Shown: in pieces, positions 1 to 64,000 of the stretch | How positions within the stretch are numbered: the first letter of the stretch is position 1 | Layout: every line of letters begins with the position of its first letter | From: Bettongia penicillata ogilbyi | Taxonomy: Eukaryota; Chordata; Mammalia; Diprotodontia; Potoroidae | DNA length: 64,000 bases | Assembly (NCBI GenBank): GCA_023548195.1 | Contig: JAJHZJ010000532.1 | Coordinates: 1,506,725 to 1,570,724, forward strand | Reading direction: 5' to 3' | Made by a program: the position numbers and the translations under genes | The notes under the pieces: model-generated | Told to the model about the DNA's origin: nothing | What the model saw: the letters and a program-made list of their open reading frames with translations, nothing else | Databases searched by the model: none

Positions 1-949
1 GCAATTCTACATGAAAGATAAGTTAATTAATAGGGTGCAGAACTGATTCATAGTGTGTGGGTCAATGGCACTGTCTCTGACAGAGGACCCAGAATTGAAG
101 ACATAATTCACTTTCATAAGCAGATAATAAAGAACAGAACAAAAGTCATTGGTTATGGAATTGGCCACACTGGGGGTTGGAGGAGCATGACTGGTCACAC
201 ATGGAGCCAGGTCAACCACTCTCTGTCCCTAAGGAGTGTTTTTGTGAATTTATGGGGGCCAGATGCATCTTGGGGTCACTGATATCAGACAGGGGCAGAC
301 TCAAAGGTGCCTGGGTATAATACCGCCTAAAGTTTACCTGGATGGGGTCTTAAGATCATCTAATATGATTCTCAAAGATAACCCAGATAATCATGCAGTT
401 TCTCAGAGATTGATGTTATGTGAAATAACACACTTCCCCTTGGCAGGAATGATTTGCAGGTGAAGCTGAGATAATAGTTCCCACAGAATTAGAATGCTTT
501 ATGAGAAAACTGTACTTCTAAAGCCAAGCTCAGAGTTTTTATTTAATTAACAGTGATTGTGGGAAGGCTTAACCCTTTGGCATCTGGCTCTGAGCAAGAA
601 AGACTGAACTTTTAGACTCATAAACTTCTTTATTTGGAGACAGAAGAGGGTTGGGTTTTGGCATTAAACATTAGAAGAGAGTTACCGAATTGAATATAAA
701 ATACATAATCAATATTTGAATTTCACAACATCACTAATTCCTATAAGTAAGTCAGTCGCTGTTGCAATATTAGCACTGAGAAGTGGCTAGAACTGAGGTA
801 GGAATGCTTAGCAATGGGTCTTCCTTCTGGCTCCACGCTTTTGCACAGGTTGTCCCCAATGCTGGAAATTACTTCCCTTCTTACTTCCTGTCTTGGAATC
901 TTTATATAACTCTTAGCATCTCTCTCTTCCAAAGAGAAATACATTTGTT

Positions 950-1472
950 AAACAAGTTGTGGTATATGAATGTCATGGAGTACTATTGTTCTGAAAGAAA
1001 CAATGAGCAGGCAGACTTCAAAAAAACCTGGAAAGATGCATATGAACTGACACTAAGTGAAGTAAGCAGAACCAGGAGAACATTGAACACAGTAACAGCC
1101 ACAATGTGTGAGGACTAACTTTGATAGACTTTTACCTCTTCTCAGAAATGTGAGGATCTAAGACAACTCCAAAAGACTCATGATGGAAAATGCTATCCAT
1201 ATCCAGAAAAGAACTATGAAGACTGAATGCAGATGGAAGCAAATTATTTGCTCTCTCTCTCTTTTGGTTTCTTCTTTCTTATGGTTCCTCTCGTTGGTTC
1301 TAATTTTTCTTTACACCATGACAAATGTGAAAATGCATTTAATATGAATGTATACGTAGAGCCTATATCGGACTGCATGGGGGTGGAGGGATGCGGAGGG
1401 GAAGAAAATTTGGAATTCAAAATCTTATGGAAGTGAATGTTGAAAACTAAAAATTAATAATTTTTTTTTAAA
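950..1472 (+). repeat. L1 LINE 3' end, 5'-truncated
   Basis: The segment contains the marsupial L1 3'-UTR signatures I recognise (GGTATATGAATG..., AAGCAGAACCAGGAGAACA, CTCATGATGGAAAATGC). It ends with AAAATTTGGAATTCAAAATC, GAATGTTGAAAACTAAAAAT and an A/T-rich tail. Only the 3' half-kilobase survives. Short ORFs through it are incidental. Confidence 0.85.
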
Positions 1473-2464
1473 AAGAGAGAGAAAATACATTCTGGAAGAT
1501 GATGCACTATTGGAAAGCATGAAATCCTTTGGCTTGCAATGATCAACAGGAAGAAAAGGATACAGGGAAAGGGTGAAAGGCAGTTCATGGTGTGATTTTT
1601 TTGGGGAAACTAATTGCCAATGGTTTATCATGAGGAGTTCCAGTTTGGGCTGTCATGTTTAGTTTGGTGAAAAGATGCAGGAAAAGCTGGCTGTAGCAGT
1701 TCTGACTGACACTGTCAGGATCAGGGGGGTTAAGTCATGGGGTGATCCCTAGGGCTAAAAGGAGAGAGACTGTGTCTCTCGTTTATTCCCTCTATCTCTC
1801 TTTATCTTCTTTCTTATTTCCCTGCCCTGGAAAACCAGTTCCTATTCCTGAGTTTTCCTGTTCTTTAAACTTATGTCTATGCCTTCTGTTTTCATTAATA
1901 CCACATATGTCTGTGGTTGTGTCCTTTGTTACTGGTGAAGGGTAAGAAGGGAGAAAGTGGCTAAACAGAAAATGAGAGCAAGATAAAGAAACACAGAGGA
2001 TAAGCCTCCCACTCTCTGAATGTAAGGGTAGAAGTTCTTCCCCCAACTAGGGCTTCAGAAACCAAAAGACAATTTTGTTGATAGTGATTTTTAAAAATTT
2101 TTTATAAATAATACCTCTCAAAGCAGCCCAAACCTAGACTATCTTCTTCATCTCCAAGAGCTAAAAATAGTGTTTTTCTGGTGATGGGAAGTGGGCATTG
2201 TTGAATCACAGTGCCTATCCATTTTTTTTCCCACTCAAGAAAGTTCAAAGAAATCTGTTTGTAGGGCTGGAGTTAGGAGCGGTTACTTGAAAGAGGGAAG
2301 TAGATGGACATGTCCACATTCCAAAGGCAGGGTGCAACCCTAACACACTCAGCTACATTTAGCACCCTTCACGGCTTGGCAGAGGGACCTCATCTTATTC
2401 AAATCCTTTCTGAGTCTCCTGATTGTTAGTACTTCCTTCTTTTTCTCCAAATTACTTTGTATTT

Positions 2465-2640
2465 ACTGTTTGCATATTTTATATTTACTTAGCTGCATAT
2501 CTGTTGTCTCCCCTAGTTGAATATAAGTTCCTCAAGGCAGGAACTTTTTCATCATTTTGTCGTTGTATCCCTAGTACCTAGCTCAGTTCTGGACACATAC
2601 TAAATGATAGTTGAATTGAATATTTGCTTGTTGATTTTAC
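2465..2640 (+). repeat. L2-like LINE 3' end
   Basis: The pattern AAGTTCCTCAAGGCAGGAAC, TGTATCCCTAGTACCTAGC, then TAAATGATAGTTGAATTGAA is typical of the degenerate L2 3' terminus. Confidence 0.65.
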
Positions 2641-2734
2641 TTGATAATTGATAGGGGTTTTAATTTGAAACCAGGGGGATCAAAATACTATAGTCATGGG
2701 TAAGAAAGAAAGAGAGTTAAGGAGACACTGTAGA

Positions 2735-2925
2735 AGAGGAGAAAGAATGCTGATCTTGAAGTTAATTGCCCTGGGTTCAAATCTTCCTTCTGCTATTGAT
2801 TACCTACATGACCTTGGGCAAATTACTTGATGTCTTTGGACCTCAGTTTCCTCATCCATAAAATGAATGTATGGGACTAGATGAACTCTTAAGTGTCTTC
2901 CAACTCTTAATCTTTTATTCTGTAT
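2735..2925 (+). repeat. MIR/CORE-SINE-type element
   Basis: CCTGGGTTCAAATCTTCC, TGACCTTGGGCAAATTACTT and CCTCAGTTTCCTCATCCATA are the tRNA-derived and core-SINE landmarks in sense order. Confidence 0.8.
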
Positions 2926-2999
2926 ATTTCATAAACATATTTGGAAACCATTATAAGATACTCAAGAGACAACCTCTACATCACCAGCCCAGAATTCAT

Positions 3000-3160
3000 A
3001 GTATTTAAATTTGGAAGTGACTTTAAAGGTCTTCTAACCTAATTCTCTTGTTTTCTAATTGAGGAAACTGGGGCCCAGAGAGGTTAAGGAACATACACAG
3101 TAAAGGACAGAAGTGGGATTCCAACCCAGGTCCTTTAATCTCAAAGCCAGAGAATTCAGA
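3000..3160 (-). repeat. MIR-type SINE fragment
   Basis: GAGGAAACTGGGGCCCAGAG followed by AGGTTAAGGAACAT and AACCCAGGTCCTTTAATCTC is the reverse complement of the MIR core. Confidence 0.75.
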
Positions 3161-3304
3161 GATCTTTTTCATTGTGTCTTCTCTGCTACTTTCAATAGAA
3201 GATGAAAACAGATCCTGCACTTTCTTAATTCTACGTTTTTACCTGACTAATATGCCCTCTGTTCTTCTATGTCTGTTAAAACAGTAGACACTATAGTAGA
3301 TATC

Positions 3305-3550
3305 ATTGTAAAGGGGAATTTAGGTGACATTGTAGATAGAGTCAGTAATATTTGAGCTCAAATATTGCCTCATATACTTGCTAGTTGTGTGATCCTGGGT
3401 AAGTCACTTGATCTCAGTCATCTTCAAAATCCTCACCTATAAAATGAGTCTAATAATAGCACCTATCTTATAGTGTTGTTTTGAGTATCAAATAAAATAA
3501 AAATGGAAAGTGCTTTATTAACCTTAAAGTATTATATAAATGTTATTCAG
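3305..3550 (+). repeat. MIR/CORE-SINE-type element
   Basis: GTGTGATCCTGGGTAAGTCA, the CTCACCTATAAAATGAGTC motif and a tail TATATAAATGTTATT identify a sense CORE-SINE copy. Confidence 0.75.
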
Positions 3551-4017
3551 TTGCTACCTGATACTCATTCACTTAAGATCATCAAAGAAATATAGGCACC
3601 ATGCATTTGTGACCACATGTTGTTTCAGTATGATAAGACAGCTGAAATAGCACATCCTGCTACTGTTTTTCTACCTCTCTCCCTATTTGGAGGTACACAA
3701 TATTTCTTCCTCCTTACTTGAAAGATGCCAGAGAGGGTAAGAAAATTCATCTGTTTATGTCTTTTTTTACATAGTCTGCTCTGGCTGAGCAGCCAACTTT
3801 TCATCAACATGCAGCAAGTCGGCAGAACAGTCAAAGAATACTTAGGCATGTTTTGAATTGGGTACCTATGTAAGAAATTCACCAAGAAATTCACCATATC
3901 ACCCTTGTGGGGTGATACCAATAATAGGTAGGCATCTCATTGACCAATCTCCCATTTCACATGTACAAAAAAATCAATTTTTTTTTGGCATATATAAATG
4001 ACTTAATATTCATTGAA

Positions 4018-4039
4018 AGTTCTATATCAATATAGAACT
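4018..4039. repeat. Short perfect inverted repeat
   Basis: AGTTCTATAT, two bases, then ATATAGAACT: 10-bp perfect arms. No associated element is recognised. Confidence 0.7.
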
Positions 4040-4743
4040 TATATGAGGGACAGATGTATTTAAACATACTTCTTCTCATTCTATTTCCTGTTATTGACTG
4101 AAAAGTCAAGCATTTGTCTCCAACTTCTTAGAATTTGCTCCATATCATGAATTAGACAGAAGTCTTTTATTTTTTGGATAGCATCATTTGACATGATATA
4201 ATGGCAATCAAGACCTGGCAATACTTGGCTTTAGTTATCTAATTTACCATGTGAGAAATCATGGGAGCTTTAGAAAATATCAGTTAGCATGTGCTTAGTT
4301 TTGGATTTATTTTTAATCCTGTGCATTTGGTAAAATTGTTTTTATAAATGTCACTATGTTCTTTCCAGTGTACTCAGATTAATGCAGATTTTTAAAAAGT
4401 TTGCTTTCACAAAGGTGAGCAATTTTAAAAATCATTTTTAAAAGGAAAACTGTATATGGATTTATGTCCTTCCAGATAACAGTAATAAAAGAAAACTTTT
4501 CTCTGGAATTTCCAGAAACACACTTATTTGTGCTGATTTTATCATTCATTTTTCACTTTCTTACATTCTTCTGTAGGAGCTTAATTCCTTTTTCAGTACA
4601 GTGTCTGTCAAATTCATCAGAATAAATAATGTTTTTACGATTCCATAGTCTTTTGGTTATCTCGCCCAAAAGCACCATTCCTACTGTGGACAGATACTGA
4701 GAGTAAATTTTATACAAACTATAGTATGTTTACAATATGTACA

Positions 4744-4995
4744 TCTGTTGTTGTTCAGTTGTGTCCAACTCTTTGTGACTCCACAGACCATAGCACACCA
4801 ATTAGGTCAAAGAGGTTTTCTCAAGCAAAGATACTGGTGTGGTTTGCCATTTCCTTCTCCAGTTGAATTAAGGCAAATAAAGGTTAAGGGATTTGCCCGG
4901 GATCACACAGTTTGTAAGTAGCGGAGGCTAGATCTGAACTCAAGTCTTCTGACTCTAAACCCAGTATTCTATTCACTGAACAACCTAGCTTCCCA
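4744..4995 (-). repeat. tRNA-derived SINE with RTE-type tail
   Basis: It starts with TTGTTGTTCAGTTGTGTCCA (the reverse of a GGACACAACTGAACAAC tail) and ends with AACAACCTAGCTTCCC (the reverse of the SINE head), with the inverted CORE region between. The family is abundant in marsupials. Confidence 0.85.
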
Positions 4996-5680
4996 AAATA
5001 TATGTGCATTACTTAGGTGTTAATGCTATGTGAGTTTGGGTTTTATTATAAATATATGACTAGTGCATTCTAGTACATGTCATTAGCTTGTTGGCTGATG
5101 TAACTGCTCTACATGGAGGAAGCTAGAGAGTTGCTTCTGGGAAAACTGTGGTGATGAGTAAAGGAAATGCCTTGCAGAGAATGCAGAGCATGCACAGATG
5201 TTGTGTAACTGACTCTAGTCTACAGACCATATGGTGAATGAGAATCTTTCTTACTGGCTTCAGAGGTATTCAAAAAGACTTCTCAGCTTTAGTGACTTCT
5301 CCATCCCAGCTGGGGAAGTGAACCATGAGCATCTGGGAATCAGTATTTAGGCTAAGATTTCAGAGCCAATGAAGCACCAATGGCATCAAGCCCCAAGGAG
5401 CAGGGAGTAGTTTTTGGGAGGGATCTTTGGGACCTCAGTCCATTTGAGGGATTAGTAAGGCAGACATGCCACATCTGGATATGAACTTGGTAGGATCAAT
5501 GCTATTTGGTCCTACCTATTTGGTCCTAGCTAATTTGGAGCTAATTTTTGAGCCCAGACCACCAAAGACTGAAAATACATAGGGCAAAATATGCCTTGGA
5601 GATATTGGGAGAAATGTTTGTATTTTTTTTTTGTTATATCTTTGAAGTTATATGCCTTTGGAAAAGCTACCTGATATTAA

Positions 5681-5896
5681 GTGGTCAAATGGAACTGGGA
5701 TGCTGGTTACAAGCTCCTAACAATGGGAAGAACACAATGGGGGGCTGGAGCCCATAAAGCAGAGGAGAGATACTCAACTTTTCATAGTGCCTTAAAGCGC
5801 CTGGTAAGAAGATGTAACAGCCTGAGTATGGAAGACAGAGCCAGAGTCCTTGCTACATATATTATAAATGAAAAGGGGAAAAAAAGCACAATCTGA
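5681..5896 (+). pseudogene. Unassigned 71-codon coding-like block, possible gene remnant
   Basis: An open frame with no ATG start (it follows an in-frame TAA) reads KWNWDAGYKLL...HKAEERYSTFHSALKRLVRRC and SMEDRARVLATYII to a TGA at 5894. The composition is protein-like: charged, helical and with no low complexity. The frame just upstream (EKLPDIKW) is offset by one base, suggesting a frameshifted remnant of a longer ORF. It lies 580 bp upstream of the candidate exon at 6277. I do not recognise the family. It could be a processed pseudogene, an old element-derived or captured gene fragment, or chance. Confidence 0.3.
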
Positions 5897-5924
5897 ACTT
5901 TTCTAAATCTGGAATTCTTAACCA

Positions 5925-6085
5925 TTTCTGTGTCACAGATCCCTTTGGTAGTTTGGTAAAGCCTGGACACCTCAAAATGATGCTTTAAAATGTATAAATA
6001 CATAGGATGACAAAGGAAGCCAATTATACTGAAATATAATTATTAAAAAAATTAGGTTCACAAACTGATGAGAACCTCTATTCTA
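5925..6085. repeat. Old dispersed repeat, DNA-transposon-like
   Basis: Segments such as GATCCCTTTGGTAGTTTGG, TAAATACATAGGATGACAAA and CAATTATACTGAAATATAAT match a repeat pattern I recognise as common in mammals but cannot name securely. Confidence 0.4.
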
Positions 6086-6276
6086 AATCCTCGTGGGCAC
6101 CAGCTATATGCGTAATACTTTTGTAAAGTTTAATTGCTGATTTTGTCTATTGTATAATGTCTATATATAATAGATGACTATATATGTCATTTCACCCTTT
6201 CCCCTCCAGAATGAACCCTGTCTTGTGACAAAAAAAAAAAATAAAATAAAATAAATTTTCTTTTCTCATTCCACAG

Positions 6277-6478
6277 GTACCACCATCTCTGAGGGCACTT
6301 AATTAAGGCCAGCCAATGGAAGAGCTGAACTTGTCTTGGAGAAAGGTCATATTATCTCATAATATAGTATAGGAAATAGAAGCAGTAGTAATAACTCTTC
6401 TGCACGGACCCAGTGAGAGACATGTCCCTTTACATTTCTGACTCATTTGTGAGTCCAGACCTCAGCAATCCCTTTGAG
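6277..6478 (+). CDS. Candidate alternative upstream first coding exon of SCAMP1 (coding part 6422-6478)
   Basis: A strong acceptor (TTCTTTTCTCATTCCACAG) ends at 6276 and a consensus donor GAG|GTAAGA lies at 6479. Between them an ATG at 6422 opens exactly 57 nt in phase 0, encoding MSLYISDSFVSPDLSNPFE. This aligns without gaps to canonical exon 1 (MSDFDSNPFADPDLNNPFK) with 10 of 19 residues identical. In the last eight codons most differences are synonymous (PDL and NPF kept). Length, phase, orientation and donor all fit splicing to exon 2. One NPF motif (residues 16-18) is kept; the first has become DSF. The ATG has G at -3. An 18-codon upstream ORF starts at 6315 in the putative leader. An acceptor upstream implies a further 5' exon; alternatively transcription starts between 6277 and 6421. 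I infer an alternative N-terminus of SCAMP1; expression is unproven and I know of no description of it. Confidence 0.6.
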
Positions 6479-7257
6479 GTAAGATAAATAAATTCCCCCT
6501 TCTCCTTAATGATTAATTCTGTTTACTGAGTATTGGTTGTACCCTGAAGCAGTGTACACAATGTGAAATTAACTTACAGCCTCTTCTCAGACATCTTACA
6601 ATGTGAATTGGACAGATAAGTGGTAAAGAAACATGGACACAGCTTTAGTAACAATTGGTTTAAAAACACTCTCAAAGATCAGGGATATAGTAGCTGAAGA
6701 GTTGATTTTGGTTATGCATAGAAGTTTTACTTTCAATATTGTTCAGTGTTTTGTGGTTTCTTAATTATAAATTACTGCACGTTTGCTCTGAATCACTTCT
6801 GAGGGAAAGCTGCCTACAACCTACATCTATAATGTTATTATCTTCAATAAGCTTTTGAAACCCCCTCCAGGCAAACTAAGTGTGCTCACTGTAACTCCTG
6901 AAATTTTGTGTATGTTGTTTCCCTCTCATTTTCTCCAGTTACTCAAATTCTACTCATATTTTGGTCCCTTCTTCTCCATAAAGCCTTCAAAAGCCATTCC
7001 TATCTATTGTGTTGTCTTCTACCATGTAATTCCTAAAGCACTTATTTCCTATTAGTCATTTGACAATTAATCCAGTACTGCCTTGGGAGATTTCAAGCAC
7101 TGTTGCATTTGTCTCAAACCTGAAAATGAAAAGTCTTTGCAAACTACATTACAGAGTATATAATTATTGTTTTTGATATACAGAACAGAAATACTAATTT
7201 CAGCTCATACTTAGAGATTGCTTTACTGCTTACATGGTGCTACCCTTTCAGTAATTC

Positions 7258-7447
7258 TGTGAAGACTGGAAGATCTGGGTTCAAATCCAGCCTCAGACAC
7301 CAGTTGTATGACCTTGAGCAAGTCACTTAACCTTGATTTGCCTTAATCTGCTGGAGAAGGAAATTGCATACTACTCTGGTATCTTTGCCAGGGAACCTCC
7401 AAGGACAGCATAAGCATGAAGAGCTGGACACAACTGAACAAATTATT
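7258..7447 (+). repeat. tRNA-derived SINE with RTE-type tail, 5'-truncated
   Basis: CTGGGTTCAAATCCAGCCTC and GACCTTGAGCAAGTCACTTA, the GCTGGAGAAGGAAATTGC motif and the tail GGACACAACTGAACAAATTA are the sense counterpart of the element at 4744-4995. Confidence 0.85.
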
Positions 7448-7569
7448 AGATTAGGGAGTTCTTTCTTCTCCTCAGCTGAAATATGCTTCCCTGAAACTTC
7501 TATCAGTCTGATTCTCTGAAGCTACAGGCAGTATTTTATGCTTTACAACTATAATAGACACTCATTTGC

Positions 7570-7990
7570 TCAGTTAATCAACAGGCATTTATTAAATGTC
7601 TGCTATGACCTTGGGAATACAAAAACAGAATAAAAAACATCTCTACTCATACTTAATAAATAAACATTCATTGGTTGACAAATTAATTTCAGGAAGGGTA
7701 GAAGAAAGAACCAGTCACGGGGCAAAGGAAGGTGATGATCTCTCCTCCAAGTTAACAGTTTATTAATTACCTACTGTATATTGGTGCTAGGCTATACAAA
7801 CTGGAGATATAAAGAAAGGCAAAAACAGTCCCTCCTTTCAAGGAGCTCATAATGTATTGGAGGAGACAACATGCAAAGGACAGGATTAGCCTACAAACTC
7901 TGTGAGGGAAGTGGCCATATCTTAGCCAAACTTTGCAAGGCTTCCCTAGTAGCCACACCACAAAAGGCATTTAAAAAATACTTCTTGAAT
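7570..7990 (+). repeat. L2-like and associated old dispersed repeat fragments
   Basis: Two partial copies carry the GGCATTTATTAAATGTCTGC / TCAAGGAGCTCATAATG pattern. They are followed by an L2-type end (ACTCTGTGAGGGAAGTGGC ... AAAAATACTTCTTGAATGAG). Confidence 0.55.
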
Positions 7991-8164
7991 GAGCTGAAAC
8001 AAAGCTGTCAGTGGGGAAAAGTCCATATAACAAAGCATGCCTCAGGGTTATAAGATCCCTTTGTCAGTCTTTTTCTACTACTTGTCCAATTAGAACGTTG
8101 GTTGTTAATGCTAAACAGTCAGACTATTATGTTCTATTGGTCTCCTAGACTAATAATAGGTACC

Positions 8165-8400
8165 ATTTTATACAGTAATGTAAGATTTGCAAAGCACTTC
8201 GCACATACCTCATTTGGTTGCTGAAACAACCCACCTAAGCAGATGCTATTATTATTTCCATTGTACAGATGAGGATACTGAGGCTCAGAGATGTTAAGTG
8301 AATTGTCCAGTCATGTAACTAGTAAGTGCCTGAAGCAAGATTTGAACTGAGACTTTCTTGACAAAGTTCAGCACTCTATTCACCAAACTATACATAGCTG
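8165..8400 (-). repeat. MIR/THER1-type SINE
   Basis: CAGATGAGGATACTGAGGCT, GATGTTAAGTGAATTG and the inverted head near ATACATAGCTG show an antisense copy. Its head end is the insertion point of the hAT element that follows. Confidence 0.8.
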
Positions 8401-8407
8401 CTTAGAC

Positions 8408-8617
8408 CAAAGGGGTCAAACATAGCCCTGGTTCCACAACATCCCCAAGAGTGGCCAGAGCCAGATTAAAATAGAATTGAGAAATATCTAACAAAATAAA
8501 TAAAAATACAATAGAACATGGATAATGTTAATATGTGGTTTTCCAAGTCAATATGTGACCACCAGGCATACTTATTTATAGTGTAGTGGGTCCCATTTCT
8601 GGAGTTTGATACCACCA
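8408..8617. mobile_element. hAT-type non-autonomous DNA transposon (MITE), about 210 bp
   Basis: The terminal inverted repeats are CAAAGGGGTCAAAC on the left and GTTTGATACCACCA on the right, related to the CAGGGGTGTCAAAC ends of hAT elements. Flanking 8-bp duplications are GCTTAGAC (8400-8407) and GCTTAGAT (8618-8625), differing only in the last base. Eight-base duplications are the hAT hallmark. No transposase ORF is present. Confidence 0.8.
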
Positions 8618-9204
8618 GCTTAGATGCTTTTTTCTGTTGCCCTGTTGCTTTCCAGGTAGCAGTTCACAGGCATTCTGCCCAGCAAGGCATTCATTGTAGG
8701 GGCATCACCATTGACAAATATTTTTGAAGTAGTAGTTAAAATGTATCACATTTGAAGTTCTCAGCAGCAGTGTTGAAAAATAAAAGGAAAAAGAACTTTA
8801 AAAAATGGTCCTAAATGTTCTATATCCTGGTGAAGATGATGAACTTTATTTCTCAGCAACCATCAAGCCATTGGTAATGGTTTATGGGGAACGTGACAAA
8901 TTGTTTTGTTTTGATTTAATGTGTCTTGACTTCATTGAACCTCCTGGTATGTTCAGGGTATTCTGTAATGGGCACTTTCCCACCTTTTTCATTGCTGTAG
9001 ATATCTTTAAACCTTTTTAACTTTTTATCAGTTTAAAATTTTGTTTTAGCACATACCCAGATTGATAGTCTCTGAGATCTTTTCTAGCTCTAGGCCTTTG
9101 AGTCAATGACACATATAAGTATAGTTACTTATTTTAAAGTTATATACTCACATAACAATATGTGAATTATGAAACATAAAAACTGAAAATGAAAAAAGAT
9201 GGGA

Positions 9205-9560
9205 TAAAGATGAAGTAATATTTGGTCTTAGAGTCAGTAGGGAGCCACTGGGATTTATTGAACAGGGGAGTAACGTGGCTGGACCTGTCCTGTGGGAAAA
9301 ATCACTTTGGCTATTGTGAGCAGAATGTAGAGAGGAAAAGACTGAAGTAGAGTGGCCGGTTAGGAAAGTGTTGCCATAGTCCACGCCAGAAGTGTTGAGA
9401 CTCTGAATGAGGATGGTGACTGTGAATACAGAGAGAAACTGAAAAGATGAAATAGATGTTATCTTGGTAGAAATGACGATTTGGCAACTGATTGGATATA
9501 TATGTAAGAGTGAATGATTTCCTGAATGTCTAGAAGGATGGCAGCATACTCTAGAGTAAG
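9205..9560 (+). repeat. Old dispersed repeat (unassigned family A), fragment
   Basis: GGGAGCCACTGGGATTTATT, GGGGAGTAACGTGGCTGGAC and GTTGCCATAGTCCACGCCAG are shared in pattern with copies at 31.4-32.8 and 45.5-47.1 kb. The 162-codon antisense ORF through it is incidental. Confidence 0.5.
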
Positions 9561-10094
9561 AAGGGGAAGATACTGTAAAAAGACCTGATACTGTAACCAT
9601 ATCTGCATCTGCTCCTCTGAGGGGTATCTGCTGCATCCATGAGGTGATTTGGATACATGGTTACAGGTATTCTTGTGTGGAAAGGAGTTTTTCCCAACTG
9701 TCTGTGAATTTGCTGGTCATGGGATCATTGATTTAAAGTTGGAAGGGACCTTGGTGACTAGGTGAATTGCCCGGTTACTTTATAACTCATCTTTCCATCC
9801 TCTGACTGTCTGATCACGGAGGCCTTGGTGTCAAGTTTTATCAGGCCTTAGTAGATAGTCTGTGAATTTTGTAGACTAGTCTATTGCTCATATACAAGTG
9901 CTCTATAACTTACAGTTTTAGAGTTATTGGTAGATACCGAGAAGTTAATTAATTGTATGTAAGTGACTAATCTGATACACTTGAACAGTGTCACCCAGCT
10001 TTCAGGAAAGATGACTGGATCTTCCTGACTCCTTGCCATGATACAAAAGGAGAGGCATGAATGTTCATGTATACAACTTGCTTTGTATATATTT

Positions 10095-10215
10095 GTTTGC
10101 ATGTTGTCTCTCCCCTGCCCCCCACCTCAGGTTGTAAGATCCACGAGGAGCCTCTTTTTTGTATCCCCAGCTTGCCTGGAATATAATAAGTGCTTAATAA
10201 ACGTTTATCGAATTG
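10095..10215 (+). repeat. L2-like LINE 3' end
   Basis: GTTGTAAGATCCACGAGGAG, then TTGTATCCCCAGCTTGCCT and ATAAGTGCTTAATAAACGTT, is the L2 terminal signature in sense orientation. Confidence 0.7.
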
Positions 10216-10230
10216 AACTGAATTCTATCC

Positions 10231-10340
10231 CAGGGGTGTCAAACCTATTGCGTGAGGCAGATTAAAATGTAATTACATTAATTAAAATGTAACAAAACAA
10301 ATAAAAATACAATAAAACATAGGTAACACGATATTTTCCC
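10231..10340. mobile_element. hAT-type DNA transposon, left part
   Basis: It begins with CAGGGGTGTCAAAC, the consensus-like terminal repeat, and continues into AAACAAATAAAAATACAATA, shared with the element at 8408. A convincing right end is not seen before the CpG island. Confidence 0.6.
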
Positions 10341-10502
10341 CTCCTCCCACCCCTTTCTGGGCTAGACACACCTTGGTCATTCCAAAGCTGAGCGTGACCC
10401 CTGGGTGGGTCCCAAACAAAAAGCCCAGGACTCACACCCTCTTCCAATTTCAGAAACGAACACCTGGGCACCCCAGCCTGGAGCCCTGATCAAGCCCCCC
10501 CC

Positions 10503-10518
10503 ATTACGTCACTTCCGG
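10503..10518. promoter_or_regulatory. CRE-like and ETS-like sites at the upstream edge of the CpG island
   Basis: ATTACGTCACTTCCGG combines TTACGTCA (a CREB/ATF-type half-palindrome) with ACTTCCGG (the reverse of the ETS/GABP core CCGGAAGT). The pair is common in CpG-island promoters and lies about 780 bp upstream of the SCAMP1 start codon, which may mark a separate start site. Confidence 0.5.
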
Positions 10519-11084
10519 GGAAGTAGCCATTTTTGGGAGGTCTTTCCAGGATGACCCCTGGGGTAACTCCAGGGAGCCTCCCGAGGAGAGCCTGTACCTG
10601 GGTTTCCACTTCTCCATCTTTTGGAGACGACCCCGAGGGCCAGAAAAACTCAGCAGCTGAGAGCGATTTTAAGGTGGACTCTAGGGGAGGGGGTCGTCTC
10701 CCCTTCTCCCTGGGGAGATTGCCACGTCATTACACCCCATCATCGTTTACCGCTACTGACGACCCCAGGACCCGGCAGTGCGTTTTAACCATTCACCGCC
10801 CCTTCCCCCCAGGGAGGCAGGGAGGGGCAGAGGGGCAGGGAGGAGTCTCCCTCCACCTGGCCTACAGGTGAGCCCGCCGTGTCACACCTGCTTCCTGTCG
10901 CCGGCACCGTTCAACCAGGCTACGGATAAGGCCCCACGATCCAATCGCGAACCCCGTCCCTTCCGGGGCTGAGCCCCTTCCCTGCTCCCTCCCTCCGCGC
11001 TCCCATCCCCATTCCCGACTGAGCTCCCGCGAAAACCCGGAGCGGCGGAGCAGCGCCCAGGACGGGCAGGCGCCCCGGGCGCAG

Positions 11085-11122
11085 CGCGCATGCTCAGTAG
11101 CTGGGCCCGCTGGGTCGCCAAT
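11085..11122. promoter_or_regulatory. NRF1-like site and CCAAT box
   Basis: CGCGCATGCTCA (11085-11096) matches the NRF1 consensus YGCGCAYGCGCR with one mismatch. CCAAT at 11118-11122 is a possible NF-Y site. Both lie 165-200 bp upstream of the SCAMP1 ATG, where core promoter elements are expected. Confidence 0.5.
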
Positions 11123-11184
11123 AGGAGGCCGTCGCGCCGGCCGGGATCGGCTCCGCGGCGGCGGCGACGTGAGCGCGCAAGGGG

Positions 11185-11211
11185 GGCGGCGGCGGCGGCG
11201 GCGGCGGCGGC
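11185..11211 (+). repeat. (GGC)9 trinucleotide repeat, probably in the SCAMP1 5' UTR
   Basis: Nine perfect GGC units are followed by ATC and further interrupted GGC units up to about 11240, 75-100 bp before the start codon. Depending on the transcription start, the tract would be transcribed as a GC-rich leader. Confidence 0.9.
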
Positions 11212-11286
11212 ATCGGCGGCAGCCTCGGCGGCGGCATCTCCCTGTCTGTGCCCCTGGGCCCTCCGCTGGCCGACGCCGCGAGCGAG

Positions 11287-11343
11287 ATGTCGGATTTCGA
11301 CAGCAACCCGTTCGCGGACCCGGATCTCAACAACCCCTTCAAG
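11287..11343 (+). CDS. SCAMP1: SCAMP1 coding exon 1 (residues 1-19)
   Basis: This 57-nt coding segment translates to MSDFDSNPFADPDLNNPFK and ends on a whole codon (phase 0) at a consensus donor, AAG|GTGAGC. It carries two NPF motifs, at residues 7-9 and 16-18. NPF tripeptides in the cytosolic N-terminus of SCAMPs bind EH-domain endocytic proteins of the Eps15/intersectin type (family knowledge). The start ATG is in fair Kozak context (G at -3, T at +4) and matches the N-terminus known for SCAMP1. The exon sits inside a CpG island and its codons are GC-rich, unlike the later exons. Confidence 0.97.
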
Positions 11344-11705
11344 GTGAGCGGCCTGGCCGGCGTTCCCTCCCCCGCCCCCCCGCCGGCCCCCGGCGGACGC
11401 GGCTCCGCGGGGACCCCGGCACAAGTTTCGGTGCTCGATCCCGCGCCCTCCCGGGCGGGGGCAGGCCCGCGGGGGGCTCAGCCTCCTCGCGGCCCCGGGG
11501 GTTTGCTGGCGTTTAGGGGAGAGGGGTCGTGACCCCCCGAGGAGGGGCACCCGAGGGGGTGTGTGGAGGAGCAGAAAATGGCCAAGGGGGAGGGGCAGCG
11601 GGGGGTGCCGGGGTGAGGAGCCCAGGGGCGGGTTGTCATGGGGACCCGGGCGGGTGTCAGCGGGGGAGGGCGGGGAGCGGCTGCGTGGGAGCGGTGGGGA
11701 AGTGT

Positions 11706-11729
11706 GGAGGAGGAGGAGGAGGAGGAGGA
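11706..11729 (+). repeat. (GGA)8 microsatellite
   Basis: Eight perfect GGA units lie in the first few hundred bases of intron 1, within the CpG island. Confidence 0.9.
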
Positions 11730-11875
11730 GGGATGACAGGTAGTGCGTGGTGCGGGGAGAAGGGGCTTTTGTGTTTGCTGCTGCCTGGCACCGACTCTTC
11801 AGCCTTCTGCCATTGGGGGGGGCATCCTGAATCCTGACTTTAAGATAAAAGTTGATGAAATAAGTATTTTAAAAA

Positions 11876-11911
11876 CCCACCCCCGGACCCCCCCGCACCC
11901 CCCGCACCCCC
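11876..11911 (-). other. C-run cluster, potential G-quadruplex on the minus strand
   Basis: C runs of 3, 5, 7, 6 and 5 bases are separated by 1-3 nt (11876-78, 11880-84, 11888-94, 11898-903, 11907-11). The minus strand therefore reads as a strong G-quadruplex motif with very short loops, and the plus strand could form an i-motif. Confidence 0.6.
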
Positions 11912-14094
11912 ACCGCAAGTGAGTGAGGTCTTCACGGCGCCTCACCGGCCCGTGCCAGGTGAAACGGCGAGAACACTTTCCGAACTCTTGGCTTGGTGCG
12001 TCACCGCAGGCTCGTGGTCCTCCTCCTGCCCACCCCCTTGCCATGCTGGCTGAGGAGCAGCCAGGGAAGCCCCTTAGTTTTTTCAGCGAGCTGATAGCGT
12101 TTTATTTCATGGCAGCTGATGTCTCCTGGCTCTGTTTCCCGAAGGAGTGCTGCTGCTGTGTAGTGAAAGTGAATCCGACCCCTTTCCCTAGTCTGTTTAA
12201 CTTAGTTGTCCCTTGATTTCTCCGGGGTAATCTGTGTGCCTTTGCAATGACAGCGTGATTTTGCAAGTTTCTGTTGAGCTTTTTTTGTTTACATTCATGC
12301 TGATTTTATCTTGAATTAGGCATTTCCGAAGAAAAAATTCACTTTATGTTTAAGCCAAGGAATCCGTAACATTTATGTCGTCTTTAAATACAGCACTATT
12401 AATTGAGTTTCTAGCTCTTGTTTATGATTTGCGAGCTTTTTTCCCCGTTTAATATATTCCTCCCTAGATAATGTAGTAACATTAATATAATTTAGAAAAA
12501 AATTGTTCTTAACCACATGAAGTTATTTCAAAGTCTTCAGAAAAAGAATGTGAACATTTCTTAGTCTGTGACCTTTCCTGATACTGATTTAGAGAATTGA
12601 GAAGTGCGTCCTCCAACAGTTTTATTTCAGAGTTTTTTCTGCCTTTTCTCATAGGTTTGTTTGCTCCATCTAATGCATCTTTTCAGTTTGTCAGTAAATT
12701 TCTGTTGCATAGCCTACTGCTTTGTCATTATATTTTGCTCTGATTCTTTCCCCTTTTGACATTCAAACTTCTCAGTAATACCATGCCAAGGTAGTTTTAA
12801 GTAGTACCATTACATGTGGCATAGTTCAGTCATTTTAAAACTTAGCTACATTGTTACATTGTTACTATTGTTATTATTGTTAATACAAGGTAACCAGTTA
12901 ACCAAGGTAACATAGCTACTAAGTGTCAAGTGTCCAGAGGTCACTGATTGTTTAAGCTCAGAAAATGGTTAATATGTCATATGAGACAATTTATGTTAAA
13001 GTAAGACTTTTAGTTATTAGTTCAGGATCTTAATTTAGAACATTTTTACTTATATCTTCAATTTTCCACTCTTTTCATCTACATATCTTTTGCTCTTTCC
13101 AATATACTCCCACTATATTTGTCTTTTTACTCCTTTAACATTTCTTTAGTCATTTTTTCTTTTCCCAAAATTCTATATCCTCATTATATTTTTGTTCCTT
13201 TTTTTTAACTTTGGGTTTCTGTCCGCAGTTATTCATTTCTTAGAGCTCCCACTACTTAATCTAGGTGGGAACTAAACAAAATGTTCCCAGATCAATTTTC
13301 AGAACAAGTTTCCTTTCCAAACCTTACGATTCTTTCAGCCTTTGAATCCTTGCACAAAAGTTTTTGCTTTGAGATTTTCAGCCTCTTAATTACTTATTAC
13401 CTATTATGTATATTAAATATATTTTGTTTTCTTTTGTTCTTTTTTTTTTTTACTTTTTCTCAAATTAGTATTTCTATAACTGCTTTTCCCGTATGTTCAG
13501 AAGGTCTTGACAAGTATGATAAGTACTTGTTTGAATGTTGGCAATCAATGCAATTTCTGATATCTGGCTCAGTTTTTGCTTAGAGAATGTGGCAGTAACA
13601 TTGTGACATTAAAATTTTCAGGTTATTGTAAAATCACTCAGTTACTTTGATGATATAGTTCCTGTTTATATGATTCAGGTTTACAAAGTGAATTCTCCAA
13701 CACCCTTTATGTGCATACAGTTAGGAATTGTTTTAATTATGCTTGTTTATCATAAATGAAAATTTTGTCTTTAGACACATCCTGTGCTTAAGATTGGTGG
13801 CAACCTCAGGTACCCACCACAGAGAATAGAAGCCTTGCCACAGTGCTGCTGCCTCTCTCCCCAACCAATTCCTTAACTTGCCGGCATAGTGAGGCTAATC
13901 AGATAAATGATGCCAATGTTCTGGGAAAGGGTGTATCAAGCTACTCCACCATGGCTCTATGAATTCTGGTATTTTGAACTAAAATATCTCTTCTTGGGCA
14001 CCATTCAACTATGTTGTCTCCTCTTACAAGGTAAATTGCCCAGTGGTCAGCATTGTGCTCGGCGTATAATAAATGTTTGTTGTTCCATTGAACC

Positions 14095-14332
14095 GCAGTG
14101 TCTGCCTCTTGGTGACCCCATTGGGGTTTTCTTGGCAGAGATGCTGGAGTGGTTTGCTGTTTCTTTTCCAGCTCATTTTACAGATGAGCAACTGAGGCAA
14201 ATAGGGTTAAGTGACTTGCCCAAGGTCACAGAGAATCCCTGAGTGTCTGAGGCCACATTTGAACTTGGGAAGATCAGTTCTTTCACACTCTTGGCTCAGC
14301 ACTCTGCCCACCAAGCCACATAGCTGCCCTAA
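14095..14332 (-). repeat. tRNA-derived SINE with RTE-type tail
   Basis: The inverted tail (TGACCCCATTGGGGTTTTCT, GCAGAGATGCTGGAGTGG), the inverted core (TTAAGTGACTTGCCCAAGGT) and the inverted head (CACATAGCTGCCC) are all present. A 111-codon ORF reading into it is incidental. Confidence 0.85.
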
Positions 14333-14576
14333 TAAGTGTTTACTAAATGCTTTTTCTTTGATTTGGAAGAATGGCCAGAACTAAAGTGAGATTTGGAAAC
14401 TTCTCAGCTGCCATCTTCAGTTGACATCACCTTGTTTAAAGCAGAAGGAAAAAAGTGGAGCATTTCCATAAACAATAAATATTTGTTAGAATTAGATTTT
14501 TAAGAATATTTTTGAGTTTTACAAAGTCAATAAAAATAAACCCTTCTATTTTATATACAATAAAAAAAAACTGTCA

Positions 14577-14800
14577 AGAGACAGCATCTAGTAATGGATG
14601 GAGAGCTGGGCTCAGAGCCAGGAAGAGCTAAGTTCAAGTTCAAAGTCTGACATAAATTGACTATCACTTTAATCAAGTCAGCAGTCTACAGAACTGTTAC
14701 TTTAAGTTGCAGGGAAAGTGTGGGCCTGCATTGGTAGAAAAAGTTTCCTCACCTGAGAGCTGTCTAAACCAGTGAAGTCACAGATCCAGTCTCCCCTCTT
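14577..14800 (+). repeat. Marsupial-type SINE (TAAGTTGCAGGGAAAG tail family)
   Basis: GAGCTGGGCTCAGAGCCAGG, then GTTACTTTAAGTTGCAGG and GCATTGGTAGAAAAAGTTTC, matches a second SINE family also seen at 61700. Confidence 0.7.
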
Positions 14801-14944
14801 GGTCCCTATCTTTTTTTTAACCATACATGTGAAAAGCTAAGTAAATAATAGTGTAAGATGACATTATGAACATCACAAAGAAATAGGTGATTTTGTGCCT
14901 AATGAAGGTACCCTGTAATTGGAAGAAATCACAGAGGATTTAGA

Positions 14945-15310
14945 CAATAGTAAACATTTATTAAGCACCTGCTTTGTGGCAGGCCTGGTGCTAATCTCTG
15001 GGGATGCAAATAACTTTAAAAAAAAAAAAAAGACAACCCCTGTCCACAAGGAGCTTATAGTGGGGAGATGTCTTGGAAAAGCTGAAAAGGGTGGAGGCGA
15101 GGGAGGGCAGGGATAGGGAGGCTGCATGGTCAAGTCCCATTGAAGTATGGTAGTGCAAAGTAGTGCCATAGTAGGATTTAAATGGTCAAGGATTTTTAAA
15201 AATTCACTTCCAACCAAGTGCCTGTTATATACAGCACACTTGTTGAATAGGAATACACAGATGAAATAGGCCCTATTTCTTGTCTTCAAGGAGCCCACAT
15301 TCCTATCTAT
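14945..15310. repeat. Old dispersed repeat (family A 5' part), two fragments
   Basis: AAACATTTATTAAGCACCTG, GGCAGGCCTGGTGCTAATC and CAAGGAGCTTATAGTGGGG form one piece; a second piece (AACCAAGTGCCTGTTATATA, TCAAGGAGCCCACATTCC) follows at about 15195. A poly-A stretch lies at 15019. Confidence 0.5.
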
Positions 15311-15854
15311 GATAGAATAAATAACACAGATAACTTCTACAAGCTGAAGCGTAATGTGTATACTAGAAACACAAGCAGAGTGGTTATGGGGGGAATCTGA
15401 GAAGGTTCTAATTTAATGAACATTGAGCACTTATTATGTCTCAGATACACATAATATCCTTTCCTTTCCTTCAAGGAGCTTATATTTATTGGGATGGAAA
15501 AAGGGATACAGCTTGTGCACTGATAAGTAAATAGAAAGTATTTTTCTTTGAGGCTCACATGAGCTAACGAGGCTTTTTGCAAACTTTAAAAAGTTATGTA
15601 AATATCATTATCTAGAAGAATACAAGATAATTTTGAGAAAGAGCACTAACTAGGGAGATCAGGAAAGACCTTGTATAGGAAGTGGTGCCCATGCTGTGCT
15701 TTGGAGGAAACTATCCTTGTTTTCTGGACATGATTAACTCCCACTACAAACCTCCAGAGTCAGGACATAAAATTTGTATGCATAAAGTTTCATATAGAAG
15801 GGACGTCAGAACTGGGACTTGAAGGAAAGGAAAGATTTATGTAGACAAAGACAG

Positions 15855-16110
15855 TGGGAGGTACAGTGGAAGGCACACTGAGAATCATTGGTCAAATGCC
15901 ATCTCTGATGCTTATTTGCCAGAGTGCCTTTGGGTTAGTAACTTAACTTCCCTGAACCTCAGTTTTTCTTAACTCCCTGAACTTTAGTTTTTCTTATTGG
16001 TAAAATGAGACGTTTGGATGAAATGAGACGTTTGGATGAAATGAGACGTTTGGATGAGATGACCCTCTGAAATTCCTTGCAGCTCTAGATCTAGGTTCCT
16101 GTATGTGAAG
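15855..16110 (+). repeat. MIR/CORE-type SINE with internal tandem duplications
   Basis: A sense SINE copy in which the CCTGAACCTCAGTTTTTCTT segment is duplicated as an imperfect 25-bp tandem (15949-15997). The AAATGAGACGTTTGGATG segment occurs three times in perfect tandem (16003-16056). Confidence 0.85.
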
Positions 16111-16589
16111 ACCATCCTAGAGGTGGAAGACTGTTTGCTTGGAGGATGGCTTGTACAAAAGCACTGATGTGGTAGAGGACAGGAGATCAGGGAGAGGTAA
16201 ATGTCTACTTTAGGAGAAATAGGATGTGATAAATCTGGAAAGAAAGGTTGGAACTTCTAACCCATAGGATTACAAGACATTTGTCATAGAAGGAAACTTA
16301 TGGGTTCGTTTAATTCAAATCTCTTATTTTTACAGAAAAAGAAACAGGTGAAGAGCAGTTATAGTGGCAGAATGGGTTTGCTGCTTTCTTTTTCAGAATT
16401 TTCTTTACTATCTTATGTTGCTTTTATTGAGAGATAATGTTTATTTTTCTTTGTTTTAGTAGTTAGCTTTCACAATAATGTTGTCTTTAGAGCCCTTTCC
16501 ATTCAGCTGCTTGAATAGATTGTTTTGATAAATAAAGCCCCTTGGATGAGATTTTTAGGGAAATGTGTTAAATCAAGGTTCCATTTTAG

Positions 16590-16850
16590 GGACAACTAGG
16601 TGACATGGTGGATGGAGTGTTAGACCTGGAGTCAGAAAGAGCCAAGTTTCAATTTGTGTTGAGACACTGGGCAAATAACCTTAAAAGGCATTAACCTTTG
16701 TTTATTTCCTCAGCTGTAAAATGGGGATGATACTAGAATCTGCCTCATAGGATGGATGTGAGGATGAAATGAGATTTAAAAGGTTAAAAAGTACTTAGCA
16801 CAGTACCTGGCACATAATATGTGCTATATGAAATGTTATTATAATGATTG
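16590..16850 (+). repeat. MIR/CORE-type SINE
   Basis: Head GGACAACTAGGTGACATGG, then GACCTGGAGTCAGAAAGAG, TCAGCTGTAAAATGGGGATG and the end AGCACAGTACCTGGCACATA. This is one of the longer sense copies here. Confidence 0.85.
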
Positions 16851-17084
16851 TTATTAATTGTGAAAGAAATGAAAATTAATCCATTTATCTTATTTCAAAA
16901 TCCTTTGTTTAATATGGTTTATCCCACCTGTTCTACTCAATACCTTCATCTTAAAGGAAACTATTAATCTTTAATTTTATTTCTTACTAGATTATATCTC
17001 TAAGAGTATGTTCTTCATAAAATATTTGGTTTTGCTCTATTTTTGGTGTTTTTTAAGATTATCATGAGAATGACCTAGAATTTT

Positions 17085-17240
17085 ATGACCGAAAGGGATC
17101 TTAAAGATTATATGGTCCATCACCTTAATTTTGCACATGAGAAAACAGAGCCATAGTGATTCTGTCCCTGTCATGTAATTGGTGACAGAGTTGGAATTTC
17201 ATTCAGTCTCCTGACATCCTAGTCTTTGTTCTTGCCATTA
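17085..17240 (-). repeat. MIR-type SINE fragment
   Basis: CACATGAGAAAACAGAGCCA and AATTGGTGACAGAGTTGGAA correspond to the inverted MIR core. Confidence 0.6.
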
Positions 17241-18429
17241 TGCTTGCTTGCTTGTCTCAATTAGGACTAGACTGGATTGATATTTTGGTGTCTGGGTCTC
17301 TGTGAGACTTTTACAAGAGATTATTTTTAACTGTAGTTAACCACATAGTTTTTAGCTGTTTGGCCAGTGGGGCCCCTGATACTCTTATTTCTTCTGCAGT
17401 GTAGGTAGTATCCAGTTGGAGTAATGTGGTAAAACTTGATTTGTTGACTCCTGCCAAGTCTGCATCTTAAATGACCTGTTGGTAAAAGGACACTGCACTG
17501 CAGTTTAGAATCGACTCTTTGTTCTGTACAGGGTGGTTAGCTGAGGAAAGTTATTTGTCTTGATAAAAAAGAAACAACATTCAAAATATATTTGCATTGT
17601 CTCTAAAGTGATGTTTGTGAAGTTAATTCTCCCCAGAGAATGTTATTTTTATTAACTTTGTAAAACACAAGAATGAACATAGGATAAATGCAATTTTAGC
17701 AAAAAATTTGTGTAACAGAAAATGCTATTTGCAGGAATGAAGAAAGATTTTCTTCCCTTCACTTAGTGGTAATAGGACAAATGAGCTATCCTAAATATAA
17801 GATTATAAGATTGTGGCTATTTTTTGACTTATTGGCGTAATGTCTTTTTCTTTCTGTAATACGAAACTCAAGTATAGAGTGATTAAAAAAACATATTCAG
17901 TAATTTTCTTCAGTTACTTGTCAGAAATTGTTGTTGAAAAAATTTACATTTTGAAAAGATAAGATTTAAAGGAAATATTTCTGAGCAAACTTATTTCCAG
18001 TTCTGGTTGACACCTTTTAACATATCGTACATGTGATCAGAGTTGCATTATTTGATAGTTTTATTAATAAAATAAGTGTTAATTTACTTCATTAATCAAT
18101 TCATTGAAATTTGTTTCAAATAAAAGTTACAATTAAGTTCTTATTTTAAAATAACCTCTAGGGATATAAATAAAATCTTAACTAAATTTAAACATTCATT
18201 TAAAATGATCATTATATATACTATATGTATTCATGGAGATGTTTACATAAATGTTAAATGAAAAAAGCATAGCATGAAATACTATAGATACACACACTAT
18301 ATCTTTGTAAAATGTGTATGTATGTAGTAATAACATTAGGAGATAATTTTGAAGATTTATTCGGTTAGAATTTAGTATTTATTACATACTTGGGTAAAAT
18401 TATTTTATCTTTTTTTTTTTTCAATTTGG

Positions 18430-18635
18430 TCGTTAGAGAGGCAATGAAGTATAGTAGAGTGAGTGCTAGACTAGAAGTCAGGAGGACCTGAGTTCAAAGC
18501 CTACCTCAGACACTTGTTAGTGTTGTGATCCTGGGCATATCTTTAACGACTCGAGACCTCAGTTTTCTCATCTGCAAAATGAAGGACTTGATCTGGAACT
18601 TTATGTCTTTTTAGTTCTAAATCTATGATCTTTTT
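18430..18635 (+). repeat. MIR/CORE-type SINE
   Basis: GCTAGACTAGAAGTCAGGAG, GACCTGAGTTCAAAGCCTAC, the TCTCATCTGCAAAATGAAGG motif and a terminal T-rich tract identify a sense copy. Confidence 0.85.
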
Positions 18636-19039
18636 TTTTTTAAAGTAAGCATTGGTGTTCTAATTAAATAATAATGGTTTAAAAGGTGCACTTTCACTTT
18701 AGTTTGCCTTTTCAATGACTTGGCACTTAAAAAGAAAAGTTGGTTTTAAAAAGTCATCAGTGATTCAGATTTTCTTCTGTTTAACTTTCTAGTTATGATT
18801 AAATAAAATCAGACTTCTTGGATCATAGATTTAAAAAGTTGGAAGGAGCCTTGTAGGTTATCTGTAAGCTAATTGGGTTTCAGTCCACTCTCACTAGCTG
18901 GCACCAGACTACCAGACCAGATCCTGCAGTGGTGGTTGGATTTGTCAATTAAAAAATTACAGATAATTGACTTTGTGCTTGTAATCTATTAAACCTAGCA
19001 GGACCTTTTCAGATGAATTGTGTTCTTTTGCTTGGGAGA

Positions 19040-19550
19040 TTGATTTCTTGGTCCCAACTGTAAAGCTTTACATTATTTTGTTTCACATTATTAAATTCAA
19101 CCAAATATCCTGTCAAGATATTTTTTGATAATGACTCTGCCATCTACTGAGTAAGCTATCATTCCCAGATCTGTGCCATCTACAGATTTGATAAGCATAT
19201 CATCTGTACCTTTTAACAAAGTCCTTGATAAGTACCTTAAGCAGCATGGCCTGAGCACAGTTCCCTGAGAGCCTTCCATTATAAGATCTCATAACCACTA
19301 TCAACTGTTCTTTTGTTCCAGCCACTTGACCAGTTCTAGTTCTACCTGTCTTTACTGTTATTTATCCCATATTTCTCTATCGTCCGCAAGAATAACACTG
19401 AACCCTTTAACAGTACTTTTTAAAATTGTGGTTATATAGCATTCATTCTTCTGATCAGCAAGCTCAGTGTACCCTGTCAGAAAGGCATATGTAATTTGTC
19501 ATGACCTGGTCTTGATGTAGTCCTGCTAGGGAGCCTTTAAGTCTCTAGAT
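19040..19550 (-). repeat. L3/CR1-like LINE fragment
   Basis: GATCTGTGCCATCTACAGAT, TTTGATAAGCATATCATCTG, GTCCTTGATAAGTACCTTAA and TTTGTCATGACCTGGTCTTG follow the antisense order of an L3/CR1 reverse-transcriptase region. Confidence 0.65.
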
Positions 19551-19587
19551 TATGTGAATCTAGAGTCATGTGCTTTCCAGTAAAAAA

Positions 19588-19645
19588 AAATGGAATCTTA
19601 TGGAAGTGAATGTTGAAAACTAAAAATAAATTAATTAAAAAATTG
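19588..19645 (+). repeat. Extremely 5'-truncated L1 3' tail
   Basis: Only GGAATCTTATGGAAGTGAAT, GTTGAAAACTAAAAATAAAT and an AT tail remain: under 60 bp of the same L1 3' end seen at 950-1472. Confidence 0.7.
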
Positions 19646-19659
19646 TTTAAATTATTTAT

Positions 19660-19980
19660 TTTATTTTAACTTTCTGTTCATCCTTTGTTGCCAAGGAAGA
19701 CCATGACATCAGAGAAATGATATGACTTTCGCTTGACTTTGTTTTGAGTGAGGGTGGGCTGTGCAGGTCACCAGCCTCACTTCTCCTCCAGAGCCTTCTG
19801 AATCCAGTGACCAGATATTCATCAGGATGACTGGAGATGACCCAGATGAGGCAGTTGGGGTTAAGTGACTTGCCCAAGGTCACATAGCTAGTGAGTGTCA
19901 AGTGTCTGAGGTGAGATTTGAATTCAGGTCCTCCTGACTCCTGCACTGGTGCTCTATCAACTGTACCACCCAACTGCCCC
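19660..19980 (-). repeat. Marsupial tRNA-derived SINE, near full length
   Basis: Read inverted: tail side CCAAGGAAGACCATGACATC, body CAGGTCACCAGCCTCACTTC and GATATTCATCAGGATGACTG, core GTTAAGTGACTTGCCCAAGG, head CACCCAACTGCCCC. The same family is nested in the HAL1 at 59710. Confidence 0.9.
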
Positions 19981-21479
19981 TGTAATCCATCTATTTGTCA
20001 TTTCTTTCACTGGATGCAGCTAGTGTCTTCCTTCATATATCTTTTGTAGTTAGTTTGGAAGTTTATGATAGTCAAAATGACATATTCACTCAAAGTTGTC
20101 CTTAAAATATTGACTCTAGTTTACCTCTTTTTGTATCCCCAGAACTTAACAGAGCTGGCACATGGTCTGTGTTTAATAAATGGTTATCTCTTGATTGATT
20201 AAATGACATGAATGTTTTAAAAAATAGGATCTTGTTTTCATTCCACTGTTTAATTGTGTGAGTGTGAAGATGTGGCCTATGACTGAGTTCTGCAAAAGCC
20301 CATCCATCCTTTTCTTATATCATTAGATCCCTACTCTACATGTATAGACTATTTTAACAAAGATTTTTTAATGAATGAGAAAGTAGATAATGTTGATTAT
20401 TATTTCCCAATGTCTTAAAATTATCCTTTATTTAAAAAAATACCTTTTATGATCATTACTGTTTTTGTGGATTCTTTCCCTCTTTGAAACACCAAGAATT
20501 GATCCCCGACTACCTTGAAAATTGTCCACTTTCAGTATAGATTTTTCCTGCATGTACCTGGTCAGATCACTTTATTTTTGAGCGCCATTTCTGTTTACAC
20601 AGCTCTTGAAGGTTCTACAGTGTTACAGCCTCTCATCTAAGATGTTAGATGTTCCAAATGTAGGACTTTCAAAGATGGTAGTTGAGAAATTACTGACTGA
20701 TTTGTTCAATTGCTCATCTCTTTGTTTTATTATTTTCTTTTATAAATGCTTTTGGCATAATCTGGACTGATTATTTAACTTCCTATGGGATTCTTTTCCC
20801 TCCTGTGTGTGTTTTAGATGATTCTGCTGTAATAGTCTATTTGCCTCCTCAGCACTTTACAGATGAACTTGTATTCTAAACTAATATTTTCCTTATGTGT
20901 CCATGTCTTTCTACTTTGCTATTTCAAGTGTTTGCTGGGCGAGTCTGTTTCTGGATTTCTGTTAGCATTGCAGTAATGTTTGCTTGTTTGTTTTTTTTAA
21001 CATTATTGTAACTTCTAGAGAAATCTAACCAACGAGAGTCTTGGCTTTTATCTCTCATTTCTCTTAGGAGATTGTTAAAAATAGGTTAGATTGAACTATG
21101 GCAGTTACGTCTGACTGAGTCCTCTACTCTTTGTCTTGTTCTAATTGGGTTTGATTTTTTTTAACCTTTGCTCTAATGAGTACATCATGTGACTGTAAGT
21201 AGGCAGTTAATTCTGAAATGTTTTGCATACGTATAGTGAGTTGTTTACTGGCTGTTAAGACCCTGTCAATTTCTTTTTGTGTGTGTGATGTTTGAAATGT
21301 TTTTTGAGTAATAATACCATCTATGACCATTTCTTTTTTTTGTGTGGCACCTTTCCCTTTTTAAGATACTGAAAATTGATCCCTGAGCTCCTTTAAAATT
21401 GTTTTCAGTACAGAGAGCTGTTTTTTTTTTTAATTCCATGTTCAGTGCTTTCCTATTTTTATCTTGTGAACTGTATTCT

Positions 21480-22380
21480 TGATTGATATAAAAGGCTTCT
21501 GGAAATTGACAGTAGGGAAATTGAGGATAGAGGTGAATTTTTTGGGAAAGTTAATTATCTTTTGGGTATGTTGAGTTTGAAACTACTGTGGGACATCCGG
21601 TTTGAAATGTTGAGTAGACAGTATTAAGGAAAGGGAGACTTCGTGCTGTTTATGTAGATCTGGCAGTTATCTGCAGTAAGTTAATAAGATTCCTGGGAGT
21701 TGATGAGGTTTCTAAGTGTGTATAGAGAAAGAAGACAGCCCAAAACACACCCATAATTATAGGGTGTGATGTGAATGATAATCCAACAAATGACTGAGAA
21801 GACAGAGAACCAAAAGAGAGCATGACACAAAAACTCAGGGAGGAGAGACTATCCAGGAAGAAGATTGGTTAGTAGCAATATCAAATGTTGGGGGGAGGAC
21901 TGAGTAAAAAGTAGATTTGGCAGAGATGATTATTAACTTTAGAGAGAACAATTAGTTGAGTGATGTCAGAGTGGGTGTTCCAGAGGGTGGCCGTCAATTT
22001 TGATTGGTTATTAAGCAATGAGAGAATGAATATTACAGTGAGGAGCTGGATCTATTCTATTGGATTTTGATAATGTTATTTACTTCTAATTTACCCCCAG
22101 CCTTGGGCAATCTAATAAAAGAATCTGCCCCCATCTAAATGGAAGTAGATCACGTGGGATTACATTCATTGTAAATGTGGGTGGAGTCTGGGCTTGAGGA
22201 GAGTTAATTCAATCTCATTATCAGTAATGTCCTTCAAGAGACTGAACTTTGAAGTGAAGACTGTAGACAAAGGGGAAACTGGATTTCCTCAGACCGCTGG
22301 TTAGAGACGGAGGACAGAAGCTAGCGGAGACGGGAGGGTCTGGGGAGGAGTTCAAGGATGGGAAAATTTGAAAGTGGCTT
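21480..22380 (+). repeat. Old dispersed repeat (family A), 3' part
   Basis: GGACATCCGGTTTGAAATGT, AAACTCAGGGAGGAGAGACT and TATCCAGGAAGAAGATTGGT are shared in pattern with the other family A copies. No coding capacity is seen. Confidence 0.45.
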
Positions 22381-22789
22381 ATTGTTGATTGCTTGTTTCC
22401 TGCTTTTAAAGATATAGTTAATTTCAGTTTTTTGGTGCCTTTTTTTGGTTGTTCTTGACATGCTCAGTACTGGGACATAAAATATCCTTAAACTTAAGAA
22501 AAATAGTTTTTAATGTTAAATTACTCTGTTTAATTTAATATTGATTATAGTTATACTTCTTCATGGTATACTTGTATATAAATATAAATTTTTTCTTGAA
22601 AGACATTATGTCATATGGATATGGTCTGTATTTAAAGCAATCCATCTTTATGTCTATGACCATAAACCATTATTTTGTCTTGGTTAATAAAGAATTTGGA
22701 TCTTTTGTTGGCACTTATGTTGCAGTAAGACTAATACTTTTATGCATTAGGAACTTTTCATTCTTCTAAGTGTTAGCAAATAATTCCAG

Positions 22790-22930
22790 TAATTTGACAC
22801 ATCACTGCTGATATGTACCATAAAGAAATAAGGTCTTATGTATATACCAGACTATTCAGAGAAGCACTTTTTTGTGGTTGAAGAAACAAAACTAGAAACA
22901 AAGTTAGATGTCCAATAATTGGGATAAGAA
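22790..22930 (+). repeat. L1/HAL1-like 3' fragment
   Basis: AAACTAGAAACAAAGTTAGA followed by TGTCCAATAATTGGGATAAG is the decayed sense version of the L1 3'-UTR seen elsewhere in this window. Confidence 0.5.
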
Positions 22931-23775
22931 AGCAGAACCAAGAAAGAAGTAGATACAGTGACTACAGATGTAAATGGCAACAGTAATTGACACCTGAGCT
23001 TGGATTAGTGTAGTGCAGCCACTATGGATATGCAGGCATATTTCCAGGGTCAATTCAAAAATATAAATCTCTTCCTCAAAGATGGAACCAAGATATTTAT
23101 TCAGATACCAGAAAGCTAATTCCACCATAGTAACAGTGAAGTTAGTACACATTACCAATAGAGGGAGGACTGCCATCCCCAAGCTTTCCCTCCCTTAGAC
23201 CTGCCCACAAACAGGCTCTCTTAGGCAAAATGCCCCTGTGTCATCTAGGCTAGTTGCTCTGCTCTCCCTGCTGCCTCTTTCTCAACTCCATCTTTACTCC
23301 CTCTTCTTGTTGCACTCTTCCTGCTCTACTTGGTCAGCAAGCTTCTCCCACTGTTGGCTCCATATAACTCAGACTGTGGGCTGGGCCAAAACTCAAAAGT
23401 AGGTCACATGGGCCTTTTAAGGGTGGGGAAGATTTTCAGATTCCCTTAACATTACAATTATAATGGGTTGGCCTTTATATTTAAGGGCCAGGTGATGAAA
23501 CACACCCCTTTTCCCGCTGTAGAAAGGTTGGGAAGTAGAACTGCTGAACATCGCTGACCGAGTGCAATCTTTGCATCTGTTGGTTTTGCTTTTGCTTATC
23601 TGTTTTACAGGAAGGTTGGGAGGATGGTGCCATCTGTGATAAAGTGATTGTGATGCAAAAAGTGAAAGTCACCAGTAAAACTTCACAATAGTTATATGGT
23701 GAATGCATTTCAATATGTTTCTTCTCCATGTTTCTCAAGACCTTATTCATATAAGAAGACATTTTTGTGAGGACT

Positions 23776-26700
23776 TTATAGGGTTTTTTTTTTTTTTTTT
23801 TTTAGTTTTTCCAAATTTTTATTTTCAGTTCCAAATTCTCTCCCTCCCTCCACTCCTTCCCTACCTCTTGAGAAGGCAATAGAACATCCACCATATACAT
23901 CTATACGTTTGTGTGTGTAGGTATATACATACATATGTATACACACACTCACATATATAAAGTCATGCCAAATATGTCTATGTTGGCTATGTTGAGGAAA
24001 AATAAAAAAATGGACTTCAGTTTTCACTTGGAGTTCATGTGTTCTCTCTCTAGAAGTGGATATCATCTGTCATAAATCCTTTGGAATTGTCATGGATCAT
24101 TATATAGATCCGAGTAGCTAAGTCTTTCACAATTGATTATTGTTAGGGTATTGCTGTTACTGTGTATACTCTTCTCCTACTTGTATTCACTTCACTTTGC
24201 ATCAGTTTACATAACTCTTCCCAGGTTTTTCTGAAAGCATACATCTGGTTATTTTTAACAGCATGGTAGTATTCCATCACAATCATATACCACAACTGCT
24301 TCATCCATTCCATCGTTCATCCAAGGCATCCCCTTGATTTCCATTGCTTTGCCATCACTGAAAGAGCTGCTATAAATATTTTTATACATATAGGCCCTTT
24401 TCCTTTGATCTTTTTACATATAGACTGGGTAGTTGTATTATTGGGTCAGAGGGCATGTGGTTTTCCAATTACCCTTAGGGCATAGTTCCACATTGTTCTT
24501 CAGAAAGGTTAGAGGAGTTAACAACCTCACCAACAGTGCATTAATATGCCAATTTTTCTACCTCCCCTCCAACATTTGTCATTTTCCATTTCTGCCATAG
24601 TACCCAATTTGATGATTTGAGGTGGTACCTCAGAGTTATTTTAATTTTCAGTTCTATAATTACTAGTCATTTAGAACATCTTTTTCATATGGCTGTTAAG
24701 AGCCTTGATTCTTCTGAAAACTGTCCATATCTTTTGACCATTTATCAGTTAGGGGAATGGCTTCTTTTAAAAATTTGGTTCGGTTTCCCATATGTTTGAG
24801 ATATGAGACCTTTGTCAGAGAAACTTATAAAAAAAATCCCCCATTTGCTGCTTTCCTTCTAATTTTAGCTGTATTGGTTTTTTTTCTGCAAAATCTTTTC
24901 TGATTTCATATAATCAGAATTGTCCATTTTACCTCCTCTGTCGATCCTCTCCATCTCTTGTCTGGCCATGAACACTTCCCTCATCTGTATAGATCTGATA
25001 GATATTTTTTTCCCGTGTTTCCCTAATTTCCTTATGATACCACCTTTTATGTGTAAATCATATACTCATTTGGAACTTGTCTTGGTATGTGATGTGAAAT
25101 ATCGGTCGGTGACTCTTTCGGCCACACTGCTTTCCAGTTTTCCCTGTAGTTATTGTTAGTCAATTCTTGCCCTATTAGTTGGGATTTTTGTGATTACTAT
25201 GGTCTTTTATTTCTGTATATTATATACATAATCTATTCCGTTAATCGACCAGTCTATTTCTTATCCAGTACCAGATTGTTTTAATGAATAGTGCTTTGTA
25301 ATAAAGTTTGAGATCTGGTACTGCTTGATTGCTTTCCTTGACTGTTTTCCCCCATATTCTTGACTCTGTGTTCCTCCAGATGAATTTCTTATTTTTTTCT
25401 AGTTTTTAAAAATAGTTTTTTTGGTAGTTTGATTGGTATAGCAACTATGTAAGTAAGTTAATTTAGGTAGCATTGTCATTTTTACTATGTTGTCTTGGCC
25501 TCCCCACACACAGTGAATAGTTCTCCAGCTGTTTAGATCTGCCTTTTTATTTGCATGTAGTGTTTGGTTTTCGTATAGTTCCTGTGTGTATCTTGACAGG
25601 TAGACTTCTAAGAATTTTATTGTCTGCAGTTATTTTAAATTAAATTTCTTTTTCTGTCTCTTACTACTCATTTTTGTTGGTAATGTACTGAAATGCTGAT
25701 GATTTGTAGTTTCTACATCCTGCAAATTTGCTGAAGTGGTTAACTGTTTCTCCTAGTTTTTAGTCAATTTTGTAGTGTATCATCCTCGTCTACATAGCGG
25801 TCGTTTTGTTTCCGTGTTGCCTGTGCCTTCAGTCTCTTTTTCTTGTATTGTTGCTGTAATGAGCATTTCTAGTATGATATTGAATAATAATGTTGATAAT
25901 GAAGATCCTTGCATCACTCCAGGTCTTATTGAGAAGGCTTCCAATTTATCTCTTTTACAGATGATGCTTGCCCTTGGTTTTAAATACTGATCATTTCAAG
26001 AAAAGCTTCATTTATTCTTGTGCTCTCTAGTGGTTTTAGTAGGAGGGAGTGTTCTAACTTGTCACAAGCTTTTTCTGCATCTATTGACAGCATATTTTGT
26101 TTTTTATTATTGAGACAGTCAGTTTTGCTTTTAGTTTTCCTTATTAAGCCAACCTTTCAACCTGGTATAATAGTTTATGATCTTTATTCCATAGTGCTGA
26201 AGTCTCCTTGTTAGTATCTTATTTGAAATTTTTGCATTAGGATTCTTTATGGAAATTGACATATAGTTTACCTAATGGTTTTATTTTACATATCAGAACT
26301 GGATTTTTGTCATAGAAGGAATTTGATAGGATTCAAGCAGTTGACATAATATTGAAATCAATTATTCTTTCAATATTTGGTAGAATTCCCTTGTAAATTC
26401 ACCTGGTTCTGGTTTTTTTTCCCCCTTTGGAAGCTCATTTATGGTTTATTCAATTTTATTTTCTAATATGGGGTTATTTAAAGATTCAGCTTTCTTTCCT
26501 TTTAATCTGGGCAATTTTAATTTTTGTAAATATTCATTTAATTTAGCTGATCAGTTTTACTGACATAATTGGGCAAAATAATCCAATAAGTGCTTTAAAT
26601 TCATCCTCATTGGTTGTACATTCACCCTTTTCATTTAATATTTCTGCTTTTAATTATAAAGTTTTTTGCCCTAATTACATATTCCATTTTTGCACTATGT

Positions 26701-27302
26701 ACCACTGAGAAAAGGGTATATTCCTTTCTATTCCCATTTAGTTTTCTCCAGATAGCTCTCATATCTACCTTATCTAAGATTTTATTTATCTCCTTGACTT
26801 TTTCTTATTTATTTATTTTTTTTTGATTTATCTAGTTCTGAGAGAGGAAGGTTACCCCACTATTATAGTTTTAGTATCTGTTTCCACCTGTAATTCATTT
26901 AGCTTTTCCTTTAGAAATTTGGATGCTCTAGCATTTGGTACATATAGGATTAGTGTTGCTATTACTTCATTATCTATACTACATGTTATAATATAACTCC
27001 CTGTTTGTCTCGTTTAATTAAAACTATTTTAGTTTTATCTTTGTCTGAGATCATGATTGCTACCCCGGCTTTTTATTTTTTTTAACATCAGCTGAAGCAT
27101 AATAAATTCTACTCTGGCTCTTTATTTTTACTCTATATGTATCTCTTATTTTTAAATATGTTTCTTGTAAACAACATATTGTCACATTTTTGGTTTTAAT
27201 CCATTCTGCTATCCATTTCTGTTTTATGGGTGAGTTCATTCCATTCATATGCAAAGTTATAATTACTAGTTGTATATTTCCCTTCATCCTGTTTTTTCTC
27301 AT
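23776..27302 (-). mobile_element. L1 LINE, antisense, about 3.5 kb, from ORF2 start to 3' end, decayed
   Basis: A poly-T run at about 23787-23803 marks the 3' tail, followed by the inverted 3' UTR to about 24850 and then ORF2 read backwards. Near the far end, a minus-strand frame contains IKQKWIAEWIKTKNVTICCL and QETYLKIRDTYRVK, the start of the L1 endonuclease domain. AVAIMISDK and VPNARASKFLKEKLNELQ follow in other frames, and the RT-region block SIDAEKACD lies near 26070. Many stops, frameshifts and internal deletions make it inactive. L1 would normally encode an endonuclease/reverse transcriptase for target-primed insertion. It lies antisense in SCAMP1 intron 1. No ORF1 is recognised beyond 27302. 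Confidence 0.85.
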
Positions 27303-28949
27303 TGTTAATCCTTCTCTTCCTCACTTTTTACCCCATCTCTCCTAAGAGTCTAATTTGCTTCTCTCCACTGTCTCCCTTATGTGCACCTCTTCTAAAAATC
27401 CCTCTGTTATCCTCTGCCCTTACCCTCCTGTTTCTTGATCTGCACAGCCTTTTAAGAGTCCCTCCTTTATCATATACCCTAGATAAAGCATTTTTAAAGC
27501 ACTTATTATATGCTGTGCTAAACATGCTAAATAATGCTAAATGTTGTGAATAAAAATATCAGTAAGCAAGACAAGATGTATTGGCCTTTAACAAAGGTAG
27601 AACACTCATTAGAATTTTTTAAGATGCTTGGATAGCAAATGACATTTTTAAAGCAATTAATGTGACAGCCTCTCTTGTTTGAGGCCCCTTTGGTAATAAG
27701 TTGATATTTAGTAATTGATAGTTTGAACTCTTTTAGTGTGTCTCATCACTATACTGCACTGTTTATGTCATTACAATTTTAAGTATTTTAAATGTTTCTT
27801 TAATTATAAGACATTGGTCAGTCTTAAGATATGGTTACAGTTGACAATTATTAGAAGTTAGTTCTCCTAACCTGACTCTTAAAAAAGTCTCTCTTTTTTT
27901 TAAACCAGAAAACCCTGATGTCCGCTCTTAATTGGGTCGTTAAACTTTTTAATATCAAATTCTTTGCAGATATAAATAAACTCCTGACTCTGTGAAATAT
28001 GAAGCCTGTGATTCAAGTTCTTTACTTAGGGTTCTCTTGTAATTACCTTGAGCCAGAACTACCTAGGAGTGTTATTTATGTAAATCAGAGTTTAGACAAA
28101 ATGGCAGCCTTCTTGCTTTCACAGAAAGTAGAAGGGAAATGAAGGGTAAGGTGCTAATTAAGATCTGTGAAAATCTACAGAAGGGTCTGGAAGCATTCTC
28201 TAGAAAGGCTGTTCAAGAGTGTGTTGACCACATATGACCAGGACTCTGAAATACCATATCTCACCGCATAATTGTCATACCCTGGTTTTTCAGGCCAGAA
28301 AATTGGTTTATAGCCTTTCATTGTGTAATCATTGCATGTTATAATTCTATTTGTCAAAAAACTTAAAAGGTAGACAGAGCAGGAAATGTATTCCCCAGTG
28401 GCATATGAATACACATTTATCTCTTGTGTATTGTGAGCCCCCAGCCTAGAGTTCTCATTGCATGGGCATTGTCAGTATATTTCCAAATGTCAGTTTGCAT
28501 GGAGCTCTGTAGTACTAACAGCTATGGGTACTCAACCCAATGAACAGCGATAGCTCAAGGGGAGCAGGGGGGTGTAGCAGCAAATACCCTGACACATCCA
28601 GGATGACATGCTAGCACAGGTTCTTAGGTCTACTTTTCTAAAAGGAAAGCAGCTTTTGAGGGGTCAGCAATCTTCTTTAATCACATATACCAATAGAGAA
28701 AATATAAGCAGAGAAATAAAGACCAACAGACAGGGCTTCTGTCTGACCACAAGCAACAATACAGACATCACAGATCAACAGACAGATCCAACCATCTGAC
28801 CATTACACACATATATAGTTACCAGAGAGGGCAGCACCAATGTGGATTTTCAGGGGGTGTGCATGCTCCTTAATGGCTACCCAGGGTCTCATGTGTCACA
28901 TGAATCTTCTTCCAAAGAGTAAGCCTCCAAAGCAAAACTTTACCTCATA

Positions 28950-28950
<1 letters not shown>

Positions 28951-29001
<51 letters not shown>

Positions 29002-29059
29002 TGTGTGTGTGTGTATGTATGTATATATATATATACACATATGTATGTGTATAGATATG

Positions 29060-29097
<38 letters not shown>
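28951..29097 (+). repeat. (TA)24 then mixed TA/TG, then (TG)14 microsatellite
   Basis: Perfect TA from 28951 to 28998, an interrupted TG/TA stretch, and perfect TG from about 29066 to 29094. Likely polymorphic. Confidence 0.95.
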
Positions 29098-29340
29098 CCT
29101 TTCAGAGCTGGAGGGCATCAGGACCCTCCTGACCTAGTGCCTCATTAACAATTAACAAGGTGTGGACCTTCCTAGAAAACAAGCCTCCCCTAATCAAGCT
29201 TCCCTTAATGGGCTCCACTGGAGGCCTATTAATGTGAGGGGAGGAGAGAAGATCTTCTAATTCTCATTAACATTACAGGGCAGGTGAAGCTGCCATGAGT
29301 AAGTCACGTGACATGTTAAGACTTGAATCTTCCTGAGCTC

Positions 29341-29360
29341 GATGAACTGTACAGTTCATC
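29341..29360. repeat. Perfect 20-bp palindrome
   Basis: GATGAACTGTACAGTTCATC is its own reverse complement. It lies 48 bp before the ATG of the decayed transposase-like domain. Confidence 0.85.
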
Positions 29361-29407
29361 TGCCGGCAATACGTTAATGTGTTTGTGTGAAGCATTTCTT
29401 TCTGATT

Positions 29408-29544
29408 ATGGGTAAATATAAAAAAACTGTCCTGTGGGCTTCAAACTGAAAGTTATTGTGTTCAGTGAACTGCATGGAAATAGAGCTGCAGAAAGACAAT
29501 TTTCAGTGACTGAAAAGTTAGTGTGAGATTGGTGGAAAGTAAAA
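29408..29544 (+). pseudogene. Decayed pogo/Brinker-type DNA-binding (helix-turn-helix) domain, transposon remnant
   Basis: ATG GGT AAA TAT AAA AAA opens a frame that shifts by one base and then reads GFKLKVIVFSELHGNRAAER and QFSVTEKLV, stop, DWWKVK. The order FKLKVI...GNRAAxRxF.V.EKLVRDWRK is the signature of the Brinker-type HTH found at the N-terminus of pogo-superfamily transposases and in the domesticated gene POGK (family knowledge). The stop (TGA) replaces an expected CGA Arg, a simple CpG decay. Downstream coding sequence is not recognised. I infer an old pogo-like DNA transposon remnant. Confidence 0.6.
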
Positions 29545-31434
29545 CACAAAGTAATACCGCACAGATTTTTAAAGTGTCTCATAAAGCGTTACTTTTTGAA
29601 AAAATTGGACATAAGATCTGCATTGATTATATAGTGGAGTACAGTAGGAAGGAACACTTGTGGTTGTTAGCCATTTTGGTAGCCATGCCAACTTCTGATT
29701 TAGGGGTGCCTTAGCCATGTTTGTGACAGGTTGTCTTTCATCTACATGTGCCCCTTCTTTCTTTTAGGTATCTATACCCCTGTCCCTTCTCTGGAACCTC
29801 CCATCTCTGGAATCCTTCTTGCTGGAAATTCCTGGCTTCCTAGTTAATAGGTGTATATCTGCCTTGGACATCAGAAGGGGAAATTAATTGGATGTACCTG
29901 AGTAAGAACTCATACCTTTCAGTGGCGTCAGGGAGTGGTCCTATTATATTGAATGGAATCCAGAGAGTGATCCTGTTGTATTGAAGGGTATTCAGACATT
30001 CACACGTACTGAAGTCAGAGGAGGAGGGAGAACTTGACATAACTTAGTTGCTCGGTCTAGAGGCCCACCACTGATTCTTGTCATGGCCTGAAGATCCTCT
30101 CACCTTCCAACATCCTACACTGGTTAAAGTTGCAGGTGTATCCTGTCCCTTTAGAGATCCAGTTGTAACTGTGATCAGCTTTTCTTGGCTTATCACTATG
30201 AAGAAACCACTTGTCAGTTTTCAGGCAATATTGTATCGATAATATGGGGTGTCCTTAGCAAATTGTTAGATGCCATGAGGACATGTTATCTAAGGTTTTG
30301 ATCTCATGATAGGCCCATTTTGGCTTTTCCTTCTTGGCTCTTAATAAAGTTTTGTGTTAGTGCTAATGATTTCTCAGTAATAGTTTGAGTAGATTTTTAC
30401 TTTAAAATTTTCAACTACCTCAATGCATTATGGAGCTGTAATTTTGTCAGTGTGGCATTCCTTTTACTAAGGCATATTTCAGCCTTTCTTTAAGCACAAC
30501 AGTAAATGACCTTTGAGAATTACTGTAGCTAAAATATGTCCCTTATCACGTTGTGGCTAACCTGAGGATGAGAGCCTGTCTGAATGGCTACCCTAATCTT
30601 TACGTAGTAGCTTTACAATTTTAATTTATTGAGCCATAGACAGAGCTGTTCAGACTTGGTAGACCTTGCTTTCCTAGGATCAGCTTCATGTCACAGTGAG
30701 AATTTCGATCATAACCTTCTGTTCTTCTATCTCTCCATTTGTTTAATTTGTACTAAGCCTATTCTTTGCCTTCCTTGTAGTTCGTCACCCGTGTTCTAGC
30801 TTCACTTTCTTCCCATCAGTCTCTTGATCATTTTGCTTGACTTGTTTGAGTTATATCTTTTACCCTTCTATCAATTACCCCACACTTAGCCAAACCCTAG
30901 ACTTGGTTTACCTGTCCTTTACTATCTATCTTTTTATGTATGCCAGAAAAAGTAATGCATTTATGTTGTTTACTAACTTTATCTAATCTCAAGTGGACTT
31001 TAAATGCTGCATCTAAGTCCTTTTATTCTCCGTCACATTCCCCACTCTTCCAGTCCTGTATTCCACCACTTTTTCCCCTTTCTTTCCTCTCTCACAGAGG
31101 AGCTCACTTTATATTTTAGTGAGAAAACAAGTCATCTTGTGAACTCTCCCTTCTACCTTTTTCCTTCTTCTGTACACCAAGCCAGAGGCCATCTCTAGTC
31201 TTGATCTACATCTTGCTCCAGAGGAGAAAGTGAGGCTCCCTCACTTTCAAGTCCTGGCATCACTGTCCTTATGTCAGGGTCCTCTTCCAGAACAAAGGAC
31301 AGACAACAATATACAACCCCCCTTTGTCTTATCTCATTCTCTGAAAATGAGGCAGTCTTGGCCAAGGCCACCCCCCTAGACTTTCTGCCTTTGAATTTGC
31401 ATCAAATATAAGAAAAATCTGCCCAGACGCTTCA

Positions 31435-32760
31435 TTTAGTTCAACAATTCAACATTTATCAAGTACTTCACCATGTGCACTATGTGCTTGTGCTAAGTGC
31501 TGGGAAAACAAAAACCAAAACAATGCTAGCAACTTTCCTAAAAGAACTGATGTTCTATCAGAGGATGAAGATGGGAAACAGGATATTGTTGTGTAAGTAA
31601 CTTGCAAGGTAATTTCAGTAGCAAGAGGGCACCTAGCATTTGGGCAGGGTATAGAGTGGGAATCAGGGAAGCCTTCTGAGCAGAGCCTTAAGGGAAGCTA
31701 AGGGTTTCAAGAGGAAGTACAGTCCAGCCATTGAGAAAAAAGCCTGCTCTCCAAAGACATAGTGGGAGGATGATCAAGTTTGGGAAACGGCTATTAAGAA
31801 GCCAGACTGAAGGTATTGAAATGTCAAGCCAAGGGGTTAATTTTTTTTTTCTTAGTAGCAAGAGCCAAGATTTTTAAGCTGAAGAATGAAATGATCAGAT
31901 TTGTACCTTAGGAAACTTATTTTTGGAAGCTGTGTGGAAGCTCATTGGACAGGGGAAAAGTAGAAATGGGGGAATTGATTCAGAGACGGTTACAATAGTT
32001 TAGGTTCTAAAGGGGTAGTGGCCTGGGCCTGAACTAGGATGTGACCCTATATGAGTAGAGAACAAGAGGTGGATGATGGAGAGATGTTATGAAACTAAAA
32101 TCAGCAAGGCTGGCACTGATTGGGGGGAAATGGAGAGGGGAAAGAAGGAAAATGCAAGTTAGCAAACCTGTGTAATACTCTTCAGTTTAAATAGGGAATT
32201 TTGGAGAAAGGACATGTTTGTGGGGAAAGAGAATCAGTTCTGTTTTTGACATGCTGAGAATGAGACACGCAGATGGATATGTATGGCAAGATTTGGTAGT
32301 ATAGGAAAAGAATTAGAGAAATTCGGGTAGGATGTATGAGTAGTGGTCATTGGGGTAGAGAGGATCACACAAATAGCAACTGCCAAAGATGATTACCAGT
32401 AGACTAGAGGAGGGTCCAGTAGAGGGACTTTAGGGGTCTGCCTATCCCTAGAAGATAGGGATGTCTCTGTGGGAGAAAATGATTCTGCAAAGGAGAAAAA
32501 TGGCCAGTAGGAGAACCACAAGCAAACAAGAAGCCACAAAAGGGCACTGTGCCCAGAAGATAGAGTAGTTTGTGTCAGAAACTGCAGGATGGCAAATTAA
32601 GTGAGGGCTGAGAGAAGGCCACTAGGTTTAGCCATTTAAAAATGTTGATAAGTTCAGAGAGGGCAATTCCAATAGAATGGTGAGATTAGTAGTTAGATTT
32701 TAGGGTGTTGAGATGTGAGTAGTTAATAAGCAATGGAACTAGCCAGAACAGACAGTTCTT
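31435..32760 (+). repeat. Old dispersed repeat (unassigned family A), long copy
   Basis: It starts ACATTTATCAAGTACTTCAC and continues through GAACTGATGTTCTATCAGAG, GCAGAGCCTTAAGGGAAGC and GGTTACAATAGTTTAGGTTC to GGCTGAGAGAAGGCCACTAG and GAGAGGGCAATTCCAATAG. The same order recurs at 45.5-47.1 kb, so this is one long element. No coding capacity or long terminal repeats are seen. Confidence 0.55.
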
Positions 32761-33969
32761 TCTAGGCATTTAGAACTGAAAGGAGGAACAAGGTTATAGG
32801 GCAAAATTTAGTGTACTATAGAGGAAAGGATACTGAATTTGGGGTTTGAGAACATGTGTTTGAGTCTGTCAAAGAAAAAAAAATTAATGTTCTGTGATTT
32901 AGACTTAGATCTCTGCGAAACAATTTTACCCAAATTATCATTAATCTTTGTCCAAGTCATTTCTAGCTTGGTGAGTTCTGCCCAAATTGGTGTAGTTCTC
33001 TAAGCCTTCCAGTTTGATTCTCTATCCCCATCCCTCCAGAACTACTCTAGTACTTTCTTAGTTCAGATTCAGTGTTGGGACAAAATGAGACACTGTGTAT
33101 CACTGAACATTTAACAAAGGAGGGAGTTATTTTGTCTCAGTCTGCAGTAAGGATATGTGACAAGCTTATATATCAAGGATACAGTGGCTCTGAGCATCTC
33201 CATCTTGAAAAACCTCTAGTCGTTCAGATGTCAGAGATGGTCTCCAGTGCCCACCAAGTCTGAGGGGCAAAGAGCGTATGTGGGTTGAGCTTTTTATTGG
33301 CCCCAGGCCAGGAAGCTATGTCAGAGAAGCTGGGCCCAGGTTTCGTGAGTGAAGGAAGCTTTACCAGGGGAGCCAATAGGGAAAATGGATCTGAAGGAAG
33401 TTGGGGGTCTTGGGATTTATGAGTGGCAAAAGCTGTGTCAGGGTAAGGGGAACTGTGTCAAGAAACTGCTCTCATGCCACGTCTTCATTGGAATCAGTCT
33501 TGTAAATTCTAGTGCCAGTCACTTTAGGTGGGGAGTGACCATGATGTGAACAAGACTGGAGTTAGTGACTTAGGGTATTACCTTTAATCCATTTTGTTAA
33601 GAAAAGCTGTTGGAGCTTTTCCATTTATTGAAAGGACTTTTTAGAAAAAAATAGTATTTCTTAATATTGTTAAGGAAACTAAAAACTTGCTGCTACAAGT
33701 TACAGCTTTGTTACCTTTGAGCCCCATGACTCTGAGTGACAAGTCCCTTCCCCTTTTGTTGCCTTAGTTTTCTCATCTACAGACTGTGACTGTAGCCTAC
33801 GACCTGCCCGCAAGAACTCTGGGCTATCTAGGACTAGGTTTGTTCCTGGGACGTTTCCTCTCCTTTCCTAAGGAGATAATTTCATCTCTTTGTCTTGTTC
33901 TCATCCCCAGTAAAACCCTGGGAAAGTCTAAATAAAACTTAGGAATGGCATGCGCCTCGGTCAGTGAGT

Positions 33970-34115
33970 CAGCAATCAACAAGCATTTATTAAGTGCTTA
34001 ATGTGTGCTCGGCACTGGCCTAAAAGTTGGGAACACTAGCAGAATCATTAAAAATATATGACCTGCTGTCAATTAGTTCACATTTTAATGGGGAAAGACA
34101 ACACATAAAAAGGAG
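33970..34115 (+). repeat. Old dispersed repeat (family A), 5' fragment
   Basis: CAACAAGCATTTATTAAGTG, then GTGCTCGGCACTGGCC and a GGGGAAAGACAACACATAAA end. Confidence 0.6.
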
Positions 34116-34734
34116 CTGAAAAGAAGAGGGGGAAGGTCCTACCTTCTGAGCTTGGTAGACAAAGTCCTGTGGAGATGAATTAACAGTGCAACCTGGAGAA
34201 CCATGAAGACTGGTTGGCCTGGGCCTCCTTCTTAAATTGGAGGTTCTGAGAGGAATCAGCCAATCAGAAGGTGAAGGTCAGGAGATTCTGGTTTGGAATC
34301 AGCTGAGGTGAAGAGGTTTCGTTGGCATGGTAGAAAACACACTCTGGAGATGAGTCAGCAGTACAGCTTGTAGAAGGAAGATTTCCCCAGATGTGGGTAT
34401 CCCATTTCCCCTACCTCACAAGTGCTCAATGTATAATCCAGTATGTATCTCATGTATGAAGCAGCATTTATTTCCTACACTACAGAAAAATGTGTAAGAC
34501 TCAAAAGACTTACCAGAGCCCATGAACAAATATAGAAACAGTGCTCAAAATAGCCCCTTAGACTCTTCTAGTGGGTGTATCTCCTTCTGTCAGGAGACTA
34601 CTCGACAAACACTCCTCTTTCACTTTCTGCTTTTATTATCTGAACAAAATTCATAGAAATAACGTGGGGCCTTGATGAGAAGGAGGGATTCATTCCTGGC
34701 ATTCTAAATTGAAATTCTGGACACATTTTTGTGA

Positions 34735-34925
34735 AATTCTTATCTTTTTTCTGTTCCTCACATTTCCTATCTCTCACCCATGTTTCTTTTTGCGTGTCTG
34801 GAATGCACTTTCTCCTCTCATCTACCTCTTAGCATCTCAAGCCTTCTTATAATTCTGCTCAAGTACCACTTTCTACTCAAAACCTTTCCTAATTCCTCCA
34901 ACACTAGTGGTATTGCCAGAATAAT
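34735..34925 (+). repeat. L2-like LINE fragment
   Basis: GTCTGGAATGCACTTTCTCC, TTCTGCTCAAGTACCACTTT and AAAACCTTTCCTAATTCCTC match the L2 3' region in sense orientation. Confidence 0.65.
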
Positions 34926-34944
34926 CCTCCCTTGCCTGGCACAT

Positions 34945-36876
34945 GGTTGGTTGGTTGTTGTCCTTGGTCTTTGAAGAGGACCAAAATGACATCACCATGA
35001 TAAAGTGAAATTTCAGTGTATCCAACTGCCTGATCAGACCAATATGAGCTCGGAATGCTCTACCGCAGGTTGGGCACAGATAGTCTGTTTGAATATTTGG
35101 GGTGAATATCCCAAATTTGAGCATCCTGCATTTACTTTGTGCTTTTCAATTTTGCTTTGCTCATAGAGCACAGCACCCTTGTGGGCACGCCATGCTGAGC
35201 AGTGCCAGTGTCTCCCACGTTGCAAATCAAATCCAAAGTTCTTGAGACCTTGAGAGTGACCTTGTCACTCTTCTGACCACCATTTGATCACCTGCAACAT
35301 GTGAGTTCTCTATAAAATAGTCTTTTTGGCAAGCATGCATTTTGCATTCAATCAACATGGCCAGCTTGTTGGAGTTGCACTCTTTGAAGCATAGTTTGAA
35401 TGCTTGGCAGTTGAGCTCGAGCAAGGACTTAAGTGTCTGGTACCTTATCCTGCCAAGTGATCGTCAAAATCTAAGGTAGTTCATATGGAAGCCATTCAAT
35501 TTCCTGGCATGGCGCTGGTAGACTGTCCATGTTTCACAGGCATACAACGAGGTCAGCACAATGGCTCTGTAGACCTTCAGTTTGGTAGTCAGTTTAATAT
35601 CTCTTCTCTCCAAAACTTTCTTTCGGAGTCTCCCAAACACTGAACTAGCTCTGGCAATGCATGCATCAACCTCATAGTCAAGGTGTACATCCCTGGAAAG
35701 TACACTACCAAGGTAAGTGAACTTATTCACAGCATTCAAAACTTCTCCCATTTGTTGTAACCTATGGTTCTATGTATGGATGATGTGGTAGTGGCTGATG
35801 GAGCACCTGTGTTTTCTTGGTGTTAATTATTAGGCCAAAATGAGCACAGGCAGCAGAGAATTGATTCGTGCTTTGTTGCCTCTCAGCTTCAGAGGCTACA
35901 CTGAGTGCAAACAGAAAATCATGCACCAACCCTCCCTCCACTTTAGTCTTGTCTTGTAGTCTTTTCAAATTGAAGAAGTTACCATCAGTATGGTAGTTGA
36001 CATCGATGCCGTATTCATCTTCATTGAATGCATTTGACAACTTGGCTGAAAACATCATGCTTAAATAGCATGCAGCCCTGTTTCATACCATTGGTGACTG
36101 GAAAGGCATGAGAGCATTTCCACTATCCAGAACTTGGGCAAACATGCCATTATGAAATTGATGTACAATACTGATGAACTTCTCCTGATAACCAAATTTT
36201 GACAGCATTTTCCATAATCCCTCATGACTAACAGTGTCAAAGGCCTTGGTCAAATCTACAAATGTTGTGTACAGACCTCTGTTCTACTCTTGGCATTTCT
36301 CCTGGAGTTGTCAGGCAGCAAACACCATATCCACTATTCCTCGGCCCTTTCTGAAGCCACACTATCTCTCAGGTATATGCCCATCTTCCAGGTGAAGGAT
36401 CAGCCTATTAAGGAGGACTCTCACAAGAATTCTGCCAGCAATGACTAAGAGAGAGACCCTCACTGTGATTGATGCGGCACTATCTATTCCCTTTACCTTT
36501 ATAGAGATGGACAATGGAGGCATCCTTGAACTCTTGGGGTATAACCTCCTCTTGCCATTTAAGCTGGAAAATTTCAGTCAGAGTTTGTATGAGCAATGGT
36601 CTCCCTATCTTGTAAATCTCAGCTGGAATAGAATCAGCACCAAGTGCTTTGCCACATGAAAAAGAGCCCAATGGCCCTCAAAACCTCTCCTTCAGTTGGA
36701 AATTTAGCTAAGGAGGGATTGACTTCAACCTGAGGTAGGTGGTCAATGGCCTCAGCATTGATTGATGATGGTCTGTTGAGAACACTGTGGAAGTGTTCAG
36801 CCCATCTCTCTAGGATCATGTCCTTATCACTAATCATTGTGATTCCATCAGCACTAAGTAGTTGTGATGCTTAAGA
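34945..36876 (-). mobile_element. RTE-like LINE, antisense, about 1.9 kb of reverse-transcriptase region, decayed
   Basis: Read on the minus strand, successive broken frames give ERWAEHFHSVLNRPSSIN, GKALGADSIPAEIYK (RT fingers), FKDASIVHLYKGKGNR, then a palm region where the expected FADD reads FALSVASEAE. These are followed by NTKKTQVLHQPLPHHPY, FTYLGSVLSRDVHLDYEVDA and LYACETWTVYQRHARKLN. These are motifs of a non-LTR RT of the RTE type; the exact clade is uncertain. The catalytic Asp pair is lost by a small deletion. A TTGG/TTG-rich tail at 34945-34965 marks the 3' end, and the 5' end is truncated. Confidence 0.8.
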
Positions 36877-37689
36877 AATGATAGAATCATTTTTTTATAT
36901 GGTGGTTAAGCTCTTTAATACCATTAATGCTCAGTTATGAGTTAGATTTTCTTTTTGGTGGACTGGCCTGGAAATGTAACCAAAATCTTGTTTGTGGGGT
37001 ATTTTGTATCTGTTATAATTCCTAACCATGGTCTATATTTTCTTGAGTTTCCTCACAGCCATAGTTTGGGTTTTGTGCCAGGCCCAGGCCCACCACTCTC
37101 CTGTGCTTTTGAATGATTGACCTTGCTTGGTATTAGCCTGGGTCACCTATGTTCCTGTGTGACCTTTTCCTCCTGTGGTTAGGCCCCTTTGACCTTTGAG
37201 GTTTAGAATACTGGATCTTCAAGACCCTTTATGGCATCTCATAAAAGAGTGTCGGGGAACTTGCAAGGCCCTGTGCCTGAGGTGTCCTGGTCTGAGCTCT
37301 GGTGAACAAGCTTTGGGTTTTCTGCTGCATTGGTGCTATCTCTGGGGAACATTTGGTCTTTACTGCCTCTGGATGTAGATCCTCTCAAGACACCAAGTAT
37401 TTCTCACTGGTCTGTTGGCTTTTGGCTTGTTTCCCCTGGCTTTCCTTTCCTATGACCCTTGGGTTGCTGACATTTTGTACAACCTTTGAGTGTTCACTTC
37501 CTGTAGTTTTTCATTTGATTCTTCGATCATCATTCTATCCGGTGTTATTTTTAGGTTTTTGCTAAAGTAGGTTTATGGGAGTTGGGCTCTCTGCCTCTCT
37601 TCAGATAGCATCTTGGCCAGAAGTCACCTTTCTTCAGTTCAGTCTTACCAGATAAAACCTTTTTTGGTTATATGTTTTCCCTGAGTTGA

Positions 37690-38000
37690 ACGTTCTTATG
37701 AGCTATTCAGATTTTTTTGCATCTTGATGCAGTCATCCATCCTGCTATTTTTCTTTTTAGCTTTGTGTTTTCGGCAGAAATGCTAAGTAAGCCACCTGGG
37801 ACTTTATTTAAATTACCAGTAAAAATGTAAACAGCAGAGAGCTAGACAGAGACCCTTCTCTGTTTTGACATGGAACTCTTCATGTTTACCTTTTGGGTCT
37901 GGCCATTCAGCCAGTTTTGATTCACCTTTGTGGTCCTGGTTCACTTATATTTCTCTACCTTTTCCACAATGAGAAGAAATTGTCAGATACTTGGCTTTGC
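37690..38000 (-). repeat. L3/CR1-like LINE fragment
   Basis: GCTTTGTGTTTTCGGCAGAA, GGTCTGGCCATTCAGCCAGT and CTCTACCTTTTCCACAATGA follow the antisense L3/CR1 order also seen at 48.6-49.9 kb. Confidence 0.65.
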
Positions 38001-38024
38001 TCATCTTTTTACCTCTCTATGATT

Positions 38025-38360
38025 CAAGAACCATTTGTTAAGTGTCTCAGTATTATGCATGGTACTGAGGTACAGTGACAAAGCCAAAACTGTCTGCTCT
38101 CAAAGGGATTATCTTCTTTGGGGAATGGGTAGTGAATAACCTTTATATAGGGGATCAGGATAAGTCACATGTAGGATGTAGCATTTAAACTGAGCCTTCA
38201 AGTGCTCAGTTCAAGGAGGCTAAGGATTCTGTGAGGCTCAAGCAGGAAGGGAATGTATTTCAGATTTGGAGAGCAGCCTGTGCAAAGATTGGGAGGTGAG
38301 AGGTGACATAGCATGTTTGTACAGCAGCACATAGGTTAAGTTTAGTTGGAAAGCAAGATG
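38025..38360 (+). repeat. Old dispersed repeat (family A) fragment
   Basis: CCATTTGTTAAGTGTCTCAG, ATTTAAACTGAGCCTTCAAG and GGAATGTATTTCAGATTTGG match the early part of family A. Confidence 0.45.
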
Positions 38361-39035
38361 ATTTTTTACTTTCATAGACTTTATGTTTTTAATATGCATG
38401 AATTTTATTTAGTATTTTGGTTGGAGTATTTGTGTTTTGTCTTATCCATTTTCATCTCTAGTTTTGAAATGAAAGGTGTGTTCTTTAGTTAAGGAAGTTA
38501 TGTTTATGAGAAAATAATGCTTGTATATGCAATACTCAGGGGGAAGATGCTTTCTGGGTCAGGGCTCTCTGAAAGCTATAGGACACCATTAAAATGTGTC
38601 CCCACTAAAATTGATGGAATAAGGTGTTTGTTTGCTCTTTATCATTAATTTCATTTAATTCTTTTAGAGTGACACAAGAAGGGAGAGCCATAAGGCCTCA
38701 CATTGCATTTAATAAATACTTGCCGTTGATGAGTTTATAGGCCCTGTATTTCTGGGTAAGGGAGCCTAGGTATTAGGGCTCAAACTGTTGGCATTATATA
38801 TTTGTGAGATTATCAGGAACCTATGTTGCTTAATCACTGGGAACCCTATTCTGCCCTACCATAGTCTTTTTATGGTTCTTACTGGAGTACTCATGAGGGA
38901 TATACTAAAGCTATCATGTTGGTCCTGGGTGGGTGAGGGCATGGCCAGTTGACTAAGTAGTTCTAGGTAGGAGTCTTCCAGCAATGAGAGGGATGAATAA
39001 CAAGTAGACTGGAGTAAATGGTGAGAGGACATCTT

Positions 39036-40100
39036 TGTTTCTATTTTTTTTTAAAATTCACTTTTTATTTTCAGTTTCAAATTCTCTCCTTTCCCTACCC
39101 ATTCCCTCCCCTTCCCCCATTGAGAAGACAAGAAATACAGAATCCATTACAAATAGGAAATGGTGCAATATATTTCCACATTAGCCATGTTCTGGAGAAA
39201 AAATAAGAACAATAAGGGGGGGAAATATGCTTCCTTGTGCACCTCAGGTCTATCTGTTCTCTCTCTGGAGGTGAATAGCATTTTTCATCATGAGTTCTTT
39301 GGACTTGTGGTGGGTCATTGTGTTGATCCAAGTTACAAGATTTTTCACAGTTGATTATAATATTGCTGTTACCTTGTAAATTTTATTCTAATTCTGCTCA
39401 AATCACTTTGCATTAGTTCATTTATCTTTACATGTTTTTCTAAAACCATCCTCTTCATGTCTTAATAGCACAATTGTATTCCATCACTTTCGCGTACCAT
39501 AAGTTGTTTGGCCATTCCCCATGGTGATGGAAATCCTCTTAGTTTCCAGTTTTTTTTGCCACTTCAAAAAGAGCTCCTCTAACTATTTTTGTACATACAG
39601 GTCCTTTTCCTTTTCCTTCGATCTCTTTGGGGTACAGACGTGGTAGTGGTATTGCTGGGTCACAGGGTGTGCAGTTTTCTAGCTCTGTGGGGATAGTTCC
39701 AAATTGTTCCCCAGGGTGATTGGAACAACTCACAGCTCCAATAGTATGTATTAGTGGGCATGTTCTCACATATCTCCAACACTTGTTGTTTGCTTTTTCA
39801 AGTCATCTTAGACAGTTGGAGAGTTGTGAACTAGTACCTCAGTTGTTTTAATTTGCTCTTTCTTAATTATTAGCAATTTAGAGCATTTTTTTCGTGTGAC
39901 TACAGATAACTGATTTTTTCTGAAAGTTGCCTGTTAATATCCTTTTGACTGTAACTGGAGAATGACTCTTCTTAAACATTTGGCTCAGTTCCATTTATAT
40001 TTGAGAATTGAGGCCTTTTTCAGAGAAACTTGCTGCAAAGATCTTTTTTTTGCCCTAGTTTGGCAGGTATTTTGTTTTATTTACTTCATTCTTTTGAGTC
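39036..40100 (-). mobile_element. L1 LINE 3' UTR, antisense, 5'-truncated
   Basis: It is collinear with the 3' part of the L1 at 23776 (TTTTATTTTCAGTTTCAAATTCTC, TCTCTCTCTGGAGGTGAATA, GGGGTACAGACGTGGTAGTG, ATTGCTGGGTCACAGGGTG). It starts at a T-rich tract and is truncated before ORF2. Confidence 0.8.
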
Positions 40101-40339
40101 TTGAGTTGTAGCCCTGGCTCATTGATTGCACTCCTCCCTTTTTAAACCTTTTTGCTTGCTGTAAGGACAACAAACAGAGAAGACACCTTTTTTGGCCATC
40201 TTGACACACTGACAATTCTGAAACAATTCTTCTAAGAAAAATTAGAGTGAAAAGCTAAGCATGACCTCATAATTATATTCTTGCAAATATGCTCTAGAAA
40301 ATGTATGGAAAACAGAAAAGCTTTGTTTTCAAAAGTTAT

Positions 40340-40560
40340 TATAGTAGCATTATTTGTGTTTGCAAACACCCCACAGAAAAAGTTTAAATGTCTTCAGTGG
40401 TTTATTGATTATTTAAATTGTGATACATTAATTCAATGGAATATTATAAAACAGCATTTACGTAAAAGATGTAAGCTTGGAAAGACTTTCCAAAATAATG
40501 CTAAGCAAAAGCAAAATCAAAACTAAAATCAACCAAAATAAAATACGGAACAGAGTACGG
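40340..40560 (+). repeat. L1-like 3' fragment
   Basis: TTGTGTTTGCAAACACCCCA, AAATGTCTTCAGTGG and CAATGGAATATTATAAAACA resemble the sense L1 3'-UTR pattern, followed by an A-rich stretch. Confidence 0.45.
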
Positions 40561-42309
40561 ACATGAATGGACCAAGCAGTCTTGATGAGTGGTTGAAAAA
40601 CTATTGGGACATTTTATTTATTAAACTTAATTTAAATGTAAAAAGTTACTAAGCATGTTTAATTAGCTGTACTTATGTTCAGTGTTGTTTATAATAAATA
40701 ATTGCTTTTTAAAAACTGGGCATAGCCAGACTGCAAGTGCAGTCTCTACAGTGAGAACAGAATGTAGCAGACTCTACATCTTTCTTCTTTCCTACAGAGT
40801 GTCTTTTGTTTGTTGAAGAACATATGTAATTACTCTTAATTATTTCTTAAGCTGCTGATGTAGGAAAGAATCAAGTGTTTGTGTGGTCAAGGAGGAACAG
40901 AGAAATGCGATAGAAAAAAGAAACCATCTTGTATATTCCTAACGTAAGAATGGCGAGTGGAATGCCAATATTTGTGCTCTGCAGTTTGGAAAAAATAGCA
41001 TTAATGTAGGAGGATGTCAGCGTAGCTGATGGGCCTGGTGAGGCCATTTGGCTCACAGGGGACACTTGCACGGCCTTGAGAAAATTGAGAAGCGTGAAAG
41101 GTTCCAGTCTGGGCTTGCTTTGGTAGCGCTCTGTATGCCTAACCAAGAGTCTGATCACACTGAAGCCATAATGGTTCAGAAAGTCATTCAGCAACCGTTT
41201 GTTAAGCACCTATTTTGTGTGAGCGCTGTTCCAGGTACTGGGATTATCAAGGCAACCAGTGAAATGGGCCTTGTCCTCAGACGTCTTTCATTTTGTCAGA
41301 AGACAGATCATTTCCATGTATAAGTAAAATGAACACAAGGTGACTTCCTGAGGAGAGGTACTAACAGAGAAGATCGGTTTTTTTGGAATGTTGTATTCCA
41401 GTCAGAAATACCATATTTAACATATAGTACGAGCCCCTTGGTTGTTGATAGTGAGAAGAAATTTCTTGTGTTGGATTGAAACCCAGAAGGAAATTTTTCA
41501 CATAGTAGGCCTTCACTGCTAATCCTCCATTACATTTTATCTTTTTAATGTTACTTATGCCTTCTGTTTTTATGGCACTTTGATTTCTGAATATATGCCT
41601 CTTATCCAGTTAACTATCTCTTGTGATACATTTTGGACGTGACTTTCCACTCCCAAAACGTTGTGTTTAGTCCTGTTTGTGCAATTTTCTGTCATTCTCT
41701 CCTCAACTTGATGTCTTTTAAAAATTATTTTTCTCCACCTTTCAGATACCTGAGTAATTGAAGACTTTATCTTCCTGGTTTTTCTTCTACGTTCCTCTCT
41801 TTTTTAATCCTATTTGTTTTAGTGGGTTTTTTATTTTTCTTACATTTTTGATTATTCTCTTCTTATTTATTATTCATTGCTTTTTTACTGAACTGTGCTT
41901 TATGGTGTTTCTATCATTGTAAGCGTTTTTATGTTTTGTATTTTCCTAAGTTATTGTCTTGTTCTTTGCTCCTTTGCTTCCCTTTTATTTCTTTAATATG
42001 CTTATTGTTAACAATTGTTTTACTTCTCAGCATTTGGCCTAGTTTCTAGTGCTGTTTCAATTTACGTTTCTGTGGCACTTTTGTCTTATATTTTAACGTC
42101 TAAGTGAATCTGTGATAGTATCAAGGTAGGGGTATATCTCTCTGTAGTAAGCATTTATTAAGTGCCTAGTATGTGCCAGGTGCTGATTGCTACCCGTGAA
42201 TGCCTTCATGTCTTATTTACTTGGTATCTGCATCCTTCCATGAATCATTACTAGTATGAACTTATTATATATATATTATATATATTGCAAGTTATACATA
42301 TGCATAAAT

Positions 42310-42515
42310 AATACATTTGAAGCAGTGGATGGAATGCTACACTGGAGTCAAGAAGATCTGAGTTCAAATGTGGTTTCAGACACTTACTAACTGTGTGACC
42401 CTGGGCAAGTCATTTAACTTCTGTTTGCCTTGATACACTGGAGCAGGAAATGGCAAATCATTCCAGTGTCTTTGCCATGGGGGGGGTCATATGACAATGA
42501 CTGAACAATGATATA
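42310..42515 (+). repeat. tRNA-derived SINE with RTE-type tail
   Basis: AAGCAGTGGATGGAATGCTA, CTGAGTTCAAATGTGGTTTC, GACCCTGGGCAAGTCATTTA and GGAGCAGGAAATGGCAAATC end in GACAATGACTGAACAATG. Confidence 0.85.
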
Positions 42516-42524
42516 GTACACATG

Positions 42525-42528
<4 letters not shown>

Positions 42529-42596
<68 letters not shown>
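42529..42596 (+). repeat. (AC)22(AT)12 microsatellite
   Basis: Perfect AC repeat 42529-42572 followed directly by perfect AT repeat 42573-42596, abutting the tail side of the preceding SINE. Confidence 0.95.
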
Positions 42597-42799
42597 TTAT
42601 CACATAGGATACTTTCTACTAATTCTTATAATGAGGTACCAATACAGAACTGTTCTTCATTGCCTTTGCCTCATTCATGCCCTGCCCACTTCCATTTCCT
42701 GTCTTATGTTCTTATAGTAGGTATATCTTTATTTGTATCAGAGTTTTTCTTAGACTTGATAATTATCAGATAAATTTTATTTTGAACTTAGACATCAAA

Positions 42800-43130
42800 T
42801 ACAACGGGCAATTCTACGTGCATGGTAGAACAGAAAAGCACCAGAGAGCCATGTAAGGCTTCTGAGCAGTGGAACAGAGAGGTCATACTTGTCTACCAGG
42901 AAAATCAGTTTGGTAGCTGGCAAAAGATGGATGAAAGGGGGAAGAATGGAAGCAGGAGATTAGAGAATCTATTTATTATGAGAGAGAAGTAATGAGGATT
43001 TGAACTGGGGTTGTGACAGGAGAAGCAGTTAAGAAGTATATTCATGAGGTAATGTCGAAGTGGAAGCAACAACACTTAGAACTGGACACATTTGGTGAAG
43101 CTCAGGAAGGAGTCAAAGATGGCTGAAGTT
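42800..43130 (+). repeat. Old dispersed repeat (family A) fragment
   Basis: AGAGAGCCATGTAAGGCTTC, GGAAAATCAGTTTGGTAGCT and GGAAGCAGGAGATTAGAG fit the middle of family A. Confidence 0.4.
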
Positions 43131-43139
43131 TGGATTCGC

Positions 43140-43640
43140 CCATTAGTGAATATATAAACTGTGCATGCTTTCTGACCCAGTGATGCCACAGTAAGGCATA
43201 TATGCCAAGAATATAAGAGATGAACAGAGTCGGTAACCCCCCAAAAAATTTATAGCAGAGACTGAACAGAACTAGAGGGAAAGTGGTTACTTATTGGTTG
43301 GAGTTTTGTTGAACAAATTATGACATGAAAAATAAAGAATGTGAAGAATTTAGAAGAAATTGGGAAGATTTGTATGCACTAAAGTAAAAGGAGGAGAACA
43401 GTTTACCAAAGTGAAATACTTCAGAACTCTGATGATACAGTGATCAGTCGACTTCAGTGGACTGATGATATGAAGCATACTTTCTGCCTGTTGATAGAGG
43501 TGGCAGACCGTGCATGTAGAATGAAGCATGTATTTTCAGACAAGGCTAGGATGTTAATTTCTTTACCTAATTGAATTTGTTACTAAGGAAGTACTTTTAG
43601 TGGGTGAGGGAGCATGCCTAAAAGATGATAGAACTAGATA
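43140..43640 (+). repeat. L1 3' part, decayed, sense
   Basis: CTTTCTGACCCAGTGATGCC, AAAAAATTTATAGCAGAGAC, AATTGGGAAGATTTGTATGC and AGGAGGAGAACAG are the decayed sense version of the L1 3' region. The segment ends about 130 bp before exon 2. Confidence 0.55.
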
Positions 43641-43770
43641 TGATTATGAGAAAATCTCTTTGCTCTTCTGTTTTTTGTTTTTTATCAAGTTTACTGTGAT
43701 CACCATGAGTTTGGATGGGTTATCAAGTAATATAATGGAAACTAACAATATTTAAAATCTTCTGTTTCAG

Positions 43771-43848
43771 GATCCATCAGTTACACAGGTGACAAGAAAT
43801 ATGCCACCAGGGCTTGATGAATATAATCCATTTTCTGATTCTAGAACG
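43771..43848 (+). CDS. SCAMP1: SCAMP1 coding exon 2 (residues 20-45)
   Basis: This 78-nt, phase 0-0 exon is preceded by the acceptor TCTGTTTCAG and followed by the donor ACG|GTAAGA. It encodes [14 protein letters not shown] followed by [12 protein letters not shown]. The third NPF motif lies at residues 38-40. As I recall the human protein, the only difference in this exon is Met for Val at residue 30. Because the exon begins on a whole codon, any 57-nt, phase-0 first exon, including the candidate at 6422-6478, can splice to it in frame. Confidence 0.97.
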
Positions 43849-44866
43849 GTAAGAATATTCTTTAGTTCTTCACAAATGATTAAGTTGAAATCATCTGGAC
43901 ATTGTATTTTCATTAAAAATTTGTTCATTTAGCTGATTGCTTAAACCAAGTGTTAATTAGAATTTATTATATTGGTATTTGAAACTAAGGGGCAATAAGA
44001 AGTGATGCAAAGTTATCAAAAATCTTAGTGAAACAGAATAAAGATTTTTTTCTTACATTTGACTATATGTTCTTTAAAATATTTGAATGAATTATATTAC
44101 TTATAGCAGGTTTTATTGGAAGCTATACCATCTTTGTGGTGATGTGGGGTGATAATGCCCCTTTTACATAGTAGAGAATCCTAATCAGTGCCTCTGGGTA
44201 CCTTGATCTGATGGATGAGCTTCTTAGGTTTTTGAGTTGAAATCTTTTCCCTTGTCAAGAAAATCAAGTGGTCACTGACGAGGTAGTTTCTAGTTTCTTT
44301 TTGATCTCTTCATTGTCACTTTTGTGTTATTCCCATTAAGTTTCTCTTGGAAAAAGTGATCATCTCTGTCAATGTCTGTTCTTTTGTCTGTTTCCTATTT
44401 TTCATCATTAACTGCTTTGTTTAAGTGGGTCTTGTTGCAGTAGTTTTAATTGTATGCCATAGTTTATTTTTATTCTTATAATTTGGTATTAATTTTGATC
44501 TTTGAAGAAATTGTCTGTACACACAAGGTGATTAAGAAATGACCACTGGTAACTGGTCATTTCTCATCTGTAAAAATATTAATCAGTGATGCTATTGGGT
44601 GCTTTTCATGTCCAGCCCCTCCCAGTTCTTTTCAAAGAAAGTGTCCATGCTTTTATTGGCAACTTTCTTTTGTATCTATTTATTATCAATTAATATTGGT
44701 TATTATTAACATTATTAATAGTGAGAGAATAAAGAATGATACAATTTACTTCTGGTAGTATGATTGTATTTTGGTAATTAGATGAGGGCTACACATTTAG
44801 AATATCTGCAGCTAAGTTAATGCTTATAGATGTTCAAAAAAACTTGTCCTTAGTGCCTTCTGATGC

Positions 44867-44947
44867 CAACATCACTTGTAGACTTGGAAGGGAACTGCAT
44901 ATGTTCTGCATACAACATCACTTGTAGACTTGGAAGGGAACTGCATA
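44867..44947 (+). repeat. 35-bp perfect direct duplication, 46-bp period
   Basis: The 35-base segment starting CAACATCACTTGTAGACTTG and ending AGGGAACTGCATA occurs at 44867-44901 and again, identical, at 44913-44947. Confidence 0.95.
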
Positions 44948-45479
44948 CAAAATGAGGGCATTTTGTATTTTATTTTATTTCATAGCTGGGCAAGAAGTGT
45001 ATCATCAAGGGGCTAGCCTATTGGTGATGAGATTTTCTGTATTTAGCTAGATTGGTCCTTTAAAAGCTGATAGTTTGTTTCAGAGATCATAGTCAAAACT
45101 TCCCCATCTTAGATTACTTCTGCCAGAGCTTAGACTCCATTGTCATGGCCTTCAAGAAATTGGAGTCAACTTCATGTCAAGATGAAGTATCTGAATGGGA
45201 CTCTGTATGGTTTTCAGATTATAACTCTTAAAAATCCTTTTATGTAGCTCTCAAAGCATGATCATGGTAATTCCATGATCTGCACTGCATATAGGAAGAT
45301 TTATCTCACAGTGATATGCAGATTAGATTTCAGGTGGTAGGGAGAAACTAGGGGGCAAGGAGAACGCATATTAATTAAAAATTAAAATAGTCGAGATGAT
45401 AATAGGTAACGATAATGTGTTAGGAATTAAGAAGAAGAAATGAATGTTAGAAATATTGAAAGACTTGGCAGCTGATTCT

Positions 45480-47090
45480 ATAAATCTACAAGTATTAAAA
45501 CATCTGCTGTGTTTCAGGCACTATGCTAGGATCTACAAATACAAAGAAAAAAATCCATACTCTCAAGGAGCCTAGAATTTGTAGGGGTAGATAATGAGCA
45601 TATGTATAAGTATTCATAGAAAACAATGAATAGTAAATACATCAATTAAGTACTCGCTAGTTATGGAGAGGGGACACTAGCAGTTATTGGGAGTAGGGAT
45701 GGTTTCATAGAGAATGTGATGAAAAAGCATCATCTTGAAGGAGGGCATAGGTGAGGCGCAGGAGTGCTTCTGTGTATTGAGGAGGGTCTGTGCAGAGGTA
45801 AGAGCTGGGATGTCATTTGTGGAACAGAGAGACCAGTTTGGTTGGGATATAAATTGTGGGAAGGGGAGTGATGCATAATGAGGTGGGAAAAATGTGTCGA
45901 GGCCAAGTGATAAGAGATTCGGCAAGCCGAGTCGAGGAATCTTCATTTGGTCCTTGAGCCAATACAGCATCACTGAAGTTTTTTGAATAAGAAGAGAGGA
46001 ACACGGTCAGATTTTCATTAAGGAAAGTCGCTTTGGCACCTGTGGGGAAGATGTTTTCAACTGGGGAGAGACTTGAAATAGATATCACAGCATTTTAGGT
46101 GAGAGATGATGATAGCTCTGAATGTAGGAAGAAGGGATCAGATGCAAGGGATATTGTGCTGGTGGCAATGACAAGATTGGGCAGCTGAAGGATATATGGA
46201 GTGAAGGAGAATGAAGACAGGAGGGTGAGTCTGAAGTTTTAAAACTTGAGAGGCTGGAAGAATGGTGGTACTCGGTTTACTTTGCCCTAGTCCTTGTAAG
46301 TCTTCTAACTCTAGTTTCAAATGTCCAAAAGTCAGTTGGTGATGAAATATTGAACCTCATTGGAGATGGGGGCTGAATACAAAGATGAGGAAATCCTCTG
46401 CCTAGAGCTGATAGTTCAGTCCCTGAAAGTTGATGAAATCAACAAGGGAGAGAGTGTAGAGACGGAAAGTCTCTACGAATTCACAGTTAGTGGTGATGAG
46501 CCAGCAAAAGAGACTGAGAAGGAATGGTTAGAAAGGTAGGTGGAGAACCAGGTGATAATAGCCAGGATGAGAAGACTGTCATTGATATGAAATTCAGTAG
46601 AGAGGTGAAACAGAGTGAGAACTGTGAAAAGACCATCAGATTTGGCTCTTCAGATGTCTGTGTCTGTGGAGAGAATAATTTCATTTGAGTGGTGCTGCCA
46701 GAAGCTGGATTTCAAAGGATTAAGGTACTGGGAAGAGGAGAGGAAATGGATCATAGATCTAGAACTAGAAGAAACTACAGGGACCATCTAACTATTATTT
46801 TACAGATGATGAAACTGAGGCCTAGAGAGATTCAGTCAGTTGACCAAGGTAGCAAACATAAGTGGGGCTCAAACTCTTATCACTAATCTTGAGAGTTTGG
46901 GTAAGGAAAGGAGAGAGAGGAATAGCTTGAGGGAATTTTAGGATCCAGCGAAGGTGTTTTAAGGATGGGGAGACTTGAGCATGGTTAAAGACAATTGAAA
47001 AGGAACCAGTAGGTAGGGAGGGACTGATGATTAAAGAATAGGGAGGATTGGGGGTGGGGGGGCAATCTGCTTGGTCTGATGGGAGGGGTT
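45480..47090 (+). repeat. Old dispersed repeat (unassigned family A), longest copy, about 1.6 kb
   Basis: Its 5' part (CATCTGCTGTGTTTCAGGCA, TCAAGGAGCCTAGAATTTG) is followed by GAAAAAGCATCATCTTGAAG, GTCCTTGAGCCAATACAGCA, GGAAAGTCGCTTTGGCACCT and GTTGATGAAATCAACAAGG. A MIR-type fragment (ATGATGAAACTGAGGCCTAG) lies inside at 46755-46890. ORFs through it are short and incidental. Confidence 0.55.
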
Positions 47091-47389
47091 AGGATCAAGA
47101 GCAAATATTTAGAGATTGTTCTTGCCTCGACGTCAGACACTGAAGAAGGGAGGAGAGAATAGTGGATGATAACAGTTTGATGAAGAAAACATAATAGAAA
47201 AGGAGTTCCCCTTGAATGGCAACATTTCTAAGGGAGTGGGAGTGGGAGGGAGTTGTGGAAGGCTTAAGGAGAGAAGATTGAAATAGCTTGTGTGGGGAGT
47301 GCGAGGGAATCGCAGCATAGTGGAAGGGCAACGTGCAGATTTATATTAGGACATGAGTTGGGTGGGGCCGAGAAGGACAGGGTGTTAAT

Positions 47390-47760
47390 CTTCTTAAAGT
47401 ATAATTGTGATCGTTCTCTTGTTTGGAAATCTTTAGTGAATCCCTACTGCCTGCAGAGTAATTTACAGACTTAACCACTTAACATAGAAGGCTCTCTACA
47501 GTTTGGTCTCAGTCTCTCTTTTCAGAAAAGCTCTCTGTTCCAGGACTTGTTTTATTCCAGCCAAACTTGACAGCTGAACATGCCTGTGCTTTTCTGTCTT
47601 CCATGTCTTTGCTCATGCTGTCTCCTCTGTCTTTTATGTGTTTCTTATCCTCTCTACCGGACTTACTGTAAGGTTGAAAGCAGGGAGAATGTTTTACCCA
47701 TACCTGTATCCACTGCAGCAACACACACAACATTATAATAAATGCTGACAGATCAAGAGC
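47390..47760 (+). repeat. L2-like LINE 3' region
   Basis: GTGAATCCCTACTGCCTGCA, GAAGGCTCTCTACAGTTTGG and TTCCAGCCAAACTTGACAGC, then GAACATGCCTGTGCTTTTC and a TAATAAATGCTGACAG end, are in L2 sense order. Confidence 0.65.
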
Positions 47761-48619
47761 TGGACTAACATGAGGTTACTCTCCAGTCAGAATTCAAACC
47801 ATTTACACCAATATTGAATGTAAAACTCTGCACCCAAACATATCATATTATATTATAATATAAAATTTTAGATTATAGTATATTTATATTGTATATATTT
47901 ATATATTGTATTTTACTATACATTTACTTTATATTATACATTTTATCAAATTCAAGCCAAACAATGCAAAATAACACATTTGGTACCTGGGTCCTCTTCT
48001 GGATCAAACTGTATCTTACAAAGCTACAATATCTTTGGTTTTGTTTTCTTTTTTAAACATAGTTGTATTCAAAGTTTTTTTTTTTTCAGTAAGGACCTGG
48101 TAACTTAGTAAGTGAATGTTAAATGTTAATTTTTTAAGTATTAATTAAATTAATATTAAATAGTAAATATAATTAATATTAATGTTTAATTATTCTGCTC
48201 ATTTCTTTGTATCACTCTGTGTCACTTCACATGTCTTTCCATATTTCCTTCCCTTCAATGTCTTTTTTTTTCCCCCAGTACAGTAATGGACAGTTACATT
48301 TAGTGTCTGGTAATTTCTTTAGTGATTTTCTAATCATTGGATAGAGTGATTGTTCCTTGTTTCTTTGCTATTATAAATAAAACAGTGATTTTGGAGAGGG
48401 TATAAATAAGCCCTTTTTTCCATCATTTATTTATTATTTATTCTCAGAAAAGGGATCACTTAGGTCAAAGGTTATGATAACTTTTATGACTTACCCTACA
48501 CTCTCAGCATACAGTAAGTATACTACTGCAGTGTTCTCTGCTTTCCCCAAAGTATGTATTGTTTCTTAGAACCTGTTATATTTTTTCTCTCTGAATCTTC
48601 AAACCAGTTATGATTAATC

Positions 48620-49870
48620 ATGTGAATTATAGGATTTGTGAGCTATAAGTGACTTATAAGCCATCTAATCCTACCGATATGCAAAAGGAATACCTATTCA
48701 CATCCCAAAAAGGGATCATCAGAGGCTTCCACAGAGGAGGAATACCTCACCTCTTAAAGCAATGCATTCTACTTTTATACAGCTCTAATGCTTAGAAAAC
48801 TTTTCCCGATCACAAGTCTAAATGTGCCTCTTTGCTGCTTGTATCATTGCTCCTTCTTTTGTCATCTGAGACAATCTAATCTCTTCTTCGTATGACATTT
48901 GGTCAGATACTTGAAGTACACAGTAAAGTCCTTCCTTTTCTCCAAATTATATATAAATACACCCATTTCCATTGACCATTCCTTATACGTATCATGTTCT
49001 CGAGGCCCTTCACCACCCACACTGCCTTCTTCTTGACACTTTGTAGTTTTTTGATGCGCTTCTGGAAACAGTGATGTCCAGAGGTGACCCTAGTACAGAT
49101 GATTACTGAGGATGGGTTATAGTAAGGCTGTTGCCTTGACTCCTGTAGAGTCTGCCCCTCTGAATAGAGCCCAGATTGCATTAGTATTTTTGGCTGACTC
49201 AGTGTACTGCTGACTCATTGAGCTTGCAGTTCACTAAACTCCTCAGATCCTTTTCAGGGCAACTGCCCTGAAAACGTCTCTGAAAACATCTCTGTCTCCC
49301 TCATTCTGTACTTGTGAAGTTGATGTTTTTGTGCTCTAGTGCAAGACTTTACATTTCTCTGTTGAATTTCATATTATTAGGTTCAGCTCAGTGTTCTAGC
49401 CTGTCACAATTCTTGCGATGGCTCATCCATTGTGTTGGCTGTCCCTCCTAGCTTTGTGTTATCTGCAAATTTGATCGTCTATGCCTTTATTCAGATCGTT
49501 GATAAGATTGTTAAGCAGTACGGTGCCAAGCGCTGAGCTCATGACTTGTTTTGACTTTTTGAGCCAGCCCATCTAGTCATTGATAAATCTATTGGATTGT
49601 ATCACTGTATAAACAGGTAAGCCACATTTCTCCATCTTCTCCACGGGAATGATATGAGATGCTTTGTAAGAAGCTTTGCTAAACGTATCAGTAGCATTTC
49701 CCTCATCTTGTTGTTTAGTTATCCAGTCAGAAAAGGAAATGATATCTCTTTGACATGACCTGTTTGTGATGAAACTGCCGACTTTTTGTCATCTCTGCTT
49801 CTTTTTCTAAATGTTTGACAGCCATTTCTTTAGTGATCCATTCTAAAATTATTCTGGGAATTAAAGTCCT
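48620..49870 (-). mobile_element. L3/CR1-like LINE, antisense, about 1.25 kb, decayed
   Basis: TAGCTTTGTGTTATCTGCAA, ATTTGATCGTCTATGCCTTT, ATCGTTGATAAGATTGTTAA, TCTCCATCTTCTCCACGGGA, GACATGACCTGTTTGTGATG and TTAGTGATCCATTCTAAAAT follow the antisense L3/CR1 reverse-transcriptase order. No open frame longer than about 90 codons remains. Confidence 0.75.
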
Positions 49871-50756
49871 CTTCATATTTCCTATTCAGGAAATATAAAA
49901 GGACATTTACTTAAAAATATTAATACAAGATAAATGGCAACATTCTTGTGACTGGTTGCTTAAAACTACTATCCCCTACACCTCCTGTCCCAGGAGGTTC
50001 CTAGCCTCTTGTTTCTGCCTTGTGGGTTGGCTTGTTAGCCTAATACAGTGCTGCAGATTATTCTGTACAAAATAATAATCTGGTATAATAACTTTCCCAT
50101 CGACTAAACACAGTTTAATCTGAGGCCCTGAAAGGTGAAGCAGTCTTGCTGACTGAAAGATGTTGCATCTCATCATTGAATCTGTAAAACACTGGGTTCT
50201 GGTAAATGTGACTTACTATGATTAGAGCCACAACTTTTAGAAAGCAATGTAGGAATATACAGAAAAAAACTGATATCCAGAGATGCAATTGACGTGTCTT
50301 TGCTTACATGCCACAGAAGTGGCAGAACTAGGATTCACAGCCAGTTAAGCCACAGTGTTCCAAGAGCATTTGAAGTACAGAACTGAGAAGAGGACAAAAA
50401 TGAGTGAAAAATGGAAACTATCTCCCAAGATTTTGTAACTGATTCTTCCATCAGTGACAGTAGATCCGACTTCTTTGGATTCTGACATCTTATATGGTAC
50501 TAAAGAAAACAAAAAGGGGAAGAGGAGCTGGATTACATCCATTAAAAAATGAGGAGTTTTGTCTCATAGGCAGTAAAATTTTGAGACTGATAGATCAATT
50601 CTGAAGGATATCTGAATGAAGGAAAATGAAAAAATTCTAGATGTTAGCACTACCAAAAAAAGATGACTGAGAAAATAGTTATTACTGGCCCCTTGTACTT
50701 TTTGTGTTTCTTCACATGCTTTGGTTACTTAAGTGGAAAGTCATTCAAAACTATTT

Positions 50757-52162
50757 TTTTTTTTTTTACAAAAGACAATGGTTTGCTTCATTCTGCAATC
50801 AAATTCCATAGTTCTTTCTCTGAATGTAGAAGGTGTTTTGCCTCAAGAGTACATTTGGAATTTTTTGCATCCTTGCATTACAATGAAGTACTAAGTCTAT
50901 CAGAAAAATTCCTTAGACCTGTGGTTGTTGCCATGTACAAAGTTCTCCTGGTTCTACTCCTTTCACTCAGTATAAGTTCATATAAGTCTTTCCAGGCCTC
51001 TCTGAAGTTTTCATACCACAATTTATTCAGTCATTCCCCAATTGATGGGCATCCCCTTGATTTCCAGTTTTTGGCTACCACAAAGAGAGCTTCTGTAAAT
51101 GTTTTTGTACATGTGGGACCCTTTTTCATTCTTATGATCTCTTGGGGATACAGTCCTAGAAGCAATATTGCTGGGTCAAAGGATATGCACATTTTTGTAG
51201 CCCTTCAGACATAGTTCCAAATAACTCTCCAGAATGGTTGGATCAGCCAACAGCTCCACCAACAGTGAGTTAGTGTTCCAACTCTGCCACATCTTCTCCA
51301 GCATTTATCATCATCCTGTTCTGTCATGTTAGCCAATCTGATAGGTGTGATGTGGTACCTCAGAGTTGTTTTGATTTGCATCTCTCTAATCAATAGTGAT
51401 TTAGAGCATTTTTTTCATATGACCATAGATAGCTTTAATTTCTTCCTCAGTAAACTGCCTGTTCATATCCTTTGACCATTTATCAATTTGGGAATGACTT
51501 GTATTCATGTACATTTGACTCAGTTTTCTATGTATTTTAGAAATGAGGCATTAATCACAGACACTAGTTGCAAAAATTCTTTCCCAGTTTTCTGCTTCCC
51601 TCTTAATCTTGGTTGTATTGGGTTTATGTGTGCAAAAACTTTTCAATTTAATGTAATCAAAATTATTCGTTTTGCACTTCATATTGTTTTCTATCTCTTG
51701 TTTGGTCAAAAATTTCTCCATTCTCCATAAATCTGATAAATACACTATTACTTGCTCCACTTATTTTTTTATAGTATCAGTCTTTATACCTAGATCATGT
51801 ACCCATTTGGACTTTATTCTTGTGTACAGTGTCAGGCATTGGCCTATGCCCAGCTTCTGCCATACTGTTACAGTTTTCCCAGCAAGTTTTGTTGAACAGT
51901 GAGTTCTTATCCCAGAAGCCAGGGTTCTTGGGTTTATCCGAAGTAGATTGCTATATTTATTGCCTGCTGTATCTTGAGTACCTAACCCTTTCCACTGGTC
52001 TACCCCTCTGTTTCTTAGCCAGTATCAAGTGGTTTTGATAATTGCTGCTTTATAATGCAATTTGAGATCTGGTCAGGCTAGGTCACCTTCCCTAGCATTT
52101 CTTTTCATTAGTTCCTTTGATATTCTGGATTTTTTGTTCTTCCAGATGAATTTTGATATTTT
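50757..52162 (-). mobile_element. L1 LINE, antisense, 5'-truncated, with target-site duplication
   Basis: A T run (about 50754-50768) marks the 3' tail, followed by the inverted 3' UTR (TCTTGGGGATACAGTCCTAG, GATGTGGTACCTCAGAGTTG) and the ORF2 end (ATGTACCCATTTGGACTTTA, CAATTTGAGATCTGGT). It stops where it diverges from the other L1 after CCAGATGAATTTTGATA. The 13-mer TTCAAAACTATTT flanks both ends (50744-50756 and 52163-52175), consistent with target-primed insertion. ORFs here are fragments of the inverted element. Confidence 0.8.
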
Positions 52163-52321
52163 TTCAAAACTATTTCCAAGATTGAATGGGGTAGGCTCCT
52201 GGCATGAATATTTTTACCCTAGAAGTGCATGAATTATCTCCCTGACTCAATTTCCTTACATGTAAAAAGGGGATGATAATTGTATCTCTACCTCCCAGGG
52301 CTGTTGTGAGAAGAAAACTTC

Positions 52322-52414
52322 TGTGTGTGTGTGGTGTGTGTGTCTGTGTGTGTGTGTGTCTGTGTGTGGTGTATGTGTGTGTGTGTCTGTGTTTGCGTGT
52401 GCATGTGTGTTGTA
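52322..52414 (+). repeat. TG-rich imperfect microsatellite
   Basis: TG repeats interrupted by TC, GG and TATG variants, lying just after a MIR-like end (AATTTCCTTACATGTAAAAA, CTCCCAGGGCTGTTGTGAG). Confidence 0.9.
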
Positions 52415-52801
52415 AACTTCACAGTGCTATATAAATGTTGGTTATTATTATAATGTCATCATTATTCTCAGTCACATTACTATGAATCCAAAAGAATTTT
52501 CCTAATTAGAAAGTAAGATTGTACTTATTCCCATTTTTCAATTAGATATTATCTAACTACTTATACTAAAGAAACAAAGTGTTAGGTTTAAAAACCATAC
52601 AAACAAACTTGGTTTGTTCAAGTAATGAATATAGCACATTATATCCTATTTATCAGAAATATAAAATTACATTTTTGGCAGTTTTCTTTAAAGTTTTCAT
52701 TCTATATTTTTTGGAATAGGTGACATATTTCTTAAACTAATATACATTTTAAGACAAATCCTTTTCCACTATGGCTTACTTTTATACTTCTTTCTTGTTA
52801 G

Positions 52802-52900
52802 GCACCACCGGGAAATGTGAAAATGCCTAATGTACCTAGTACACAACCAGCGATAATGAAGCCAACTGAAGAACCCTCAGCTTATACACAAATTGCAAAG
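52802..52900 (+). CDS. SCAMP1: SCAMP1 coding exon 3 (residues 46-78)
   Basis: This 99-nt, phase 0-0 exon has the acceptor TTCTTGTTAG and the donor AAG|GTTAGT. It encodes the proline-rich linker [18 protein letters not shown] followed by [15 protein letters not shown]. The composition (7 Pro in 33 residues) suggests an unstructured cytosolic linker between the NPF region and the coiled coil. It aligns without gaps to the mammalian SCAMP1 sequence I recall, with small substitutions (for example APPGN where I remember PPPGG), as expected for a marsupial orthologue. Confidence 0.96.
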
Positions 52901-53675
52901 GTTAGTTCATGATCAAGGGGAAAATACTCTTCAGAAAATATAATTTGCAAGAAATATTTGGAGATTACATTTCTTCTGACTAGTTGAGTACCTCTTCATT
53001 CGAAATGGTTCTGTTTGGTTAATCTTTATGACCCTTATGTCTCTTGGCCAACGTAGGTGATCTTTTGGACAACCGCATTACTAGGCTGCCTGATCTTTTC
53101 ATTATTGAATAGATGCACCTTACCTTGTGGGTTTAAAGACTTTTTATTATTTCAGGTCACTTGTTAGCACAAAGTACTGATATAATGATGGTGAAATGAA
53201 GGAAGATACTGCTTGGGAAAGAGGATCAAGTGGCTACATGGCCAAAAACTGGCTGATTGCCAAAAGAGGGAGCCATAGTGAAAATTAAAAAGTGGTAAAA
53301 GTATGACACACTGACCAGGACACTGCATGATATATCAAATAAATATCTACATTTCCCTTCTCTGTCCTCTTGTGGACTTAATAACAACATTTTTAAAAGC
53401 AATTTCTTCCCAGCAATAACCTCCCTTTATACACCTTATGTAGCCTACCTCAGTAAGGCTAGACCCTAGGAAGACCAAGATAGGCCCAGCCTTCTTATAA
53501 CCATGGGTTTTCTCAAACTCTAGTATTTTTAAAATACAGTCCCTTATGTGGGAAAATGCTGAAATTTTTACCAGTGATAATTGTAATTGGATAAATGCAG
53601 TTGGAAATAATTTTTAAAATGCTTGCATTTGAGTATTCAGTTAGCATTCTTAATTGTTGTGGCGTTTTTCTTTAG
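52901..53675 (+). other. SCAMP1: SCAMP1 intron 3
   Basis: A short 775-bp intron with no recognisable repeat or other feature. Confidence 0.95.
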
Positions 53676-53784
53676 GAGCATGCATTGGCCCAAGCTGAAC
53701 TGCTTAAGCGTCAGGAAGAGCTTGAAAGAAAAGCAGCAGAATTAGATCGCCGGGAAAGAGAAATGCAGAGCCTCAATCAACATG
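53676..53784 (+). CDS. SCAMP1: SCAMP1 coding exon 4 (residues 79-114 plus first base of codon 115), coiled coil
   Basis: This 109-nt exon follows the acceptor TTTTTCTTTAG. It encodes a highly charged heptad-like helix, [19 protein letters not shown] then [17 protein letters not shown], the cytosolic coiled-coil segment of SCAMP1-3. The exon ends in phase 1. The Gly codon is completed by GC from exon 5, giving QHGRKNNW as in the family. The end shown uses the upstream donor G|GTGGTA. A second donor, G|GTATGC, lies 3 nt downstream, so the true end could be 53787 with one extra glycine (QHGGRKNNW). The upstream site is preferred because it reproduces the protein length I recall. Confidence 0.93.
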
Positions 53785-55034
53785 GTGGTATGCATTGAGA
53801 CTGTTCAGAAATGATTAAACAACTTTGAAAATTACACATACAATGTTAACTTTTTTTGCATTTTGTATTGCCCAGGCCTTGGGCCTCATCTCTTAGGAAA
53901 CATTTACATGTGAATCCTTCAGCACTGGCTTTTAAAAATGGAGCTAGAAAACTTGTAGAACAGATTATACAGCCTAAGAAAAGTAGGGTTTTTTTTTCCA
54001 GAATCCTATATTTTAGCTCACAATAAATAGCAACATTTTTGTCCATTATTTGTTTAGTATACTATGTGCCAGGCACTATTCTAAGTGCTGGGAATACAGG
54101 TGGAAGCAGAAAGAAAGAATTGGAGTTTACATTCTACAGCTTGAAGAGTACATGTAGAAAGAAACTGAAAAGGTGTGGGGGAGAGTGTTAAACATGAGAG
54201 ACTTGAAGTCTTGGAGCATGGTAGAGAAACTCCTGAGTGCAGCCTAGAGACAAATGGAGATGTGGTGGCCTGAGTGCCATCTTTTAAGGTGGCCTTGGGA
54301 GGAGTCATCCAATCAGAGAGGATAGAAAGTACCTTGAATGTGCAACTTTTGGGCCTGGAGTGAGTTTACAGGATGGAGTTTTCTGGGCAGAGTAGAGAAG
54401 TTCTGGAGAGGAATGATACGAGATTACAAAGTATTTATCTTTTAAAGTATTTATCTTTTAAAGATTTTAGTGTCGAGTATGTTGTTCAGAAGTGGTGTTC
54501 TGTTAAAGTTTTGGTAAAATTTGGTATTTTTAGAGGCATGGATTGAAATATATAGTTAACCATACATAATTTTGAGAGTGATTGGAAATCATAAGGCAAA
54601 CATATTTTTTCTAACCTGCTACTCTGATAACTCTTTGGCGTGGAGGCACCCTGGGATTCTCAAAAGTTGTTTCTTTGAAATGAGTTCTTACAGGTGTTGT
54701 TATACTAGAAGGGCTTTCAAGTGTGTACTCTATCAAAGATGTGAACCATAACCAACTTAACTCAGTTGGAGGAGGCTCATTCCCAGAAGGTTGGATACCA
54801 TGTAATTTGTTTTTAGACAAAGCGACTTGAAGAAAAAGCATACTCCCCCTCAGCTGTAACACATTTTTAGTCTATGTTAGAATGCAGCAACCACTTTTAG
54901 GAAGTCACATGTTTTGTAGTGTAAGGAAGGTAAAACATATTTTTAATGAAGAAATAGATCTCTTTGATGTGATGTATTAAATAAGAATAAAAGTGTGGCA
55001 TGGTTGTAAAATTACTTATTTCTTTCATTTGTAG
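53785..55034 (+). other. SCAMP1: SCAMP1 intron 4
   Basis: A 1.25-kb intron. About 54040-54440 resembles the old dispersed repeat also seen at 31.4 and 45.5 kb. The rest shows nothing assignable. Confidence 0.93.
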
Positions 55035-55163
55035 GCAGAAAAAATAATTGGCCGCCTCTTCCTGGGAATTTTCCAGTGGGACCTTGTTTCTATCAGGATT
55101 TTTCTGTAGACATCCCTGTAGAATTTCAGAAGACAGTAAAGATTATGTACTACTTGTGGATGT
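55035..55163 (+). CDS. SCAMP1: SCAMP1 coding exon 5 (codons 115-158, split at both ends), pre-membrane signature and start of span 1
   Basis: This 129-nt exon follows the acceptor CATTTGTAG and is followed by the donor TGT|GTGAGT. It contributes two bases of Gly115, then residues 116-157 and the first base of Phe158. It contains [20 protein letters not shown] and [22 protein letters not shown]. The WPPLP...PCFYQDF...IPVE block is the signature conserved across SCAMPs immediately before the first transmembrane helix, which starts near residue 152 and continues into exon 6. Confidence 0.96.
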
Positions 55164-55783
55164 GTGAGTATAGGATGAACCATTTAATTTATAGGGACTT
55201 TTTATTTTGTCATCAAAATCTAACATTTCTGTTTTAAGACTCAAGTTATAAAATTATTAAAATTTTTCCTTTTTTAAAAGACCAAATCTCAGCTTCAAGA
55301 TCCAAGACATACTGATGTACTTTAGAGTTGTAAATATAAATGATAACAAATATTCTTTACAGAGAGAACTGTTTTTATTTAAGCATTTGTTTAACTTTAG
55401 TGGGAAAAACAGTGGGAAAGACTTGAATTCTTTTGAGGAAAAATGTGTATGCCCTAGCATGTGATAGGTGTAACATTTATAACAATTGTTTCTTTCAAAA
55501 TGTATTCTCTATGTAATTATTTTAAAAATTATAGTATTAAAAATAGCATATAGTGTTATTTTTATGTAGAAGAAAGCTGTTATTTTTATATCTGTGTTAA
55601 ATGTAGGTATCATGACTTCTTTCAGCAATGCAGTTAGAATACTTGACTATAGAATGACCTGAATCTTTTACCATAGATTCTAGGTACTTTTACCATAGTT
55701 TCTACTCTAATCAGATACTAAAGTAGTAATTGTTTCGGAAAAGTAAACATGTTTTCATTAGTGGGAGAAGTGCCATTGATTAT

Positions 55784-55934
55784 CAGGGTAGGGAACCTGC
55801 AGCCTTGAGGCCAATGTGGCCCCTCTAGGTCCTCAAGTGCAACCTTTTGACTGAATCCAGACTTTTGAAGTAAAGGAGTCACTTGAGGACCTAGAGGTCC
55901 ACATGAGACCTTGAGACCGTAGATTCCCAATGAG
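55784..55934. mobile_element. Palindromic hAT-like MITE, about 150 bp
   Basis: The left arm CAGGGTAGGGAACCTGCAGC...CTCTAGGTCCTCAAGTG is answered by CACTTGAGGACCTAGAG...GACCGTAGATTCCC, giving a long imperfect palindrome with GGGGAACC-like ends. This resembles a marsupial hAT-derived MITE. No coding capacity is seen and no target duplication could be fixed. Confidence 0.6.
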
Positions 55935-57639
55935 CCAATGGTTTTTGTTAGAGGTGTCCAGAGAATTTCCAAAATAATTGTAATATTTACTTTAAAATTT
56001 CAAGAATCAATTTTTTTTATTGGGGTAGTTACCACTTCTACTAATTCAGATTGTAATTCATTCATTAGTTGCTATACTCAACTCTGCCCCTCTCCAAAAA
56101 AATCTTTGGTGATGAGTCTCTTTGAATTTAGCTTAGTTGGTACTCACATAAAAGGTACATATTTGCTGCTGAATGTGTATCTGAAGTCTTTTCTTCCTGG
56201 TAAGACTTACCAAGTTTGTGCTTAACTGCCAAAACTTTTAAGAACCCAGGTGAGAACCAAGAGACCACTGGTGAAGGACTTTAGGGGAACAGTTGTAGCC
56301 TAGGATCTTAAACATACCATCACACTGTTCTTACAGCTATAGCCCAAAATCTCACTATATTTTGTAGCACTTCCTGTTGAGTTTTGTTTAGTATTGGTGC
56401 TGGTTGATACCTGATGCCAACCAGGATCTCATTTAATGCCCCTAGTGGAAGGCAGTGGGAAAACTTGAAGAAGCGCAGCACATGTTCTGTGAGGTGGAGG
56501 AGCAGAGCTGAGCTAGTACATTACTGTTCCTAGGTCAGATTTGTTTCTCCACAAATTATGATATTGATGATCAGACTTGTTTGCTTGCTCTTGCTTTACG
56601 TATAGATAAAAGTCCCTTTTTCCCTTAAGTTATGAGTCCACAATTCCTGCCTGATAGAGTACTCACATTGTGTATTTAAATGAGGCATTATGAATATGAA
56701 AAGAAGACAGTTTGAATCCTTTTTCTTAAGCTATTATTATTTTAAGTGTTTCTGGTAGATGTTTTACTGACATCCCTAGTTCCTGGGTTGAACTCTTACA
56801 TTCATCATTTTTATCCATTCTGATGTAAAGGGCAGAGATTTCATATGTATGGTCATTCAGCCTCATATAAGTATATTTTATTAAAAATAAAGGATATAAT
56901 TTATGATGGAAAAAATTCACCTTACTAGTTTTGTATTCTCTGCCTTCATGAATTTCTTGCCATCTTATGAAACATATTATTTAGTAACATGATTAATATG
57001 ATGTATAGTGAGAGGTAACTTTGCAGAAACAGATGGTTTTGCCACAGAAACTGACAAGTGTTTGTATTTTTCTTTTAAGATGGATAAGGATATTCTGTAT
57101 ACCCTTTCTGGCCCTACTCATGATACAGATGTAAACCTGACTATGAACCAAGGGAGAGCAAAAGTTCCTTTTCTGCTTCTGACTTAGGGAAAAATTATGG
57201 CATACATCCAGTCCTTACTTTATGGTGAAGAGAACTCTTTTCCATGACAGTTCATCTCTTCCCACTGTAACACATTGCCTCCTAGGGAGATGATGACATG
57301 GTGAATAAAAAAGCATTGATTAAATAACTCTTCATCTGTACTAAACTCTGGAAATATAGATATAAAATCCAAGTCAGATCTTGCCCCACGGAGCTTACTT
57401 TCTAATGGGGGAGAGGATGCACAAAAGGGAGTGGTGAATAGGATCATTAGGAAGTAGATTCCTATTAGGAGCAATGGCTGAGTTGACTTGATTCTGGTTC
57501 CAGAACTGATTGAAGTTGGGGGTGGAGTGGGAAGAAGGGATAGGTGATAAGATAGGATAGGATAAGAAAAGATGGAAGAGAAGGAAGTCACATACAAAAG
57601 AAAGTAATATAGATTTGTCTCCTTTACATGGATGAGTAA

Positions 57640-57790
57640 GCAGTGCAGCATAGTTGATTGTTTGACTAGGACTGAGAAAGATCTGGACTCAATTTCTGTC
57701 TTTGGATGGTAAGTTTGTGACCCTGGGCAAGTAATTTATTTAACCCCCTAAACTTCAGGCAGTGGTAAAAATTAGAGATGACTTGTGATC
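57640..57790 (+). repeat. MIR/CORE-type SINE fragment
   Basis: GCAGTGCAGCATAGTTGATT, AAAGATCTGGACTCAATTTC and GTGACCCTGGGCAAGTAATT are sense CORE-SINE landmarks. Confidence 0.65.
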
Positions 57791-58779
57791 TGCATTGAGG
57801 GAGGCAGTTCCCATACTAACTAAATCCCAGGTCTTTGATAAGCCTGTGTGCTATTGAGATCATATTGAAGTTTAGGGATTATTGGAATATTTCCCCAGAA
57901 ATCTCTTCATAGAAATTGTACTAATAGGGGATTTTATCCATGTATGCTTTTTAAAAAATGTTTTGCATTAACTTTAAAACCATTGATACATGTTATGGTA
58001 CCTTTTCTGTGCATGGAAGGAATTGGATATACATATCTTAAAACCCCTTACAGATGGGCTGGGAGATAGGCTATAAAAGAACTATCGTATTATATGCCCT
58101 CAAGACTTGACAGAGATAACTACAAAATTAAGATACTTCTTAAGGAGATCAAGAACTAAATTTTGGGGGGGAAAGTCTTAAAGGATTTAATTATGGATAG
58201 ATGTTTCTGGAGGGTAAAAAAAAGGAATTGGGGGCCAGAGCCCAGATGGTGGAGTAACAGCACTCACTTTCTAGAGTGCTCCTGCCAAGCCAAGCCAAAT
58301 ACCTGTAAAAAAATGACTCTAAACAATTTCTGGAGCTGCAGAACCCACAGAATGATGGAGTGAAGCAAATCTCCAGCCCAAGACAGCCTGGAAGGTCTCC
58401 AAGAAGTGTCTGTTGCGCTGCTCTGGGAGCAGAGCGCAGTCCATTGTGGGTCACATAGAGGGGACCTGAGTAGGCCTTGGGGAGACTGAATCTCTCATAC
58501 CTGTGGTGGTTTCCAGACTTCCCGACCCCAAAATGCTGAGGATAAATTGGAAGGTCAGTGGCAAAAGCCTGTGGGACCAGTGCTGGAGAGTGGAGTAGTT
58601 TAGCCTCAGGACAGCAGAGGGAAGAAGGGATGGAGGAACCCACAGGCACAGGGGCAGCTTCAACCACTGTTTCTGGAAGTCTAGGCCTACAGATTGTGGG
58701 AAGAAATTGAGCAGCTGACAGTACACGCCCCCACTGGAAGCAGAGAACTATCTGGACAAAGAGCTCAAAAGCCAAGTAA

Positions 58780-59031
58780 ATGGCTGGGGAAATGAGAAAA
58801 AATCAGAAAAAGAATCAGACTATAGAATCCTACTTTGGTGATAAGGAAGACCAAAACATGCAAACAGAAGAAAACAAAGTCAAAGCTCCTCCATCCAAAG
58901 CCTCGAAGAAAAATATGAATTGGTCTCAGGCCATGGAAGAGCTCAGAAAGGAGTTTGAAAATCGAGTACGAGAAGTAGAGCAAAAATTGGGGAGAGAAAT
59001 GAGAGTGATAGAAGAAAATCATGAAAAATGA
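58780..59031 (+). pseudogene. HAL1 ORF1, N-terminal part (83 codons to first stop)
   Basis: It begins MAGEMRKNQKKNQTIESYFG and continues with a Lys/Glu-rich helical region, WSQAMEELRKEFENRVREVE followed by QKLGREM, the start of the ORF1p coiled coil. ORF1p is an RNA-binding trimer that packages L1 RNA. A TGA at 59029 ends the frame. The coiled coil carries on in disrupted frames (KEIQKLTEENNSLKVRMERL near 59163) with an internal 20-bp duplication (59192-59211 and 59223-59242). Confidence 0.8.
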
Positions 59032-59274
59032 GTCAACTGCTTGCTAAAAGATGCTGAAAAACATAACACTTTAAAAAAACAGATTAACCCAAATGGCAAA
59101 ATAGGTCCAAAAAGCCAATGAGGAGAAGAATGCTTTAAAAAGCAGAATTGTCCAGATGGAAAAGGAGATCCAAAAGCTCACTGAAGAAAATAATTCCTTA
59201 AAGGTTAGAATGGAAAGGTTAGAATTCCTTAAAGGTTAGAATTAGCTTCCATTAAGATAGAAGCTCATGATTTC

Positions 59275-59535
59275 ATGAAAAATCAAGAAATTATAAAACA
59301 AAACCAAAAGAATGAAAAAATAGCAGAAAGTGTGAAATATCTCGTTGGAAAAACAACTGACCTGGAAAATAGATCCAAGAGAGATAATTTAAAAATTATG
59401 GGACTATCTGAAAGCCATGATCAAAAAAAGAGCCTAGACATCATCTTTCATGAAATTATCAATGAAAATTGCCCTGATCTTCTAGAACCAGAGGGTAAAA
59501 TAAATATTGAAAGAATCCACCAATCACCCCCCTGA
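59275..59535 (+). pseudogene. HAL1 ORF1, RRM part
   Basis: The 86-codon frame contains TTDLENRSKRDNLKIMGLSE, the junction of coiled coil and RRM typical of L1 ORF1 (ENRSRRxNLRIxGLPE), followed by DIIFHEIINENCPDL and GKINIERIHQS. It stops at 59533. The C-terminal domain continues in other frames (RNIVAKFQ and YCKQLER blocks near 59560-59620) up to the SINE insertion. Confidence 0.75.
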
Positions 59536-59709
59536 AAGAGATCCAAAAAGAAAAATTCCTAGGAATATTGTAGCCAAATTCCAGAGGTCCCAGGTCAAGG
59601 AGAAATATTGCAAGCAGCTAGAAAGAAGCAATTCGAGTATTGTGGAAATACAATCAGGATAACACAACATCTAGCAGCTTCTACATGAAGGGATTGCAGG
59701 TCTTGGAAT

Positions 59710-60000
59710 TGTGTGTATCTTCATCCTTCACTGCCGAAGATGACTATGCCATCAGAGAAATAATGACATGACTTGCACTTGACTTTGTTTTGAGCGAGGG
59801 AGGGTTGTGCAGGTCACCAGCCTCACTTCTCCCCCAGAGCCATCTGAATCTAGTGACCAGATATTCATCAGGATGACTGGCGATGACCCCAGGATGAGGC
59901 AGTTGGGGTTAAGTGAGTGTCAAGTGTCTGAGGTGAGATTTGAACTCAGGTTCTCTTGATTCCTGCACTGGTGGTCTATCTACTGCACCACCTAGCTGCC
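59710..60000 (-). mobile_element. Marsupial tRNA-derived SINE nested in HAL1
   Basis: The same family as 19660-19980, inverted (GTGCAGGTCACCAGCCTCAC, GATATTCATCAGGATGACTG, head CACCTAGCTGCC). Flanks CAGGTCTTGGAAT (59697-59709) and CAGGCTTGGAAT (60001-60012) form a target duplication differing by one base. HAL1 sequence resumes directly after it. Relative to the copy at 19660 it lacks 26 bp at about 59912 between two AGTGA motifs. Confidence 0.88.
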
Positions 60001-61317
60001 CAGGCTTGGAATATGATATTGCAGAAGTCAAAGGAGCTAGGATTAAAACCAAGACTCACCTACCCAGCAAAACGGAGCATAATACCTCAGGGGAAAAAAT
60101 AGTCATTCAGTGAAACAGAGGACTTTCAAGCATTCTTGATGAAAAGACCAGAGCTGAATAGAAAATTTGACTTTCAAACACAAGAATCAAGAGAAACATG
60201 AAAAGGTAAACAGGAAAGAGAAATCATCAGGGACTTACTTTTGAACTGTTTACATTCCTACATGGAAAGATAATATTTGTAACTCTTGAAACTTTCCTTG
60301 GTATTTTGGTAGTTTGGAGGGATACATATAGATAGAGGGCACAGGGTGAATTGAATAGGAAAGGATGATATCTAAAAAAAATAAAATTAAGGAGAGAGGA
60401 ATCTGTTGGAAGGAGAAAGGGAGAAATGGAATGGGACAAATTATCTCTCATAAAAGAGGCAAGAAAAAGCTTTTTCAATGGAGGGGAAAAGGGGGGAGTT
60501 GAGAGGGAAAAAGTGAAGCTTTCTCTCATCACATTTGACGTAAGGAAGGAATAACATGCACACTCAATTTGGAATGAAAATCTTTATCACACTGTAGGAA
60601 AGTAGGGGAGAAGGAGATAATTGGGGTATTGGGGGGATGATGGAAGGGAGGGCAAGTGGGAGGAGGGAGCAATTAGAAATAAACACTCTTGGGGAGGGAC
60701 AAGGTTAAAAAAGATAATAGAATAAATGGGGGGCAGGATAGGATAGAGGGAAATATAGTTAGTTTTTCACAACATGACTATTATGGAAGTTTTTTGCATA
60801 ACTACATACGTATAACCTATATTGAATTGCTTGCCTTCTCAGTGGGGATGGGTGGGAAGGAGGAAGAGATAGAAGTTGGAACTCAAAATTTTAAAAACAA
60901 ATGTTAAAAATTGTTTTTACATGCAACTGGAAAATAAGAAATACAGGTAATGGGTTATAGAAATCTATCTTGCTTTAGAAGAAAATAGAGGAGATGGCTA
61001 TAAGGGAAGGGAGAGGTATGATAGACAGGGAGGGCAGATTGGGGGAAGGGGCAATGAGAATGCACACTGTCTTGGGGTGGGGGGGGAGGGGAGGGATGGG
61101 GAGAAAATTTGGAACTCAAAATCTTGTGGAAATGAATGTTGAAAACTAAAAATAAATAATTTCTTTTAAAAAAGGAATTAACACTAAGTACTTTGTAGTA
61201 AATTCATAAATGGTACTCTAGCAACAAGAGCTGACTGAGTCACATGGAGTCCCTCTATGGTTTTCTGCTGCACTCTTTTCTGCTCCAGCATAAAATTATT
61301 AATTTTTTAATGACTGA

Positions 61318-61530
61318 CAGCATGGTATAGAGGGAAGAGCATTGGACATGGAATTTGGAGAGACCTGTTTGCGATCCTTTTTTATAAATATTATTCGCTG
61401 TGTGAAGATGGGCTGGTTACTTAACAATCCTGACTTCATTTTTTACTTATCTTTAAGATGGAATAATAGTCTCTGTAGTACCTATCTCCCAAAGTTGTTG
61501 TGAAGATCAAATGAGATAATTTGTATGTTT
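61318..61530 (+). repeat. MIR-type SINE
   Basis: GACAGCATGGTATAGAGGGA, GAGCATTGGACATGGAATTT, TTAAGATGGAATAATAGTC and AAGTTGTTGTGAAGATCAAA are MIR landmarks in sense order. Confidence 0.8.
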
Positions 61531-61605
61531 TTGGTAAATTTTGTTAATGTCTTTGATGGAGATTTCAGGAAGGAGATACAAGTAATTAGTTTTATTTTTG
61601 TGTTG

Positions 61606-61676
61606 CATTATATATTATATATCTACATACATATATGTATGTATATATATATAAAACATATATATATATATACACA
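61606..61676 (+). repeat. TA-rich microsatellite
   Basis: Interrupted TA/TATG repeats. Confidence 0.85.
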
Positions 61677-61699
61677 TAAATAAAATTTCATAATAGTGA

Positions 61700-61920
61700 G
61701 AGGTAGTACAATGTGTAGTGGGTTCGTGTTTTGGAAAGACCTGAATTTAAGCCTCACCACTGGTACGCTAGCCGTGTGATATTGGGCAGGTGGTTTAATC
61801 TCTCAGTGCTGTTGATAGTGCACTAAGACTATAAGTTGAAGAATAACTCTTGATTTCATTGGTGGAGGGAATTTCCACCTTAGATATCCCTTGCACCACT
61901 GGAATTACAGCTTTGGTCCA
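61700..61920 (+). repeat. Marsupial-type SINE (ACTATAAGTTGAAGAA tail family)
   Basis: GTGATATTGGGCAGGTGGTT, TGCACTAAGACTATAAGTTG and ATTGGTGGAGGGAATTTCCA are collinear with the element at 14577. Confidence 0.7.
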
Positions 61921-62004
61921 AGAAAATATTTTTCTTCCCATAAAGTAGTTTTAAACTAATAATAGTAAAATAACCTTTAAATCTTATTCGAAGAGCATTT
62001 TGAT

Positions 62005-62195
62005 CCTCTAGAGAGGCATTGTGGTATATTGGAAAGAGCATTAGATCCAAAGACAAGACTACCTTGTTCAAATCTTGCCTTAGGCCTGTGACACAAATCA
62101 CTTAATTTTTCTAGGCCTTGATTTCCTTATCTGTAATATTAGGAAGGTTGAACTAAGTGACTCCTAGGGGCTCTTCCAGCTCTTAAGTCTATGGT
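62005..62195 (+). repeat. MIR/CORE-type SINE
   Basis: GAGAGGCATTGTGGTATATT, GGAAAGAGCATTAGATCC, CCTTGTTCAAATCTTGCCTT, ATTTCCTTATCTGTAATATT and CTTCCAGCTCTTAAGTCTAT form a complete sense copy. Confidence 0.85.
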
Positions 62196-62744
62196 CTGCG
62201 CTCTAATGACTTTCATTCCTCATTTAATTTTTCACTTAAACAACTTGTAAGTTTCCCTGTACTGTTTTCTCTTCAAATAAAGGTTTGTTATGTGTCTTTG
62301 CTGGACTGGGGATTGATTAATAGATGATTTCATTTGATAACTTTAACCTATGCTTTCATTCAATATGTGAGGGCACAAAGTTGTTTCCTGAATTAGTTTT
62401 TAGTTCTTTTGGCCCATGTTTGCATTATCTTGTATTGTACAGATTCTTATTGTGTCATGAAAGCAATGAGCTATTTTTAAGAGTTTGCACAGTCTTTGAG
62501 AGTCATGATAGAAACTAAGAAAAGTTGACCACAGTAATAGAAAAGTATATTTTCACTTTTAGCCTTTAAGAACCATGGATTTGCTAGAAACCATCATTGA
62601 GATTTCCCCAAACATCTGACTTTATCATTTAATCAGAACTGATTATTTTTGCTAATATAAATTTGAAATGTAATAAAGAATTTATTATAGTTGGACTACT
62701 ATGTGGTTGTTGCCAGTGGATTTTTTTTTTAATAACAAACATTT

Positions 62745-62950
62745 TTAAGAAGTTTTCAGAGCAGGCTTGATAGAATCTAGTTCAGCCACCTTGTTTTGCA
62801 AAGGAGAAAACAGGTTCAGAGTAGCAGAGTGCCATGACCAAGACCATAGAATATTAAAACTAAGACTAGAATTATGTCTCATGTCTAGAAGTCAGAGCTC
62901 CTGGTCTCATGTTCTTTCTACTGGAGTCTAGACGGTGCTGCCTTCTAGTA
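62745..62950 (-). repeat. MIR-type SINE fragment
   Basis: CAAAGGAGAAAACAGGTTCA and GAAGTCAGAGCTCCTGGTCT correspond to the inverted MIR core. Confidence 0.6.
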
Positions 62951-63893
62951 TCTTTTCCTGAACAGTTTCTGGGGAGACTCTTGTTGCAAGTTGCATTGGA
63001 CAAATCTATGCCTAGGAATAATCCTTCTACTGCTCTCAGCACTAACCATCAACAAGACTTTGTAATTATTTGACAAGATGCTTTTGTCAACCTTAGACGT
63101 TGCTAAAGACCTAAAGAGAAAGGAAAGGATCTTTGCGGGGGAGAACCTTTTCTTTAAGGGAGCATACTATGAGATGTGGGGCTGGCCTAGTTGACAGTAC
63201 CATTTGCTGCTGTTATGGGGCAACAGAATTCGTGCTAAATATTCTGATGCCTTGGTAATGCTGCCTGTATATTCAAATTGTTAAGAAAAAAAATAAATAT
63301 TTTAGGAGTACTTTAATGCTAGAATTTCCCCAATAATGCTATATATGAATCAAAGACCATAATTTCAAGAGTCAAAATTTCAGGTGACTCAGAGATCAGT
63401 GGAAGATGCAGCTTATTATTGTGGATGTTTTTTGAGAATTGTTGTTGAAGGTACTTTAAGATTTGTACAATTAGGAAATTTAATTCATCAAACATTTGTT
63501 AGTGTTCAGGTCCTTTATGGAGCATGAAAGATATAATAGATGGACTGCCTAATTGCCATGACAAGATATCTATAATATAATAGAAGAACCAGAGGAAGGG
63601 CTCCAGCACATATGGGAGATCCTCCCAAGAGTATGTGTAGAAATCAGTATATCTGGAAATTATGGGCAAGGGTCACACAGGAGAAGAAGGTAGAGGGCTT
63701 GCAGTCTGTATCTCTGGAGGGCATGGCCTTATGGGTGACATAATAAATCATTGACATGTAATGAACATTTGGAAATAGTAGCATAGAGTGTCATTTTAAA
63801 GTATTTAGTATTAGGAAGCAGTTTTTCAAAGTTTATGATACATATGGAATGAACTCTGAGTTAAATTGTCTTTCTGTGTTTTTGATTTTACAG

Positions 63894-64000
63894 TCCATGC
63901 CGTAACACTGTTCCTCAATATCTTTGGATGCCTGGCTTGGTTTTGTGTTGAGCCTGGACGAGGGGTTGATTTCGGATTGAGTATCCTCTGGTTCATGCTT
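63894..64000 (+). CDS. SCAMP1: SCAMP1 coding exon 6, cut by window end (residues 158-193)
   Basis: The acceptor TGATTTTACAG precedes the exon. Its first two bases complete Phe158, followed by [18 protein letters not shown] (the rest of membrane span 1), the short loop EPGRGVD and the start of span 2, [10 protein letters not shown], where the window ends in frame. In the family topology the loop between spans 1 and 2 faces the lumen or cell exterior. The loop differs from the human DSARAVD that I recall, while the two membrane helices are conserved. Confidence 0.95.

Follow-up and report, generated by a model that had tools for sequence, protein, structure and literature searches.

The SCAMP1 gene of Bettongia penicillata ogilbyi appears to possess a second, upstream version of its first coding exon. 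Within the window, that is, the whole 64-kb stretch of DNA that was analysed, positions 6422-6478 most probably represent a real, ancient exon which is paralogous to SCAMP1 exon 1 and which was maintained as coding sequence over some or all of its history. Judging from the sequence, we consider it rather probable that this ancient duplicate of the first coding exon has been kept as an alternative N-terminal exon of the gene.

The 5' part of SCAMP1 lies on the plus strand of the window. The canonical first coding exon (11287-11343, plus strand) encodes MSDFDSNPFADPDLNNPFK, ends with the donor AAG|GTGAGC and is located inside a CpG island at 10651-12200. It is followed on the same strand by exon 2 (43771-43848; 26 residues), which is the common splice partner of both N-terminal exons, exon 3 (52802-52900), exon 4 (53676-53784), exon 5 (55035-55163) and exon 6 (63894-64000), the last of which is truncated where the window stops. 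Further along the same contig, to about position 95319 in window numbering, later SCAMP1 exons are matched as well. When joined, exons 2-6 form an open frame, which both the canonical and the alternative exon enter in phase 0. The 193-residue product of the alternative exon and exons 2-6 matches the SCAMP family (Pfam PF04144) with 89.7 bits at a cut-off of 27; this match covers residues 117-193 and thus lies outside the alternative exon. No RNA family matched the window at gathering scores. AP3B1, the neighbour of SCAMP1 in human, gave a single meaningless match (E 1.4) against 204 kb around the gene. A strong acceptor-like site (score 11.0) is present at 10813, within the CpG island and 474 nt before the canonical ATG, which is unexpected for a promoter-proximal first exon.

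The coding part of the alternative exon (6422-6478, plus strand) encodes MSLYISDSFVSPDLSNPFE in 19 codons and ends in phase 0. Its ATG at 6422 has a purine at -3 and opens exactly 57 nt up to the donor GAG|GTAAGA at 6478/6479 (GTAAGA at 6479-6484, plus strand). With assumed splice-site frequency tables, this donor scores 9.97 and ranks 34th among the 10,554 GT dinucleotides on the plus strand of the 204 kb. Two acceptor-like sites of near-equal strength precede this one ATG, 67 nt apart: that at 6277 scores 12.0 (rank 29 of 14,552 AG on the same strand and in the same 204 kb), and that at 6210 scores 12.1 (rank 25). Such a combination is infrequent; among the 46 donors of at least 9.9 in the 204 kb, only two, the alternative exon included, have an acceptor of at least 11.9 located 60-300 nt upstream. 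The exon therefore probably extends over 6277-6478 (202 nt), with 6277-6421 (plus strand) as its probable 5'UTR part, or, with 6210 as the acceptor, over 6210-6478 (269 nt), with 6210-6276 (plus strand) as a possible extra 5' part. Upstream of the ATG, there is a short open reading frame (6316-6372), and an in-frame stop ends at 6394.

The initial annotation, which had been made from the letters of the window, described an exon block at 6277-6478 with a strong acceptor, an ATG opening exactly 57 nt and a GAG|GTAAGA donor, placed 4.8 kb upstream of the CpG-island exon and sharing with it length, phase 0, strand and donor position. All of these properties were recovered, including the donor end at 6478, with the exception of the 5' edge, which is not fixed at 6277 since an acceptor of equal strength is located at 6210. 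The same annotation proposed an ancient duplication used as an alternative first exon. Paralogy and deep divergence stand, but the term first exon does not, because the presence of a splice acceptor makes this a first coding exon only. The two strong acceptor-like sites would require an upstream non-coding leader exon, so that an alternative first exon in the strict sense is doubtful.

By the criteria applied here, no CpG island lies between -41350 and 10651, and a TATA-like stretch near 6163 was spotted by eye only. A GC- and CpG-rich block at -41649 (L007:8351-8650), 48 kb upstream of the exon, was rejected as a promoter, as its sequence looks like the 5' end of a LINE-1 element. The acceptor-like site at 10813 also allows a different use of the exon: spliced into a longer 5' leader together with acceptor 10813 and the canonical exon, its frame would act as an upstream open reading frame on the canonical message. 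We regard this as improbable, as it leaves unexplained why the 19 residues match exon 1 from end to end with mostly silent differences. The site at 10813 could bring the canonical exon into the same message, and it is chiefly on this account that exclusive use of one of the two exons is not automatic.

The case for an alternative N-terminal exon begins with its resemblance to canonical exon 1. Aligned gap-free, the two exons share 10 of 19 residues and 33 of 57 bases, and across the PDLxNPF codons (12-18) four of the five base differences are silent. The gap-free alignment, the nucleotide identity of about 58% and the mostly synonymous differences in PDLxNPF, all read by hand in the initial annotation, were thereby reproduced. 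With BLOSUM62, the alternative peptide scores 53 against the canonical 19 residues, whose self-score is 107. On both strands of the window, 47 sites combine an ATG, 57 open nucleotides and a GT, and the best of them beyond the two exons scores 7.

That an unrelated sequence resembles exon 1 by chance is hardly credible. The one result in its favour is an unaided tblastn search of SCAMP1 against the 64-kb window, in which the alternative exon reached an E of only 0.18, a value that leaves its exact coincidence with exon ends out of account; it was yet the best match beyond the known exons. On the other side, none of 300 simulated 64-kb sequences (order-3 Markov) reached 53, the top score being 23. 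Among 407,888 ungapped 19-codon frames in the 204 kb, extrapolation of the score tail gives an expectation of 0.002 frames at 53 or above, counted before an ATG, the exact length or a donor is demanded. A nucleotide comparison of 6101-6900 with 10901-11700 points in the same direction: its best match, 6407-6483 to 11272-11348, is 77 nt long at 61% identity, with an E of 0.002 for these two stretches of 800 nt, and is centred on the exon, which it exceeds by 15 nt on the 5' side and by 5 nt on the 3' side.

The differences between the two exons, 24 of 57 bases, form a silent-heavy pattern. By the Nei-Gojobori method, 10 of 10.8 silent sites changed (pS 0.92) and 14 of 46.2 replacement sites (pN 0.30), a comparison of 57 bases with about 11 silent sites in one genome, made on a match that was selected for being noticeable. 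We also simulated neutral decay to 24 differences with 10,000 runs in each of three settings, starting from the canonical exon in two of them and from the alternative exon in one. At least 10 residues were kept in 0.61%, 0.47% and 0.13% of runs, and in 0.10%, 0.16% and 0.04% when an ATG and the lack of a stop were also required. A limit of this test is that the alternative and canonical exons also differ in base composition, with third-position GC at 10 vs 17 of 19 and CpG at 0 vs 6. The proposal that the protein was under selection is supported by the codon pattern and the simulations. It is improbable, slightly more so than the upstream reading frame, that the exon was copied and then decayed neutrally ever since: a nucleotide identity of just 58% would fit such a history, but neutral decay rarely preserves this many residues, and the splice signals are intact.

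Coding constraint appears to have acted during part of the life of the alternative exon, at an undated time, and this pattern does not separate past from present constraint. Past selection alone would be enough for the silent-heavy codon pattern, and hence a duplicated first coding exon may have been long used and selected but be silent now in this species, having stayed intact by chance or because the loss was recent. This explanation, to which we give a minor but real share of probability, agrees with the absence of a nearby upstream CpG island and with the lack of transcript or protein support in protein records clustered at 90% identity. It has to account, however, for an ATG, a frame, a donor and two acceptor-like sites that are all still intact and strong.

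Protein records were searched with residues 1-45 of the joined isoform. The alternative N-terminus occurs in none of the best 56 of 58 matches (length range 186-591), and in none of the four matches to the 45-residue piece in the length range 25-79. As the database is clustered at 90% identity, a full-length isoform, with 9 of its roughly 338 residues changed, would be merged into a canonical cluster, so this negative result says little. Among the 56 matches listed, 45 carry a canonical-type 19-mer, and the 11 without it score at most 10 against the alternative peptide. A coelacanth model (P0046), in which DPSV is preceded by 19 non-canonical residues, was considered as a relative and rejected, as it scores 1 against the alternative peptide, with 3 of 19 residues identical. 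The initial annotation knew of no description of the exon; likewise, none of a SCAMP1 alternative first exon or of homologous exons was found in the open-licence literature. One study of testis in that literature names Scamp1 in gene lists only, as far as its text was accessible.

By the one genome search made, the alternative exon is single-copy: against the 3.39-Gb genome from which it comes, and with very common words passed over, the 202-nt block gave a single match. None of the repeats detected within the 204 kb overlaps 6049-7262. An origin of the exon from a transposon was rejected on these two results. Just 5' of the exon, a 55-nt piece at 5994-6048 has one repeat in the 204 kb (84%) and is possibly part of an old dispersed element. 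No third copy of SCAMP1 exon 1 was found in the 204 kb around the gene.

For comparison within the family, we used the loci that we take to be SCAMP2 and SCAMP3, named here by their N-termini. In the same genome, SCAMP2 exon 1 encodes MSAFDTNPFADPVDVNPFQ and likewise has 57 nt and a GT donor, which makes length and phase features of the exon family. It scores 66 against canonical SCAMP1 exon 1 and 34 against the alternative exon. No second exon copy was found at SCAMP2 in 20 kb, including 9.4 kb upstream of exon 1, and no equivalent exon at SCAMP3 in 10 kb, including 7.9 kb upstream of exon 1. The closest relative of the alternative exon thus appears to be SCAMP1 exon 1. The scores of SCAMP2 and the lack of a second copy near SCAMP2 or SCAMP3 place the duplication most simply after the SCAMP1/SCAMP2 split; in this simplest order, the two genes would have separated first, the exon would then have been duplicated within SCAMP1, and its faster change would have followed.

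Transcription of the alternative N-terminus could have left a fossil in the form of a SCAMP1 retrocopy that carries it. Such a retrocopy was sought with the 193-residue product as query, and none was present among the 26 genome matches. Residue 1 is reached by only two of these matches: one is the alternative exon, the other a pseudogene resembling SCAMP2 (L023). The latter (G000:C410:1069213-1069620, minus strand) is a processed copy with stops that retains the 19-residue N-terminus. Another match (L016, G000:C591:9942516-9942911, minus strand) is a SCAMP3-like copy poor in introns, whose matched stretch holds an open frame of 166 residues; it may be a retrogene.

If the alternative exon is used, transcripts would begin at an upstream promoter, enter the exon at 6277 or 6210 and splice from 6478 to the start of exon 2 (43771), with the canonical exon being skipped. 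As the canonical exon is the promoter-proximal first exon in the CpG island, the choice of promoter would set the N-terminus. The canonical product carries NPF-A-D and NPF-K-D, together with NPF-S-D in exon 2, and the corresponding positions of the alternative product read DSF, NPF-E-D and NPF-S-D; the two NPF motifs instead of three that had been predicted, with DSF in place of the first, were counted correctly. The alternative isoform would thus lose the first NPF and have the second changed from NPF-K-D to NPF-E-D.

Both changes may affect the choice of binding partners. Fewer NPF motifs would weaken multivalent binding to EH domains of the Eps15/intersectin type, and the acidic context of NPF-E-D would favour the recycling proteins EHD1-4, whose EH domains are positively charged. 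According to the accessible parts of the published reports, the EH domain of EHD1 has a preference for NPF with acidic residues on its flanks (PMC13282721), and the acidic-NPF preference of EHD-type EH domains finds agreement in PMC3570524 and PMC6524969. SCAMP1 was described to bind gamma-synergin through NPF, and the nematode pair was reported not to interact (PMC3570524). By its letters, the alternative SCAMP1 N-terminus may resemble the EHD1 ligands MICAL-L1, Rabenosyn-5 and Rab11-FIP2, in which acidic residues come after NPF (PMC13282721, as far as that text was available), since its NPF would precede E and D. MICAL-L1 has six acidic residues in that place, and the alternative N-terminus has only two, with PSVTQ next. 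A broader reading, which we hold as tentative and unlikely in full, is that of an ancient promoter-driven switch in which SCAMP1 trades multivalent NPF binding of the Eps15/intersectin type for binding of the EHD type, so that, in certain cell types, this tetraspan protein would leave endocytic for recycling traffic. Some vertebrates would then have conserved the exon, and in the others it would be lost or lack annotation.

Compared with the canonical SCAMP1 N-terminus of the SCAMP family (Pfam PF04144), the alternative one has exons 2 onward in common and keeps the PDLxNPF core, but differs at 9 of 19 residues, in DSF for the first NPF and in NPF-E-D for NPF-K-D. Varied NPF content has reached the family by another route as well, as SCAMP5 is described, in the portion of the source available, as being without the NPF-bearing N-terminal segment (PMC4235465). 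Unlike SCAMP5, which is a separate gene without that segment, SCAMP1 would have one exon swapped within it. SCAMP4 likewise is not known to carry an NPF-bearing N-terminal segment.

The arrangement resembles substitutions of tandem duplicated exons, of which 236 human events, most of them ancient, have been reported, 40 of these N-terminal and above expectation (Martinez-Gomez et al. 2022, PMC9741552, as given in the accessible text); SCAMP has no occurrence in its main text. As in the N-terminal events of that study, homologous tandem exons in one gene would, in the putative SCAMP1 case, swap a homologous N-terminal stretch. The two SCAMP1 exons are adjacent and homologous, have the same length, phase and strand, are provided with splice sites, and show coding constraint between the copies, as judged in one genome and at few sites. 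The pair would therefore belong to the described class of homologous exons swapped at protein ends.

If the alternative exon is used, a well-studied trafficking protein would have an isoform, absent from the searches made, that is altered exactly in the part binding EH domains. Such an isoform would provide a natural test of how the number and context of NPF motifs influence the choice of EH partners. As this case further suggests, 19 codons can suffice for a duplicated coding exon to remain recognisable once its silent sites are close to saturation.
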